Assembly (NCBI GenBank): GCA_030059675.1
Contig: JANVYQ010000005.1
Location: 1 to 64,000 of the forward strand
Direction: 5' to 3'
Source of the DNA: Candidatus Pelearchaeum maunauluense
GTDB lineage: Archaea > Thermoproteota > Nitrososphaeria_A > Caldarchaeales > Caldarchaeaceae
DNA: 64,000 nucleotides
The notes below the pieces were generated by a model. The model worked only from the letters and a program-made list of their open reading frames with translations. It searched no databases and was not told the origin of the DNA. The translations under genes were made by a program, and so were the position numbers. Each line of letters opens with the position of its first letter. The first letter of the stretch is position 1. This document shows positions 1-64,000 of this stretch, one piece after another.

Positions 1-1
1 C

Positions 2-340
2 CTACCACCAATAAAAGTGGAAAACATAGAAACATCATACTCCAAGCCTACAGGCGAGTTTAGGGTATTTCAGATAATAACGGGAGACCTAGCGCAGGAG
101 ATGGTGGAAGGCTTCTCAACAGGGGCTGCATACTTCGAGGTCATGTTCCAGAAACAAGACCAGCTTCTAGCCAAGCAGGACCAGATGCTCTCAAAACAGG
201 ATGAGATGCTCACTAAGCAGGACGGGACGCTCAACGAGATTCGCGGCATTCGCCAGGACTTGCGCAGCTTGCTTGATGAGCGGCTCGCGCGTATTGAGCG
301 GGATATTGCCGAGATTAAGGCCCGTATTGGGCTTTCTTAG
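2..340 (+). CDS. C-terminal part of an acylphosphatase-like domain fused to a coiled-coil tail (5' end outside the window)
   Basis: The frame is open to the window edge and reads LPPIKVENIETSYSKPTGEFRVFQI, like the acylphosphatase C-terminus (GPP..V..V.V....TGEF..F.I). It is followed by KQDQLLAKQDQMLSKQDEMLTKQDGTL heptad-like repeats. Confidence 0.6.
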   Translation, partial: LPPIKVENIETSYSKPTGEFRVFQIITGDLAQEMVEGFSTGAAYFEVMFQKQDQLLAKQDQMLSKQDEMLTKQDGTLNEIRGIRQDLRSLLDERLARIERDIAEIKARIGLS

Positions 341-381
341 CCTAAGGTTAATAGCCATCGTTTCTAGCTGGTTGTTGGGAT

Positions 382-1539
382 ATGCCCACCAACCTTCCAG
401 CAGAAGCTCAGAAGAAGCTGGCCGAGTACCAAGCCGCGCGGAGGGTTGAGGACAAGATACGGGTGCTTGAAGAGGCTCTCTCGCTAATACCAGACCATAA
501 GGGAACTGAGAAGATGCGCCGCCAGCTTAAGAGTACGCTGGCCAAGCTGCGGCGCGAGTTGGAGGAGCAGCGGAGCGCTAGGGTGACTAGGCAGGAGACG
601 TTCTACGTTAGGGAGGAGGGTGCGGCGCAGGTTGCTTTGCTTGGTGTTGCTAATTGCGGGAAGTCAAGCCTCTTGGCGGCTCTTACCAACGCTAAGCCGC
701 AGATAGCGCCCTACCAGCTCGCGACGACGAAGCCGACGCCTGGCATGATGCTGTATGAGGGTGTTGAGATACAGCTTGTCGAGCTTCCAGCTATACTGAC
801 GGAGGAGCTTGAAGAAACGGCATTCACAAGCAGGAGTATAGCGCTTGCAAGAAATTCCGACCTCATAGCGATAATGCTGGATGGATCTCGCGAGCCGTTA
901 ACGCAGTTTAACATGATAGTTGATTTGTTGGAGAGTTCTGGAATATCGTTGAAGAGGAAGAAGGCTGAGATAGTTATTGAGAAGAAGGATAGTGGTGGGA
1001 TAAGGCTGGTCGTCTTGGGGAACTTCAATGGAACGCAGCAGGAGGTTAAGGGGCTCCTTCAAGGGATGGGAATTAGGCACGCGGTTGTGAAGATTTACGG
1101 CGACGCTGACCTTGATGATGTTGAGGAGCAGGTTCTCCGCGAGGCTGTGTATAAGAAGAGCATCGTAGTATTGGGGAAGGCGGACTTGGCGTCGGATAGC
1201 TATGCGAAGAGGTTAAGAGAGCGTCTGGAGGAGTTCCAGCTCCCGCTTGTGGTGTTTTCCGCGCTCAATGGAGCTGGGTGTGAAGAGTTTAAGCAAGAAG
1301 TCTTCAGGTCTCTTGACATAATACGAGTCTATACGCAGAAGGACGGTGTTCCGAGCCAGAAGCCGATTATAGTCCCGCGCGGGACTACGATAATAGAGCT
1401 CGCCGAGACGATACACCGCGACTTTGCGCGCAACTTAAGGTATGCCCGCGTATGGGGTAGGTCTGTGAAGATTCAAGGCCAGCAGGTAGGCCCTAACCAC
1501 AGGCTGGAGGATAACGACCTAGTGGAGCTTTATGTATAG
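382..1539 (+). CDS. DRG/Obg-like GTPase with C-terminal TGS domain
   Basis: Walker A GVANCGKSS, PTPGMM switch region, and a C-terminal TGS-like end (IIVPRGTTIIELAETIHRDF...GQQVGPNHRLEDNDLVELYV). Confidence 0.85.
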   Translation: MPTNLPAEAQKKLAEYQAARRVEDKIRVLEEALSLIPDHKGTEKMRRQLKSTLAKLRRELEEQRSARVTRQETFYVREEGAAQVALLGVANCGKSSLLAALTNAKPQIAPYQLATTKPTPGMMLYEGVEIQLVELPAILTEELEETAFTSRSIALARNSDLIAIMLDGSREPLTQFNMIVDLLESSGISLKRKKAEIVIEKKDSGGIRLVVLGNFNGTQQEVKGLLQGMGIRHAVVKIYGDADLDDVEEQVLREAVYKKSIVVLGKADLASDSYAKRLRERLEEFQLPLVVFSALNGAGCEEFKQEVFRSLDIIRVYTQKDGVPSQKPIIVPRGTTIIELAETIHRDFARNLRYARVWGRSVKIQGQQVGPNHRLEDNDLVELYV

Positions 1540-2825
1540 GGCTCTTTAGCCGCTTTACCCAGTCTTATCTTCATCGTAACTAGCCTTTCGCCGCTGAAGA
1601 GCCATGCCGCCACGCCTAGGATGAGGATGACGAATAGAGCCATCGCCGCGAGTGATGTTGCTACGAGGGCTAAATCTCCAGAAAGCGCGGCGCGGAGTGC
1701 CTGGAGCATATGGGTAAACGGATCCGCCATCAGCGCTAGCTGAGCTGTGGGAGGCAGCGTCTCCAGGTCTGTGAAGAGGAGTATGAGGAATGGAAAGAAT
1801 ATCAAAGGACCTGTGAAGAGTCCTGAGAGCTGCTGTCCGCCTCTCACGTCTCCCGCGAGTGTTCCAGCCAATATTCCCAGTCCGAGGGTTAATAGTAGGG
1901 CGAGTAGGAGTATGGCGCCTATTATGAGAACTGTGGATGGTGTTATGTTTATCAAACCCACTATGCTGGGTGCTTGCGCGTCCATAGCTGCGCCTGCCTC
2001 AATATTCATGAACGTCCCCAAGTATATGCTGAAGCCTATCGTGAAGGCTGCGGCGCCTATGGCTGCTATTATTACGGAGCCGACAAGCTTTGATGCAAGA
2101 ATCTTCATCCTAGACATGGGGAGCGTGAGAAGTATCTCAAGCGTCTTGGCCTCTTTTTCCAGCCCCACACTCGTCGCAGCTACCGTTCCAGCGGTTATGG
2201 TAACTAGCAAAACCACCATAGGAACCCCGAACATTATGCTGAAGAATACCTGGCTCAGAAGCTCTGGCGAGCCCTCAAAGATAGAGCCCCTGATTACTAT
2301 CGTGCTGCGGGCTTCCAGCGGGGTCCTCAAAAACTCATAATTAATGCCCTGCTTCTGCGCCAGCTCTTTACCCAGGGTCTCGCCAACCAGGTTTAGAAGC
2401 CTGTTTAGCGTGGATGTCTGGCGTAGCCTGCTTATTGATATTTCATCTGTCTCGGCGTATAGCTTAACCTCCCCCTTCTTCCCAGCAGCTATTGCCTCGC
2501 TAAATCCCCTAGGAACTAGGAGAGCGGTATCAGCTTCGTACTGGCTCATTAGCGATAGAGGCTCGCCGACCGCGTTGATAATCCTAAGCCGCAGCCCATA
2601 ACTTGTGAGAAGCTCCTGTAGAAGCTTGGAGAACTCTCCGCCATCTTCATCTATGTATAGTATGGACATCTCCTGCATGGTCTGCGTGGCGGCTGACATG
2701 CCAATGTTTGCCGAGAAGCTAAGCATGGGAAACAATAAGAGGGGCATGACGATTATTCCTATCAGAATTGTCCGCTCCATCAAAAGTTCCTTCAGCTCTT
2801 TATAGACGAGCGCGGCGAAGCTCAT
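1530..2825 (-). CDS. ABC-2 type exporter permease (NatB-like)
   Basis: Multiple TM segments; EKEAKTLEILLTLPMSRMKILASKL motif of ABC-2 permeases; overlaps the upstream ATPase gene. Confidence 0.8.
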   Translation of the reverse strand: MSFAALVYKELKELLMERTILIGIIVMPLLLFPMLSFSANIGMSAATQTMQEMSILYIDEDGGEFSKLLQELLTSYGLRLRIINAVGEPLSLMSQYEADTALLVPRGFSEAIAAGKKGEVKLYAETDEISISRLRQTSTLNRLLNLVGETLGKELAQKQGINYEFLRTPLEARSTIVIRGSIFEGSPELLSQVFFSIMFGVPMVVLLVTITAGTVAATSVGLEKEAKTLEILLTLPMSRMKILASKLVGSVIIAAIGAAAFTIGFSIYLGTFMNIEAGAAMDAQAPSIVGLINITPSTVLIIGAILLLALLLTLGLGILAGTLAGDVRGGQQLSGLFTGPLIFFPFLILLFTDLETLPPTAQLALMADPFTHMLQALRAALSGDLALVATSLAAMALFVILILGVAAWLFSGERLVTMKIRLGKAAKEPYT

Positions 2826-3547
2826 GCGTCCTCCCTTATCTTTAGGAAGAGCTCCTCAAGATTCTGGACATTATGCCGCTTAAGCAGGTCTTCGGGGTTG
2901 CCCTCTGCTATTATGGTGCCTCTATGTATGAAAGCTACACGCGAGCATAGATACGCTACCTCAAGCATGTTGTGGCTTGATATGAGGAATGTTATTCCAC
3001 GTTTCTCCGCGTAGTGTTTGATTATGTCTCTCACATAGACGGCATGCTCAACGTCAAGCCCTGATGTAGGCTCGTCTAGAATAGCCAGCCTAGGCCGGGT
3101 CATGAGGGCGCGTGCTATAAGTATGCGGCGGCGCATACCCTTACTATACGCTCCCATCCTCATGCTTATGCTATCGCCCAGCCCGCTTATCGCTACAGCT
3201 TCATCAACCATAGCGCTATCACCGCCGTATATCCTGGCGGTAAGCTTGAGAAAGTCTAAGCCAGACAGGTTCTTGTATACGCCAGCCTCCTCTGGGAGGT
3301 ATGAGATTAAGCGCCTAACCTCGCTGGCTTCTCTCACAACGTCGCGGCCGAATATACGCGCCTCGCCGCCGCTGGGCTTTATTATCGTGGCCAAAATCCT
3401 GAAACACGTGGTCTTACCAGCGCCGTTGGGGCCGATAAGCCCGAAGACCTCGCCAGGCCGTACTGCGAAGCTTAAGCCCCTCAAAACCTGCCTACTACCA
3501 AAGTAGCGCGTAAGATTAGCTACTTCAACAGCTTTCCCGTTTGTCAT
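2822..3547 (-). CDS. ABC transporter ATP-binding protein (NatA-like)
   Basis: Walker A GPNGAGKTT, Walker B LAILDEPTSGLD, H-loop SSHNM. Confidence 0.9.
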   Translation of the reverse strand: MTNGKAVEVANLTRYFGSRQVLRGLSFAVRPGEVFGLIGPNGAGKTTCFRILATIIKPSGGEARIFGRDVVREASEVRRLISYLPEEAGVYKNLSGLDFLKLTARIYGGDSAMVDEAVAISGLGDSISMRMGAYSKGMRRRILIARALMTRPRLAILDEPTSGLDVEHAVYVRDIIKHYAEKRGITFLISSHNMLEVAYLCSRVAFIHRGTIIAEGNPEDLLKRHNVQNLEELFLKIREDA

Positions 3548-3621
3548 GGATTAAAGCACCAGTCCTCCGGGCTCCACATGGATAGGCGAGGACGGCAATA
3601 TAAGCCTCAAAATCCATATTA

Positions 3622-3963
3622 TCACCAGTCGGAAATCTCTATCCAGTATTTTGAGGCGTCGCTTATAACAACGCTGCTATTCTTCTTCTCCTCAAGCTCT
3701 TCAGGGGTTAGTGGTATAGCCTCTATCGCTGGAGATATGCGCAGACTCCACGCTGCGCGGTAGACATGTTCAAGCCTATCCATGAAGCGCATACCCTTAA
3801 AATCAGGAGATACGATAACCAAATCAACATCACTCACGTATAGCCAGCTACCCTTGGCATAGCTGCCGAAGAGATAAGCCTTCTCTATCCTGAACCTCCT
3901 AGACAGCTCCCTAAGTAGCTGTTTTGCGGCGCTAACCGCCCTCTCTGGAACCTCTCTCCGCAT
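3622..3963 (-). CDS. MNT-type minimal nucleotidyltransferase
   Basis: GSYAKGSWLYVSDVDLVIVS (GS...DxD) motif; overlaps the upstream HEPN gene. Confidence 0.85.
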   Translation of the reverse strand: MRREVPERAVSAAKQLLRELSRRFRIEKAYLFGSYAKGSWLYVSDVDLVIVSPDFKGMRFMDRLEHVYRAAWSLRISPAIEAIPLTPEELEEKKNSSVVISDASKYWIEISDW

Positions 3964-4336
3964 ACTCCATAATCCTCCTAGCTAGTGATAATGCTCTCTC
4001 TGCTTCTATCCTATCCACCGACTCGCTGGGAAGACCATTCGCCGCATCTGGATAACGGGTAACCGTGTAATACTTGTTCAGTATAAACAGCTCCTCCTCA
4101 ATATCTGAGGGAAGCCTGAATCCTGATTCTTTTAGGAGCTGGTATAGCTCGGTAACTGTGTTTATGTGGGGTGGGTTTTCACGCCTAACAACAAAGAATA
4201 GAGCCTTCAGTATCTTTTCTACTGCTTGTTGGGCGAAGAAGGCAGCGCGGAAATACCTACCCCTATTATACGCCTCCTCACAATCCAGCAAATCCTCTCT
4301 GGCCGACTCAAGCCAGAGGTCTGCCTCTCTCCGCAT
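3932..4336 (-). CDS. HEPN domain protein (partner of MNT)
   Basis: LESAREDLLDCEEAYNRGRYFRAAFFAQQAVEKILKALF is typical HEPN; YYTVTRYPDA motif; overlaps the MNT gene. Confidence 0.85.
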   Translation of the reverse strand: MRREADLWLESAREDLLDCEEAYNRGRYFRAAFFAQQAVEKILKALFFVVRRENPPHINTVTELYQLLKESGFRLPSDIEEELFILNKYYTVTRYPDAANGLPSESVDRIEAERALSLARRIMEYAERGSREGG

Positions 4337-4435
4337 CTCCTATTATACGATGCCCCCTTGTCTGGTTATTAATGCTCGCCAGAGCCGAGGCTAACTATAT
4401 TACAACCCGCGTGTAGCGTGTGGGGGAGGGCGGCG

Positions 4436-4732
4436 TTGCAGGTCATAGCTATTGGGAGCAAGACCTTCGTCGCTGGTTTTAGGCTGGCGGGGGCGCGGGG
4501 TATAGAGGTATCAACACCGCAGGAGGCCTTGCAACACATAAACAAGCTAGTCCAAGACCCTGAGGTGGGCTTAATCATAGTCTCCGAAGACCTCTCTGAG
4601 CAGTTTAGGCAACAGCTTAACGAGATCAGGGCTAAGAAGCCTGTTCCACTGATTTACGAGCTCCCACCACCGATAGCGAAGCCCAAGAGGATAGACTACC
4701 GAGCCATGCTCCGCGAGGTTCTCGGCGTCTAG
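4436..4732 (+). CDS. atpF: A/V-type ATP synthase subunit F
   Basis: LQVIAIGSKTFVAGFRLAGARGIEV...GLIIVSEDLSEQFR...PLIYELPPP; TTG start at 4436 is more likely than the upstream GTG at 4418. Confidence 0.8.
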   Translation: MQVIAIGSKTFVAGFRLAGARGIEVSTPQEALQHINKLVQDPEVGLIIVSEDLSEQFRQQLNEIRAKKPVPLIYELPPPIAKPKRIDYRAMLREVLGV

Positions 4733-4774
4733 TATAAATGAGAGCTGTTAAAGCGTGTTAGGGAGGCGTCTGGG

Positions 4775-5374
4775 TTGTCGTCCTCTGCTCTTGAGAGGGT
4801 TGTCCGCGAGGTTGTCCAGGAAGCTCTTGCGGAGTTCAAACAGGGGCTGGAAGAAGCTGGGCGTCAGGCGCTTAAGATAGTTGAGGGCGTAGAGGAGGAA
4901 ACCCTACGCGAGGCCGAAGCCATGCTTGAGGCTGGGAAACGAGGCCGCGACACGCTGAGGCAGAGAATCCTAAGCCTAGCCGAGATAAACGCCCGCAATA
5001 AATCAATAGCCGTTCTTGAGGAGGCTGTTAATAACGTGTTGGAGAAGGCGCGGGAGAGGATAATGCAGCTAGACGAGAGGGAGCTGGAGGATGCTCTCAG
5101 GTTTCTACTGCGGGAGGCTGTAGACGCAATAGGTGCCGAGCGCGTGATTGTTGAGACGAACAGCGCTGGGCTTAGGGTTATTGAGAAGGTCGCCAGAGAG
5201 ATTGAAGCAGAGAAGAAGGTCTCGCTCTCAATAAGTAGGACACCAATAGAAGCGGTGGGAGTAAAGGCGCGGAGCGAGAAGGGAGACATAATCTATGACA
5301 ACACGATAGACGCGAGGCTTGAGCGCATGAGGCCACTACTCAGGAAAGAGGTTGCAAAACTCTTCACAAGCTAG
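4775..5374 (+). CDS. atpE: A/V-type ATP synthase subunit E
   Basis: Long charged N-terminal helix followed by a conserved-looking C-terminal domain; directly downstream of subunit F. Confidence 0.8.
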   Translation: MSSSALERVVREVVQEALAEFKQGLEEAGRQALKIVEGVEEETLREAEAMLEAGKRGRDTLRQRILSLAEINARNKSIAVLEEAVNNVLEKARERIMQLDERELEDALRFLLREAVDAIGAERVIVETNSAGLRVIEKVAREIEAEKKVSLSISRTPIEAVGVKARSEKGDIIYDNTIDARLERMRPLLRKEVAKLFTS

Positions 5375-5483
5375 GCAAATATTTCCAACATACAAATTTG
5401 GTAGTTAAGGAAAATCTTGGTTTTCAGAGCTGGGCTTGATGAAATTTATATTAAATTATTAGGGTATTAACAGTTAGCGCGCC

Positions 5484-6335
5484 TTGACTACAATCCTCTT
5501 AACCAACGATGATGGTGTTAGGAGGCTTGGTTTATGGGCTCTTCACGACGCTATTGAGGAGCTGGGTGATGTTGTCGTCGTAGCCCCTGAGTCGGCGATG
5601 AGCGCTACTGGCATGAGCCTCACATTCCACAAGGCTCTTAGGATAAAGAAGGTCGTGATAGACGGGCGCGGTGCTTTCGCGGTCTCTGGAACACCAGCAG
5701 ACTGCGTATCGCTGGGGATACATAAAATCCTAGCGGGGAAGCGTCCTGATTTGGTAGTCTCAGGGATAAACGAGGGAGACAACACAACAGCCCAAGCAAT
5801 ATACGCCAGCGGCACGGTAGCAGCGGCAATACACGCGGCTATACTAAAGATACCCGCGGCAGCGTTCTCCCTAACGCTACCTGAGAACGAGAAAACAACA
5901 CGCGAGGAGCTTAGGTATAGGATGAGAGAGGCGGCGCATCTATGTAAAGAGATTATCGCCTGGATTCTTGACGAGGGACTGCCAGAAGGGGCTGATTATC
6001 TAAATGTTAATTTTCCATACACAGTTACACGTGATACTCCTGTTAAGATAACTCGGTTAGGCAGTTTCCGTTATGAGGATTATGTTATTGAGCGCCGCGA
6101 CCCGCGGGGCAGGCCTTACTACTGGCAGTGGGGAAAGCAGAGGCCGTTGGAGGGCTTCCAGCCAGGCACAGATGCTTACACGGTCTTCGTGGAGAAGCAG
6201 GTATCGGTGTCGCCTCTCAGGGTTGACGCATCAGCCGACGTAGATACCGAATCCTTCAGCCCCTTACTGCGGCGTATAAGGGGAGAAAAGACTAGCCACC
6301 AGACAAGAAAATCCGCTGGATACGATATTCCCTAA
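5484..6335 (+). CDS. surE: 5'/3'-nucleotidase SurE
   Basis: ILLTNDDGV N-terminus, SGTPADCV, VSGINEGDN; TTG start. Confidence 0.95.
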   Translation: MTTILLTNDDGVRRLGLWALHDAIEELGDVVVVAPESAMSATGMSLTFHKALRIKKVVIDGRGAFAVSGTPADCVSLGIHKILAGKRPDLVVSGINEGDNTTAQAIYASGTVAAAIHAAILKIPAAAFSLTLPENEKTTREELRYRMREAAHLCKEIIAWILDEGLPEGADYLNVNFPYTVTRDTPVKITRLGSFRYEDYVIERRDPRGRPYYWQWGKQRPLEGFQPGTDAYTVFVEKQVSVSPLRVDASADVDTESFSPLLRRIRGEKTSHQTRKSAGYDIP

Positions 6336-6455
6336 GTCATTTTTCGCCAAATAGCTAAACTTTTAATCGGGTTTCTGCTGCTTCATCAACAGTTTGGTGG
6401 CTCGCTGTGCCGCTCACACGCTGCTCAAAATCCCAGCACTATAACACCTCGGTAG

Positions 6456-6986
6456 ATGCGGGTGTTCAAGATTATGGGTCTAGGGCTTAAGGAGAGGATT
6501 GAATTGATGAGACAGGGAATAATCCACCGTTACATAATTCCGAGCCTTGAGATGCGGGGCTTCATAGTCGCTGACTGGAAACGCCCAATCTCCCTTGAGG
6601 ACATGATACTCCGAGACGAGGGATGGATACCGCAATACACTCCCTACACAACTTGGGAGACATACAAACGCGACGCCCCACTCTACCTCTACTTCAACAC
6701 CTTCTATGGAGATGTTTATGAGAGGGCATACCGCCACTGCTTCGTTGAATACATCATAAACCTACACAACTACCCACTACCGCCAAAGCTATTGGGGATA
6801 TTCACACGCCTAAACGTGGAGAACGGCTACTACTGGAAACACCGCGTAGCGATAGACCTCACATACCCAGAAAACGCTGTAACCGAGATAGACAGCAAAT
6901 ACGATGAACTAACCCTCCTCCTCTCGCGTGAGGGTATAGCAGAAGCTGGTGAGTCCGAAAGCGAAGAGAATGAGGAGGAGAAATAG
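6456..6986 (+). CDS. Hypothetical protein
   Basis: 176 aa ORF, acidic C-terminus, no family recognised by eye. Confidence 0.6.
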   Translation: MRVFKIMGLGLKERIELMRQGIIHRYIIPSLEMRGFIVADWKRPISLEDMILRDEGWIPQYTPYTTWETYKRDAPLYLYFNTFYGDVYERAYRHCFVEYIINLHNYPLPPKLLGIFTRLNVENGYYWKHRVAIDLTYPENAVTEIDSKYDELTLLLSREGIAEAGESESEENEEEK

Positions 6987-6988
6987 TT

Positions 6989-7420
6989 CTAGGAGCCGCG
7001 TAGCTGTCTTAAAATCATAATAGTATTCGTGTCGCGTATTCCCTCTATATTCCTTATAGCCTCTATACATTTGTTCAACTCCTGCATGCTGGGGACGGAG
7101 ATTAGAGCAACAGCGTCATACTCGCCTGTTATCTCATAGACCGTCTCCACGCCAGCTATCTTTGTGAGGGCATCTGCAACCTTTGGTGTGGGGACTGAGG
7201 GGTCTACCGAGAGGAATGTAAAGGCTCTTACATGGTGGCCGCGCTCAACCTCTATTGTAAACGCCTTGATGACACCGCGCTCTATTAGGCTCTTCACGCG
7301 CCGCCTAATGGCGCCCTCAGATAGGTTGAGCTGACTGCCTATCTCAGTAAAGCTCTTCCTAGAATCCTTCTTAAGTATCTCAAGAATAGCATGGTCTAAC
7401 TCGTCAAGCTCCGCAGACAT
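6989..7420 (-). CDS. Lrp/AsnC family transcriptional regulator
   Basis: LDELDHAILEILKKDSRKSFTEIGSQLNLSEGAIRRRVKSLIERGVI HTH followed by a RAM-type domain. Confidence 0.92.
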   Translation of the reverse strand: MSAELDELDHAILEILKKDSRKSFTEIGSQLNLSEGAIRRRVKSLIERGVIKAFTIEVERGHHVRAFTFLSVDPSVPTPKVADALTKIAGVETVYEITGEYDAVALISVPSMQELNKCIEAIRNIEGIRDTNTIMILRQLRGS

Positions 7421-7563
7421 TCACACCAAACTAGCTATCACTACCTTATTTTCATTTTCAATCTATAACCTCCAGCCATCCATGGGGAGGCTCAAGAAAC
7501 CCTTATAAGAACACTCAAGAAGTTCAACTAGCGATAACATAACTCAAGGAGGTTAAGAATCTT

Positions 7564-8745
7564 TTGAAGGTAGCCCTCGCATACAGTGGTGGGCTTGACA
7601 CAACCGTAGCTATTAGGTGGCTTCAAGAAAAGTATGGCGCGGAGGTCTATACCGTTACCGTTGATGTAGGCCAGGAGGAGGACTTTAAGGAGATTGAGGA
7701 GAAGGCTTACAAGAGCGGGGCTGTCAAACACTACCACATAGACGCGCGCCATAAATTTGCTGAGGAATATGTGGCTAGGGCTATCAAAGCAAACGCCCTC
7801 TATGAAGGCGAATATCCACTTTCGTCGGCGCTCAGCAGGCCCCTGATAGCGGAGGAGGTGGCAAAGATAGCTCTCCGGGAAGGCTGCGATGCTGTCGCGC
7901 ATGGCTGCACAGGAAAAGGAAACGACCAGCTTCGTTTTGACGCGACCTTCGCGGCCACAGCACCAGACCTAAAGATTCTAGCGCCAGTTAGGGAGTGGAA
8001 CATGAATAGGGAGGATGAGATAGAGTATGCGCTGAAGAACGGGCTACCGATAAACCCGCGTAAGAGCAGGTTTAGCATAGACGAGAACCTTTGGGGCAGG
8101 TCAATAGAGGCTGCTGAGCTGGAAGACCCCTGGACAGAGCCCCCCAACGAGGCGTTCAAGCTGGTAAAGCCACTTGAGGAAACACCCAACACGCCCGAAG
8201 AGCTTGTGATAGGATTCACAAGGGGGATACCCACATCGCTAAACGGCGAGAACGCCACAATGCTTGAAATCATAGGAAAACTCAACAAGATAGGAGGCCA
8301 ACACGGCTATGGCGTAATAGACCACATAGAAGATAGGGTGATAGGGCTGAAATCCCGCGAGGTATACGAAGCCCCAGCAGCCCTAATACTCATAAAAACA
8401 CACATGGACTTAGAGAAGATGGTACTGGGAAGAAGATACCTATCATTCAAACAACATATAGACAAGACCTGGGCAGAGATGATATACGGCGGACTATGGG
8501 CAGATCCACTCCGAAAAGCACTTGACGCATTCATAGACGAATCTCAGAAAAACATAACAGGAGAAGTAAGAATAAAGCTCTACAAAGGAACCATGCGCAT
8601 AACGGGAAGAAGAGCAGAGAGAGCAGCATACGCGAAGGAGATAATCACATACTCGCGTGAAAGCCTATTTGACCAAAAAGCGGGAGAAGGATTCTCAAAA
8701 CTCTGGAGCCTAGAAACAAGACTAACAACACTCAGCGAAAAATAG
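7564..8745 (+). CDS. argG: Argininosuccinate synthase
   Basis: VALAYSGGLDTTVAIRWLQEKY; AHGCTGKGNDQLRF; full-length family architecture. Confidence 0.96.
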   Translation: MKVALAYSGGLDTTVAIRWLQEKYGAEVYTVTVDVGQEEDFKEIEEKAYKSGAVKHYHIDARHKFAEEYVARAIKANALYEGEYPLSSALSRPLIAEEVAKIALREGCDAVAHGCTGKGNDQLRFDATFAATAPDLKILAPVREWNMNREDEIEYALKNGLPINPRKSRFSIDENLWGRSIEAAELEDPWTEPPNEAFKLVKPLEETPNTPEELVIGFTRGIPTSLNGENATMLEIIGKLNKIGGQHGYGVIDHIEDRVIGLKSREVYEAPAALILIKTHMDLEKMVLGRRYLSFKQHIDKTWAEMIYGGLWADPLRKALDAFIDESQKNITGEVRIKLYKGTMRITGRRAERAAYAKEIITYSRESLFDQKAGEGFSKLWSLETRLTTLSEK

Positions 8746-8765
8746 GCTTTATGCCTTACATTACT

Positions 8766-8807
8766 TGAGGTTAAGCGCTAGGACATATGCTGGTTATCTT
8801 AACCTCA
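8766..8807. repeat. Perfect 10-nt inverted repeat between convergent argG and the GNAT gene
   Basis: TGAGGTTAAG (8766-8775) and CTTAACCTCA (8798-8807), 22 nt apart. Confidence 0.6.
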
Positions 8808-9348
8808 TGATTGCTAAGCCTATTCTACTAATCTTAAAGCCACACTGCTTATAGAATCTAAGTCCAGCCAAGTTTTCTAAACCTACAATCAGTCTCAAGG
8901 TCTTACATCCCTTTCTCTTGGCTATTTCTCTCGCAAATCTCACAAGTCTTGTACCAACTTTATAACCCCGAAAGTTTTTCAACACAAAAATATCTTCAAC
9001 CCATGCAGAAGGGCCGCCATTAAATAGCCTATAATAGATTGTCAAATGCAGAAAACCTATAATCTTTTCACCAAGCTCAGCAACTATGATAAAATTATTA
9101 GAATACGCCGCTGTTTTCCACTCTTTAATATTTTTACGAATCTCATGTAAATCAAGCTCATCTGGAAGCCAAATTTCTGGCTCAGTTTCAATAGCCTCAC
9201 GACGAAATTCAAAGAGCTTTTGCCTATCTTTGACTCCTGCCACACGGATTTTGGCCCGTCTTATTGCCTTAGCTGGTTTGGAATCCTGAGGCGGACGCCT
9301 AGTACGTACAAAACGTTCATCTTCCTCATCCCATACATACCAAACCAT
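8794..9348 (-). CDS. GNAT family N-acetyltransferase
   Basis: Acetyl-CoA binding region FRGYKVGTRLVRFAREIAKRKGC; LRFYKQCGFK. Confidence 0.88.
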   Translation of the reverse strand: MVWYVWDEEDERFVRTRRPPQDSKPAKAIRRAKIRVAGVKDRQKLFEFRREAIETEPEIWLPDELDLHEIRKNIKEWKTAAYSNNFIIVAELGEKIIGFLHLTIYYRLFNGGPSAWVEDIFVLKNFRGYKVGTRLVRFAREIAKRKGCKTLRLIVGLENLAGLRFYKQCGFKISRIGLAIMRLR

Positions 9349-9456
9349 CCTGACTTTAATTTACAAATTAAACAAGTATAAAATCGTCTATTCTAGGAGA
9401 GTGTTTAAAGAATTAGCTATAATCCATACAATCCTTCCCAGATATGCGGCAGGTGG

Positions 9457-9616
9457 TGCGGGGGGTGGGATTTGAACCCACGAACCCCTTCTGCCCAGGC
9501 ATACTCTTCGGGACAGGAGCTTACCGATGCCGGGCCTGCGCATTCTCAGTCCTGCGCCGATAGCCGTTGCCCAGCAATGCTTGCTGGGCGCATTGACCAG
9601 GCTTGGCGACCCCCGC
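9457..9616 (-). tRNA. tRNA-Leu(GAG), interrupted by two clear introns and probably a third
   Basis: Reverse complement: acceptor GCGGGGG/CCCCCGC, T arm GTGGG-TTCAAAT-CCCAC, anticodon stem/loop CAGGA-CTGAGA...C-TCCTG. Removing the inserted D-loop, 37/38 and variable-arm segments leaves about 86 nt, suited to a class II tRNA. Confidence 0.85.
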
Positions 9617-9676
9617 GCCCTACAAGTGATTCTGGTGTCTGGGATATTTTATCTTTAGTCATCCCCTCATGATAAA

Positions 9677-9751
9677 AGCCCCGGGCGGGATTCGAACCCG
9701 CGCTCTCCAGCTTACCAAGCTGGCGCTTTAACCAGCCTAAGCTACCGGGGC
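9677..9751 (-). tRNA. tRNA-Thr(GGT)
   Basis: Reverse complement GCCCCGGTAGCTTAGGCTGGTTAAAGCGCCAGCTTGGTAAGCTGGAGAGCGCGGGTTCGAATCCCGCCCGGGGC folds as a cloverleaf; anticodon loop TTGGTAA. Confidence 0.93.
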
Positions 9752-9901
9752 TGTGCTGTCGGTGGTTGTTGTAGCCTTCTTATATGGATTAGGCAGTTTG
9801 CATGCGGGTGTGCTGGACTTTGCTTAGGTTTTTAGTCAGCAATCAGCGGTGTGGTTAATTGTTTTTGTCGTATTTTCTTGAAGGTTTATATGTTTTAGAA
9901 C

Positions 9902-10639
9902 TTGTGCAACCGCTGGATGCGCGCGGCTCCACTGCTTTCGGTAGAGAATGTGGTGAAGACATTCGGCGGCGTGAGAGCGCTGGATGGATGTAGCCTAACA
10001 ATCGAGAAGGGTGTATGTACTGGGATAATAGGGCCTAACGGCTCTGGGAAGACTACGCTGCTAAACGTTATAAATGGATTCCATAAGCCGGACAGCGGCA
10101 GGGTGTATCTCAACGGTAGGAGGATAGATAAGCTCCCACCAAGCACTATATGTAGGCTTGGGGTAGGCCGTGTCTTTCAGGTTACGAAGCTCTTTAACGG
10201 TATGACTGTTCTTGAGAATGTTATGGTGGAGGCTGTTTGGATGAAGAAGGATTTGGACGCGGTTAGGGAGAGGGCTCTGGAGTTGTTGAGGGATTTTGGG
10301 ATACCTCTTAGTCTGAAGGATGAGCTTGCTGGGAGGCTCTCTGGAGGCCAGCAGAAGTTGGTAGACCTAGCCCGCGCTCTCGTTGCTGACCCTGAGATAT
10401 TGTTGCTTGATGAGCCCCTGGCAGGTGTTCATGCGGCGATAAAGGAGAAGATTATGAAGATTGTTAATGAGCTGGTGCGCGGGGGGAAGACCTTGGTATT
10501 CGTTAGTCATGATATTCCCTCAATAATGAAGGTGGCTCAAGATGTTGTGTTTATGAGCGCGGGTAAAGTTCTCGTGAGGGGTAGGCCTGATGAGATTAGG
10601 TCGCATGAGGAGGTCATAACAGCTTATCTGGGTGTGTAG
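9902..10639 (+). CDS. livG: Branched-chain amino acid ABC transporter ATPase LivG-like
   Basis: GPNGSGKTT; LSGGQQKLVDLARALVADPEILLLDEPLAGVH. The start may be the ATG at 9917. Confidence 0.88.
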   Translation: MCNRWMRAAPLLSVENVVKTFGGVRALDGCSLTIEKGVCTGIIGPNGSGKTTLLNVINGFHKPDSGRVYLNGRRIDKLPPSTICRLGVGRVFQVTKLFNGMTVLENVMVEAVWMKKDLDAVRERALELLRDFGIPLSLKDELAGRLSGGQQKLVDLARALVADPEILLLDEPLAGVHAAIKEKIMKIVNELVRGGKTLVFVSHDIPSIMKVAQDVVFMSAGKVLVRGRPDEIRSHEEVITAYLGV

Positions 10640-10642
10640 CTC

Positions 10643-11395
10643 ATGTTGCTGGATGTTCGGGACATCTATGTGGAGTATCAGCGGGATATTGAGATTTTGA
10701 GGGGAGTGAGCATATCAGTCAGAGAGGGCTATGTATCCTCGGTAATAGGGCCTAACGGTGCTGGTAAATCAACTCTGCTGAAAACCGTAATGGGCATACT
10801 CAAGCCGAAACGTGGTTCTATAATCTTTGAGGGTAAGAAGATAGAGGGAAAGCAGCCGAATGAGCTCGTCAAGATGGGTCTAACATATGTTCCTCAAAGA
10901 CGAAGTATATTCCCCCAGCTTACGGTTAAGGAGAATCTTGAGATGGGTGCATGGACTCTGCGTAAGAATGAGGGTGAGGTCAGGAGGAGAATGCGTGAGG
11001 TCTTGGAGCTCTTTCCGTCTCTTTCCGAGAAGATAAACGAGAAGGCGGGGCTGCTCAGCGGCGGCCAGGCAAGGATGCTGGAAATAGCCCGCGCCCTAAT
11101 GACAAGCCCCAAGCTACTACTCCTAGACGAGCCTAGCTTCGGACTCTCGCCACTAATGACAAACAAGGTATACGAAACCATAACAGACCTCAAGAAGACT
11201 GGAATAACTATACTGCTTGTTGACCAGAACCTTGGTAAGTGTATGGCGTTGTCTGACTATGTGTATGTCATAGAGCTTGGCAGTGTTCGTGGGGGTGGTA
11301 AGCGTGATGAGATGCCTGCGGATGTTAAGGAGATTATACGCCGCTGGCTGGAGGCTGAAGAAGGCAGGGAAGTTGAGAGTTTAAGCGCTGACTAA
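10643..11395 (+). CDS. livF: Branched-chain amino acid ABC transporter ATPase LivF-like
   Basis: GPNGAGKST; LSGGQARMLEIARALMTSPKLLLLDEPSFGLSP; adjacent to LivG. Confidence 0.88.
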   Translation: MLLDVRDIYVEYQRDIEILRGVSISVREGYVSSVIGPNGAGKSTLLKTVMGILKPKRGSIIFEGKKIEGKQPNELVKMGLTYVPQRRSIFPQLTVKENLEMGAWTLRKNEGEVRRRMREVLELFPSLSEKINEKAGLLSGGQARMLEIARALMTSPKLLLLDEPSFGLSPLMTNKVYETITDLKKTGITILLVDQNLGKCMALSDYVYVIELGSVRGGGKRDEMPADVKEIIRRWLEAEEGREVESLSAD

Positions 11396-11418
11396 CATCT
11401 TGAGAGGTGCTGGGTTGA

Positions 11419-12327
11419 ATGGTATTAGAACAGTTCTCCCTCCTTGCTAAAAACTGGCTCTTCATACAAGTCCTGGTCGGCGGTCTACTGCTCGGCGGCG
11501 TATACGCGCTGGTCGCGGCAGGGTTTACCATGATATTCGGCGTGCTCAAGATACTGAACATAGCGCATGGAGAATTCGTGGTTCTCGGCTCATATGTGGC
11601 GTATTGGGTCTTCATACTCCTCGGCATAGACCCTATTTTGGCAATAGCCGTAACACTGCCAGCAGCCGCTCTCTATGGCTTCGCAACCTACTTCCTAGCA
11701 ATTGAGAGCGTATCAAGGAAGGGGATAGAACCAACGATAGTGGCGAGCTTCGGCGTCTTACTAATCCTACAATCCTCGATGCTGGCAGCATTCACAGGAG
11801 ACCCCCGAAGCATAGTAACAGAATTCACTGGCGAGAGCTTGGTTTTCGGGCCAGTTATAATGCCCTTAACCAAGGTGTTGGCATTTACGCTGGCTGTGGC
11901 AGCATTACTTGTTTTGAGTCTCTTTCTTAATAAGACGCAGATAGGAAAGGCGCTCAGGGCGGTCTCTCAAGATGCTGAAGCCAGTATGCTTATGGGGATA
12001 CCAGCGCGGGCTCTTCAGCGGCTGGGGTTTGTGATAGGCGCCATGCTTGCTGGGCTTACTGGGAACGTGATAGCCATGGTATCTAGCTTCACCCCCACAC
12101 TTGGGCCAGAGTTTCTCCTAAAGTCATTCGTCATACTAGCCATAGTCGGCATAGGAAATGTACGGGAGGTCGTTATAGGCGGGCTCTTACTCGGAACGGT
12201 GGAGGCCTTCGGCTCCTTCTTCCTAGGCGCGGGGATGAGGAACGTGGTAGCATACGGCCTGCTCATAATACTGCTACTAATCAAGCCCAGCGGGCTTTTC
12301 AGCAAGGCTGAACAGAGGGAGGTTTGA
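11419..12327 (+). CDS. livH: Branched-chain amino acid ABC transporter permease LivH-like
   Basis: GGLLLGGVYALVAAGFTMIFGVLKILNIAHGEFVVLGSY signature. Confidence 0.9.
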   Translation: MVLEQFSLLAKNWLFIQVLVGGLLLGGVYALVAAGFTMIFGVLKILNIAHGEFVVLGSYVAYWVFILLGIDPILAIAVTLPAAALYGFATYFLAIESVSRKGIEPTIVASFGVLLILQSSMLAAFTGDPRSIVTEFTGESLVFGPVIMPLTKVLAFTLAVAALLVLSLFLNKTQIGKALRAVSQDAEASMLMGIPARALQRLGFVIGAMLAGLTGNVIAMVSSFTPTLGPEFLLKSFVILAIVGIGNVREVVIGGLLLGTVEAFGSFFLGAGMRNVVAYGLLIILLLIKPSGLFSKAEQREV

Positions 12328-13241
12328 TGGCCAGCCTAAAGCCACTACCGATAATAGCTATAGCTATTCTAGCTCTAGTACCCCTAGCCCCTGTTGACGA
12401 CTTCCTAAAGAGCATGGTCTTTCTCTTCATGATTTACCTAGCATCCGCCTATGGGTGGAATATTATCGGTGGTTTTGCTGGCCAGATAAACCTGGGCCAT
12501 GCAGCGTTCTTCGGGATGGGAGCATACGTTATGGGCCAGTCTCTACTAGCTGGTCTTCATCCCTATGTTGCGGTGGCTGTAGGCGGCCTCGCCGGGCTGG
12601 GAACGGCGCTTATCATGAGCCCCCTCCTAAGACTACGCGGGGACTACTTCGCCATAGGCACGCTAGGCTTCACCGAAGCCCTCAAGATAGCACTAGTCAA
12701 CATACATGCATACGGCTACTCCTTCCCACCAGACCCAACCCTAACATTCACCGCAAACTACTACTATGCATTAGCAATATTCGTGGCAGTAGCTTTTCTA
12801 AACTACCTTATACTCACGTCCAAGCTTAGATTCGCATTCATATCTATACGCGAGAATGAGACCTTAGCTTCAGCCAGCGGAATTGGAATCTTCAAGTATA
12901 AGGTTCTGGCTCTCTGCTTAAGCGGTGTGATGGTTGGATTAATAGGCGGGATATACAGCTACAACCTACTATACGTACAGCCTGAGCATGTCTTCGGGAT
13001 GGAATGGACACTAATCCCACTCTTCATCGTACTAATAGGCGGACGCGGCACTATAATAGGCCCGATATTCGGGCTGATGATCTATCTAGGAACATACTAT
13101 GCGCTGGGATTCTTACTTCCTGAGATAAGCCTTCTACTATTCGGATTGATGGTGGTGCTGGTGATGAAATTTATGCCACAAGGACTGATTGAGCAGGTCT
13201 TCTATGGGAGGCTTAACATGAGACGCAGGCTAATAATCTAA
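12324..13241 (+). CDS. livM: Branched-chain amino acid ABC transporter permease LivM-like
   Basis: GGFAGQINLGHAAFFGMGAY; LRGDYFAIGTLGF. Confidence 0.9.
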   Translation: MMASLKPLPIIAIAILALVPLAPVDDFLKSMVFLFMIYLASAYGWNIIGGFAGQINLGHAAFFGMGAYVMGQSLLAGLHPYVAVAVGGLAGLGTALIMSPLLRLRGDYFAIGTLGFTEALKIALVNIHAYGYSFPPDPTLTFTANYYYALAIFVAVAFLNYLILTSKLRFAFISIRENETLASASGIGIFKYKVLALCLSGVMVGLIGGIYSYNLLYVQPEHVFGMEWTLIPLFIVLIGGRGTIIGPIFGLMIYLGTYYALGFLLPEISLLLFGLMVVLVMKFMPQGLIEQVFYGRLNMRRRLII

Positions 13242-13283
13242 AAAATAAAATAGATTAGTTTTTAGTTTGAGAAAGCTGGTTGT

Positions 13284-14798
13284 TTATCGCTCTTCCCAGG
13301 ATGGGAATGGATATACGAAGTCTGTTGTAGCCAGCTCGCGTGGCCAGACAATCTCCAACCTACCGTTCCGCCACTGCTGTATTAGCATGAGCTTAGCGCT
13401 ATCTTTCATCTTACCGCCCTTCTCAAAGGCTATACGGCCCATAACAGTCTCAAACTCACCGTTCTGTATGGCGTCTCTTATCTTCTCCTTGTCCAGCTCG
13501 CCAGCCATCTCAATAGCCTTAAAGAGTATTTGCGCAGAGGCGTAGTGGATACCGAGCAGAGTGGGCTCTCTACCTGTTTCAGTCTTATACTTGTCCACTA
13601 CATCCTTGCCCCGTGTGTATGGGAGGCCACCTTCATACGGTAGGTCTTTGTTCCAGATGAAGCTCGCCGTAACGTATTCTGCGTCTTCCTTAAGGTTGGC
13701 GCCAAACGGGCCTGTGGCTGTCCCTCTCGTGAATGCCCAGAGCTTGGGTGAGAACTTAAGCTCCTTGCTCACCTTAATCATGTTGATGGCATCTGGAGGC
13801 GATGGTATAGAGCCCACCACATCAGGGTTAAGCGCCTTAGTCTTGCTCACCAACGTGGTAAAGTCGGCCCCTGGCGTGTACTTCTCGCGGAGAACAACCT
13901 CATAACCAAACTGCTTCGCGTATGCCTCAAACCAGTTAGCGTTGTCAGCTCCCAAGTCTGAGGCCTCTTCCCATATCGCTATAGTCTTAGGCCTCTGGTC
14001 AGCGGGCAGGCTGTTCATGAACTCGAAGTATATCAGAACCTCGTCGCGCGCTAGGTGGAAGTTTGAGAACGCGTAGTTATATTTTGGTGGAATCCAAATC
14101 TTCTCTGTAGTCCCTAGGATGCCGACCATCGGCACTTTATACTTCTCCAACACAGGAGCTATTGCTAGGGCGAAGTGGCTTCCAGTCTGGCCGAGGAGTG
14201 CATCAACCTTATCACCAGTAATGAGCTTCTCAATATTGGTAACGTATGTTGTCACGTCGCTATTGTCGTTGTATATTACCAGCTTTACGGGTAGCTTGGT
14301 GTTGTATTTCTTGAGGAAGATTCCTCCCTCGCCGTTTATCCTCTTAACAGCCTCCTCCACCGCCCACTTCTGCTCTGACGCAAACCCGCTATATCCGCCA
14401 GCCAAGGCCAGGGATATTCCTATGAGTATCTCAGGCCGAGGCGGTGACTCGGCTACACCACCAACCGTAACAGTCTTCTCAACGGTCTCCGTAGCTGTTA
14501 CCGTAGTGGCTCCCCCAACAGTTACGGTTCTCTCTAGCGTCTTCTCTTGGGTTACCGTGGTTATCCCGCCTGGCGCTGCCTGTGTCCCTGCCAGATACCC
14601 GCCAGCCGCGCCCACCGCTATCCCAACAACACCCACAGCTATTGTTCCAATCCTACTTACGGCCGCGCGTCTAGATATCGTGTTGTCTTTCTGCTCTCTA
14701 TCCTTATGATATTCTTCTTCGTTCATAAGGCGTCGTAGCCTGACCTTCACTCGCTTATATCTTTTACCAAGTTTAAGATGCTTAACCACGCATGTCAA
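13284..14798 (-). CDS. ABC transporter substrate-binding protein (LivK-like periplasmic binding protein, Tat-like signal)
   Basis: SRRAAVSRIGTIAVGVVGIAVGAAGG signal region; ILIGISLALAGGYSGFASEQKWAVEEAVKRINGEGGI type I binding-protein fold. Confidence 0.87.
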   Translation of the reverse strand: MTCVVKHLKLGKRYKRVKVRLRRLMNEEEYHKDREQKDNTISRRAAVSRIGTIAVGVVGIAVGAAGGYLAGTQAAPGGITTVTQEKTLERTVTVGGATTVTATETVEKTVTVGGVAESPPRPEILIGISLALAGGYSGFASEQKWAVEEAVKRINGEGGIFLKKYNTKLPVKLVIYNDNSDVTTYVTNIEKLITGDKVDALLGQTGSHFALAIAPVLEKYKVPMVGILGTTEKIWIPPKYNYAFSNFHLARDEVLIYFEFMNSLPADQRPKTIAIWEEASDLGADNANWFEAYAKQFGYEVVLREKYTPGADFTTLVSKTKALNPDVVGSIPSPPDAINMIKVSKELKFSPKLWAFTRGTATGPFGANLKEDAEYVTASFIWNKDLPYEGGLPYTRGKDVVDKYKTETGREPTLLGIHYASAQILFKAIEMAGELDKEKIRDAIQNGEFETVMGRIAFEKGGKMKDSAKLMLIQQWRNGRLEIVWPRELATTDFVYPFPSWEER

Positions 14799-15875
14799 TT
14801 ACTTCTTCCTTTTCCTTTCGGGTCTTGTCCATACACCCATCTCAAACATCTTCTCAATCTGCTTCTCGATGACCTTCTCGCGATACTCTGCGTGTTTATA
14901 CGGCTTCTGCTCCAGCCAGAGATTCTTCGGGTATATGGGCCGTTCATAGATTAGCTGGATGATCTCGGTTCTAAGGTCTTTCATCCAGTTGGCCCAGGGA
15001 GACCTTGACCTAAAGTCCCTAAGGGCGTCTATGTCTATTACTGCGGCGCAGTATGATGAGCCAGCGCCGTACTCGTGTTTTCCTATAACCCTTCCCTTGT
15101 AATCAACTATCATGGACTTCCCGCCAAAGGTGTCTACTGGGACTGGTGAGTCTACTGTTAGGTAGTATGTTCCCGTGTTGGGTGCGATGATGTAGATGTT
15201 GTTGTCTAGGGCGCGTGCTCTGTTCTGCACCTCCCAGAACTCGTTCTGCGTGTGTGGATGGGGGTAGCTGGGCCTATACACGACCTCTGCGCCATTCATG
15301 GCTAGGCCCCGTATGTATTCTGGGTAGGAGCCCTCGTTAGCCAGCGCGCATCCAAGCTTGCCTATCTCGGTATCAACAACTGGGAAGAAAGCTTGCAGGT
15401 TCCTTCCATGAATCTTAACCCACTCATCAAAGATGTCGTGTGGGCATACCGAGTGCTCAACAGGGAAGAGGGGGGAGTTCTTGTAATGACGTAGGATTAT
15501 CTTGCCGCGCGGGTCTATTATGAAAGCGTTGTTGAAGAACCTGTTGGGGAATCTCTCGTCTCGCGCCTTCGCCTGGGCTATGACATAACAGCCGTACTGC
15601 TTGGCTATCTCTCCCAGCAGGTCTGTCTCTTCACCAGGTATGTCTATGGCGATTGTGTTAGCATACTCCTCGTGGTCCATATCAAATACTTCGTCTGTGA
15701 AGCCTTGGAGAGAGCCTTCGGGTATTGCTATTAGCTTCACGGGTAGGTCTAGGCTGCTGAGCCATGTGGCGGCTGCTACGAGCTCCCTAATGTGCTCTAT
15801 GTTCTTCTTAATCTCCTCGCGTTTCCTAACACCCCACACTGTTGGAGAGAGACCAACAGCCATGTAAGGCTCCAT
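14799..15875 (-). CDS. Carbon-nitrogen hydrolase (nitrilase/amidase superfamily)
   Basis: Candidate Glu-Lys-Cys triad: IPEGSLQG, ILRHYKN, LGCALANEGSYPEYIRG. Confidence 0.85.
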   Translation of the reverse strand: MEPYMAVGLSPTVWGVRKREEIKKNIEHIRELVAAATWLSSLDLPVKLIAIPEGSLQGFTDEVFDMDHEEYANTIAIDIPGEETDLLGEIAKQYGCYVIAQAKARDERFPNRFFNNAFIIDPRGKIILRHYKNSPLFPVEHSVCPHDIFDEWVKIHGRNLQAFFPVVDTEIGKLGCALANEGSYPEYIRGLAMNGAEVVYRPSYPHPHTQNEFWEVQNRARALDNNIYIIAPNTGTYYLTVDSPVPVDTFGGKSMIVDYKGRVIGKHEYGAGSSYCAAVIDIDALRDFRSRSPWANWMKDLRTEIIQLIYERPIYPKNLWLEQKPYKHAEYREKVIEKQIEKMFEMGVWTRPERKRKK

Positions 15876-15962
15876 ATCAGCTCAGCACACATCGCTAGAG
15901 AAGTGATATAAGCTTTCGGCAAAGACGTTTAGATTAATCTGATAGCTATTAGGGGTTGTTAT

Positions 15963-17120
15963 ATGCACCTCACGTTAGGTGAGCATCATAAGAAGCTTCT
16001 TGAAGATGCTTCTAGACTGTCTGAGAGCTTCGGCTTGGACTATTGGCGTGAAGTATATGATGCGCATCGTTTTCCTGAGGAATATTGGTCTAGACTCTCT
16101 GCTTTGCGTTTTCCTGGAGTTATTCTAGACCATGGTTATGATGGGCTTGGGCTTGGTCTGGTGGAGCTTGTGCTGATAACTGAGAGGCTTGCCGCTGGAG
16201 GCGCTGGCCTAGGCTTATACGCCATGTTAAGCAACAACCTAGCAGGGCTTGTTATACAGCAGCATGGCAGCAATAGCGCGAAGGCTCTATTACCCCGCGT
16301 GGTTCGTGGTGAGCTACTGATAGGCTTGGCATTTACCGAAGAGGAGGCAGGCTCTGACGCGTTTGCGATAAAGACTACGGCAATAGAGAGGGGTGGGGGA
16401 TATGTTTTGCAAGGTGAGAAGATGTTTGTCAATAATGTGGGGAGGGCGACCCACTACTTGGTTATGGCTAGGACATCCCAGCCCGCTGGAGGAAGGCGGA
16501 GTCATGGTTTAACGCTCTTCCTAGTTGATTCAAATTCCAGCGGCATAAGCTACGCGCATCTAGGCAAGATGGGGCTAGACTATCTCAACACTGGAAGAAT
16601 GACCTTGGACAACGTCTATGTCGGTAGAGAGAGGGTTGTGGGTAATGTTGATGAGGGTTGGAAGGCTATAGTGAATGCTCTTAACGCTGACCGTATTGCT
16701 TACGCGGCGCTCGCGATAGGCGCTGGTAGACTAGCGCTCAATATTGCTGTGGATTATGCTAAGCGGCGTAGGGTCTTCGGCCGCGAGATAGGCGGCTACC
16801 AGGCCATACAATTCCCCCTAGCAGCATCCTACGCCGAGCTAGAAGCTGCATGGCTTCTTACGCTTAATGCTGCTATCAAATTTGATAGGGGAGAGAGCTG
16901 TGATGTTGATGCCTGCTTATGCAAATACCTGGCAACCGAGGCGGCGTTTAGGGCTGTGGAGCGCTCTATGCAGACCCTCGGCGGCCATGGATACCTAAAA
17001 GACTATCACGTGGAGCGGCTCTTTAGAGATGTGCTTCTCCTGAAGTCTAGCCCAATTACCCAAGAGCTGGCTTTGGCGTATGTGGCTCAGCGAGGCCTAG
17101 GCCTACCCCGTTCTTTCTAA
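15963..17120 (+). CDS. Acyl-CoA dehydrogenase
   Basis: LIGLAFTEEEAGSDAFAIKTTA; YAKRRRVFGREIGGYQAIQF; TLGGHGYLKDYHVERLFRDV. Confidence 0.92.
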   Translation: MHLTLGEHHKKLLEDASRLSESFGLDYWREVYDAHRFPEEYWSRLSALRFPGVILDHGYDGLGLGLVELVLITERLAAGGAGLGLYAMLSNNLAGLVIQQHGSNSAKALLPRVVRGELLIGLAFTEEEAGSDAFAIKTTAIERGGGYVLQGEKMFVNNVGRATHYLVMARTSQPAGGRRSHGLTLFLVDSNSSGISYAHLGKMGLDYLNTGRMTLDNVYVGRERVVGNVDEGWKAIVNALNADRIAYAALAIGAGRLALNIAVDYAKRRRVFGREIGGYQAIQFPLAASYAELEAAWLLTLNAAIKFDRGESCDVDACLCKYLATEAAFRAVERSMQTLGGHGYLKDYHVERLFRDVLLLKSSPITQELALAYVAQRGLGLPRSF

Positions 17121-18091
17121 AACTCAACCTCAACACCCACCCCACGCTCGCGAGCAATCCTATAAGCTTCCGAAGCTGTAAAAAGGTCTATGGCGGCAAA
17201 TCCAACAGATTTGAAGAGGGTAATCTCATCTCCGCTCTCTCTTATGCTCTTACCTCCCCTAACAACGGCGCTCAGCTCCATTATGTCTGATGTGCTTATT
17301 ATACCGTTGTTTATCGCATGTATTATGTCGCCAGCCTCTCTTATGACAAACTCCCTTAAGTCTGCCACAATTTTTGAGGCTCTCTTTATCGTCTCCTCAT
17401 CAAGCTCCCGCCTATTGGGCAAGACGCCTATGCTATTCACATGAGCTCCCCTGGAAATCCACTCTCCTGAGAGTACGGGCTTCTCAGAGTTCGTGGCTGT
17501 GATAACTATATCGCGCCCTTCAACAGCCTCCCTAGGCGAGTCGTGTGGCGTTGCCCTGATTCCCAGCTCACGCGAAGCACGCTCACAAAAGCGTTCGCGG
17601 TTAGCCTTGGTCGGGCTGAATACATGTACCTCCTCAATACCGCGCACAGCAAGCATGGCTTCTAGCTGGGCCCATGCTTGTATACCGCTCCCAATCAACC
17701 CCACGCTTGTGCTGTCTTCGCGCGCCATGTAGCGGGTTGCTACGCCGCTCATAGCGCCTGTTCTGGCTTCGGTTATATACACGGAGTCCATCAGAGCCAG
17801 CGGCAAGCCCCGCTCCAAGTCAAACAAAACAAGCATTCCGAAAGCCTTGGGGAGATTATACTTGGGATTGGCTAGATACTCGTTAATTATCTTAACAGTA
17901 ACTTTTGATTGCGCTGTTGAGTATGCTGGCATGAATAGCCATACAGCGCGTCTATCAGGCATTTGGACTACAACACGCTGGGGGGTTGTGTATTCGCTGG
18001 GGCTGAATGAGCGGAAGAAAGCCTCGGTAATCTCCACTACATTCTTCATGGGTAGGAGCTGTGCTAACGTTGTGCGGGAGAGAAGGAGCAT
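17117..18091 (-). CDS. Ornithine cyclodeaminase/mu-crystallin family protein
   Basis: VGLIGSGIQAWAQLEAMLAVRGIEEVHVFSPT; DIVITATNSEKPVLSGEWISRGAHVNSIG. Confidence 0.9.
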   Translation of the reverse strand: MLLLSRTTLAQLLPMKNVVEITEAFFRSFSPSEYTTPQRVVVQMPDRRAVWLFMPAYSTAQSKVTVKIINEYLANPKYNLPKAFGMLVLFDLERGLPLALMDSVYITEARTGAMSGVATRYMAREDSTSVGLIGSGIQAWAQLEAMLAVRGIEEVHVFSPTKANRERFCERASRELGIRATPHDSPREAVEGRDIVITATNSEKPVLSGEWISRGAHVNSIGVLPNRRELDEETIKRASKIVADLREFVIREAGDIIHAINNGIISTSDIMELSAVVRGGKSIRESGDEITLFKSVGFAAIDLFTASEAYRIARERGVGVEVEF

Positions 18092-18098
18092 GGGCTAA

Positions 18099-19430
18099 TC
18101 ACGCTCTATTGTCTATTATGCGCTTGGCCTTGCCAACCTCCTGGCGCGGCAGCGTCATAGGGTCAACAACCTCCACCTCTGGCTCCACCATCAGTATTTC
18201 ATGCAGCTCGCGGCGGAGTATCTGGGCCAGCCTGGCTTTCTCATCCCCGCCTACCTTATCCCTGGCCTCAACAACTATCTTCAGCTGGTCAAGCCCCTTC
18301 ACGCGGCTGACATGTATCTGATACTCCATCCCCAGCTCAGGATGCTTAAGTAGAGTGGTCTCAACCATACTAGGCCATATAGCCACTCCACGAACCTTAA
18401 TCATATCATCAATCCTCATCTTTATGGGCGCTATCCTAACATGCGTCCTCCCACAGTCGCATGATGTGCTGTCGTATATTCTTGAGAGGTCGCGCGAGCG
18501 GTACCTAATGAGAGGCGCCGCCTCTTTTGTGAGCGACGTAAATACCAGCTCCCCCTCCTCCTCAGGTTCTAGCTGCTCCCCAGTCTGGGGGTCTATAACT
18601 TCTACTATGAAATGGTCCTCCCAGACATGTAGCCCATCGTGTATTCTACAATCGTTTGCCACGCCTGGGCCGCATAGCTCGGTGAATCCATAGATGTCGT
18701 AGACATCCATGTCCCATACTTCTGAGATTCGGCGCTTCATCTCTTCCGTCCATGTCTCCGAGCCGAATACTCCTTTACGCACCCTAGTATCCTTGGCTGG
18801 GTCTATACCCATCTCCAGCGCGGTCTCGGTTAGTCTAAGCATATACGAGACGACGGCGCATACCATGGTGGTTCCGAAGTCCTGCATGAATTGTATCTGC
18901 CGCCTGCTGAAGCCAGCTCCAGAAGGGACTATAAGCGCCCCAACCTTACGCGCGCCGTGGTAGAATCCAAAACCACCCGTGAACATCCCGAAGCTTGGGG
19001 TTATCTGAAAGACATCCTCGCGCGAGAGTCCAGACATGACGAGAGACCTAGCTGAGACATCAGCCCATACCTCCAGGTCGTTCTCCGTGTATAGCCCAAG
19101 CGTGGGCGCTCCAGTAGTCCCAGATGTTGCGTGCATCTCCACCACCTCGCTCAGCGGAACGGCCAGCATACCAAATGGATAATGGTCGCGGAGGGTCTGC
19201 TTGGTGGTGAAGGGGAGACGCGCTATATCATCCAAGCTACGAATATCCTCTGGCTTAACCCCAAGCCTATCCATCTCCCGCCTATAGTATGCTACATTAT
19301 TATACACACGCGAGACTGTCTGACGTAGCCTTTTCAACTGAATCTCCGCTATATCCCTACGACTCATTCTCTCGGCTGTAGGATTGAAGTATCGCTCCAT
19401 ACCTGTCAAAACACCGCGCAAGCTAGACAA
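18099..19430 (-). CDS. Phenylacetate-CoA ligase family protein (AMP-forming)
   Basis: PFTTKQTLRDHYPFGMLAVP; HATSGTTGAPT; YDIYGFTELCGPGVANDC. Confidence 0.9.
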   Translation of the reverse strand: MSSLRGVLTGMERYFNPTAERMSRRDIAEIQLKRLRQTVSRVYNNVAYYRREMDRLGVKPEDIRSLDDIARLPFTTKQTLRDHYPFGMLAVPLSEVVEMHATSGTTGAPTLGLYTENDLEVWADVSARSLVMSGLSREDVFQITPSFGMFTGGFGFYHGARKVGALIVPSGAGFSRRQIQFMQDFGTTMVCAVVSYMLRLTETALEMGIDPAKDTRVRKGVFGSETWTEEMKRRISEVWDMDVYDIYGFTELCGPGVANDCRIHDGLHVWEDHFIVEVIDPQTGEQLEPEEEGELVFTSLTKEAAPLIRYRSRDLSRIYDSTSCDCGRTHVRIAPIKMRIDDMIKVRGVAIWPSMVETTLLKHPELGMEYQIHVSRVKGLDQLKIVVEARDKVGGDEKARLAQILRRELHEILMVEPEVEVVDPMTLPRQEVGKAKRIIDNRA

Positions 19431-19494
19431 TAATTAGCTTTTATTCATGATTTTGCTCATGGTGTTTTGATATACGAAATATGTTAGGCTTGTT

Positions 19495-20556
19495 CTAGCT
19501 ATCTTGACTTCTACGCATTTCCTCCAACTCCTCCTGCAAATGCCAGGGAAGGCTAGAGTAGATATCTTCAAAGATTACTTCAGGCGATAACTGTGGAGCG
19601 GCCTCAGCGTCCTCGGTTGCACGCCTCAACTCATCCCTAAACTCCTCAACAAACTTCAACTCTTCCTCACTACTCCATAGGCCGGCTTTCTCAAGATAAC
19701 GCCTCAGCCTCATAATCGGGTCCCGTCTCCTCCAACGCTCAACCTCCTCATCACTCCTATACCTCTTAGGGTCGTCAGCAGTAGTATGAGGCCCCAAACG
19801 ATATGTTATGGCCTCTATCAGCGTCGGCCCCTCAAAGCGGCGTGCACGCTCGGCTGCTCTACGCGTTGCCAAATAGACGGCTATAACATCATTACCATCA
19901 ACCTGTACAGACTCCATCCCATAGGCTCTGCCCTTAACCGCTATGTTCTCCGAGGCCGTTTGGAGGTTTATCGGAACCGAGATGGCCCATTGGTTGTTTT
20001 GGCAGAAGAATACTGTCGGTGTTTTGAATAAGGCTGCGAAGTTGGCTGCTTCGTGGAAGTCTCCTTTTGATGTCGCGCCGTCGCCGAAATAGACGAGAGC
20101 GACTGTCGGCTCGTTGCGTAGTTTGCAAGCTAGCGAGAAGCCTACTGCTACGGGTATCATGAGCGATACTGCGCCTACTGGAACCACTATCCTACGTTGC
20201 GCGTTTCCATACAGCGTTATCTCATGCCCCTTTAGAACATCCCTGCTATTGGCCAACATCCTATCCATAAGCTCCAGTAATGGAACCTTCCGCGCTATGA
20301 AGACGGGAAACTCGCGATAGGTTGGGAAGATTATATCCCGTTCATCCAGCGCGTATGCGCTTCCAACCATAGCCGCCTCCTGCCCCTCGCTTGGCGGGTA
20401 TCGCGAAGCCCTACCCATAGGATGTATCTTCAGCATCCACTCATCAAACAGCCGAGAAGCCAGCATATCCTTAAACATGCTTAACAGAAGCTTATCCGTA
20501 ACTTCTTCTGGGAGCGGTTTTGATAGACTTCCATCGTCGTTTAGCAGGGATAGCAT
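19495..20556 (-). CDS. Thiamine-dependent 2-oxoacid dehydrogenase E1 component, alpha subunit
   Basis: VYFGDGATSKGDFHEAANFAALFKTPTVFFCQNNQWAIS ThDP motif; YRLGPHTTADDPKRYR. Confidence 0.9.
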   Translation of the reverse strand: MLSLLNDDGSLSKPLPEEVTDKLLLSMFKDMLASRLFDEWMLKIHPMGRASRYPPSEGQEAAMVGSAYALDERDIIFPTYREFPVFIARKVPLLELMDRMLANSRDVLKGHEITLYGNAQRRIVVPVGAVSLMIPVAVGFSLACKLRNEPTVALVYFGDGATSKGDFHEAANFAALFKTPTVFFCQNNQWAISVPINLQTASENIAVKGRAYGMESVQVDGNDVIAVYLATRRAAERARRFEGPTLIEAITYRLGPHTTADDPKRYRSDEEVERWRRRDPIMRLRRYLEKAGLWSSEEELKFVEEFRDELRRATEDAEAAPQLSPEVIFEDIYSSLPWHLQEELEEMRRSQDS

Positions 20557-20580
20557 GAAAATCTCCTCCCTTCTAGATTA

Positions 20581-21801
20581 TCACCGCGCCTTGGCCGCTC
20601 TAAGCTCCTTAAGAATAGCCACGAGCTCCTGCTCCGAGATTGGGCCTTTACGCTCTATTGAGAGCTCCTTCACCTTATCAGCTAGAGGCTGTAGTTCTTC
20701 TTGTGAGCATTCCAAGCCAAGCTGTTTTAGCTTCCACTCTATTGAGTGTCTGCCGCTCTTCTTGCCCAGCAGTACGTCATGTTTGTTTCCTACTAACTCT
20801 GGGAGGTATGCCTCGGAGCCTAGGTGATATTTCATCCAGCCTGCTACGGATATCCCAGACTCGCGTGTGAATACTCTATCCCCTACCACGGGCTTGTTAG
20901 GCGGCATCTTGAATCCAGTAAGCCGCTCCACCAGCTTGGATAGCTGGACTAGCTTCGGGTAGTTGAGTCCAACTCTTACTTTATAGAGGAGTTCAAGGGT
21001 TAGGCTAACCTCCTCCAACGCGGCATTCCCAGCCCGCTCACCAATCCCATTAACGGATACATGGACAACCTCGGCACCAGCGCTCAGGCCAGCGACACTA
21101 CACGCAGTCCCAAGACCAAAATCATTATGGCAGTGAACCTCAATAGGGACTTCAACGGATTTCCTTATCTCCCTTACTAGGTATCTGAAGCCTTCAGGAG
21201 TTGCGCAGCCGAAGGTATCAACCACCGCTATTGCATCAGCCTTCGCTTCGCGTACGACTGTCTGGTAGAGGTTTTTTAGGAAATTTAAGTCTGCGCGCGT
21301 TCCATCAACACCGAAGAAGACCGTGTATAGGCCGTGTTGTTTGGCGTACTCCACGCCTGATACTGCTTTCTCCACTACAGATTCTCCGCTCCAACCGAAC
21401 TGCATAAGCTTGGGCACACCTACGGGTCCTTCCACGATTATTCCAGAGACTTCAGCCTCCACCGCCGCGTCTATATCCTCCTTAACCAGACGCGCGAACG
21501 CGAAGACCTTGGCCTTAAGCCCTTCACGGGCTATTGCCTTAACTGCGTTAAAGTCATCCTTGGAGACTACTGGCATCCCAGCTTCTATGCGGTGGACGCC
21601 CACAGCGTCCAGCTCGCGCGCTATAGCTAGCTTCTCCTCGCTCCTCAGCACGACGCCTGGCGTCTGCTCACCATCACGGAGCGTAACATCGTGTATATAG
21701 ACTTGTTTGGGAAAGCTTAGGCTGCTTCTCGCTTCTTCGCTAAAGTTGTAGGGGCTTACCCACCATTTATCGCCTCTCCAGGGTGCGTCGCTACCCTCCA
21801 T
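20581..21801 (-). CDS. 2-isopropylmalate/homocitrate/citramalate synthase family protein lacking a long C-terminal regulatory domain
   Basis: VTLRDGEQTPGVVL; EVHCHNDFGLGTACSVAGLSAGAEVVHVSVNGIGERAGNA. Confidence 0.88.
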   Translation of the reverse strand: MEGSDAPWRGDKWWVSPYNFSEEARSSLSFPKQVYIHDVTLRDGEQTPGVVLRSEEKLAIARELDAVGVHRIEAGMPVVSKDDFNAVKAIAREGLKAKVFAFARLVKEDIDAAVEAEVSGIIVEGPVGVPKLMQFGWSGESVVEKAVSGVEYAKQHGLYTVFFGVDGTRADLNFLKNLYQTVVREAKADAIAVVDTFGCATPEGFRYLVREIRKSVEVPIEVHCHNDFGLGTACSVAGLSAGAEVVHVSVNGIGERAGNAALEEVSLTLELLYKVRVGLNYPKLVQLSKLVERLTGFKMPPNKPVVGDRVFTRESGISVAGWMKYHLGSEAYLPELVGNKHDVLLGKKSGRHSIEWKLKQLGLECSQEELQPLADKVKELSIERKGPISEQELVAILKELRAAKAR

Positions 21802-21803
21802 GA

Positions 21804-22787
21804 CTAGGCACTCTCCGCCACAACTTGATTACGCATTACCCCCAGCCTCTCCACCTCGGATTCCACGGTGTCGCCTGGCTTAAGATAATACCGCTCAGGA
21901 TTCTCTCTAAAAGCAGCAACACCCGAAATAGTCCCAGTCGTTATTATGTCTCCAGGCTCAAGCATAACCCACGAGTAGTGCTCTATAATCTCTGGTATTG
22001 AGACAGATAGCCTGCTCGTACTTCCTGACTGACGCACCTCACCATTAACCCTTAGCTCCATCTTGAGATTATGCGGGTCTGGTATGTCGTCCTTAAGCGT
22101 AAGCCAAGGCCCCATAGGCGCGAAAGTGTCTAGATTCTTTCCGAAGTTTAGAAGACCATTCTTCATCTCCTCACGCTGAATATCGCGCGCCGTGATGTCG
22201 TTAAACACCATATAGCCTGCGATGTAATCGTAGGCTTTATCGCGTGAGATATATTTCCCGCGCCGTCCAATAACTATGGCGACCTCAAGCTCGTAATCAA
22301 GCTCCTTCACAAACTTGGGATATACTATCGGGTCGTAAGGCCCTACAATAGCTGAGGTACTCTTTAGGAACGAAATCCACTGCGGTATGGGGAATTCCCA
22401 GCCAGATTTCTCTGCCTCATGTGCATGTTCTCTAAAGTTTCCTGCTGTGTGTATTATCTTTCCAGGCCTGGGTATGGGTGCTTTAAGCTTGACATCACGT
22501 ATGTTAAAGAGTATAGCCTGGCCTTCAGGGCCGTTAATATCTCCGCTGATTATTGCCTTCGTCTTCTCTTTCACGTTTTTAAGCGCTTCAAGAGCTCTCT
22601 CCCCGCGTCGTAGGAATTTCAATGCGTCGCTTGGGAGGAGTGCGTCTGCTAGGACTTCTACATCCTCCTCTCCCTGCTCTAGAAGAAGTGCCTGATATGC
22701 TAGGTTTGCGTCTATCACATACTCGTCCTCCACCAATCCAAGCCTAGGCTTCCTAAGCAAGGGATGTATGAACGTGGCGATTCTCAA
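21804..22787 (-). CDS. Fumarylacetoacetate hydrolase family protein
   Basis: PGKIIHTAGNFREHAHEAEKSG; ELDYELEVAIVIGRRGKYI; YIAGYMVFNDITARDIQ. Confidence 0.92.
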   Translation of the reverse strand: MRIATFIHPLLRKPRLGLVEDEYVIDANLAYQALLLEQGEEDVEVLADALLPSDALKFLRRGERALEALKNVKEKTKAIISGDINGPEGQAILFNIRDVKLKAPIPRPGKIIHTAGNFREHAHEAEKSGWEFPIPQWISFLKSTSAIVGPYDPIVYPKFVKELDYELEVAIVIGRRGKYISRDKAYDYIAGYMVFNDITARDIQREEMKNGLLNFGKNLDTFAPMGPWLTLKDDIPDPHNLKMELRVNGEVRQSGSTSRLSVSIPEIIEHYSWVMLEPGDIITTGTISGVAAFRENPERYYLKPGDTVESEVERLGVMRNQVVAESA

Positions 22788-22881
22788 CCAACAATCCCCA
22801 GCGCAATCCCTACTCCACGTAGTTATTTACGTTTAGCAGCCTCAACCACGCTTAAATACGCCGATCAGCAACCACATAACC

Positions 22882-23685
22882 ATGAGCGAGCAACTAATTG
22901 AACATGTGCTCGCAGCCCGTGTATACGACCTAGGCCAGCCATACTTTAACGGAATGCCCGTACATCCAGAAGACCCGCCTTTCAACATGGTCATATACCG
23001 ATACCACGATTACACCAAGCAAATCTTTGAAAAAATTGCTCCAGGGTTCTCTGATTCTATGGAGCTGGTGATAACGAGTATGCATTCTGGGACGCATATT
23101 GACGCTCGCTGTCATATGGCTAGGAATGGCGAGCTACACGAGGGTGTTAAGGCTTCTGAGATAGCTTTCCACAGCGGCTATAAGAAGTATGGCACGGAGG
23201 AGATTCCAATCTACGTTAAGCGGGCTGTCCTCTTTGATGTCCCCGCGTATAAGGGGTTGGATATACTCCCAGCTCGCTATGGGATAACAGCTAAAGACCT
23301 TGAGGAGACGTTGAAGTGGGAGGGCGTTGAGCTAAAGCCTGGAGACGTGGCGCTAATTAGAACAGGATATTCTAGATACTTCACAACGGATAAGGAGAAG
23401 TATCTACATGACTTCGCTGGAATAACCGAAGAGAGCGCAAGATGGCTTGTTCAGAAGAAAATCTCACTACTGGGGATAGATAACCTTGCCATGGCAGTTC
23501 CTAAGCCGTTTGAGACGCATCTAATCTTCTTGGTTGACGCTGGAATCCATGTTATGAAGAGTCTTTATCTTGAGGAGCTAGCCCGCGACAAGCAGTATGT
23601 CTCGCTAATCATAGTTGCGCCTCTCAAGATTCGCGGAGCCACAGGCTCGCTAATTAGACCAATAGCTATAGCAGCCCAGAGATAG
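22882..23685 (+). CDS. Cyclase family protein (kynurenine formamidase-like metal hydrolase)
   Basis: MHSGTHIDARCHM metal-binding motif; GDVALIRTGYSRYF; LLGIDNLAM. Confidence 0.88.
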   Translation: MSEQLIEHVLAARVYDLGQPYFNGMPVHPEDPPFNMVIYRYHDYTKQIFEKIAPGFSDSMELVITSMHSGTHIDARCHMARNGELHEGVKASEIAFHSGYKKYGTEEIPIYVKRAVLFDVPAYKGLDILPARYGITAKDLEETLKWEGVELKPGDVALIRTGYSRYFTTDKEKYLHDFAGITEESARWLVQKKISLLGIDNLAMAVPKPFETHLIFLVDAGIHVMKSLYLEELARDKQYVSLIIVAPLKIRGATGSLIRPIAIAAQR

Positions 23686-23742
23686 CACGAAATAAACACA
23701 ATTTTAAAATATTTTTAATCATCATTACTTGAGAGTAAGAGC

Positions 23743-24162
23743 TTGAGCGATGAAATCATGCGTAAAAAAATTGTAGAGTTGGAAAACTCTTTGAGAATAG
23801 TAAGTGAAACAACTTCACTCTCTGTTAATGACTTTATGAGTGATATACGTAATATATACTCGCTGCGTATGGCAATTATAGAGTTTGTGGAAGCTGCTGC
23901 TAGCGTAGGCTTGGAACTGCTTAGGAGAAGGCTGAAAGTTTATGATATTGATGGTTATCCTCAGATATTTAGGAAGCTTGTTGAGCAGGGATTATTATCG
24001 GAGAATGTGGGAAGCGCTATGGTTAGCCTAGCCAAGCTTAGAAATCTCATAGTCCATAGATATTGGGAGGTTGATGACTTACGTATTTATCATGAGGCGC
24101 GTAAGAACGGATTAGAGAAGGCTAGGCGCTTCATAGAGGAGGTGAGGAACCTATACCCATAG
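23743..24162 (+). CDS. HepT-like (DUF86) HEPN toxin candidate
   Basis: LAKLRNLIVHRYWEVD (RX4HXY motif). Confidence 0.82.
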   Translation: MSDEIMRKKIVELENSLRIVSETTSLSVNDFMSDIRNIYSLRMAIIEFVEAAASVGLELLRRRLKVYDIDGYPQIFRKLVEQGLLSENVGSAMVSLAKLRNLIVHRYWEVDDLRIYHEARKNGLEKARRFIEEVRNLYP

Positions 24163-24566
24163 AGGTTGAATTACGCGAGAGGTTTACTTTCCACAGCCTA
24201 ACGCCTAGTCAGAAGCGGCTCATAATTGATAAGCTACGCGAGACTCTCGCTACTCGTGAGGAAATTCTACTCGCCATACTGCACGGCTCATTCCTAAAGG
24301 AGTATCCTTTTAGAGATGTGGATGTGGCCCTATACGTTAAAGATGTGTTAGACATGCTTGACTACAAACTAATGCTTGATGAAGAGCTGAGCAATAACCT
24401 AGGATATAGGGTTGATGTGCAGATTCTAAACCACGCGCCGCATTATTTCGTGTTAAACGTTTTCCGTAATGGCGTTATTTTGTTAGAGAAGGTTAATGGG
24501 TTATTTGCGTCTCTCTACTTGAGGGCGCTGGACGAACAGATGTTAGGCTGTATGTTGAAGTCTTGA
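24159..24566 (+). CDS. MNT-type nucleotidyltransferase partner of HepT; start codon unresolved
   Basis: Frame open from about 24126 reads ...IPIEVELRERFTFHSLTPSQKRLIIDKLRETLATREEILLAILHGSFLKEYPFRDVDVALYV (GS...DxD). The listed ORF start at 24318 would remove the catalytic motif. Confidence 0.7.
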   Translation: MEVELRERFTFHSLTPSQKRLIIDKLRETLATREEILLAILHGSFLKEYPFRDVDVALYVKDVLDMLDYKLMLDEELSNNLGYRVDVQILNHAPHYFVLNVFRNGVILLEKVNGLFASLYLRALDEQMLGCMLKS

Positions 24567-24634
24567 AGTCTTCCTGGCCAACTATGTTTAACCTTATAGC
24601 TTGTTGTTTCTAGGTTGTCTCTGAGGTTTGGAGT

Positions 24635-25477
24635 ATGAGTTGGGGAAGGCTTGCTGGAGAGCCTACTGTTGAGGGGGAGATTGAAAGGCCTAAGAGAGAG
24701 GTTAAGCCAGGAGAGCGTTTCCGCGGCCAGATAGCGATGGTTACAGGTGCTGGGCGAGGTTTTGGTAAGCTCATCGCGCTAGCCCTGGCGCGTGAGGGCG
24801 CCGACGTAATAGTCCATTATAATAAATCGCGCGAGCAGGCCGAGCAGACGGCAGAAGAGATACGTAGCATGGGCAGGAGAGCCACGACAGTCAAGGCAGA
24901 CATAACAAAATGGAGCGAGGTTAAGGCTGCTGTGGATAAGGTATGGAAGGAGTTCGGCCCTATAGATGTGCTGATAAACAACGCGGGGGACGTGGCTTGG
25001 GGCCAGATGTCGTGGAGAGAGATTACCGAAGAGAGGATTGATGAAGTTCTTGCCGTTGATATAAAGGGCACGTTATTCATGATACATGAGGTTGGGAGCA
25101 GGATGCTTGAGCGGAAGTCAGGCGTTATAGTGAATGTATGCTCTAACGTGATTGTTACTGGAAGCCCCCGCGCGCCCCAGTATGCGGCGTCAAAGTACGG
25201 TGTTCTGGGCTTAACGAAGTCTTATGCGCTTGCCTTCGCTCCCTGGGTTCGCGTCAACGCGGCTGCTCCAGGGTATATGGATACAGAATCACTGAGAGCA
25301 AGGCCTGACTGGACGCCTGAGAGGAGAAAATGGGTGGTTGACCACACACCCTTGAGGAGAATAGGAAAACCTGAAGACATAGTGCCTGTCATACTCTTCC
25401 TAGCGTCAGATGACTCTATCCACATGACGGGAAACGTGGTAATCTGCGATGGAGGCTTCAGCATGCCAGGAGCCTAA
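24635..25477 (+). CDS. Short-chain dehydrogenase/reductase (FabG-like)
   Basis: VTGAGRGFGKLIALALAREGADV; INNAGD; YAASKYGVLGLTKSYA. Confidence 0.92.
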   Translation: MSWGRLAGEPTVEGEIERPKREVKPGERFRGQIAMVTGAGRGFGKLIALALAREGADVIVHYNKSREQAEQTAEEIRSMGRRATTVKADITKWSEVKAAVDKVWKEFGPIDVLINNAGDVAWGQMSWREITEERIDEVLAVDIKGTLFMIHEVGSRMLERKSGVIVNVCSNVIVTGSPRAPQYAASKYGVLGLTKSYALAFAPWVRVNAAAPGYMDTESLRARPDWTPERRKWVVDHTPLRRIGKPEDIVPVILFLASDDSIHMTGNVVICDGGFSMPGA

Positions 25478-25493
25478 AAAATTATTTTATTTT

Positions 25494-26282
25494 TTATCTT
25501 CCCTTAAATTCAGGTTTCCTCTTCTCCAGGAACGCCTTTATTCCTTCTGCCCTGTCTTCAGTCAGCCATGTATAGTAGTGTATCTCTTTCTCAAACTCCA
25601 GGCCAGCCGATAGGTGTGTCTCTTGGCTGGCGTTTATGGCTCGTTTTATGAGCGCCACTATTACTGGGCTTTTTGTCTTGATCTCCTCTGCCAGCTTAAT
25701 AACTTCCTCACGAAGCTTGTCAGGCTCCACCACCGTATTTACCAGCCCCAGCCTCTCTGCTTCCTGGGCGTTTATCATCCTGCCTGTGAACATCAGCTCC
25801 TTGGCCTTCCTCAGGCCTATGTAGCGGGGTAGTCTCTGTGTCGCTCCTCCTCCTGGGACTAGCCCGACACGAACTTCGGTCTGGCCGAAGACCGCGCGTG
25901 ATGTTGCTATCACTAGGTCGCATCCCTGTATTATTTCACAGCCCCCGCCTAAGCAGTAGCCATCAACGGCCGCGATTACTACTTTCGTCATGTCTTGCAC
26001 GTATTGGGCTATGAGCTGTGTTCCCACCTCGCGGTGGTATTGTCTAATCCCCAGACCTGTTAGGCTGTATAGCTCATTCAGGTCTGCACCTGCGCAGAAG
26101 TTTCCCCCCGCGCCTTCAAGAACAACCACCCGCACCTGCTCATCATGTTCAGCTAGGCGTAGAGCCTCCAAAAGCTCCTTACGCATCTGGGTATTGAGCG
26201 CATTCCGCTTATCAGGTCTATTCAACGTTATCCAAGCCACCGAATCCTCAACAACATACTTTACAGACTCACCGAGAGGCAT
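25494..26282 (-). CDS. Enoyl-CoA hydratase/isomerase
   Basis: LNRPDKRNALN; GGNFCAGADL; AAVDGYCLGGGCEIIQGCDLVIATSRAVFGQTEVRVGLVPGGG. Confidence 0.92.
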   Translation of the reverse strand: MPLGESVKYVVEDSVAWITLNRPDKRNALNTQMRKELLEALRLAEHDEQVRVVVLEGAGGNFCAGADLNELYSLTGLGIRQYHREVGTQLIAQYVQDMTKVVIAAVDGYCLGGGCEIIQGCDLVIATSRAVFGQTEVRVGLVPGGGATQRLPRYIGLRKAKELMFTGRMINAQEAERLGLVNTVVEPDKLREEVIKLAEEIKTKSPVIVALIKRAINASQETHLSAGLEFEKEIHYYTWLTEDRAEGIKAFLEKRKPEFKGR

Positions 26283-26423
26283 GGCCTAACGCGTAACCAC
26301 CTGCTAAAAAGCATAGCCAACCTGATGCGCATTAGCTTCGTATATCAGCGCAGAGTTACGACACTTAAATAACTGCTCGTAATGTTGGTATCTGTGATTA
26401 GCTGGTATGTGTGGTGCTGAGAC

Positions 26424-27722
26424 ATGGTTGTAGAACAGCTCCAAGATATACTCAAGCGGGTTGACGCTGAGAAGACTGTGAAACGCACTATGGAGCTGGC
26501 TAATATTGAAAGCCCCACGGGTAGTGAGGGAGAGGTTGCGCAGCTCTATAAGGCGATGATGGAAGAGGTAGGCATGAGGGTAACCCTACAGGAAGTTGAG
26601 CCCAACCGCTATAATGCTGTGGGAGTTCTACGCGGTAAAGGCGGCGGGGCATCACTCATGTTTAACGGACATCTAGACACCTCCTTCTCACCACGCGACG
26701 ACCCAGAGGTTCTCAAAGCAATCTCACCAGTTTACCGCTTTGAGCCCCCATGGTCTTACCGCGAGGGGGACTGGATATATGGTATGGGCGTCTTTAACAT
26801 GAAAGGCGCTTTAGCCGCCTACGTATCAGCCGTTGAGGCTATACAGGAAGCTGGAGCAGAGCTTAAGGGAGATATAATGATAGCTGGAGTTGTGGGGGAG
26901 ATTGAGAAAACCCAAGTTGACCAGTACCGTGGAGCCCAGTATCGTGGTTATGGTTATGGAACAGCATACCTGGTTACGCATGGGGGGATAACCGACTACG
27001 CTATTATCGGCGAGCCTACTGGGCTTAGGCTTATGCTGGCACACTTCGGCTCGGTCTGGGCTAAAATATCTCTGAAGGGTAAGATGGTGCATACAGCCCA
27101 TGCCGCTGGGACGCAGAACCTAATCCTACAGATGACGCGGATATTGAATGCGCTTGAGTCTTGGATACCCGACTACCAGCAACGCTACCAATACCAGTCG
27201 GTTAAGCCTATTGTGAATATAGGGGCTATAGAGGGGGGCTGGCCTTGGAGATGCTCCAGAACACCATGGTTCTGCAATCTATACTTGGACATAAGATACC
27301 CGCCGAGGCGTAGTGCCGTGGATGTAAAGGAGGAGTTGGAAAGTGTCTTGGCGCGTGTGGAGAAGGAGACGGGAATTAAGGCTGACTTGGAGATTTATGT
27401 AAGCGACGCCTGGGCTGAGGTCTCCGAAGACGAGTATGTGGTTAAAGCTCTTGATAAAGCCCACGAGCAGGTCTTCAACCAGCAGTTGGAGCGGGTGGTC
27501 TTCTCATGGTCGTCAGACGCCAACGTACTCACGAGAAACGGCGTCGTCGCAGTCAATTATGGCCCATCAGGCGGGCCGGGAAAAGAGACGCGCGGCACGC
27601 TTTACATACCAAACCTAATAGGATGCACGAAGGTCTACGCTGCTGCTGCTGTAGATATATGTAATCAAGAACGCAAGAAGGTTAGGAGCAAGAGCTTTAC
27701 TATAACGTATGGAGGAGGTTAG
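26424..27722 (+). CDS. M20 family metallopeptidase/deacylase
   Basis: LMFNGHLDTSF; YGMGVFNMKGALAAY; EPTGLRLMLAHFGSVWAKISLKGKMVHTAHA. Confidence 0.9.
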   Translation: MVVEQLQDILKRVDAEKTVKRTMELANIESPTGSEGEVAQLYKAMMEEVGMRVTLQEVEPNRYNAVGVLRGKGGGASLMFNGHLDTSFSPRDDPEVLKAISPVYRFEPPWSYREGDWIYGMGVFNMKGALAAYVSAVEAIQEAGAELKGDIMIAGVVGEIEKTQVDQYRGAQYRGYGYGTAYLVTHGGITDYAIIGEPTGLRLMLAHFGSVWAKISLKGKMVHTAHAAGTQNLILQMTRILNALESWIPDYQQRYQYQSVKPIVNIGAIEGGWPWRCSRTPWFCNLYLDIRYPPRRSAVDVKEELESVLARVEKETGIKADLEIYVSDAWAEVSEDEYVVKALDKAHEQVFNQQLERVVFSWSSDANVLTRNGVVAVNYGPSGGPGKETRGTLYIPNLIGCTKVYAAAAVDICNQERKKVRSKSFTITYGGG

Positions 27723-30057
27723 GGGGATGGTGCAGAAGTATATTGGCGTTCCTATTAAGAGGCGTGAAGACCCAACTCTCCTAACTGGGCGAGGAATGTA
27801 TGTTGATGACATAAAGCTAAGCAACATGGCTTATGTTGGGTTTGTGCGCTCACCATACGGCCATGCGCGTATAAGGGGTATAGATATCTCCGAGGCGCGG
27901 CGCCACCCAGACTTCATATATGCCATGCTACCTGATGAAGCGGTCTACCTACCATCTTGGATGAAGTATCCAGGATTGAGGGATGTGCCTAGATACTCGC
28001 TCGCGCGGGGCAAGGCTAGGTTTGTTGGCGAGCCTGTCGTCGCCGTGGTAGCTCGGAACAGGTATAGTCTTAACGACATCATAGACTCGATTTACGTGGA
28101 GTATGAGCCTCTTCCACCCGTCGTGGATGCGGAGAAGGCTCTGAAACCAGATGCTCCTCTCCTCTATGAGGAGTGGGGAGACAATATAGTTATGCATAGC
28201 ACGTTCAGGGCAGGTGATGTAGAAGCGGCCTTCGCGTCTGCCAGCCTGGTTATACGCGAGCGGATGGCAAACCAGCGCTATGCTCCCACACCCATAGAGG
28301 GCCGCGCAGTCTTAGCACACATGGACCCCACACGCGGCGAATTAACCATCTGGGACTCAACACAGTTTCCGCATGTCTTACAGACATACCTATCGCAGGC
28401 CCTTAACTATCCTGAGCATAAGATTAGGGTTATAGCTCCCAACGTTGGCGGTGGCTTTGGCCCCAAGTCAAGCGTCTGGCCAGAGGAGGTGGCGACGGTC
28501 CAGCTGGCCATAAAGCTGGGCATTCCAGTGAAGTGGATTGAGACGCGCCGCGAGCACATGCAGGTATGCGGCCACGAGAGGCAGCAAGTCCATTACGTTG
28601 AAGCAGCGTTCAGCAGCGATGGAAAGCTCCTGGCGATACGTGATAAGGTCATAGCAGACATGGGGGTTTATGGGACTTTCTGGACAGAGACACAGCCCGT
28701 AATGGTTACTATGGCAGCCATACCAGGGCCGTACAAGTTCCACAACTACGAGTATGAGATATATTGTGTGGTGACGAATAAGGCTCCATACTCGCCCCAT
28801 CGCGGCTTCGGCAGGCCAGTCGCGGCGTTTGTCATGGAGCGTATAATGGATATCGCTGCGCGTAGGCTTGGCCTAGACCCCGCTGAGATTAGGCGGAGAA
28901 ACCTAATACCCGCCGAGGAGATGCCGTATAGGAACGTTCATGGCATAGTCTATGACAGCGGGAACTATCCCGAGGCGCTTGAGCGTGCTCTCAGGTTTGC
29001 TGAGTACGAGAAGTGGAGGAAGGTTCAGGAGGAGGAGAGGAAGCGCGGTAGGCTAATCGGAATAGGCTTGGCTATGTACGTTGAATACACAGCCCCAAGC
29101 AGTGAGAGGCTGGCTAAGGGTCTGGGCTGGCAGGTGGGGGGATACGACTCAGCCAGGATAAGAATAGAGCCGCAGGGGAAGGTTATAGTTCTCACAGGCA
29201 CAGCAAGCCAGGGCCAGGGGCACGAAACAGTATATGCGCAGATAGCTGCCGACGCTCTGGGTGTGAATATAGATGACGTAATAGTCTTTGAGGGTGATAG
29301 TAAAAACTGTCCTTACGGCTTTGGGGCGTGGGCTAGTAGGAACACAGTAACCGTGGGCGGTGCTATCATAAAAGCCGCGGAGAAGATGAAGGAGAAGCTA
29401 CGCCAGATAGCTGCGCATATGCTTGAAGCATCACCTTCAGACATAGAGATTGAGGACAGCAAGCTATACGTGCGCGGCTCGCCAGACAGGTATGTAACCC
29501 TGGCTGACGTGGCAAACGCGGCAATACGCGAGCCGACCAAAATGCCGCCCGGCATGGAGCCAGGATTAGAGGTAACAGCTCATTACGAGCCAACCGCATT
29601 TACAACATGCAGCTACGCCGTCCATATACCCATTATAGAGGTCGATGCCGAGACGGGAAGCATAAAGATACTGAAGTACTACATCTTTGACGACAGTGGC
29701 GTTGTCGTAAACCCGATGACCGTCCATGGCCAGATACATGGCGCGTTGGCTCATGGTATTGGAGGGGCCATCTATGAGGAGCTGAACTACGACGAGTCTG
29801 GACAGCTACTTAACTCTACGTTCATGGACTACCTGATACCCAGCGCTCTGGAGATGATTAACGTAGATGTGGAGCATAGTGAGACACCTTCACCCAATCC
29901 AGGCGGCTTTAAGGGCATGGGCGAGGGAGGCTCCATAGGCGCTCCAGCAGCCCTAGCAAACGCAGTAGAGGACGCGCTGGCTCACTTAGGAGTGCAGATA
30001 AGAGAAACACCACTAAAGCCTGAATACATCTGGAGAAAAATAAAACAACGCCAATAA
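27709..30057 (+). CDS. Molybdenum hydroxylase large subunit (CoxL/xanthine dehydrogenase family), paralog 1
   Basis: RVIAPNVGGGFGPKSSVWPEEVA; PHRGFGRPVAA; C-terminal KGMGEGGSIGAPAALANAVEDAL with the Mo-site Glu. Confidence 0.92.
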   Translation: MEEVRGMVQKYIGVPIKRREDPTLLTGRGMYVDDIKLSNMAYVGFVRSPYGHARIRGIDISEARRHPDFIYAMLPDEAVYLPSWMKYPGLRDVPRYSLARGKARFVGEPVVAVVARNRYSLNDIIDSIYVEYEPLPPVVDAEKALKPDAPLLYEEWGDNIVMHSTFRAGDVEAAFASASLVIRERMANQRYAPTPIEGRAVLAHMDPTRGELTIWDSTQFPHVLQTYLSQALNYPEHKIRVIAPNVGGGFGPKSSVWPEEVATVQLAIKLGIPVKWIETRREHMQVCGHERQQVHYVEAAFSSDGKLLAIRDKVIADMGVYGTFWTETQPVMVTMAAIPGPYKFHNYEYEIYCVVTNKAPYSPHRGFGRPVAAFVMERIMDIAARRLGLDPAEIRRRNLIPAEEMPYRNVHGIVYDSGNYPEALERALRFAEYEKWRKVQEEERKRGRLIGIGLAMYVEYTAPSSERLAKGLGWQVGGYDSARIRIEPQGKVIVLTGTASQGQGHETVYAQIAADALGVNIDDVIVFEGDSKNCPYGFGAWASRNTVTVGGAIIKAAEKMKEKLRQIAAHMLEASPSDIEIEDSKLYVRGSPDRYVTLADVANAAIREPTKMPPGMEPGLEVTAHYEPTAFTTCSYAVHIPIIEVDAETGSIKILKYYIFDDSGVVVNPMTVHGQIHGALAHGIGGAIYEELNYDESGQLLNSTFMDYLIPSALEMINVDVEHSETPSPNPGGFKGMGEGGSIGAPAALANAVEDALAHLGVQIRETPLKPEYIWRKIKQRQ

Positions 30058-30099
30058 ACAACACATAGTTATATTTCGGTAGCCAGGTGCAAGCGCAGG

Positions 30100-32370
30100 A
30101 TGCTGGAGCAAAAGCTAGTAGAGAGATACTCAACTATAGGCAAGCCTATCCCCAAGATTGATGGCTTCGAGAAAGTCACAGGATATGCGCGTTATGTTGA
30201 TGATATAAAGTTGCCGAATATGCTTTATGGTAAGATTCTGAGAAGTAGGTATCCTCACGCGCGTATAAAGAGGATAGACACATCAAGGGCGGAGGCTCTT
30301 CCTGGAGTTGCTGCTGTAATCACTGCCAAGGACACGCCTATGCGTAGGATGGGGATTCTAAAAGACCAGCTCCCGCTTAAGTATGGTAAGGTACGCTCAG
30401 TTAGGGACGAGGTAGCTGCGGTAGCTGCTGTGGATGAAGAAACAGCACTAGAGGCGCTCGACCTGATAGAGGTGGAGTACGAGGAGCTGGAGCCAGTCTT
30501 TGACCCTGAAGAGGCCATGAAGCCAGATGCTCCACTAGTCCATGAAGAGCTGGGAACCAACGTGGTCAATCTTAATTTCAGATTCTCAACCGATGATGAG
30601 GAGCTGGAGAGGATCTTCAGAGAAGCTCCCGCGGTTGTTGAAGGTGAGTATCGCGTCCATTATGTTAATGCCTCCCCCCTAGGTACTATAGGTGTTGTCG
30701 CTCATTACGACGAGAGGGGGCACTTAACAATATACACAAACACGCAAGCACCTTTTCTCTACAAGAGAGACCTAGCAGAGATAACTGGCGTTGACCCTGC
30801 TAAGATTCATGTTATACAGCCTGAGATAGGCGGTGCTTTTGGGCGTGGGATGGACTTGCATCCCACCGATGCTATAGCTGTCTTCTTGTCTATAAAGACG
30901 CGAAAACCTGTGAAGATAGTTTTCTCTAGGAGAGAGGAGCTGGAGTACGCTCCTCCGCGTCAGCCTGCGATAATTAGAATGCGTACAGCCGCCGACAGGA
31001 CTGGTCGCCTCCTCGCCCGCGACGCCAAGCTCATACTCGACGCTGGCGCATATGTGTCGTGGGGACCCTTTGACGCCCGCGTGATGATGGCAACCACAAC
31101 GGGGCTTTACCAGCTCACCCACGCAAGGTTTGACGCCACGGTAGTCTATACAAATAACCCATACTGCGGCACGCAACGCGGCGCTGGAAACCCACAGATA
31201 ACATTCGCCATAGAGCAACAAATGGATGAGCTGGCTGAAGAGCTGGGGATGGACCCAGTGGAGTTTAGAATCATAAATGCCAACAAGCCCAACACAGTAA
31301 CGCCACAAGGCATGATTATAACGTCATGCGGTATGGAGGAATGCATAAGACGGGCAGCCCAGGCCATAGGCTGGCGCGGCCGCGGCTCGGCAGGCCTTGG
31401 AAAAGGCATAGGTCTAGCCTGCTACTTCCACGTCGGGGGAGGAGCACGCGTATATCGCTCAGACGGGTGTGGAACCATAGTACAGGTTGACGACTTCGGC
31501 CGCGTAACGGTAATCACAGGCTCAACAGATATTGGAACAGGCTCCGACACCGCGATAGCGCAGATAGTTGCTGAGGAGCTGGGTGTGCCAGTATCGCGTG
31601 TCTCGGTTGTGAATGATGATACAGCTATAAGGCCGTGGGATGTGGGGACTCATGCAAGTAGAGCAACATTCGTCGCGGGCAACTCTGCGCTCCTCGCAGC
31701 ACGAGAAGCCAAGAGACAAATACTGGAGACTGCTTCCCAGCTTTTCGGCACGCCGATAGACGAGCTTGACATAAGAGATGGTTATGTCTATTCACGCTCA
31801 GACCCGAGTAAGAAGATGGAGTATGATAAGGTGATTAGGCGCGGCCATCTACGTGAGGGAGGCAGGGTTATACTTGCCTCAGCTTTCTACGACCCTCCCA
31901 ACCAGATGCAGGATGAGCGCTGGATGGGGAATATCTCAGCTGCCTACACGTTTGGTGCTCAGGCGGTCTTGCTGGAGGTTGATGAAGAGACAGGAACGAT
32001 ACGCGTTTTGAAGGTTGTATCAGCACACGATGCTGGTCGCATATTAAATCCACTAGGAGCTGAGGGCCAGGTTCATGGAGGCGTTGTCATGGGTCTAGGA
32101 TACACGCTAAGCGAGGAGCTTGTTCTAGATAGGGGTAGAGTGGTCAACGCAACCCTCATGGACTACCTGCTCTTCACAAGCCACGAAGCACCAGAGATAG
32201 TTCCCATCTTTGTTGAGACGGAAGACCCACAGGGCCCCTATGGGGCGAAGGGGCTGGGCGAGACAGGCTGCATACCAACACCAGCTGCGGTGGCCAACGC
32301 GATATATGACGCGACGGGAAAGCGTCTTAGAGAACTGCCTATAAAGCCTTGGAACATTCTCCGTAAGTAA
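30100..32370 (+). CDS. Molybdenum hydroxylase large subunit (CoxL/xanthine dehydrogenase family), paralog 2
   Basis: VIQPEIGGAFGRGMDLHP; CGTQRGAGNPQ; AKGLGETGCIPTPAAVANAIYDA. Confidence 0.92.
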   Translation: MLEQKLVERYSTIGKPIPKIDGFEKVTGYARYVDDIKLPNMLYGKILRSRYPHARIKRIDTSRAEALPGVAAVITAKDTPMRRMGILKDQLPLKYGKVRSVRDEVAAVAAVDEETALEALDLIEVEYEELEPVFDPEEAMKPDAPLVHEELGTNVVNLNFRFSTDDEELERIFREAPAVVEGEYRVHYVNASPLGTIGVVAHYDERGHLTIYTNTQAPFLYKRDLAEITGVDPAKIHVIQPEIGGAFGRGMDLHPTDAIAVFLSIKTRKPVKIVFSRREELEYAPPRQPAIIRMRTAADRTGRLLARDAKLILDAGAYVSWGPFDARVMMATTTGLYQLTHARFDATVVYTNNPYCGTQRGAGNPQITFAIEQQMDELAEELGMDPVEFRIINANKPNTVTPQGMIITSCGMEECIRRAAQAIGWRGRGSAGLGKGIGLACYFHVGGGARVYRSDGCGTIVQVDDFGRVTVITGSTDIGTGSDTAIAQIVAEELGVPVSRVSVVNDDTAIRPWDVGTHASRATFVAGNSALLAAREAKRQILETASQLFGTPIDELDIRDGYVYSRSDPSKKMEYDKVIRRGHLREGGRVILASAFYDPPNQMQDERWMGNISAAYTFGAQAVLLEVDEETGTIRVLKVVSAHDAGRILNPLGAEGQVHGGVVMGLGYTLSEELVLDRGRVVNATLMDYLLFTSHEAPEIVPIFVETEDPQGPYGAKGLGETGCIPTPAAVANAIYDATGKRLRELPIKPWNILRK

Positions 32371-32399
32371 ATAAAATATTTTGGGGGATGAGAGATTCT

Positions 32400-33884
32400 T
32401 TATGAGAGGAACTGCTTAGCCACCTCAGGCACCCACGGTAATTCTTTTTGCAGTTTTTCGAGTGATTTCTTGATTTCTTCTTCTGGGTAGTGCCATGGCT
32501 GTAGTCTTCCCGCTAGGTATTCTTCGTATGCCGTTAGGTCGAAGTGTCCATGTCCGCATAGGTTGAATAGTATCACCTTCTTCTCGCCTGTCTCCTTACA
32601 CCGCCGCGCCTCATCAATAACATATTTGATTGTATGTGATGGCTCTGGGCCTGGTAGGAATCCCTCAGTCCTGGCGAAGAGTACCGCCGCGTCAAACACA
32701 GATACCTGGTCATATGCTCTGGGCTCTATCTTACCCTCCTTCAGGAGGAGGCATAGGGTAGGCGCGTCTCCATGATACCTGAGCCCGCCAGCATGTATTG
32801 GTGGTGGCACGAAGTCTGAGCCCAGTGTATGCATGGGCAGTAGTGGGGTCATCTTAGCCGTGTCGCCGAAGTCGTAGGTGTAGATGCCCTTCGTCATGGT
32901 AGGACACGCGGTAGGCTCTGTAGCTACGAACTTCACATCTTTTGGCGCTTTCTTAGCAACTACATCATAGTAGAAGGGCCAGAATAGCCCTGAGAAGCTA
33001 CTCCCACCTCCTACACATCCAGCAACAACATCTGGATACTCATCAACCATCTCAAGCTGTTTCTTAGCCTCAAGCCCCTGGACGGTCTGGTGCATGAGAA
33101 CATGATTAAGCACGCTCCCTAGGCTGTAGCGCGTGTTATCATGCGTAACCGTATCCTCAAGGGCTTCGCTTATCGCTATCCCCAGGCTGCCTGGGTGGTT
33201 GGGGTCTTTCTGAAGCAGGCTCCTCCCAAAGTTTGTTTTATCGCTTGGGCTTGGGACGACCTCCGCGCCCCACGCGTGCATGAGTATCCTCCTAGCTGGC
33301 TTCTGGTTGTAGCTTATGCGCACCATATAGACGGAGCATTTTATCCCGAATAGGTTGCAGGCGAATGACAACGCGCTACCCCACTGGCCAGCGCCTGTCT
33401 CTGTTGTTAGACGCTCAATCCCCTGCTTAGCGTTATAGTATGCCTGCGCAACAGCTGTGTTAGGCTTGTGAGAACCAGGTGGGGATACGCCCTCCCACTT
33501 ATAGTATATACGCGCAGGCGTGTTGAGAGCCTTCTCTAGGCGCTCAGCCCTTATCAGTGGTGTTGGCCTCCAAATCCTATACACATCCCTAACTTCGTTA
33601 GGTATTGGTATCCACCTATCAGGGCTCAGCTCCTGCTTAATCAGCTCCTTAGCGAATATCCTCTCAAGCTTAGCAGGGTCTACAGGCTGTTTTGTTGATG
33701 GGTCTATTGGTGGTGCGAGAGGCTTAGGTAGGTCTGGCAGAATATTATACCATTCTTTCGGAATATCGTTTTCGTCTAGCGTAATTATTTTTCCTGGCAT
33801 GCAGAAAAACACGCCGAGTATAGGCCTTATAAACTTTTTGGAAAACGCCGTGAAAGGCTCATGAATAACGTAAGTTTTCTTCAT
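32400..33884 (-). CDS. trpB2: Tryptophan synthase beta-like (TrpB2 type)
   Basis: [31 protein letters not shown]-lysine motif; [27 protein letters not shown]. Confidence 0.92.
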
Positions 33885-33898
33885 AACTTGAATGGGGT

Positions 33899-35068
33899 AT
33901 GAACTTTAGTGAGGATGAGGATGTCCAACTCCTTAGGAGAACTATTGCTGAGTTTATGAAAGGATTTCCAGCTGAGTACTGGAGACGGCATGACTCTCTC
34001 CGCGAGTTCCCCCGCGATTTCTGGGATGCTGCCGCCAGAAACGGCTTGCTGGGCATCACGATACCTGAAGAATATGGCGGCGCTGGCCTCGGCATGTACG
34101 CTGCCGCTGTGGCGATGAACGAGGTAGCCCGTAATGGTGGAGGCCTAGCCGCTGGAGACCTACTAATGAGAACCCTGGTATTCGGGGGGCTTCTAATAAA
34201 CAAACACGCATCGCGGGAAGCTAAGGAGAAATACTTACCAAAGTTGGCTGAAGGTAAGATAATCTGCGCCTTCGCCCACACCGAGCCAAACGCTGGTGTG
34301 AATACATTTGATATTCAGACCAAAGCCGTTAAGAAAGATGGGGGCTTTGTAGTAAATGGTCAGAAGATATGGATAACCCTGGCACATATGGCTGACCTTA
34401 TTATAGGTGTTGTGCGCACAACACCTAAGGATAAGGTACAGAGGAAATCTCATGGAATTAGCCTGCTCTTGATAGATGCTAAGCAGCCAGGGGTTAAGAC
34501 CTCGCGAATTCCAGGCATGGCGCTCAGAGCCCTTCCCAGCAATCAGGTCTATTTTGAGGATGTCTGGGTTCCTGAGGAGAATGTGGTGGGCGAGGTGGAT
34601 AGGGGCTGGGAGACGCTTACTGTGTTGCTGAATGCTGAGCGTATATCCACTGCTTCCATCTCGCTGGGATGCGGTGAGTACGCTCTACAGAGAGCGGTTG
34701 AATACGCGTCTAACAGGCTTGTCTTCGGCCGCCCGATAGGGAGCAACCAAGCTATACAGTTTCCCCTGGCTGAGGCTAAGGCTGAGCTTGAGGTGGCTAA
34801 GCTGATGACCCTTAAGGCTGCATGGCTCCATGACCAAGGGCTAGATTGCGCCGTTGAGGCTAACATCGCCGCTCTCCAAGCAGCACGGGCAGCGTTCAAG
34901 GCCGCCGACAGGGCAGTACAGACATTCGGCGGCATGGGATTCGCAGAAGAAAACGACATAGAACGCGTATTCAGGGATGTTAGACTTTTCAGAACAGCCC
35001 CAGTCCCAGAGGAGATGGTCCTCAACTTCATAGCCACGCGCGCCCTCGGGCTTCCACGCTCATTCTAA
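33899..35068 (+). CDS. Acyl-CoA dehydrogenase (paralog of 15963..17120)
   Basis: [44 protein letters not shown]; same RALGLPRSF ending as the paralog. Confidence 0.92.
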
Positions 35069-35108
35069 GCCCTACAAACCTCTATTAATCGCGAAAAGAG
35101 AGTAGAGC

Positions 35109-37517
35109 ATGGTGCGTTTCTTGTCCTCAGCTTCGCAGTGGATTGGAAAGCCTCTAAAGACCAAGGAGGGGATACGGCACGTCCGCGGGCTTGGGAGGTT
35201 CGTTGAGGATATAATCCTGCCTAAGATGGCTTATGCGGCTCTTGTGAGAAGCCCATACGCTCACGCAAGGATAAAATCCATAGATATATCGCGTGCGGTC
35301 AAGGCGCCTGGAGTAATAGCCGTAATAACGGGTAGGGATATAGCGAGCATAACCCAGCCGTTCCCCCAGCTCACCACACCGCCAGCTTCAAATGTGAAGG
35401 ACTATAGCATGGCGGTCAATAAGGTCAGATACGTAGGAGAGCCGGTAGCTGCGGTAGTAGCCGAGTCGCGCTACGCCGCCGCTGACGCGGCGGAGCTGGT
35501 GGACGTGGAGTATGAGCTACTGCCCGTCGTAGTTGACCCAGAGGAGGCGCTTAAGGAGGATGCCCCAATACTGCATGAGGAGGCTGGCACAAACATAGCT
35601 GCCGTCGTTGATTATGATTATGGCGACTATGACGAGGCTGAGGCCTCAGCTGACAGGATAATAAGAGCAAACCTCCGTTATCATAGGTTTAGCTCAACGC
35701 CGCTGGAGCCCTTCGCAGTGCTGGCAGATTATAACAAGACGGAAGACTCCTACACGATTTACTGCAATAACCAGATGCCGATGTTCCTAATTCCCTCCAT
35801 ACTGAGAGCGCTTAATACAGGACTTGACAAGATACGCATAATAACGCAGGATATAGGCGGTGGTTTTGGTGTTAAGATTCTCAGCTACCCGTACATGGTT
35901 CTGGCTGCTGCCCTCTCCAAGCTTGTTGGCAGGCCTGTCAAGTGGGTTGAGACACGCCGCGAGCATATGATGGCCAGCTCGCATGGCGCTGACCGCCTCT
36001 TCAGGGTTGAGGCAGCGATAAAGAACGATGGAACACTACTAGGCCTGAAAACCGAGACCATAGACGATATAGGAGCATACGCCAGGCACGAGCCAGCGGG
36101 ATTAACTGTTTGGGCTCAAGTGGCCTCAGGATGCTGCCGCTTCAAACACCTACGCCAAAGGATGTATGCTGTATTCACCAACAAATGCCCAGCAGGCCCT
36201 AACAGGGGATTCGCGCGTGCGCCTCACCAATACATGATTGAACGAGTCTTAGATATGATTGCGCGTGAGGTGGGTAGGGACCCTGTTGAGGTGAGGTTAA
36301 TCAACTATGTTAAGCGTGAGGAGCAGCCATATACTACGCTTAATGGATGTGTGTATGATGACGGCGACTACATAGGTGCTGTACAGCGTGTTATGGAGCT
36401 ACTAGACTATTGGGGCTGGCGCAGGAGGCAGGAGGAGCTGCGTAAAGAGGGGAGACTAATTGGCATCGGGATAGCTACGACCCTAGACTCTGGAACTGCT
36501 AACTTCGGGCAGGTGAGGATGCTAAACCCAAGGCTGCCCAACGTTGGGACAAGCGAGGCGGCCTCGGTGCAGATGACAGGCGACGGCCGTGTAGTGGTGA
36601 AGCTAGGCTCCGTCCCCCAGGGCCAGTCGCATGAGACGGTTTCAGCGCAGATAGTTGCGGATGTCCTAGGAATGAACCCAGACCACGTTACTGTCGCTAT
36701 AGGCTTTGACTCCGAGTCCCATCCCTACACATTCCATTCAGGAACCTACGCCAGTAGGTTTGCCGGGACTGGGATGGTGGCTGTCTACGAAGCGGCTATG
36801 AAGCTCAGGGAGAAGATAAAGAAGATAGCAGCCCACCTATTGGAGGCGCGTGAGGAGGATATAGAGCTGGCTAATGAGCAAGCATTCGTGAAAGACGCTC
36901 CTGAGAGGAGCGTATCGTTTAGGAGGATAGCCCGCACAGCCTATGCGAACCCATACGAGCTCCCAGAGGGCATGGAGGCAGGCTTGTATAGCTTGAGCGT
37001 CTTCAGCCCACCCTTCAAACCACCCGACGAGAAGAAGGTTGGAAACCTAACTCTCACCTACTCATACCAGACGCATGGCATCGTGGTTGAGATTGACCCC
37101 GAAACAGGGAAGCCAAAGATACTTGATTATGTTATCGTAGACGACTGTGGGCGTGTGATTAATCCGCTGGTAGTTGATGGGCAGATACATGGAGCAGCTC
37201 TTCACGGGCTTGCTGCTGTTCTCTATGAGTCGTTTGACTATGATAGCACAGGCCAGCTTCTCACATCAACCTTCATGGACTATCTAGCCCCAACAGCGTT
37301 TGACACACCCAGCTTCAAAACCGAAAGAATATCTATACCATCTCCATTCACACCGCTGGGTGCTAAGGGAGTTGGCGAAGGATGCGGAACGCCCATACCA
37401 GCGCTAATTAACGCAATAGAAGACGCCCTCTCACCCTATAATGTACGCCTAACGAACTCCCATATAAAACCAGAAGAAATCTATTGGATAATCCGAAAAT
37501 TCAAACACCACACCTAA
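35109..37517 (+). CDS. Molybdenum hydroxylase large subunit (CoxL/xanthine dehydrogenase family), paralog 3
   Basis: IITQDIGGGFGVKILSYP; GPNRGFARAPHQ; AKGVGEGCGTPIPALINAIEDAL. Confidence 0.92.
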   Translation: MVRFLSSASQWIGKPLKTKEGIRHVRGLGRFVEDIILPKMAYAALVRSPYAHARIKSIDISRAVKAPGVIAVITGRDIASITQPFPQLTTPPASNVKDYSMAVNKVRYVGEPVAAVVAESRYAAADAAELVDVEYELLPVVVDPEEALKEDAPILHEEAGTNIAAVVDYDYGDYDEAEASADRIIRANLRYHRFSSTPLEPFAVLADYNKTEDSYTIYCNNQMPMFLIPSILRALNTGLDKIRIITQDIGGGFGVKILSYPYMVLAAALSKLVGRPVKWVETRREHMMASSHGADRLFRVEAAIKNDGTLLGLKTETIDDIGAYARHEPAGLTVWAQVASGCCRFKHLRQRMYAVFTNKCPAGPNRGFARAPHQYMIERVLDMIAREVGRDPVEVRLINYVKREEQPYTTLNGCVYDDGDYIGAVQRVMELLDYWGWRRRQEELRKEGRLIGIGIATTLDSGTANFGQVRMLNPRLPNVGTSEAASVQMTGDGRVVVKLGSVPQGQSHETVSAQIVADVLGMNPDHVTVAIGFDSESHPYTFHSGTYASRFAGTGMVAVYEAAMKLREKIKKIAAHLLEAREEDIELANEQAFVKDAPERSVSFRRIARTAYANPYELPEGMEAGLYSLSVFSPPFKPPDEKKVGNLTLTYSYQTHGIVVEIDPETGKPKILDYVIVDDCGRVINPLVVDGQIHGAALHGLAAVLYESFDYDSTGQLLTSTFMDYLAPTAFDTPSFKTERISIPSPFTPLGAKGVGEGCGTPIPALINAIEDALSPYNVRLTNSHIKPEEIYWIIRKFKHHT

Positions 37518-37597
37518 TTAATTATGACTACTTGATTTGAAGGAACTTAGCTGTTGTTTTAAGGTTTATTATATAATCAACGCGGTATAAAATTTGT

Positions 37598-38794
37598 ATG
37601 AGCGGTTTTAGAGGTATTGCGGCAATATCTGGATATGCGGAAACCCCATTCAGTAGGGCGCGTGTTGATAAAGGGGAGCCGCGTCTAACCGCTGAGGAAT
37701 ACTATGCTTGGGCTCTTGAGCTTCTTCTAAAACAGACGGGGCTTGAGAAGAAGGACCTTACAGGCCAGGGTGTTGGGATTATAGGCTCGGAGTGGCCGCA
37801 TAGTGAGATATGGTCTGCGGAGGCTATTCAAAACCTGGGCTTAGAGCCTAAGCTCCTAGTGCGCGCAGACCACGGCGGCGCTAACGCCGCTGCGTTGCTG
37901 GTTCAGGGTGTCTTAGCAATACAAGCAGGCTACGTGGAGCATTTCCTCATGCTGGGCGCCGACACACCTCTCTCAATAACGGGCCCAGCATCAAGAACAT
38001 GGCGCTATGATGAGAACTATCTCAAGCCATTTGGAACTATGGGGCCTAACAGCTTGATAGCCATGGCTATGCGCCGCTACATGAATGACTATGGTGCAAA
38101 ACCTGAGCATTTCGGGACTGTTTCAGTAGTGCAGAGAAAACACGCGACGCTTAATCCCAACGCGTATCTAAAGACTCCGCTCACCATGGAGGACTATCTC
38201 AACTCCCGTCTAATCTCAGACCCCCTCAGGCTCTTGGATATATGCATATGGGTTAATGGTGGGTTTGCTATACTCCTCTCCTCAGCCAGCGCCGCGAAGA
38301 GAATTACCGACAAGCCCGTGAGTATTCTGGGATTCGGAGAGTGGCATAACCCAAACGCTGGCCAGCCTATGCATGATATAACCACGACAGGCGTTAAGAT
38401 TGCAGCGGAGCAGGCGTATAAGATGTCTGGAATCACCCCGCGTGATGTATCTCTCTTCCAGCCCTACGACGACTATACCGTGGCTGTCCTAATGCAGATA
38501 GAGGATGCTGGGTTCTGCAAGAAGGGCGAGGCGGGTAGATTCCTAGAGGAGAACGACATAAGCTACCAAGGCCAGCTCCCCGTAAACACTGGCGGAGGCC
38601 AGCTCTCGGCAGGCCAGGCAGGAATGGCGGGAGGTTTTCTCCATTTCGTAGAAGCTGCCAGACAGCTAAGAGGCGAAGCAGGCCAGAGACAGGTTAAGGA
38701 TGCCCGAATAGGATTGGTTACGAGCCTCGGCTGCGTCGGTTTTGAAGGTCATTTCATAAATAACTACGCGGTCGTTCTTGGAGGTGAGGTGTAG
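37598..38794 (+). CDS. Thiolase-fold protein (SCP2/lipid-transfer-like), lacking canonical Cys and GHP motifs
   Basis: VRADHGGANAAALLVQGVLAI at the nucleophile site; FQPYDDYTVAVLMQIEDAGFC; LPVNTGGGQLSAGQAGMAGG in place of the NxxGG..xxGHP motif. Confidence 0.88.
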   Translation: MSGFRGIAAISGYAETPFSRARVDKGEPRLTAEEYYAWALELLLKQTGLEKKDLTGQGVGIIGSEWPHSEIWSAEAIQNLGLEPKLLVRADHGGANAAALLVQGVLAIQAGYVEHFLMLGADTPLSITGPASRTWRYDENYLKPFGTMGPNSLIAMAMRRYMNDYGAKPEHFGTVSVVQRKHATLNPNAYLKTPLTMEDYLNSRLISDPLRLLDICIWVNGGFAILLSSASAAKRITDKPVSILGFGEWHNPNAGQPMHDITTTGVKIAAEQAYKMSGITPRDVSLFQPYDDYTVAVLMQIEDAGFCKKGEAGRFLEENDISYQGQLPVNTGGGQLSAGQAGMAGGFLHFVEAARQLRGEAGQRQVKDARIGLVTSLGCVGFEGHFINNYAVVLGGEV

Positions 38795-39211
38795 ATGAGC
38801 AGCTATCCGAAGCCTCTTCCAGAGGTTACGCCGCTCACCAAGCCGTTCTGGGAAGCCAGCAAGAGAGGCGAGCTGCTCTTACAGCGCTGCAAAAACTGCT
38901 CCACATACATCTGGTATCCCCGCCACATATGCATAAACTGCGGCTCACGCGAGCTTGAGTGGGTTAAGGCATCAGGCAAGGGAAAGGTCTATTCATACAC
39001 CATAGTCAGACAGGTTATAGGAAACTCCCCAGAATTCTCAAAAGAAATACCATTCGTCGTAGCTGAGATAGAGCTAGACGAAGGCGCGCGAATATGCAGC
39101 AACATAGTAGGCGTTAAGCCTGAGGACGTAAGCATAGGAATGCCTGTTGAGGTCTTCTTTGAGGAATGCACACCAGAGATATCCCTGCCGAAATTCAAGC
39201 CAGCAAGGTAG
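38795..39211 (+). CDS. Zn-ribbon/OB-fold DUF35 protein
   Basis: LLLQRCKNCSTYIWYPRHICINCGSRELEW rubredoxin-like Zn ribbon followed by an OB-fold; immediately downstream of the thiolase-like gene. Confidence 0.92.
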   Translation: MSSYPKPLPEVTPLTKPFWEASKRGELLLQRCKNCSTYIWYPRHICINCGSRELEWVKASGKGKVYSYTIVRQVIGNSPEFSKEIPFVVAEIELDEGARICSNIVGVKPEDVSIGMPVEVFFEECTPEISLPKFKPAR

Positions 39212-39265
39212 CTGGCCTATGAGTGGGGAATCTATATTAAGACAGCTAATGGAGTTATTCTACGC

Positions 39266-40063
39266 ATGAGCCAATACAAGCATCTTTTATATGAGAAGGT
39301 TGAAGATGCCAAAACCGCCATAATCACCTTCAACAGGCCTGAAGCGCGCAACGCCATGAATGTGGCTATGCTCACAGAGTTTTACGACGCTCTCAAAGCA
39401 TCGGCGGAAGACCCTAATGTGTGGTGTATAATAGTAACGGGGGCGGGGGATAAGGCTTTCTGCTCAGGGGGCGATGCCAAGGAGTTCCTAGCTAATGTAG
39501 AGGCTGGGAAGATATCTGAGATAGAGCGCTTCAACAGATTCAACCTTGATGTTTGGCGTTTCATGGAGAAGATGCGGAAGCCGATAATAGCGGCGGTAAA
39601 TGGGTTCTGCAATATAGAGACAATACAGGCGGTTGACTTGGTGGTAGCCAGCCAGAACGCAAAATTCGGCCTTCCAGAGGTATCAATAGGCGTGAGTCCT
39701 GGGGCGGGTATAACTGTACGGATGCCCCGTTTCCTCAGCAAATACTGGGCTAAGTATCTGCTCTTCACTGGAGAATGGATAACGGCTGAGGAGGCGTATA
39801 GGCTAGGCTTCGTGAATAAAGTCGTGCCCCATGAGAAGCTTATGGAGGAAGCCCTAAACCTAGCTAGGAAGATAGTCAAGAACGCCCCACTCGCGGTAGG
39901 CGCTACCAAGGCCTGCGTAAACCTCGGCGGCGAGATGCCGATAGACGAGGGAATGGAGTACCAGCTTAAGGAGTCAATCTTAATGTTCCACACCAAAGAC
40001 CTGAAAGAAGGAATAAAAGCTCGCTTCTACGAAAAACGAGAACCAGTATTCAAAGGCGAATAA
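39266..40063 (+). CDS. Enoyl-CoA hydratase/isomerase family protein, atypical oxyanion-hole loop
   Basis: FNRPEARNAMN; GDKAFCSGGDAKEF; KFGLPEVSIGVSPGAG; loop reads VNGFCNIETIQAVDLV. Confidence 0.88.
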   Translation: MSQYKHLLYEKVEDAKTAIITFNRPEARNAMNVAMLTEFYDALKASAEDPNVWCIIVTGAGDKAFCSGGDAKEFLANVEAGKISEIERFNRFNLDVWRFMEKMRKPIIAAVNGFCNIETIQAVDLVVASQNAKFGLPEVSIGVSPGAGITVRMPRFLSKYWAKYLLFTGEWITAEEAYRLGFVNKVVPHEKLMEEALNLARKIVKNAPLAVGATKACVNLGGEMPIDEGMEYQLKESILMFHTKDLKEGIKARFYEKREPVFKGE

Positions 40064-40086
40064 ACCCCCTCAACTTCTTCTTATTT

Positions 40087-40701
40087 TTAGTAATCACCAT
40101 CACGCGCGTACGGATAGCTCCAAAGGGAGACTTGCAAAACCACCGACTTAAACCATGCATTATACATCTTCTCAACATCCTCCTGGCTATGCCCTTTCTT
40201 TGCTAGGAATGGTTTGATTGTGGCTGTTATCGGGGTATATGAACGCAATAAGATAGCGTAGCGGTATATGCTCCACACTCTCTACTCCATCGGTTCTATT
40301 CTTCCCAGACCTTTGATGCCACCGCCCAATCTCAACCTGGTAATCAAGCCAGTTCTGGTCATATTTTCTGAAGCAGGTATCAAGTATCCACTGGCAAATC
40401 TCCTCCTAACAGCCTCTAGATAGCCCTGTATAGGTTCCCCACTTCTCCTGTCGGTGAAGTAGTATACCAGATGGGGGTTTGAGCCAACCCAGCCGTACCA
40501 TAAGTCCAGTATCTCGTCAATCTGGTCCTTCAACACCTCGCCAGCCAAGCGGAGATAATGCTCATCCCCTCCACTGAACATGACGGTTTTCTTAAGTAGC
40601 TCCAACTCCTCAAGCGTTATAGGAGCTCTCATGACTTGCGGAGAACCAAATAAATAGCCAGGTATCTTATCCGTTCTGCTCATATGAACAACGCTGTACA
40701 T
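40087..40701 (-). pseudogene. Protoglobin (globin-coupled-sensor-type haem domain) split by two compensating frameshifts
   Basis: N-terminal IPGYLFGSPQVMRAPITLEELELLKKTVMFSGGDEHYLRLAGEVLKDQIDEILDLWYGWVGSNPHLVYYFTD. Middle frame QWILDTCFRKYDQNWLDYQVEIGRWHQRSGKNRTDGVESVEHIPLRYLIAFIYP. C-terminal ITATIKPFLAKKGHSQEDVEKMYNAWFKSVVLQVSLWSYPYARDGDY. Confidence 0.85.
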
Positions 40702-40785
40702 GTTGTATATTAGCGGTGTAGTGAGAAATGGGTTAGGTTGTTACGAATAGCTTAAAAGGGGGCCCGTCAAGATTAGAAACCCAGT

Positions 40786-42228
40786 ATGGGTAAGACGATA
40801 TTCGAGAAAATCTGGGACGCCCACGCCCTAGCCGAAAGAGAAGACGGTCAAACGTTATTATTTGTTGACCGCCATATTACGCATGAGGTTACTTCTCCTG
40901 TTGCTTTTGATGGGCTTAGGGCTGCTGGGCGTAGGGTGAGGAGGCCTGATTTGACGTTTGCGGTTATGGACCATAATGTCCCTACTGGTGATAGGGCTTT
41001 GCCTGTTGGTGATGAGCTTTCTACCGCTCAGATGCGGGCTCTAGCTAGGAATGCGAGCGAGTTTGGAATCATGTTGTTTGATTACTATAGCCCCTGGCAG
41101 GGTATTGTGCATATTATTGGGCCTGAGCTTGGTTTAACTCTACCTGGGATAACGCTTGTCTGTGGTGATAGCCATACGGCTACGCATGGTGCTTTTGGGG
41201 CTCTGGCGCTGGGCATAGGGACTAGTGAGGGTGAGCATGTTCTCGCTACCCAGACGCTCTGGCTGAAGAAACCGAAGCAGATGGAGATCAAGCTACAGGG
41301 CAGGCTCCCTGAAAGGGTTTCAGCTAAGGATATTATACTGTGGATAATTAGGAACATGGGGACAGGCGGGGCTATAGGGCATGCGGTGGAATACACTGGC
41401 GAGGTTGTCAAGAATCTATCTGTAGAGGAGAGGATGACCTTATGCAATATGGCGATAGAAGGCGGAGCCAGGACAGCGATAATAGCACCCGATGATAAGG
41501 TGTTCAGCTACCTAAAGGATAGGCCCTTCGCACCCGGTGGTGAAGAGTGGGAGGAGGCTGTAAAATACTGGAGCACCCTAAGAACGGATAACGACGCGAA
41601 GTATGATAAATCCGTAACATTTGACGTAAGTAAGCTGGAGCCCCAGGTAACTTGGGGAACAAACCCTGCGATGACGATAAGCATAACAGAGTCAATACCT
41701 TCACCTGAAGATTTTGAAGATAAAACAACTAAAAATACTGTACAAAGAGCTTTAGAATACATGGGATTGAAGCCGGGTACACCAATTACCGATGTTAAGG
41801 TTGATGTAGTCTTCATAGGCTCATGCACCAATGCGCGTTTGTCTGATTTGATAGACGCTGCTAGGGTTGTTAAAGGTAGGAAGGTCGCCCAGGGTGTTAA
41901 GGCGCTTGTAGTCCCGGGGTCTCAGCTCACAAAGAGAAAAGCAGAACGTATGGGTTTGCATCGTATATTCATCGAAGCTGGGTTTGAGTGGCGGAACGCG
42001 GGTTGTAGCATGTGCATAGCCATGGCGCCGGGGGAAAAGGTTGACTCCGGTAAGAGATGCGCCTCAACATCCAACAGAAACTTCGAGAACCGCCAAGGCC
42101 CTGGAGCTAGGACGCATTTAGTAAGTCCCATGATGGCCGCGGCTGCAGCCGTTGAGGGACGGTTTGTAGATATACGGGAGATGGATATAGCCAGCGTAGA
42201 CGAGCTAGAGCTAACCCCGTTGTTATAA
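40786..42228 (+). CDS. leuC: 3-isopropylmalate dehydratase large subunit (LeuC/aconitase family)
   Basis: TLPGITLVCGDSHTATHGAFGALALGIGTSEGEHVLATQTL; FIGSCTNARLSDL; GCSMCIAMAPGE. Confidence 0.93.
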   Translation: MGKTIFEKIWDAHALAEREDGQTLLFVDRHITHEVTSPVAFDGLRAAGRRVRRPDLTFAVMDHNVPTGDRALPVGDELSTAQMRALARNASEFGIMLFDYYSPWQGIVHIIGPELGLTLPGITLVCGDSHTATHGAFGALALGIGTSEGEHVLATQTLWLKKPKQMEIKLQGRLPERVSAKDIILWIIRNMGTGGAIGHAVEYTGEVVKNLSVEERMTLCNMAIEGGARTAIIAPDDKVFSYLKDRPFAPGGEEWEEAVKYWSTLRTDNDAKYDKSVTFDVSKLEPQVTWGTNPAMTISITESIPSPEDFEDKTTKNTVQRALEYMGLKPGTPITDVKVDVVFIGSCTNARLSDLIDAARVVKGRKVAQGVKALVVPGSQLTKRKAERMGLHRIFIEAGFEWRNAGCSMCIAMAPGEKVDSGKRCASTSNRNFENRQGPGARTHLVSPMMAAAAAVEGRFVDIREMDIASVDELELTPLL

Positions 42229-42282
42229 ACCTTATCACATTCATGATTCGCAGAGACGTTTAGACGCGGAGTTGGTGAAATA

Positions 42283-42342
42283 CCCCTCATCTACCTAGCT
42301 GAGGAGATAGGGGTGGCTCTAAAACGCTCTGGTTACTCTCCA
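42283..42342 (+). pseudogene. Fossil fragment of a HyuB (hydantoinase B) N-terminus
   Basis: Frame reads PLIYLAEEIGVALKRSGYSP; 15 of 20 residues match SLIYTAEEMGVALRRSAYSP of the intact HyuB at 60288..62003. Confidence 0.65.
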
Positions 42343-42372
42343 TATTTATTACCTCCTCCTCGTGACAGTTCT

Positions 42373-42880
42373 CTAACCACCGGATCCGTGTGCCTCGCAT
42401 ATTTTCTTCAGCGTTAGATGGGCGTTTAAGAGGGATTTCATGACGCGGCGTTTGATTATGACTTTATCTAGAAGGGTTCCCAGCATGCCGTATCGCGGGG
42501 TGTAGCTCACTTGTTCTGTTGAGATTGTCTCTAGGTCGTTTAGCTTAACTAACCTATGCTCGTATTGCATACGCTTAAATATACTATCCGGTTCCGGATT
42601 TTCACCAGCAATTAACTCGTTTTCCACATAATCTATTACCTTGACGCGTGTCCATTTCTTAGAACCTCTCCGCTTATACGAGTATATCACACCGGCATAT
42701 AGCCTGTTTTTCATCAGCTATAAACTCATACTCCGGGAAAAATCTATGCCATTCGCTTATGTCTGAGATTTTCTTGAAGACATCCTCTACGCTAGCTTTT
42801 ATAACAACCTCCACCTTCACGCAGCTTGAGAATCCAGCTCGGGGAGCACAGTATCTACTGTTATGTGTTCGCTGAATCAA
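42373..42880 (-). pseudogene. SRPBCC (START/polyketide cyclase-like) protein split by one frameshift
   Basis: KVEVVIKASVEDVFKKISDISEWHRFFPEYEFIADE continues in another frame as NRLYAGVIYSYKRRGSKKWTRVKVIDYVENELI...; the frames meet at GATGAAAAACAGG. Confidence 0.65.
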
Positions 42881-42966
42881 GGTTAGTTAGTGTTAGTAAT
42901 TATTTACTGTGATGAAAATTACTAGCTAACTTGGAGGAAGACTTAAAATAGCGTTATGGTGAGGGG

Positions 42967-43194
42967 ATGGATAGCGTGCGTAAGGATGATTTCCTTAGTA
43001 GCATAAAGATGGATAGGGAGTTTTCCTATTACTCGTTAAAGCGGCTGGCCGGCTCTGAGGGTGTTGAGGTTGAACATACACCATATAGCATTAGAGTACT
43101 CCTAGAGAATTTGCCGAGGAATGTTGATGATTACGTTGTTGAGATGGAGTTGCTGGATGTGTATGAACCAGAGCTCAATATTACAAAACGATAG
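42967..43194 (+). pseudogene. N-terminal remnant of aconitase A (AcnA family)
   Basis: FSYYSLKRLAGSEGVEVEHTPYSIRVLLENLPRNVDDYVV matches the AcnA N-terminal signature (YYSL..L...G..I..LPYSIR.LLENLLRN.D); only 75 aa remain. Confidence 0.7.
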
Positions 43195-43263
43195 AACTCC
43201 ATTTGGCCAAGCCTCATCTAAAGTATATCTTCATATTTTACGTCTTGTGTTATTTATTTCGTA

Positions 43264-43959
43264 ATGGCCTACTTGATGTTCCTAACCTTAGCTATAAGGC
43301 CTGCATGTTATTGTTGGGTTTCTAGGATTTCCCAGCTTTATGACAGGGTTTATGTGAAGGTTCTGAAGGTGGAGAAGCTGCATTCTGATGGTTCTGCGCA
43401 GCAGCTCTTTGAGGTTGTTGCACCTAGCGCTGGTGAGCGTGTTGCTGATGGCATGATGCGTGATGAAGAGCTTCACGACGTTAAGCTTCTCTTCTCGCGG
43501 GGAGGCCGCGTCTTCGGCCTAGCTAGGGTATCATGCCCGTTCAAATGCGGTCTAGCGGACACTGAGCCATGTTTTCTCACAAAAGTAACCTCAGGCGGGC
43601 AGGGCTGGGTATACTGGTATATGATTGGCCGTGATGACGAATGTAGGGATGTTATGAATAGGCTCAGCGATAAGGGTGTGGAGTTTAGGGTTCTTGAGAT
43701 GCGTAAGCTTGAGGGTGAGCGCAGCCTCACGGGTAAGCAGGAGCTTATTGTTAAGGCTGCTTTAGACCTGGGGTATTTTGACTATCCGAAGAGGATAAGC
43801 GTCAGGAAGTTGGCCGATATGTTCGGCGTAACACCAGCCACGGTAACCGAGACTTTACGTAAGGGCGTTAAAAAGATACTGACGGAATACTTCAACTCAA
43901 TAGGCGAGATAAAGCTCAGAGGAGAGTATGAGAGGCTGCTGGATACCCTAACATGTTAG
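43264..43959 (+). CDS. Bacterio-opsin activator-type (HTH_10) transcriptional regulator
   Basis: SLTGKQELIVKAALDLGYFDYPKRISVRKLADMFGVTPATVTETLRKGVKKIL. Confidence 0.85.
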   Translation: MAYLMFLTLAIRPACYCWVSRISQLYDRVYVKVLKVEKLHSDGSAQQLFEVVAPSAGERVADGMMRDEELHDVKLLFSRGGRVFGLARVSCPFKCGLADTEPCFLTKVTSGGQGWVYWYMIGRDDECRDVMNRLSDKGVEFRVLEMRKLEGERSLTGKQELIVKAALDLGYFDYPKRISVRKLADMFGVTPATVTETLRKGVKKILTEYFNSIGEIKLRGEYERLLDTLTC

Positions 43960-44006
43960 GAATTAGTAATTTATCACATCACCTTAAAGACTCTGAACGA
44001 TGACCC

Positions 44007-44543
44007 TTGGATGCAGTTGAAGAGTTAAAACGGGAGCACAGCGTTATAGAGGGTGTTCTGGCATCACTTGAGAGGAAGCTTGAAGAGTTTAAGGCATCTG
44101 GCAGGATTGAGCCCGCGTATATTAGGGGGCTTGTCAAGTTCTGCCAGACATTCATAGACAAATGTCACCATGGAAAGGAGGAGCGCTGCCTATTCCCATG
44201 TTTTGAGCGGCTCGGCATACGGCGCGAAGGCGGGCCTATAGGCGTTATGCTGCAGGAGCATGAGATGGGGCGTATGCTTGTTAGACGTATCTCGGATATG
44301 TTGGAGCTTTATGAGCAGGGCGCTGCTGAGCTTGATGATATACTTGACACATGCCAGATGTATGTGGAGCTGCTTAAGCAGCACATCTACAAGGAGAATA
44401 ATATCCTCTTCCCCATGGGCGGCGGCCTGATGGGCTCGGAAGACCATAGGAGCAGCATGGCTTGCTATGAGGAACGAGAACATGAGCTAGGACACGATAC
44501 GCATCAAAAAATGCTGGAACTGGCCAAAAAACTTTCCGAATAA
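44007..44543 (+). CDS. Hemerythrin HHE domain protein
   Basis: LKREHSVIEGVL, DKCHHGKEERCLFP, LQEHEMGRMLV, LKQHIYKENNILFP metal-ligand pattern. Confidence 0.92.
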   Translation: MDAVEELKREHSVIEGVLASLERKLEEFKASGRIEPAYIRGLVKFCQTFIDKCHHGKEERCLFPCFERLGIRREGGPIGVMLQEHEMGRMLVRRISDMLELYEQGAAELDDILDTCQMYVELLKQHIYKENNILFPMGGGLMGSEDHRSSMACYEEREHELGHDTHQKMLELAKKLSE

Positions 44544-44580
44544 ACATCAACAATTATTTTATCCCTAAAAATAGTGTCTA

Positions 44581-44670
44581 TGATTCCCTAGAATTAGAGA
44601 ATCATCTAACTTGCAATATCGGCTATTTAAGGGCTCATAAACAGCCGATAGAGGGCTGAACATATCAGCC
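44581..44670. promoter_or_regulatory. Cluster of three inverted repeats upstream of leuD
   Basis: TGATTC..GAATCA (44581-44586/44599-44604), TATCGGCT..AGCCGATA (44617-44624/44643-44650), GGCTGA..TCAGCC (44654-44659/44665-44670). Confidence 0.4.
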
Positions 44671-44724
44671 GTTGTAGGAATTAGCATAATAGCTAATATC
44701 TTCCTTATACCGGGTTCGTACGCT

Positions 44725-45351
44725 ATGCCTGAGCCTGTGAAGAAGATTGTTGGTAAGGCCGTGCCGTTGGACGCTGATGATGTGGATACCGATGCGATAA
44801 TCCCAGCCCAGTTCCTAAAGGTTATTGAGCGACGCGGACTTGGTAAGTATCTCTTCTATCGCTGGCGCTATGATGAACAAGGCCGCATAACAGGTGAGTT
44901 CGTACTTGACAAGCCCGAATATGAGGGAGCAACCATACTAATAGCTGGGAGAAACTTCGGCATAGGCTCATCACGCGAGAACGCGGTATGGGCTTTACTG
45001 GACTTCGGAATTAAATGCGTCATAGCGTCATCATTTGGCGACATATTCTACAACAACTCTGCGAGGAACGGATTAGTATGTGTCAGGCTTCCAGAAGATG
45101 TTGTTAGGCAGCTACGCGAGCGAGCTAGAGGGGGAAACATTACTCTAACTGTTGATGTGGAGAATCAGAAGATAACGTATCGTGGTGGGGAGATTGGCTT
45201 TGAGATTGAGCCGCATATAAAGGAGCGTTTGGTGAAGGGGCTTGACGATATAGCGATAACATTAAGCATGTATGAGGAGAGGATTAGGGAGTATGAGGAG
45301 AAGATGCCCAGCTTCCTAAAGCCCAAGCCGCGGGGCTTCTTCGCTGAATAG
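44725..45351 (+). CDS. leuD: 3-isopropylmalate dehydratase small subunit
   Basis: DVDTDAIIPAQFL; GRNFGIGSSRENAVWALLDFGIKCVIASSFGDIFYNNSARNGL. Confidence 0.94.
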   Translation: MPEPVKKIVGKAVPLDADDVDTDAIIPAQFLKVIERRGLGKYLFYRWRYDEQGRITGEFVLDKPEYEGATILIAGRNFGIGSSRENAVWALLDFGIKCVIASSFGDIFYNNSARNGLVCVRLPEDVVRQLRERARGGNITLTVDVENQKITYRGGEIGFEIEPHIKERLVKGLDDIAITLSMYEERIREYEEKMPSFLKPKPRGFFAE

Positions 45352-45360
45352 CTCCCATCT

Positions 45361-46200
45361 TTATAGTCCAAGCAGACGCTCAGCATTCTTCCTCAGTATC
45401 TTTTCACGACTCTCTTGCCTCAGCTTTAACTGCCTAAACTCATCAAGCCACCTACGCGGCGAGAGCATAGGATAGTCGGTACCAAAAAGCATCTTATCAC
45501 TCAGTAGGGTATCAGCATACTTGATAACTATCTCAGGTATGTATTTGGGCGCCCATGCGGAGAGGTCTATGAAAACATTAGCCTTATGCAAGGCTATCGC
45601 TAGGGCTTCCTCATGCCAAGGCCAGCCGAAATGCGCCATGACTATCTTAAGTCGCGGAAAGTCTGCCGCTACCTTGTCTAGGTAGATGGGCCTTCCATAA
45701 TCCAGCTTAATCCCATACCCACCATCCATGCCAGCGCCCACACCTGTTATCCCAGTATGGAAGAGAACGGGTATACCGAGGTCTTCGCAGGCCTCGTATA
45801 GCGGGTATGCGCGTTCATCATCAGGATAGAAACACTGTATCTGCGGATGGAGTTTAAGCCCGCGCAGTCCTAGGTCCTTTACAGCCCGCTCAATCTCACG
45901 CACAGCACCACGCGGCGAAAGTGGGTCAACTGTAGCGAAGGAAATTATACGCTCAGGATTCATCTCCTGCAATTTGGCGAAGGCGTCGTTGGTATCTCCT
46001 GGCTCTCCAGTGACTTTGGAGGCGTCTATAGGTAGTAGGACTAGCTTCTCCACACCCGTCTCGGAGTAGTCGCGGAGCATGTCTTCCAGAGTTCGTTCAA
46101 CAACTTTAGCCCTGAAGTACTTCTCCAGATGCTCCTTTAACGGCTTGAACGTGCCGACAAACCCTGGGCCTGGGAAGTGAGCGTGTATGTCTATGGCCAT
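45361..46200 (-). CDS. Amidohydrolase family protein (ACMSD-like TIM barrel)
   Basis: IDIHAHF; GLRGLKLHPQIQCFYPDDERAYPLYEACEDLGIPVLFHTG; LFGTDYPMLSP. Confidence 0.9.
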   Translation of the reverse strand: MAIDIHAHFPGPGFVGTFKPLKEHLEKYFRAKVVERTLEDMLRDYSETGVEKLVLLPIDASKVTGEPGDTNDAFAKLQEMNPERIISFATVDPLSPRGAVREIERAVKDLGLRGLKLHPQIQCFYPDDERAYPLYEACEDLGIPVLFHTGITGVGAGMDGGYGIKLDYGRPIYLDKVAADFPRLKIVMAHFGWPWHEEALAIALHKANVFIDLSAWAPKYIPEIVIKYADTLLSDKMLFGTDYPMLSPRRWLDEFRQLKLRQESREKILRKNAERLLGL

Positions 46201-46212
46201 GGCCTACTCCTA

Positions 46213-47211
46213 CTATATGTTGGCCATCTTCCTAATCTTCTCACCAACCTTCTCAAGCTCGTGGCTAGTTATCTCGCCCATCTTCTGCCGTAGTATCTCA
46301 TACGCCCTCGGATTGCCTGTCCAAGTCTCTACGAACACTCCCTCCTTTATCCTCTGTAAGGCCTTCTCCATATTCTCGCGTACATGCTCGTCTATTATCT
46401 GAGGACCGACGGTCAAACCGCCATACTTAGCAGTATCGGAGACCGCGCTGAGCATTTTAGTCAAGCCACCAGTGTATATCAGGTCCACGATGAGCTTCAT
46501 CTCGTTGCAGACCTCAAAGTAGGCCAGCTCTGGTGGGTAGCCGTTCTTAACCAGGACCTCAAAGCCCTTCTTGATTAGCTCCATTACCCCGCCTACTAGT
46601 ACCGCCTGCTCTCCGAAGAGGTCTGTCTCTGTCTCGTCTTTGAAGGTAGTCTCTATAACGCCAGCGCGTGCGCAGCCTAGCGCCTTGGCCATCGCGAGGA
46701 CTGTTTCCATCGCTCTCCCACTAGGGTTTTGCGCTACCGCAACTAGTGCTGGCGTCCCTTTCCCCTCAAGGTAAAGCTCGCGCATACGTGGGCCAGGGGC
46801 TTTAGGAGCGACCAGAACAACATCAACGTCCTGTGGCGGGACTATCTGGCGAAAGTGAATATTATAGCCATGCGAGAAGCCAAGCGTCTTTCCAGCCTTC
46901 AGATGCTTCTTAATCTGCTTCGCATAAACCTCTGGCTGATGCGTGTCTGGTATGAGCATGTGTATTATATCCGCCCTCTCAGCAGCTTCCTCAACCGTTA
47001 GAGGCTTAAAACCATCCTCCTCAGCCTTCTTCCAAGAAGCACCACCAGGCCTCAGGCCAACAACAACCTCAACACCCGAATCCCGCATATTAAGCGCCTG
47101 CGCCCTCCCCTGACTTCCATAGCCTATGACAGCAACCACGCGCCCCTCAAGAGGCTTGAGAGACACATCCTGCTCATAGTAAACCTTCATAGCCCCTCTC
47201 TCGCGTCTCAT
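46213..47211 (-). CDS. ilvC: Ketol-acid reductoisomerase
   Basis: [51 protein letters not shown]. Confidence 0.96.
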
Positions 47212-47459
47212 AGGATATATTTAAAGGCCCTCACCACCCACATCCAGTATAAATCACCAGAATTAATGCGGCATAGTCTCCCTAAGCTCAGCCCACGACA
47301 TAACCTCACCTGATCTTAATACACGAAAAACAAGTATAGCTATTATGAAGTTCTGTGCAAAAGGAAGTAAACTTATCCATCGCGTTATTTTAGAAAATAT
47401 ACCCTCAAATGGCAATTCTCCCCAAACAACAATAGGTGTAGAGATGTTGTATTTCTACT

Positions 47460-48542
47460 TTATCGCGTATATGCTGGCATTATCTCGTCTGCAAAGAATT
47501 GGAGAACTTCATAATCTATTCCAATAGGCATGACTATAAAGTGTCTAACTCCCGCTTCAGCTTCCATCCGTATTCTCCTGCTAACTTCGTCAGGCTTGCC
47601 TATAATGTAGCGCTGTACGACCTCGTCATAGGTTCGTTTAGACAGTTTCCTTAAACGCTCACGCGCGTCAAACTCGCTACCACTACGGCCTATGACAAAG
47701 ACAAAATTTTGATGTGCTATCATGAAATTCTTCAGACTCTTTCCATATTCGGGCAAGAGTGAATCCAGCATCTTAACATATTTCCTAATATCTGAGGGAT
47801 TTGTATCTGTTCTGGCTATCCAGCCATCCCCAAGCCTAGCGACACGCCTAAACACCCTTTCATCAACTATATCACGTGGCACGGCTTTTTCGAAATGAAT
47901 CCCATTTCCACCCCCAGCTATCAGTATTGGTGGACATGGCTGTTGTATTGGACGCGGCTCCAAGTAGAAGTCCTCAAGTCTCCAGAACTCTCCTGAATGA
48001 TTTACCCGCTTCTCAGTGAGAAGCCTGCGCAAAAGTAGTGTAGCTTCTTCAAATCTTCTAACTCTATCTTTATCGCTTACGTTTGAGGCAGCCAACTCTG
48101 CTTTATTCCATCCCTGACCAACCCCTACAATAAGTCTTCCTCCAGAAAGTCTGTCAAGACTAGCCACCTGCTTAGCGAACACCACGGGATTACGATACGT
48201 TATATTGATGACAGCAGTGCCTATACGAGCATTTTTAAGAAATGGAGTTATAGCCGCAAGCGTAGTCATAGGCTCGTACCAAGATGTATTATATGCCGGG
48301 GGCGCCACTCCCATAAGTCTATCCACATGCCAAAAATGAGAAAAGCCTAGCTGCTCAGCAAATGTAACGAAATCACGAAGCTCCTGTAGAGAAATGTAAC
48401 TATCTCCAAAACCACCACCGCAAAAGGTCGGTAAACTAACTCCAAAAGACAAAATATAATCTTGCTCTAATCTCCTATTATGCAAGGGTCTCATGTGATT
48501 TTCCGTGACCATGCTTAATTTATGGTTAAAGGCATACATCAA
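47460..48542 (-). CDS. LLM-class flavin/F420-dependent oxidoreductase
   Basis: FVTFAEQLGFSHFWHVDR; IGTAVINITYRNPVVFAKQVASLDRLSGGRLIVGVGQGW. Confidence 0.9.
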   Translation of the reverse strand: MMYAFNHKLSMVTENHMRPLHNRRLEQDYILSFGVSLPTFCGGGFGDSYISLQELRDFVTFAEQLGFSHFWHVDRLMGVAPPAYNTSWYEPMTTLAAITPFLKNARIGTAVINITYRNPVVFAKQVASLDRLSGGRLIVGVGQGWNKAELAASNVSDKDRVRRFEEATLLLRRLLTEKRVNHSGEFWRLEDFYLEPRPIQQPCPPILIAGGGNGIHFEKAVPRDIVDERVFRRVARLGDGWIARTDTNPSDIRKYVKMLDSLLPEYGKSLKNFMIAHQNFVFVIGRSGSEFDARERLRKLSKRTYDEVVQRYIIGKPDEVSRRIRMEAEAGVRHFIVMPIGIDYEVLQFFADEIMPAYTR

Positions 48543-48660
48543 TGCAAATCTATATAAAGATGCATATCTATTAGCTAAATGAAGTTACTATTGCATAATA
48601 ATGTATATTTTTGATCACATATAATTAAATAGTGTTTATGTGAGATAAGTCTTTTGGACA

Positions 48661-48892
48661 ATGTTCGAATTAAAAACTAATTTTCTAATTTAAAAAGGCG
48701 AGAACTTCTAAAGACTATCTCAGCTGGTGCTGCATATATTACATCGTAGGTAAAAATGCGGGTGGCACTGACATCGAAGTAGCGGAATATGAAAAGAAGA
48801 TAGATGAATTTCGTAGCAGTTCAATTGAAAAAGAGCTTGTTAAACCAATTGGGGTGGCATTAAGATGGGCAATAGATATTTGGGTTGGATAG
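48661..48892 (+). pseudogene. Remnant of the Tat-exported ferredoxin subunit (PsrB/TtrB-like) with the FeS domain deleted
   Basis: Frames stitched: MFELKTNF / SNLKRRELLKTISAGAA / YYIVGKNAGGTDIEVAEYEKKIDEFRSSSIEKELVKPIGVALRWAIDIWVG*. A twin-arginine signal is followed by a stop where the CxxC ferredoxin motifs would be expected. Confidence 0.5.
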
Positions 48893-50173
48893 TGTTCCTA
48901 ATAATCGTGACAGCAGCGACTAGTTATGGATGGTATGTTAGAGCTGTTGAAAATCTGAAAGTTACCGTGATGTCGCCTTCAATGACAAGCTGGGGTATGT
49001 GGATAGCTTTTTACATTTTCTTTGTAGGTCCTAGCGCAGGAGCATCTTTAGTTTCTTCTTTAGTATATGGCTTTAATATGAAACAGCTTGAAGATGTCGG
49101 GAGATATGCATTGATAATCGCTATACTCTCATTGGTTGGTGTATTCCTCAGCGTCTTACCTGATTTGGGTAGAATGGAGAGATTTTACAGACTATATACA
49201 GAACCTAACTTTAGATCATGGATGGCAATAGAAGCATGGATGTATTTGATATATAATCACATTATTTGCTGAACTTTACTTAGCATCGCGACAAGATATA
49301 ATTCAATTGAAAGCTACAACTAAAGGAATTAAAGGTGCACTTTATAGGATATTGTCTGCAGGAGCAAAAGAAGCATCTCTAGAGAGACATGCAAAAGATA
49401 TGAAGATAGTTCGTGTTCTCGCAATAGTTGGCATTCCTGTAGCAGCTATAGGTGTGCATGGTGGAACTGGAGCTATATTTGGTGTTGTAGGAAGCCGTCC
49501 TCTCTGGTACGGACCTTACACACCGATATATTTTGTCCCATCAGCTATGCTGAGTGGGGCAGCATTCTTACTAGCAATCTATATAATAACCAATAAATTA
49601 ATGGGAAGAGAGAAACTAAAAGAAACTATTAATATGCTCAAAAACGTAGTACTACTCCTACTCTTCTTAGAATGGTTCTTTATCTTCTGGGAAGCGATAG
49701 TATCATTATGGCCAACCTCACCTATTGAGGATATAGAAACTGCTTCAAGACTCTTATTCGGACCTTACTGGTATGTCTTTTGGGTAATAGAATTCCTAAT
49801 AGGATTCATAGTCCCGGCTGGGATTCTACTGGGCAGACGCGCCTCCAGAATTCCTGTATTAATGGTTATTGCAGGACTTTTGATAGTAATCGGGATAATT
49901 GGAATAAGATTTAACATAGTATTGCCTACACTTTCAGAAGCACCACTACCACATTTGCCAGCTGAATGGAATATAAAACAAATGCCTTGGAAACAAATCC
50001 CAGCATATCCAGGAACTGTCTTTGGATGGATACCCAACTATGGTGGAGGAGTTCCCTACTTCCCTTCTATATGGGAGATATTAGTACAGGCCTCCATAAT
50101 TACATTCTTGATATTATTGTATAGTTTGGCGGTTAAATTTGTCCCTCTTCAGGAGGTGGTGAGAAATGAATAA
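48865..50173 (+). pseudogene. NrfD/PsrC-like polytopic quinone-interacting membrane subunit with one frameshift near 49250
   Basis: SWGMWIAFYIFFVGPSAGASL; frame switch near IYNHIIC*/YIITLFAELYLASRQDIIQL; then GVHGGTGAIFGVVGSRPLWYGPYTPIYFVPSAMLSGAAFLLAIY. Confidence 0.8.
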
Positions 50174-53100
50174 GATAGATAGAAGAGAATTTGTAAAACT
50201 CGGTGCGGTGCTTGGAGCTTGTGCAATAGTGGGTACCCAAATAGCTTCAGCGCTGAACAAATTTGAAGAAATTAGTTTAGGTGCAATAGATAAAGAGCGT
50301 TATGGTGCTAATCCATTAGCCAAACCAGAATCAATAATATACTCAGTCTGTCTTCAATGCCATACTGCTTATCCAATAAAAAGTAAGACATTAGATGGAG
50401 TGTTAGTTAAGATAGAGGGAAACCCTTACTCGCCACAGAATTTACTGCCGCATTTACGATACGATACTTCACCAGAGCAAGCAGCCAAGATAGATGGTGT
50501 AATATGTCCCAAAGGACACGCTGGGATCGAGACATTATACGATCCGTATAGAATAAGAAGAGCATTGAAACGAGCTGGGCCACGCGGATCTAATAAATGG
50601 AAGGTGATAACATTTGAGCAAGCAATACAGGAGATTGTTGAAGGTGGGTATCTGTTCAAAGATATACCTGGTGAAGAAGATAGATATGTCCCTGGCTCGA
50701 AAGAATTATGGATATGGGGTTTAATACGTGAGAAAGGAGGAGATCCTTCAACAATCTCCGCGGGAATTAACGCCGATATAAAGGCCATAAATTCAACACC
50801 ATTGAACGAAAGAAAGAATGTCATCGACGAATTTAAGAGAAAATGGTCCTCAAGATTCGGAGAATTAGGTCTAAAGCTTGAGGGCATCTTCATAGATCCT
50901 GACCATCCAGACTTGGGTACAAAAGCTAACCAGCTTGTCTTCATGCCGGGCAGAATAGAGCATGGTCGGAAAGAATTCTCAAAGCGTTGGCTAATAGATT
51001 CATTTGGCTCGGTTAACTGGTATGAACATACTACGATATGCGAGCAGAGTCATCATATAGCCTATAAAATGATCTCGGGAAGGATCATATGAAACCCGAT
51101 ATAATCAAGAGTGAATTTATAATATTCTTTGGAACTGGAGGCTTTGAGGCGAACTTTGGACTAACAAATATGGCTGGAAAGATACTTCATCGCTTACATC
51201 TAGATCTTTTAAATTTGCGGTAGTAGATCCAAGACATTCAAAAACTGCCGCTAAAGCATGGAAATGGATTCCGATAAGACCTGGTACTGACGACGCGTTT
51301 GCACTTGGCATGATAAAATGGATTATTGAAAATAAACGATACGATCAAAAGTATCTGGAGAATGCTAACATGGCAGCAGCCAAGGAACTAGGTGAGCCAT
51401 CATTTACGAATGCTACGTATCTTGTTGGAGTAGATAACGGCAAGCTTCTGAGAGCCTCGGAAGTAGGGGTAGGTAGGGAAAATGGGTATGTAATAGTTGG
51501 GAAAGAAACTGGAGACCTTTTAGCTGTAGATCCAAATGATAAAGAGAATCTACTTCGTGGAGAGCTTCTTGCGTCTAGGAAATTAAAGCTTGTTACTGGA
51601 GAAACAATTGAAGTTAAAACAGGATTCCAACTACTTTCTGAAAGCGCGAACAGTAAATCATTAGAAGGATGGGCTGATATATGCGGCATTTCATCATCAG
51701 ACATCATATCACTTGCAGATGAGTTTACAAGGCATGGAAAACGAGCGATTGCAGAACTATATAGAGGTCCCGTCCAGCATACAAATGGATATTATAACGC
51801 ACAGGCTATAATAACGCTTAACCTATTGATTGGAAACATAGGCTGGAAGGGTGGGCTATCAAAAGGAGGTGGACATTGGCATGAAATGGGCGATAAACGT
51901 GATGGACCGTTTAACTTAAAGAAGCTTCATCTTGGCAAGATTAAGGCAGTAGGCGTTAAGCTGACCCGTGAGGGAAGTAAGTTCCAAGATTCTACTCTTG
52001 CATTAACTGAGAAGAAGCCGAAAAGACCATGGTATCCATTTACAAGTAACGTGTATCAAGAGATATTACCCGCAGCGGAGGCGGGCTACCCATATCCGAT
52101 AAAGGTTCTCTTTCTACATAAAGGAACACCAGTTTACTCAATACCAGGGAGCAACACACAACTTAAAATAATAAAAACCTAGAGAAAATTCCACTATTCA
52201 TCGCATGTGATATAGTAATTGGAGAGACATCCATGTACGCGGATTATATCTTCCCCGACTTATCTATATGGGAACGTTGGGGAACATCGCATATAACTCC
52301 GGATTTACAGACAAAAGCTAGTAAAGTTAGACAGCCAACAGTAAGCCCGCTTGTTGAGATAGTTAAAGTATTCGGTGAGGAGATGCCGATAAGCATGGAA
52401 ACTGTTATGCTCGCCATTGCTGAAAAATGCGACTACCTGGATATGGTGATGATGGATTTGGAGAGGGAATGCCATTCAAGAGAATGGAAGAATTTTATCT
52501 TAAGATGGTAGCAAACATAGCCGCTGGTGATAAAGTAGGTGAAGAAGTACCCCACGCAATGACAACGAGCTTGAAATCTTCAGAAAAGCCAGAAAACATC
52601 TACATCCGGGCATATATAATGAGGATAAATGGCACAGAGCTGTTATAGACGCTGAAGGAGTAGATTGGTGGAGAAAAGTAGTTTACATACTCAATAGAGG
52701 TGGGAGATTTGAAGACTATGAAAATGCATACAATGGAGAATATTTGAAACATAGATTTTCAGGTATGCTGAATTTATATGTAGAAAAGGTAGGTTCTTAC
52801 TATGATACATTTAGAGGAGAAAGGTTCAAAGGTATTCTATCGTACGAGCCTCCTACCGATTCTGCAGGAAACTTAATAGATGATAGTGATTATCCGTTAC
52901 ATCTAACAACTTATAAAGAAGTTACCGGAGGTCAGTCAAGAACACAGCCTAATTATTGGTTATTATCGGTAATGCCGTCAAATTATTTGATGATGAACGA
53001 AGAGACTGCACGTGAATTAGGATTACATAAAGGTGATAAGATAAAAATAGTATCGAAAAAATCCTGATGGTAGATGGTTAATAGGTTATGCAAACACGCC

Positions 53101-53380
53101 TGAAGGAGGAGAGTTTTTCGTTGAAGGAATAGTTAATCCTGTAAAAGGCATGACCAAGAACTTTATTGCTGTCTCATGGCACTTTGGACATTATGCTTAT
53201 GGTTCAAATGATGTGGAGATTGATGTTGTCGCCATTAAAGGTGATAAGCGTAGAGGGTTAGGATTATGTCCGAACGCTGTCCTACGCGTATACCCGGTTC
53301 TAAAGAATGTCTGTCTCACAGACCCTATAGGTGGAAGTGCTTCATTTTACGACACGAAAGTAAAAATAGTAAAAATTTAA
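50166..53380 (+). pseudogene. Tat-exported molybdopterin oxidoreductase catalytic subunit (TtrA/PsrA-like) broken by at least six frameshifts
   Basis: RREFVKLGAVLGACAIVGTQ Tat signal; SVCLQCHTAYPIKSKTLDG...VICPKGHAG; FKFAVVDPRHSKTAAKAWKWIPIRPGTDDAFALGMIKWIIEN; molybdopterin-dinucleotide C-terminal domain PNYWLLSVMPSNYLMMNEETARELGLHKGDKIKIVSKKS. Confidence 0.85.
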
Positions 53381-53531
53381 TGATTAATCTATTTTTGTTT
53401 TATCCACTTTATAGAGAATATATTTTTATTCTCAAATCTGGGTAATTGTAGTAAAATGACAATACTGCTTAATAATTGTAATTATAAAAAATTGATTGCC
53501 TTACAGACAAATGAATTAATTACGCATATCA

Positions 53532-53774
53532 TTATTGGATTCGCAGGAGCCAGGCTTGGTGGAAGAATGGATAGTTGAGCAGTTTCTTGGTGAGCCACTC
53601 AGCTTTTTGTTGTGTGCCTATTAACGTGAGTATTGCTGAGAGCCTTGCGCCGCTGTCTGTGCTTGCTATGGTAGCGCCCTCAAGCGAGAGTTGCCCCTGC
53701 TTGACCAGTAGCATCATCTTCGCTATCGCGTCAGGATTGTTGCTAAGCTGTACGTATATGAGAAACCTTGTCAT
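53532..53774 (-). CDS. ilvN: Short ACT-like protein, candidate acetolactate synthase regulatory subunit
   Basis: 80 aa; overlaps the 3' end of ilvB by 32 nt; FLIYVQLSNNPDAIAKMMLLVKQGQLSLEGATIAST resembles an ACT start. Confidence 0.5.
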   Translation of the reverse strand: MTRFLIYVQLSNNPDAIAKMMLLVKQGQLSLEGATIASTDSGARLSAILTLIGTQQKAEWLTKKLLNYPFFHQAWLLRIQ

Positions 53775-55485
53775 GCAGCTCCAACCCCGGTGGTAGTTTA
53801 ACCTCTGAGAGCCATTTGCCAGGTGGAACCATCGGAAAGACCATCTCCTCGCGGCCTATGGGGACGTCTATCGTTATGGCGGTGTTGCTGCGCACAGCTC
53901 TCTTGACGACGGTAGTCAGTTCCTCGTAGGAGTCAACCCTCACGGCTTCGACGCCGAAGGCTTCTGAGAGCTTTACTAGGTCTGTTTTGTCTGTGTAATC
54001 AACGTCCTTGAAGCGCTTCTGGTAGAACATATCCTGCCACTGCCTAACCATCCCCAGGGTTCTGTTGTCAAAGATTATCGTTATGATTGGTAGGTTGTAG
54101 TCGGCAATACATGCTAGTGTTTGGCATGTCATTAGGAAACTTCCGTCTCCATCTAGATTTACGACAGTTCTGTCTGGCGCTGCTGCTTTGGCTCCAAATG
54201 CCGCTGGTAGGCCGAAGCCCATGGTTCCGAGGCCGCAGCTACTAATGAAGCTGCTGGGAGTTCTAGACTTCCAGAAGAGTTGCGTCCACATCTGATGCTG
54301 CCCAACACCTGTGGTTACTATCGTGTCTGGTGGGAGTATGTTGTTGAGTAGTGAGATTACTTTCCACGAAGTCATTCGTGAGTTTCCTTCTTGGCTCATC
54401 ATGAATTCATCATAGGCCTCGCCTACCTCTTTAAACCGCCTTATGAGCGGGCTCTCTGGCCTTTTAGCCATAATATGCTTGATATAGTCTATCAGTTCGC
54501 GTAGTACTAGCTTCGCGTCTCCGTTGAGTGAGATTGTTGGTTTTACGTTCTTTCCTATTTCGCTGGAGTCTATGTCTATGTGGATTATCTTGCGGCCTCG
54601 CTCAAAGTCCTGTGCTGGTCCTATTGCTCTGTCTGAGAGTCTGGTTCCTACGCAGATTACTAGGTCTGACTCCATTATGGCTAGGTCTGCCTCTAAGCGG
54701 CCGTGCATTCCGACTACTCCTAAGACGAGTGGATGCGTCTCTGGGACTGATGATTTCCCAGGCGTTGTTGTTACTATTGGAGCGCCTATGAACTCGGCTA
54801 GCTCCAGAACCTCTTGTGTGGCGCCGCTGAAGAGGACTCCCCCGCCCGATAATATTACGGGTTTCTCCGCCTGGCTTATCGCCTTGGCTGCCTCCATTAT
54901 GCTATGCACGTCAGGCTCGCGTGGCCGTTGGTTGAAGAGCGGCTCAGGCATCACGTCCACATCGTCTTCCTCAATCTCTTCCTGCATAACGTCGCGGGGT
55001 ATGTCTAGCAGCGTAGGCCCAGGCCTGCCTGTCATGGCGACAGTGTAAGCGTTAACGAACTCCTGAACAAGGCGTCGCGAGTCTTTGACTGTCACGGCGT
55101 ATTTTATGTGGGGCAGGGTTAAGCCCACTATATCCGCCTCTTGGAAGGCGTCGGTTCCCATAAACGCCCTGACAACCTGCCCTGTTATGGCTAGAACTGG
55201 TATGCTGTCCATAGAGGCATCCACAAGCCCTGTTATGAGGTTCGTCGCCCCTGGGCCTGATGTCCCACTACATATTCCTGGCCTGTTCTTTATCCGTGCA
55301 TATCCCTCAGCCGCGTGAGCTGCTTGCTGCTCGTGGCGCATTAGGTAGCTGTTTATGTCAGCATCATAGAGAGCGTCGTAGAAGGGCATGTTAGCCCCTC
55401 CTGGTATGCCGAAGATTGTATCCACGCCCTTTCGTCGCATCTGCTTGATCAGTAGATCAACGCTCCTAGCCATCCCTATGACCAC
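53743..55485 (-). CDS. ilvB: Acetolactate synthase large subunit
   Basis: GVDTIFGIPGGANMPFYDAL; HEQQAAHAAEGYARIKNRPGICSGTSGPGATNLITGL; GDGSFLMTCQTLACIADYNLPIITIIFDN ThDP motif. Confidence 0.95.
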   Translation of the reverse strand: MVIGMARSVDLLIKQMRRKGVDTIFGIPGGANMPFYDALYDADINSYLMRHEQQAAHAAEGYARIKNRPGICSGTSGPGATNLITGLVDASMDSIPVLAITGQVVRAFMGTDAFQEADIVGLTLPHIKYAVTVKDSRRLVQEFVNAYTVAMTGRPGPTLLDIPRDVMQEEIEEDDVDVMPEPLFNQRPREPDVHSIMEAAKAISQAEKPVILSGGGVLFSGATQEVLELAEFIGAPIVTTTPGKSSVPETHPLVLGVVGMHGRLEADLAIMESDLVICVGTRLSDRAIGPAQDFERGRKIIHIDIDSSEIGKNVKPTISLNGDAKLVLRELIDYIKHIMAKRPESPLIRRFKEVGEAYDEFMMSQEGNSRMTSWKVISLLNNILPPDTIVTTGVGQHQMWTQLFWKSRTPSSFISSCGLGTMGFGLPAAFGAKAAAPDRTVVNLDGDGSFLMTCQTLACIADYNLPIITIIFDNRTLGMVRQWQDMFYQKRFKDVDYTDKTDLVKLSEAFGVEAVRVDSYEELTTVVKRAVRSNTAITIDVPIGREEMVFPMVPPGKWLSEVKLPPGLELHDKVSHIRTA

Positions 55486-57112
55486 TCTCCACCCTCATGT
55501 AGTTACTCTGGGAAAGCAACAACTGGTGAACCGCGCTCGCGACAGCGCTAGTAATAGCGGCTGCTGGGTCTTTATCCAAGCCGCGTCCAACGGTTTCCGT
55601 ATCCTTAATCCTTAGAATTACCTCAGCCTCCGCTGGGTGTCTCTCATCAAACATGCCTGAGAGAACTTTGTAATCAACCAACTGTACGTCGGCTATGCTT
55701 TCTACTGCTTTTAGCGCCGCCCTTAGGCTTGCCGTCACTGGGTTTGAGCCTGCGCCGCGGCCTGCGACTATCTCATGAGCTACTATAAGCTCGCAGGCTG
55801 CGTCGTATTCTCCATCCACCTTGCTTATGCTCAGCCTCCTAATGCTGGAGCGTTCTAGTGTCTGTTTTCCATAGACCTGCGTGGCTATTGAGAGCACGTC
55901 CTCCTCAGAGACCCTGCCTCCAGAGTCGCCTATCTCCTTGATTCGCGCGAGTATCTTGCGTAGCTTCTCCCGCTCTACCGTGAAGCCATACTCCTTGAGC
56001 AGGGCTTCTACGCCATGAGCTCCCGAATGCTTTCCAAATACTATCCTACGCCGCCTGCCGAAGGATTCTGGCATTACGGGCTCGTAGGTATGCGGGCTTC
56101 CGAGTATCCCATGAACGTGTATCCCGCTCTCGTGGGAGAAGGCATTATCCCCTACTATCGCCTTGTTCTTGGGGACTATGATGCCTGTGAGCTTCTCGAC
56201 GAGGCGGGATGTCTTGTATAGGTTTTCCAACCTGATATTCGTCTTCACGCCATAGAGGAAGTTGAGCGCAGAGACTATCTCCTCTAGGCTAGCGTTGCCA
56301 GCGCGCTCACCTATGCCGTTGATTGTGGCATGTATTATCTCGGCGCCAGCCTCCACGCCCGCGAGCGAGTTAGCTACAGCCAGGCCGAAATCATCATGAC
56401 AGTGGACGCTTACTGGGACCTTCACGTTCTCCTTAGTGAGCCTAACTAGGTAGCGCATAGCGTAGGGGAGCGCTGTTCCAACCGTGTCAGGAATGTCTAT
56501 ACTATCGGCACCTGCTTTTTCAACCTCCCTAAAGACACGCATCAGGAAAGAAGGCTCTGTCCGCGTGGCGTCTTCAGCGGAGAAATGGACAGTAACCCCA
56601 TGCTCCTTGGCGTACTCCACCATGCTCCGCGCCTTCTCCAGCGCCTCTTCACGGGTAAGCCGTAGCTTATGTTTCAAATGAATGTCTGAGGTCGCTATGA
56701 AGACATGTATCCAATCCACGTCAGCGTTTAGCGCTGCGTCTATGTCCATCTTCTCCGCACGCGCAAGAGCGCATATCTTGGCCTTCAGCTTCATGTTGGC
56801 GATGGTCTTGACAGCCTCCGCCTCGCCCTTAGAGACCAACGGAAAACCAGCCTCAATAATATCAACACCCAACTCATCAAGAGCCTCAGCAACCCTAATC
56901 TTGTCTTCAGGCTTCAACGCAGCGCCAGGCGTCTGCTCACCATCACGCAGCGTAGTGTCGAAGATATACACCCTCTCAGGAAGAAGATACTCTCTCTGGA
57001 GAAGATTCTTCCAGGCCATAAAATCACCTCTAGAGAATAATGAGTTTGAGGAGGAGACGGCCCTGAAGAAGGCTACTAGCATTTTCCAAATCGCGGCGAG
57101 CCGTTGGGCCAT
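55466..57112 (-). CDS. leuA: 2-isopropylmalate synthase
   Basis: TTLRDGEQTPGAAL; SVHCHDDFGLAVANSLAGVEAGAEIIHATINGIGERAGNASLEE; C-terminal regulatory-type domain present. The start is probably the internal Met before AWKNLLQREYLLPERVYIFDTTLRDG. Confidence 0.94.
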   Translation of the reverse strand: MAQRLAAIWKMLVAFFRAVSSSNSLFSRGDFMAWKNLLQREYLLPERVYIFDTTLRDGEQTPGAALKPEDKIRVAEALDELGVDIIEAGFPLVSKGEAEAVKTIANMKLKAKICALARAEKMDIDAALNADVDWIHVFIATSDIHLKHKLRLTREEALEKARSMVEYAKEHGVTVHFSAEDATRTEPSFLMRVFREVEKAGADSIDIPDTVGTALPYAMRYLVRLTKENVKVPVSVHCHDDFGLAVANSLAGVEAGAEIIHATINGIGERAGNASLEEIVSALNFLYGVKTNIRLENLYKTSRLVEKLTGIIVPKNKAIVGDNAFSHESGIHVHGILGSPHTYEPVMPESFGRRRRIVFGKHSGAHGVEALLKEYGFTVEREKLRKILARIKEIGDSGGRVSEEDVLSIATQVYGKQTLERSSIRRLSISKVDGEYDAACELIVAHEIVAGRGAGSNPVTASLRAALKAVESIADVQLVDYKVLSGMFDERHPAEAEVILRIKDTETVGRGLDKDPAAAITSAVASAVHQLLLSQSNYMRVESGHRDG

Positions 57113-57198
57113 TTACCGAGCGCGGTGAAGCAATAATCCCACCCTCAGACTTGTAATCCCTAACGCTGTACAGAGCTATATAAGCATTGACGAGTTCT

Positions 57199-58761
57199 TC
57201 ATAGAGGGATGTTGCCGTGCTTCTTTGCTGGTCTGAATTCTTCTTTGTCGCGTAGCATGTCTAGGGCTTTTATGAGCTTGATGCGCGTCTCAGATGGTTC
57301 TATGACCTCATCTACCAAGCCCCGCTCGGCAGCCACATAGGGGTTGGCGAACTTTCTGCGATACTCCGCGGCCAGCTCACGCCGCTTGGCCTCTGGGTCT
57401 TGCGCAGAAGCTACCTCTTTCCTGAAGATTATGTTGATAGCTCCTTCGGGGCCCATAACCGCTATCTCGGCGGTTGGCCAGGCTAGGTTTATGTCTGCTC
57501 GCGAGTATTTGGAGCCCATGGCGCAGTAGGCGCCTCCATAGGCTTTACGTATGTTGACCGTTATCTTCGGGACTGTTGCTTCGCAGTATGCGTAGAGGAG
57601 CTTGCTTCCGTGCCTGATTATCCCGCCGTGCTCCTGCTCTATTCCTGGCATGTATCCTGGGACATCTACAAATGTGATTATTGGTATGTTGAAGCAGTCG
57701 CAGAATCTTATGAAGCGCGCGGCCTTATCGCTGGAGTTTATGTCCAGCACACCCGCCATGTGGAGCGGCTGGTTGGCCACAACTCCAACAGTATTCCCAT
57801 CAAGCCTACCAAAGCCCACAATAATGTTTTGCGCCCAGCCCGCGTGAACCTCCATAAAATCACCATCATCCAAGACCTCTAGGATTATCTGCTTCATGTC
57901 ATATGGCTTATACGGGTCTTCTGGAACTATGCTTTCTATTCCATCAAGCCTCCTGTCTGGCCTATCCTGCGGCTCCACGCGCGGAGGTAGCTCGCTGTTG
58001 TTGGACGGCAGGTAGGAGAGGAGGCGTCTAATCATCATTAGGCACTCCTCATCATCGGCCGCGGTGAAGTGCGCTACGCCGCTAATTTCAGCATGAACAT
58101 GAGCGCCTCCCAGCTCCTCAAACGACACCTCCTGCCCCAACGCTGCTTTCACCACATCAGGGCCTGTAACGAACATCGTGGCGGTTTTCTCCACCATGAA
58201 GATGAAGTCCGTCATGGCTGGGCTGTATACCGCACCGCCAGCGCATGGGCCCATTATGGCTGAAATCTGTGGAATTACGCCTGAGGCTAGTGTGTTTCTG
58301 AAGAATATCTCGCTATACGCGGCGAGGCTTGCTATCCCCTCCTGTATCCTCGCTCCTCCAGAGTCGTTTAGCCCTATGACGGGAGCGCCTGTCTTTAGGG
58401 CTAGGTCCATTATCTTACAGACCTTCTTCCCGAAGACCTCGCCTAGCGAGCCGCCCATCACCGTGAAGTCATGCGAGAAGACGAATACCGTTCTCCCATC
58501 TATCTTACCATATCCCGTAACTACTCCATCGCCGAGGTAGCGTCTCTCGGCCATGCCGAACTCAGTAGCCCTATGGACTGCGAACTTGTCAATCTCAACG
58601 AAGCTACCAGGGTCTAGGAGTATGTCCAGCCTTTCGCGGGCTGTGAGCTTCCCCTTAGCGTGCTGCTCCTCAATCTTCTTCACTCCTCCTCCAAGCTCCG
58701 CTTCGCGATTCATCTTGCGGAGACGTTCCAGCAGGTCTTCATGGAGCATGACGGCCAACAT
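57199..58761 (-). CDS. Acetyl/propionyl-CoA carboxylase carboxyltransferase subunit
   Basis: KLTARERLDILLDPGSFVEID; GVVTGYGKIDGRTVFVFSHDFTVMGGSLGE; KAYGGAYCAMGSK. Confidence 0.95.
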   Translation of the reverse strand: MLAVMLHEDLLERLRKMNREAELGGGVKKIEEQHAKGKLTARERLDILLDPGSFVEIDKFAVHRATEFGMAERRYLGDGVVTGYGKIDGRTVFVFSHDFTVMGGSLGEVFGKKVCKIMDLALKTGAPVIGLNDSGGARIQEGIASLAAYSEIFFRNTLASGVIPQISAIMGPCAGGAVYSPAMTDFIFMVEKTATMFVTGPDVVKAALGQEVSFEELGGAHVHAEISGVAHFTAADDEECLMMIRRLLSYLPSNNSELPPRVEPQDRPDRRLDGIESIVPEDPYKPYDMKQIILEVLDDGDFMEVHAGWAQNIIVGFGRLDGNTVGVVANQPLHMAGVLDINSSDKAARFIRFCDCFNIPIITFVDVPGYMPGIEQEHGGIIRHGSKLLYAYCEATVPKITVNIRKAYGGAYCAMGSKYSRADINLAWPTAEIAVMGPEGAINIIFRKEVASAQDPEAKRRELAAEYRRKFANPYVAAERGLVDEVIEPSETRIKLIKALDMLRDKEEFRPAKKHGNIPL

Positions 58762-58819
58762 ACAGCAGTCATAGCAGCTTTTAATGCTTTAATGCGTGTA
58801 GCATGTTGTTTATGCTGGG

Positions 58820-59566
58820 TTGTCTGCGACCATAGGCTCTAGGGTTATGGTTCTTGATTCCGTTGATTCCACGATGGACGAGGCTCGGCGTATGGGGTTG
58901 AACGAAGAGGGCGCCGTGATAGTCGCGCGCAAGCAGTCAAATGCGCGCGGTCGTCTTGGAAGAACGTGGCACTCACCCGTTGGAGGGCTCTGGTTTACGA
59001 TAGTAGTTATCCCGAAGCAGAGCGCCACGACGTCGCCTCTTCTCAGTCTAGCCGCATCGCTTGCCGTGGCGCGTGGAATAACCGCAGCCACGGGTCTGCC
59101 AGCAGCTATCAGATGGCCCAACGACGTTTATATTCATGGTGGGAAGGTGGCTGGGGTACTCACAGAGCTAGAAGTCGTGGGCGACGTGATAACACGCGCA
59201 TTTGTGGGAGTGGGGGTTAATGCTAATTTTGAACTAGACGAGCTCCCAGAGGAGATACGCAGCAAGACCACCACAATACTCCGCGAGCTCGGCCGTGGAG
59301 TAAGCCTAGATGAGCTACTGGCAAAAATACTCAAGGAGTTCAACAGCATTTATGAAACATACAAAACAGGATGGCATGACGAGATTCTCCGCGAGGTGAA
59401 GGAGAATATGGAGCTATTGGGCAGCCCTGTGGTGGTTACGCTCACTAATGGCACGTTGATAGGAGTGTTAGAGGATATAGACGAGTTGGGCAGGATAATA
59501 CTTCGCTTAGACCAAGACAGGATACAACTATCCCCAGGGGATGTGGAGCGTATAGCTCCCGCGTAG
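58820..59566 (+). CDS. birA: Biotin-[acetyl-CoA-carboxylase] ligase
   Basis: VLDSVDSTMDEARR; RGRLGRTWHSPVGGLWFTIVV; IRWPNDVYIHGGKVAGVLTE. Confidence 0.94.
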   Translation: MSATIGSRVMVLDSVDSTMDEARRMGLNEEGAVIVARKQSNARGRLGRTWHSPVGGLWFTIVVIPKQSATTSPLLSLAASLAVARGITAATGLPAAIRWPNDVYIHGGKVAGVLTELEVVGDVITRAFVGVGVNANFELDELPEEIRSKTTTILRELGRGVSLDELLAKILKEFNSIYETYKTGWHDEILREVKENMELLGSPVVVTLTNGTLIGVLEDIDELGRIILRLDQDRIQLSPGDVERIAPA

Positions 59567-59598
59567 CACTGTCTTGAAAATTATATTAGCATCTGCTG

Positions 59599-60336
59599 GT
59601 GGTTTGTGGTGAGCTGGATATGGAGCGTCTGCCAGTGAATATACGCGCAAAGCCTGGTGATGTGGCTGAGGTGGCGATAACCGCTGGAGACCCAGCGCGC
59701 GTTGAGCAGCTTGCTTCAATGCTGCAGGACGTAAAGCTGGTGAATAAGAATCGCGGCTTACTGGTCTATACTGGCAAGTATCGTGGTAAGGGTGTTACTG
59801 TCGCCATGCACGGGATAGGCGGCCCCTCCTCCGCGATAGTGTTTGAGGAGCTGCACATGCTTGGGGCTAAGACAATAGTACGCTTGGGCTCATGCGGCGC
59901 TATGGTGAAGGAACTGGATATAGGTGATGTCGTTATAGCTACGGGCGCAGCATGTACGGGGGGTTCTCTCAAGATGTATATTCCAGACGGGATACTGCCA
60001 GCGGTTCCTGATATAGAGCTTACTCACAAGCTTATTGAGAAGTGCAGGTCTGAGAAGCTTAAGCATCTTGCGTGTGTTGTATTTAGCTCCGACGCCTTCT
60101 ATGCTGAAGACCCCAAGTTTGTGGAGAAATGGACCAGTAGGGGTGTGAAGGCTGTTGAGATGGAGTGCGCTACGTTGTTCTCCCTAGGTCTTCTAAGAGG
60201 CTTTAGGACAGCCTCTCTCTTGGTGGTGAGTGATAGCTTGGTTAAGCCTGAGCAGATGGAGATGGTTACTGCTGAGGTTTTGAAGCCCTACGTGGATAAG
60301 GCCGCGCGCGTCGTGCTTGACGTGCTTACTGAGTAG
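59599..60336 (+). CDS. Nucleoside phosphorylase (uridine phosphorylase/PNP family)
   Basis: AEVAITAGDPARVEQLA; GIGGPSSAIVFEELHMLGAKTIVRLGSCGAM; VKAVEMECATLFSLG. Confidence 0.93.
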   Translation: MVCGELDMERLPVNIRAKPGDVAEVAITAGDPARVEQLASMLQDVKLVNKNRGLLVYTGKYRGKGVTVAMHGIGGPSSAIVFEELHMLGAKTIVRLGSCGAMVKELDIGDVVIATGAACTGGSLKMYIPDGILPAVPDIELTHKLIEKCRSEKLKHLACVVFSSDAFYAEDPKFVEKWTSRGVKAVEMECATLFSLGLLRGFRTASLLVVSDSLVKPEQMEMVTAEVLKPYVDKAARVVLDVLTE

Positions 60337-62003
60337 CCCTCTACACCATATACACGCTCAGCTATCTCGCGGCTTATCAAACCATACTGCAAGTCTCGTA
60401 GAACTCGCTCCCTACTCCTTCTACGCGGCTCGCCATACCCACCGCCGCCCGCGGTTCTTATGATTAGCCTATCCCCTGGGCTTAGACGCGTCCTTGCCTT
60501 GGAGCTTAGGCGTATCACCTCGCCACTTCCCCGCTGGACAAGATATTCCGAGGGCTTCGCCCCAGTTCCTCCCCAAAGCCCCCAGGGAGCTATCCTACTC
60601 CTCTCACCAACTATCGTCACGTCTATCTCAGCGAGGGCTGTGAAGCTCCTCTCTATCCCGCAACCACCACGAAACTCCCCATGCCCCATGCTATCAGGCC
60701 TCAAAGAGTATGTGTTGAAGATTACTGGGTAGTAGAGCTCTATCACCTCTATAGGAGTGTTTAGGGTGTTTGTCATGTTTACGTGGATTCCATCTACTCC
60801 ATCTTTTCCGAGTCTTCCGCCGTAGCCGCCTCCTATCGTCTCGTAGAACGCCCAGCGCTCACCAGTTCGCGGATGGACGCCGCCCATCATTAGGTTAGTC
60901 ATAGAGCCATGCGCCGCCGCAGGTATCCTGTCTGGCACCGCATGAGAGAGCGCGCGGTATATCGCATCAACAATCCTCTGCGAGGTCTCCACATTACCAG
61001 CAGACACCGCAGCAGGCCAGCATGCATTAAGCATACATCCCTCAGGAGCATAAACCCTCACAGTCCTGTAGAAGCCGTCATTAACCTCAACATGATGCGA
61101 CAATATGCTCCTAACAGCAAACATGGACGCAGCAACCGTTACGCCATAAACGGTATTTACTGGGCCTTTTACCTGCTTCTCGGTGCCGCTGAAGTCCATC
61201 TCTATCCGCTTCGGCGATATGCTCACTTTCACGGCTATCCGCGCTGGTCTCTCTTCTCGCGCGCTTATTGTCTCTAGGTAGTCCTCTCCTACGTATTCTC
61301 CTTCTGGCATGCGTTCATACTCCAGCCTCACCGCCTTCTCGGTCTGGTCTAGTATCTCGCTACATGCTTCAAGGAAGGTCTTTGCGCCGTACCTGTTTAT
61401 TATCTCAGCTATGTTTCTAGCTCCCAGCGTGTTGGCCGCAAGCTGGGCGTGTAGGTCGCCAAGCGTTATGCTTGGCATCCTGACGTTCCGCGTAATCATC
61501 TCAAGCACTTCCCTGCTTGTTTTTCCGCGCCTGACGAGCTTCGTCGGAGGTATTACTATCCCCTCCTGATGAATCTCGTCGGCATCAGCGCTTATGCTCG
61601 CTGGAGAAGCTCCACCCACATCGGAGTGATGCGCCTTATTCGCTGCATACGCCACCAGCTCACCGCGATGAAAGACAGGCTGGATGAGCGTAATGTCGTT
61701 AAGATGAGTCCCAGAGATGTACGGGTCGTTTACTATGACTACATCACCTTCCTCAAGCTCCACCTCCTCCCTCTCTAGGTATTGTAGTGTGTTCCTGAGA
61801 CCTACTGGAAGTGAGCCGAGGTGTACTGGTATGTGCTCCGCCTGTCCGATGGTTCTTCCATAGGAGTCTAGCACGGCGCAGCTATGGTCAGCGCGCTCCC
61901 GTATGTTGGGCGAATATGCTGAGCGGCGTAAAGCTACGCCCATCTCCTCAGCAGTGTAGATGAGACTACGCTTTATCAGCTCAACAGTAGCCTTGTCTGG
62001 CAC
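60288..62003 (-). CDS. hyuB: Hydantoinase B/oxoprolinase family (HyuB)
   Basis: LIYTAEEMGVALRRSAYSPNIRERADHSCAVLD; VNDPYISGTHLNDITLIQPVF; GGGYGEPRRRSRERVLRDLQYGLIS. Confidence 0.94.
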   Translation of the reverse strand: MPDKATVELIKRSLIYTAEEMGVALRRSAYSPNIRERADHSCAVLDSYGRTIGQAEHIPVHLGSLPVGLRNTLQYLEREEVELEEGDVVIVNDPYISGTHLNDITLIQPVFHRGELVAYAANKAHHSDVGGASPASISADADEIHQEGIVIPPTKLVRRGKTSREVLEMITRNVRMPSITLGDLHAQLAANTLGARNIAEIINRYGAKTFLEACSEILDQTEKAVRLEYERMPEGEYVGEDYLETISAREERPARIAVKVSISPKRIEMDFSGTEKQVKGPVNTVYGVTVAASMFAVRSILSHHVEVNDGFYRTVRVYAPEGCMLNACWPAAVSAGNVETSQRIVDAIYRALSHAVPDRIPAAAHGSMTNLMMGGVHPRTGERWAFYETIGGGYGGRLGKDGVDGIHVNMTNTLNTPIEVIELYYPVIFNTYSLRPDSMGHGEFRGGCGIERSFTALAEIDVTIVGERSRIAPWGLWGGTGAKPSEYLVQRGSGEVIRLSSKARTRLSPGDRLIIRTAGGGGYGEPRRRSRERVLRDLQYGLISREIAERVYGVEGYSVSTSSTTRAALST

Positions 62004-62050
62004 TGCCTATCCAACCGTCCTTACAAAGCCCAGCTCTTATATTCATTCCT

Positions 62051-62593
62051 CTACAAATGCTCAGGTAGTGAGAAGAAGGCTACTGCCTGTAATATAGCTG
62101 CTACGACTATTATTATGAAGCCCACCACGATTATCATAAGTGCTACTCCTATGAGGTATATGAGAGCGGCTCTGCTGAACATGCTTATGTTTAGAGCCTT
62201 GGCTATAGCATCGTAGCTCTTACGCAGGTATATCGCCGAGAAGAGCAGCAAAGCCCACGCTACAGCTATTACTATCAGAGTAGCAAGAGCTAGCTGCATC
62301 ATCCCCATAGCCGGCGTTGACATTAATGAGCCCCTCATGGTAGCTAATGTGAAGAAACTACCAACGGCGAATACCGCTATTGATAACGAGCCAACCACTA
62401 CGAGGATTACTGCTATGAGCATGTTCCTGAATATTGTTTCATCATTCACGGCATCAGCTATATCCTTCACCGCCACGAGTACTAGAATCAATCCTATGAG
62501 CATTAGGAGCGGCCCTACTATAGGGGCTATGGAGAGAACCATGAGTATAGAGCCTACGCCTCCTAGGGCTTTGGCTTGGCTTAACGAGCTCAC
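62051..62593 (-). CDS. DUF996 family multi-pass membrane protein
   Basis: SQAKALGGVGSILMVLSIAPIVGPLLMLIGLILVLVAVKDIAD; five or so hydrophobic helices. Confidence 0.7.
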   Translation of the reverse strand: MSSLSQAKALGGVGSILMVLSIAPIVGPLLMLIGLILVLVAVKDIADAVNDETIFRNMLIAVILVVVGSLSIAVFAVGSFFTLATMRGSLMSTPAMGMMQLALATLIVIAVAWALLLFSAIYLRKSYDAIAKALNISMFSRAALIYLIGVALMIIVVGFIIIVVAAILQAVAFFSLPEHL

Positions 62594-62712
62594 AGCTACG
62601 GAGTATGTAGAGTCATATATAAAATGTGGGTTAGATTTAGATGGCGCTCTTCAGCGTGTCAACGAGCTTGGCGAGCTCTTCAGAGACTCTCTTGACGGTC
62701 TCCGAGAGTCTG

Positions 62713-63138
62713 CTACTTCTCTGCTTCTCTTCTTCCAGCTGCTTTTTTTAGCCGATTCACTTCTTCCTCCAGCGCTGCTGTGTCAAGGGACTTCGTAGGT
62801 GCTGGAAACACGTCTGGGAGCGTTATATTCACGCCCTCCCTAGCAAACTTCTCATACGTCTCCCTAACTATCTGCCCAGCCTTTGTCTTACCCTGCAAGT
62901 GGTTTCTAATTGTTGCCTCACTCCTCCCTATCTCATCTGCTATCTGGCTCACGGATAGCTTGGCCTTCTCCCTAGCCAGCGCAGCAGCGACAGCAAGACT
63001 ATCAACCCAGGTCAATCGTTCCTCTGGATTACGCAGCTCCTCTATAACATCTGGCCTGAGTATGCTGCCTATAAGCAGGGCAGACTCAAGCTTATGTATC
63101 TGCTCTCTACCAACGGGTGAGAGAGGTACTTCGCTCAC
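62713..63138 (-). CDS. Helix-turn-helix protein paired with a KaiC-like ATPase
   Basis: [41 protein letters not shown]-terminal coiled coil; overlaps the start-side gene at 63135. Confidence 0.75.
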
Positions 63139-63890
63139 GGCTCTTCACCCGCCACAACTCTAACAGTCTCACCCGCCTTAATAACTATGCCCTTATCAGT
63201 AATCTCAAACGGATGTCTATGCATGGAATGTGATGTTCCACGCATTTTCCATACGATTATGCTCCGCGTCAGCTCGCCTTTAACCTCGTCTAGGTCAAGC
63301 CTAACTATGCCGTCAGCTGCGTGTTCCACGCCTGGGCCTCCGAAGCCGCGCTCGGTGACGCTCACTTGGGAGATTAGGAGCGATGTGCAGCCCATGCCTG
63401 AGAGTATCTTCTTAAGCTGGAGAACCATGCTGCGCGCGAGGGCTGGCTTCGTGATGTATAGAGTTGTAACCGAATCAACCACGGCGCGAACCGCCTTCAC
63501 GCCGTGTATAGCTTCGCGAAGCACATCTATCAGGAGCTGGAAATCGTCTGGTGAGCGTACAACGTAGCGCTCGCGGCGTGCTGCCTCTCCTATGCCTGCT
63601 GTGAAAGCATCAACAATAGCAAGCTTGCCCTCATTCTCAAAACGTGTAGTGTCCCAGCCGAATTGAGCCATGGACATCCTAACTTGGACTGGATGCTCTT
63701 CAAGCACTACAAGAACTCCAGACTCCCCCTTAAGGAGACCATTATAGAGATATTGCTGGCCGAAGATTGACTTTCCAGTCCCAGGGCCTCCTGAGAGTAG
63801 AACCACATTCCTCTTGGGAATCCCTCCCCGTAAAATCTCGTCAAAGCCTGGGATTCCCGTAGATATTCTATTCAGAGTCATGTAAAACAT
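63135..63890 (-). CDS. KaiC/RadA-like RecA-fold ATPase
   Basis: [76 protein letters not shown]. Confidence 0.92.
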
Positions 63891-64000
63891 AATGTAGCAT
63901 TAGGTCTTAAACATTTTACTCCACTCTCCTCACAATAAGCGTTTAGTTCCCTCTGGCTATGTGTATGTTTAGATATTTGTCAATCTCGGCTCTCCATCCA

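What the first reader, a model, noticed from the sequence alone, without database searches (positions are those of the whole stretch)
9457..9616. tRNA-Leu(GAG) with two and probably three introns, including one in the D arm with a perfect hairpin
Seen: the minus strand carries a class II tRNA-Leu whose acceptor, T and anticodon stems are intact over 160 nt. Extra sequence sits (a) in the D loop at about 9561-9592, containing the 21-nt perfect hairpin GCCCAGCAA-TGC-TTGCTGGGC on the plus strand at 9569-9589; (b) after the anticodon at canonical 37/38, about 9520-9543; (c) tentatively in the variable arm near 9487-9507, where removal restores CCC-GAA-GGG. Known: multiple tRNA introns at non-canonical sites occur in some TACK archaea and are cut at bulge-helix-bulge motifs by heteromeric splicing endonuclease. 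The exact intron boundaries are inferred.
Basis: partly seen in the sequence, partly recalled or inferred. Interest (0 to 1): 0.75.

Follow-up and report, generated by a model that had tools for sequence, protein, structure and literature searches.

The report
Archaeal leucine tRNA gene, three introns
A heat-loving archaeon's only gene for one leucine transfer RNA is broken up by three short introns that must be cut out before the RNA can work; such genes are known, but mobile elements in related genomes, which appear to aim an RNA guide at tRNA anticodons and rebuild the tRNA with a new intron, suggest how such introns may arise.

Summary
Minus strand 9616-9457 (160 nt) is the only tRNA-Leu(GAG) gene found in this Wolframiiraptoraceae (Caldarchaeales) genome. 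Removing 33 + 24 + 18 nt leaves 85 nt that match, base for base, intronless tRNA-Leu(GAG) genes of two same-family genomes. The nearest relative carries the same three introns (0/85 exon, 8/75 intron changes). All three junctions fit the bulge-helix-bulge (BHB) cut register with 4 of 4 central pairs. Corrections: the anticodon intron is at 36/37, not 37/38 (0 of 4 pairs, and G37 lost); the D-arm intron is at 21/22; the variable-arm intron is 9508-9491. The genome encodes a two-subunit splicing endonuclease with the broad-specificity loop, plus RtcB. The gene is a new member of a known kind.

Following the D-arm introns into relatives led to something less ordinary: IS110-like elements inserted in tRNA genes. 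Each is followed by a structured RNA whose internal loop matches the insertion site, including the host tRNA's anticodon arm, and ends in a replacement tRNA 5' half, usually with a D-arm intron. In the window gene the D-arm and anticodon introns interrupt both halves of the equivalent site. That link is inferred: no such element was found in this genome.

The parts
9639..9658 (-). probable promoter block (CTAAAGATAAAATATCCCAG, TATA-like)
   Evidence: 20 nt identical in the nearest relative G001, while flanking sequence has diverged and the upstream tRNA-Thr is absent there
9593..9616 (-). exon 1 of tRNA-Leu(GAG), up to position 21
   Evidence: identical to intronless relatives
9560..9592 (-). 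D-arm intron, 33 nt, position 21/22, containing the 9-bp hairpin
   Evidence: absent in L145/L147, present as 32 nt in L138; BHB central helix GGUC:GGCU, bulges AA|U and AU|C
9545..9559 (-). exon 2, positions 22-36, anticodon GAG at 9547-9545
9521..9544 (-). anticodon-loop intron, 24 nt, position 36/37
   Evidence: BHB central helix ACUG:CGGU, 4/4 pairs against 0/4 at 37/38; leaves G37 as in 17 orthologues without an anticodon intron
9509..9520 (-). exon 3
9491..9508 (-). variable-arm intron, 18 nt
   Evidence: BHB central helix GUCC:GGGC; 7 of 7 variable-arm introns from five genomes pair 4/4 in the same register
9457..9490 (-). exon 4 (rest of variable arm, T arm, acceptor strand)
9454..9456 (-). 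encoded CCA end
   Evidence: sequence
9676..9752 (-). neighbouring intronless tRNA-Thr(GGU), 59 nt upstream of the Leu gene
   Evidence: ARAGORN, Rfam

Best explanation
A functional, single-copy tRNA-Leu(GAG) gene is transcribed from its own promoter as a precursor with three BHB-type introns (D arm 21/22, anticodon loop 36/37, variable arm). The heteromeric splicing endonuclease cuts each bulge, and an RtcB-type ligase joins four exons into an 85-nt class II tRNA that reads CUC and CUU. Shown: gene structure, exact spliced product, conservation of introns and BHB register, presence of the enzyme genes. Inferred: transcription, actual cutting and its order. The variable-arm BHB outer helix (CUCCU:AGGGG) uses bases that form the anticodon stem in the mature tRNA, so stepwise splicing is likely.
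For: The spliced product is 85/85 identical to intronless orthologues. Only one Leu(GAG) gene was found among five Leu genes, and CUC+CUU make up 41% of 601 Leu codons sampled. Own versus G001: exons 0/85 and introns 8/75 differences, Fisher p 0.002. BHB registers are 4/4 at all three sites, and sliding the 3' strand abolishes the pairing. EndA alpha (L031) keeps Tyr119, His127, Lys158 and the K38-P39-R40 that aligns with K44-P45-R46 of the Aeropyrum pernix crenarchaeal loop. A second subunit (L032) lacks the catalytic Tyr and His. RtcB is present. The promoter block is conserved.
Against: Folding the naked full-length precursor does not favour the three BHBs: central-helix probabilities are 0.10, 0.001 and 0.006 at 37 C. 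A single-D-intron control gives 0.99, but another two-intron gene with standard BHBs gives about 0, so the method is weak for multi-intron precursors. Outer helices at the D and anticodon junctions are only 2 bp in strict register, i.e. relaxed BHBs. There are no RNA data.
Confidence: 0.93

Rival explanations
1. The gene is a decaying or insertion-damaged pseudogene that is not processed into a working tRNA.
For: Standard finders miss it or misname it, and the naked fold is not cloverleaf-like.
Against: Exons are unchanged while introns vary; it is the only Leu(GAG) gene found; the three-intron architecture and promoter are shared with G001.
Confidence: 0.03
2. Only the anticodon and D-arm introns are spliced; the variable-arm extra stays as a long variable arm.
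For: Class II tRNAs tolerate variable-arm length changes, and the GAAG repeat makes the boundaries ambiguous.
Against: Seven variable-arm introns of 15-30 nt in five genomes share one exact BHB register and all restore CCCG(A/U)AGGGG.
Confidence: 0.03
3. The anticodon intron is at the canonical 37/38, leaving A37.
For: 37/38 is the common site, and a one-base shift is allowed by the sequence.
Against: 0 of 4 central pairs at 37/38 against 4 of 4 at 36/37; orthologues without this intron all have G37.
Confidence: 0.04

Closest known systems
Multi-intron archaeal tRNA genes, e.g. Pyrobaculum islandicum tRNA-Pro(UGG), introns at 25/26, canonical 37/38 and 56/57 (PMC4090602)
   Same: three BHB introns at canonical and noncanonical sites in one tRNA gene, in an archaeon with a two-subunit endonuclease
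   Different: different lineage (Caldarchaeales), isotype and positions (21/22, 36/37, variable arm)
Caldiarchaeum subterraneum intron-rich tRNA set and its tRNA-Thr(GGU) locus (PMC3293823)
   Same: same order; D-, V- and T-arm introns; and, as in relatives examined here, a tRNA 5' fragment, then an insert of about 1.9 kb with an 813-bp ORF, then a rebuilt tRNA with a D-arm intron
   Different: one locus, attributed there to a pNOB8-type integrase; here several independent loci and tRNA types, with an IS110-like ORF and a guide-like RNA. Whether the two ORFs are the same family was not checked by sequence
IS110/IS1111 bridge-RNA recombinases (PMC11208160)
   Same: short element; RNA beside the ORF (3' side, as in IS1111); internal loop with a sense left guide and an antisense right guide around the insertion point, often ..GG|CT..
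   Different: protein only remotely similar (about 240-300 aa); no second (donor) loop identified; the element carries a replacement tRNA 5' half

Membership tests
archaeal BHB-intron tRNA gene | removal of introns restores a standard tRNA | tested here: met
   85/85 identity to intronless orthologues; ARAGORN calls Leu(GAG)
archaeal BHB-intron tRNA gene | 3-nt bulges flanking a 4-bp central helix at each junction | tested here: met
   4/4 central pairs at all three sites; D and anticodon outer helices relaxed
archaeal BHB-intron tRNA gene | host encodes splicing endonuclease and ligase | tested here: met
   EndA alpha and beta; RtcB
archaeal BHB-intron tRNA gene | spliced RNA present in cells | not testable with these tools
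   metagenome-type genome, no RNA data
(alpha-beta)2 EndA of broad specificity | catalytic Tyr-His-Lys, and Lys-Pro-Arg of the specificity loop | tested here: met
   alignment to 3p1z/3ajv; K38-P39-R40, Y119, H127, K158
IS110/IS1111 family (elements in relatives) | DEDD RuvC-like domain plus Tnp domain | tested here: inconclusive
   Pfam DEDD_Tnp_IS110 hit by 3 of 18 members, best E 0.011; NCBIfam IS110 3 of 18; hhalign probability 54%, falling to 6% with another column rule
IS110/IS1111 family (elements in relatives) | structured RNA with loop guides matching the target site | tested here: met
   antisense matches of 9-10 nt to the host anticodon arm in seven elements; sense matches of 8-9 nt to the displaced 5' fragment in three of four

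The most novel reading that the evidence does not exclude
In Caldarchaeales, D-arm tRNA introns are installed by IS110-like mobile elements. A bridge-RNA-like guide reads the anticodon arm and the preceding stem of one tRNA gene. The element inserts within the anticodon stem and supplies a new tRNA 5' half whose intron or recoded D stem destroys the guide site. The D-arm and anticodon introns of the window gene would be relics of, or protection against, such elements.
Probability: 0.4. Interest if true: 0.88.

Novelty: new member of a known kind. Interest (0 to 1): 0.55.

Why it matters
The gene shows how standard finders miss or misname essential tRNAs in intron-rich archaea, and it supplies exact splice sites for a test substrate with three BHBs, two of them relaxed. 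The wider trail bears on a long-standing question: where archaeal tRNA introns come from. Relatives hold loci where the displaced intronless 5' half, the element, its guide-like RNA and the new intron-bearing tRNA lie together, so the mobile-element model proposed from one Caldiarchaeum locus becomes directly testable.

Tried and rejected
Naked RNA folding of the precursor was uninformative. The canonical 37/38 placement was rejected. A profile search of PDB sequences gave no meaningful match for the element protein. The element was looked for in the window's own genome: no ORF homologue and no guide-RNA match. L232 is next to a tRNA-Thr, but its best guide match is short and lies elsewhere in the RNA, so it is not counted. 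The idea that a 21/22 intron alone protects is weakened by G002 C5, where a displaced Leu fragment already holds a 21/22 intron.

Full report
What it is. The window comes from a 1.79-Mb, 94%-complete archaeal genome. Its argininosuccinate synthase, 1 kb away, is closest to Candidatus Benthortus lauensis, family Wolframiiraptoraceae, a member of the Caldarchaeales (Aigarchaeota; PMC9246946). On the minus strand at 9616-9457 lies a tRNA-Leu(GAG) gene. ARAGORN's default run and Rfam's tRNA model do not find it; with introns allowed, ARAGORN calls it tRNA-His.

Proof of three introns. A pattern search with the first 24 nt of the gene, and a second with its anticodon arm, gave the Leu genes of relatives. 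G003 and G005, same family, have intronless tRNA-Leu(GAG) genes. Deleting 33, 24 and 18 nt from the window gene gives exactly their 85-nt sequence. G001, same genus, has all three introns; G006 has the D-arm and anticodon ones; G007 only the D-arm one. Between the window genome and G001 there are no exon changes in 85 nt and 8 intron changes in 75 nt, p 0.002.

Splice sites. In the strict BHB register (4-bp helix between the end of the upstream exon and the end of the intron, 3-nt bulges cut between bases 2 and 3) the window gene has 4 of 4 pairs at each site: D arm GGUC:GGCU, anticodon ACUG:CGGU, variable arm GUCC:GGGC. Across 12 D-arm introns, 11 have at least 3 pairs in this register; 3 of 3 anticodon introns have at least 3; 7 of 7 variable-arm introns have all 4. 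Sliding the strand by 1 to 4 bases removes the signal. The anticodon intron is at 36/37: 37/38 gives 0 of 4 pairs, and the 17 orthologues without this intron all carry G37. A GAAG repeat leaves five placements for the variable-arm intron; the BHB register selects 9508-9491.

Caveats. Free folding of the whole precursor does not form the BHBs with appreciable probability. Controls show that this test succeeds for single-D-intron genes and fails for another multi-intron gene. The variable-arm outer helix pairs bases that later form the anticodon stem, so splicing is probably stepwise; this is inference.

Machinery and need. The genome has two EndA subunits. One carries the catalytic Tyr119-His127-Lys158 and the Lys-Pro-Arg of the crenarchaeal specificity loop (role of the loop: PMC6379350, PMC12397907); the other lacks the catalytic Tyr and His. 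RtcB is present. No other Leu(GAG) gene was found, and CUC/CUU are 41% of sampled Leu codons. A 20-nt TATA-like block upstream is identical in G001, although the neighbouring tRNA-Thr is not there.

Known or new. tRNA genes with up to three introns are known, mostly from Pyrobaculum and Thermofilum, and C. subterraneum has intron-rich tRNAs with D-, V- and T-arm introns (PMC3218864, PMC4090602, PMC3293823). This gene is a new member of that kind. All five Leu genes found in this genome have a D-arm intron, and G007 has one identical D-arm intron in three Leu isoacceptors, echoing the intron transposition reported for Thermoproteales (cited in PMC4090602).

Where the D-arm introns may come from. 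In G002, same family, a tRNA-Leu 5' fragment is followed by a 272-aa ORF and then a complete tRNA-Leu(CAG) with a new 5' half and D-arm intron. Homologues of the ORF occur in 15 of 44 genomes of the order, up to 12 copies each, but not in the window genome. They show a weak IS110 signal, with invariant residues including D52, R85, K89, D94 and G219. Directly 3' of most ORFs lies a folded RNA, with shuffle z-scores of -3.3 to -5 in the four examples tested. A model of it finds further copies beside other ORFs.

The guides. In seven tRNA-inserted elements (L212 Leu-CAG, L213 Thr-GGU, L216 Asn-GUU, L218 Tyr-GUA, L219 and L227 Leu-CAA, L229 Thr-GGU) the RNA has 9-10 nt antisense to the anticodon arm of the tRNA it sits in. 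Against other hosts' arms the matches are 4-7 nt, except where the isotype is the same. Shuffle p values are 0.0005-0.009, but anticodon arms of other tRNAs reach 7-10 nt in single cases, so each match alone is modest; the consistent diagonal and the fixed place in the loop carry the argument. Where the displaced 5' fragment is known, the RNA also has an 8-9 nt sense match to it in three of four cases (L212 AACGGCGCA, L216 TAGAGCGCC, L219 CAACGGCG), which is lost in the new tRNA. This is the layout of the target-binding loop of IS110 bridge RNAs (PMC11208160). In L216 the new tRNA-Asn differs from the displaced half by one base plus a 30-nt intron with a perfect GAAG:CUUC BHB, and the guide site is broken.

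Link to the window gene. G002 also holds a remnant of such an RNA just upstream of its tRNA-Leu(GAG), with CCTCAGTCC antisense to GGACTGAGG. In the intronless gene both guide sites, AACGGCG and GGACTGAGG, are present; in the window gene the D-arm and anticodon introns interrupt both. That fits a relic or protective origin, an idea already raised for tRNA introns (discussed in PMC3293823). It is not shown: no element was found in this genome, the D-arm intron sequences differ, and one G002 gene with a 21/22 intron was hit anyway.

Coverage limits. The paper library holds open-licence papers only; three searches aimed at this trail found no description of tRNA-targeting IS110-like elements, which does not prove absence.

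Noticed in passing
L212:1380-2772 (G002:C9): tRNA-Leu 5' fragment, 272-aa IS110-like ORF, structured RNA with CCTGAACCC guide, then tRNA-Leu(CAG) with GGGTTCAGG at the insertion point and a new D-arm intron.
   Followed up: yes
L216 (G014:C1, minus strand, tRNA at 1191-1090): Displaced intronless tRNA-Asn 5' half upstream of the element; rebuilt tRNA-Asn with a 30-nt D-arm intron and perfect BHB downstream.
   Followed up: yes
L287 (G002:C12:71523-71639): ORF-less remnant of the element's RNA fused to a tRNA-Leu 5' fragment, directly upstream of tRNA-Leu(GAG), with a Leu-GAG anticodon guide.
   Followed up: partly
L214, L215, L217, L230, L231, L237-L241 and others: About 30 further ORF-plus-RNA copies with no tRNA nearby; their targets were not identified.
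   Followed up: no
L150, L151, L190 (G007): Identical 31-nt D-arm introns in three different Leu isoacceptor genes, suggesting recent spread or gene conversion.
   Followed up: no
G000 whole genome (loci L001-L030, L173-L179): At least 15 tRNA genes besides the five Leu genes are longer than an intronless tRNA; for example tRNA-Arg(CCU) L178 seems to have D-arm and anticodon introns.
   Followed up: partly
L031:1237-1785: The specificity loop called crenarchaea-specific (Lys-Pro-Arg) is present in an EndA from Caldarchaeales.
   Followed up: partly
L218 (G043:C35): tRNA-Tyr downstream of an element appears to contain two or three introns, including one in the D arm.
   Followed up: no
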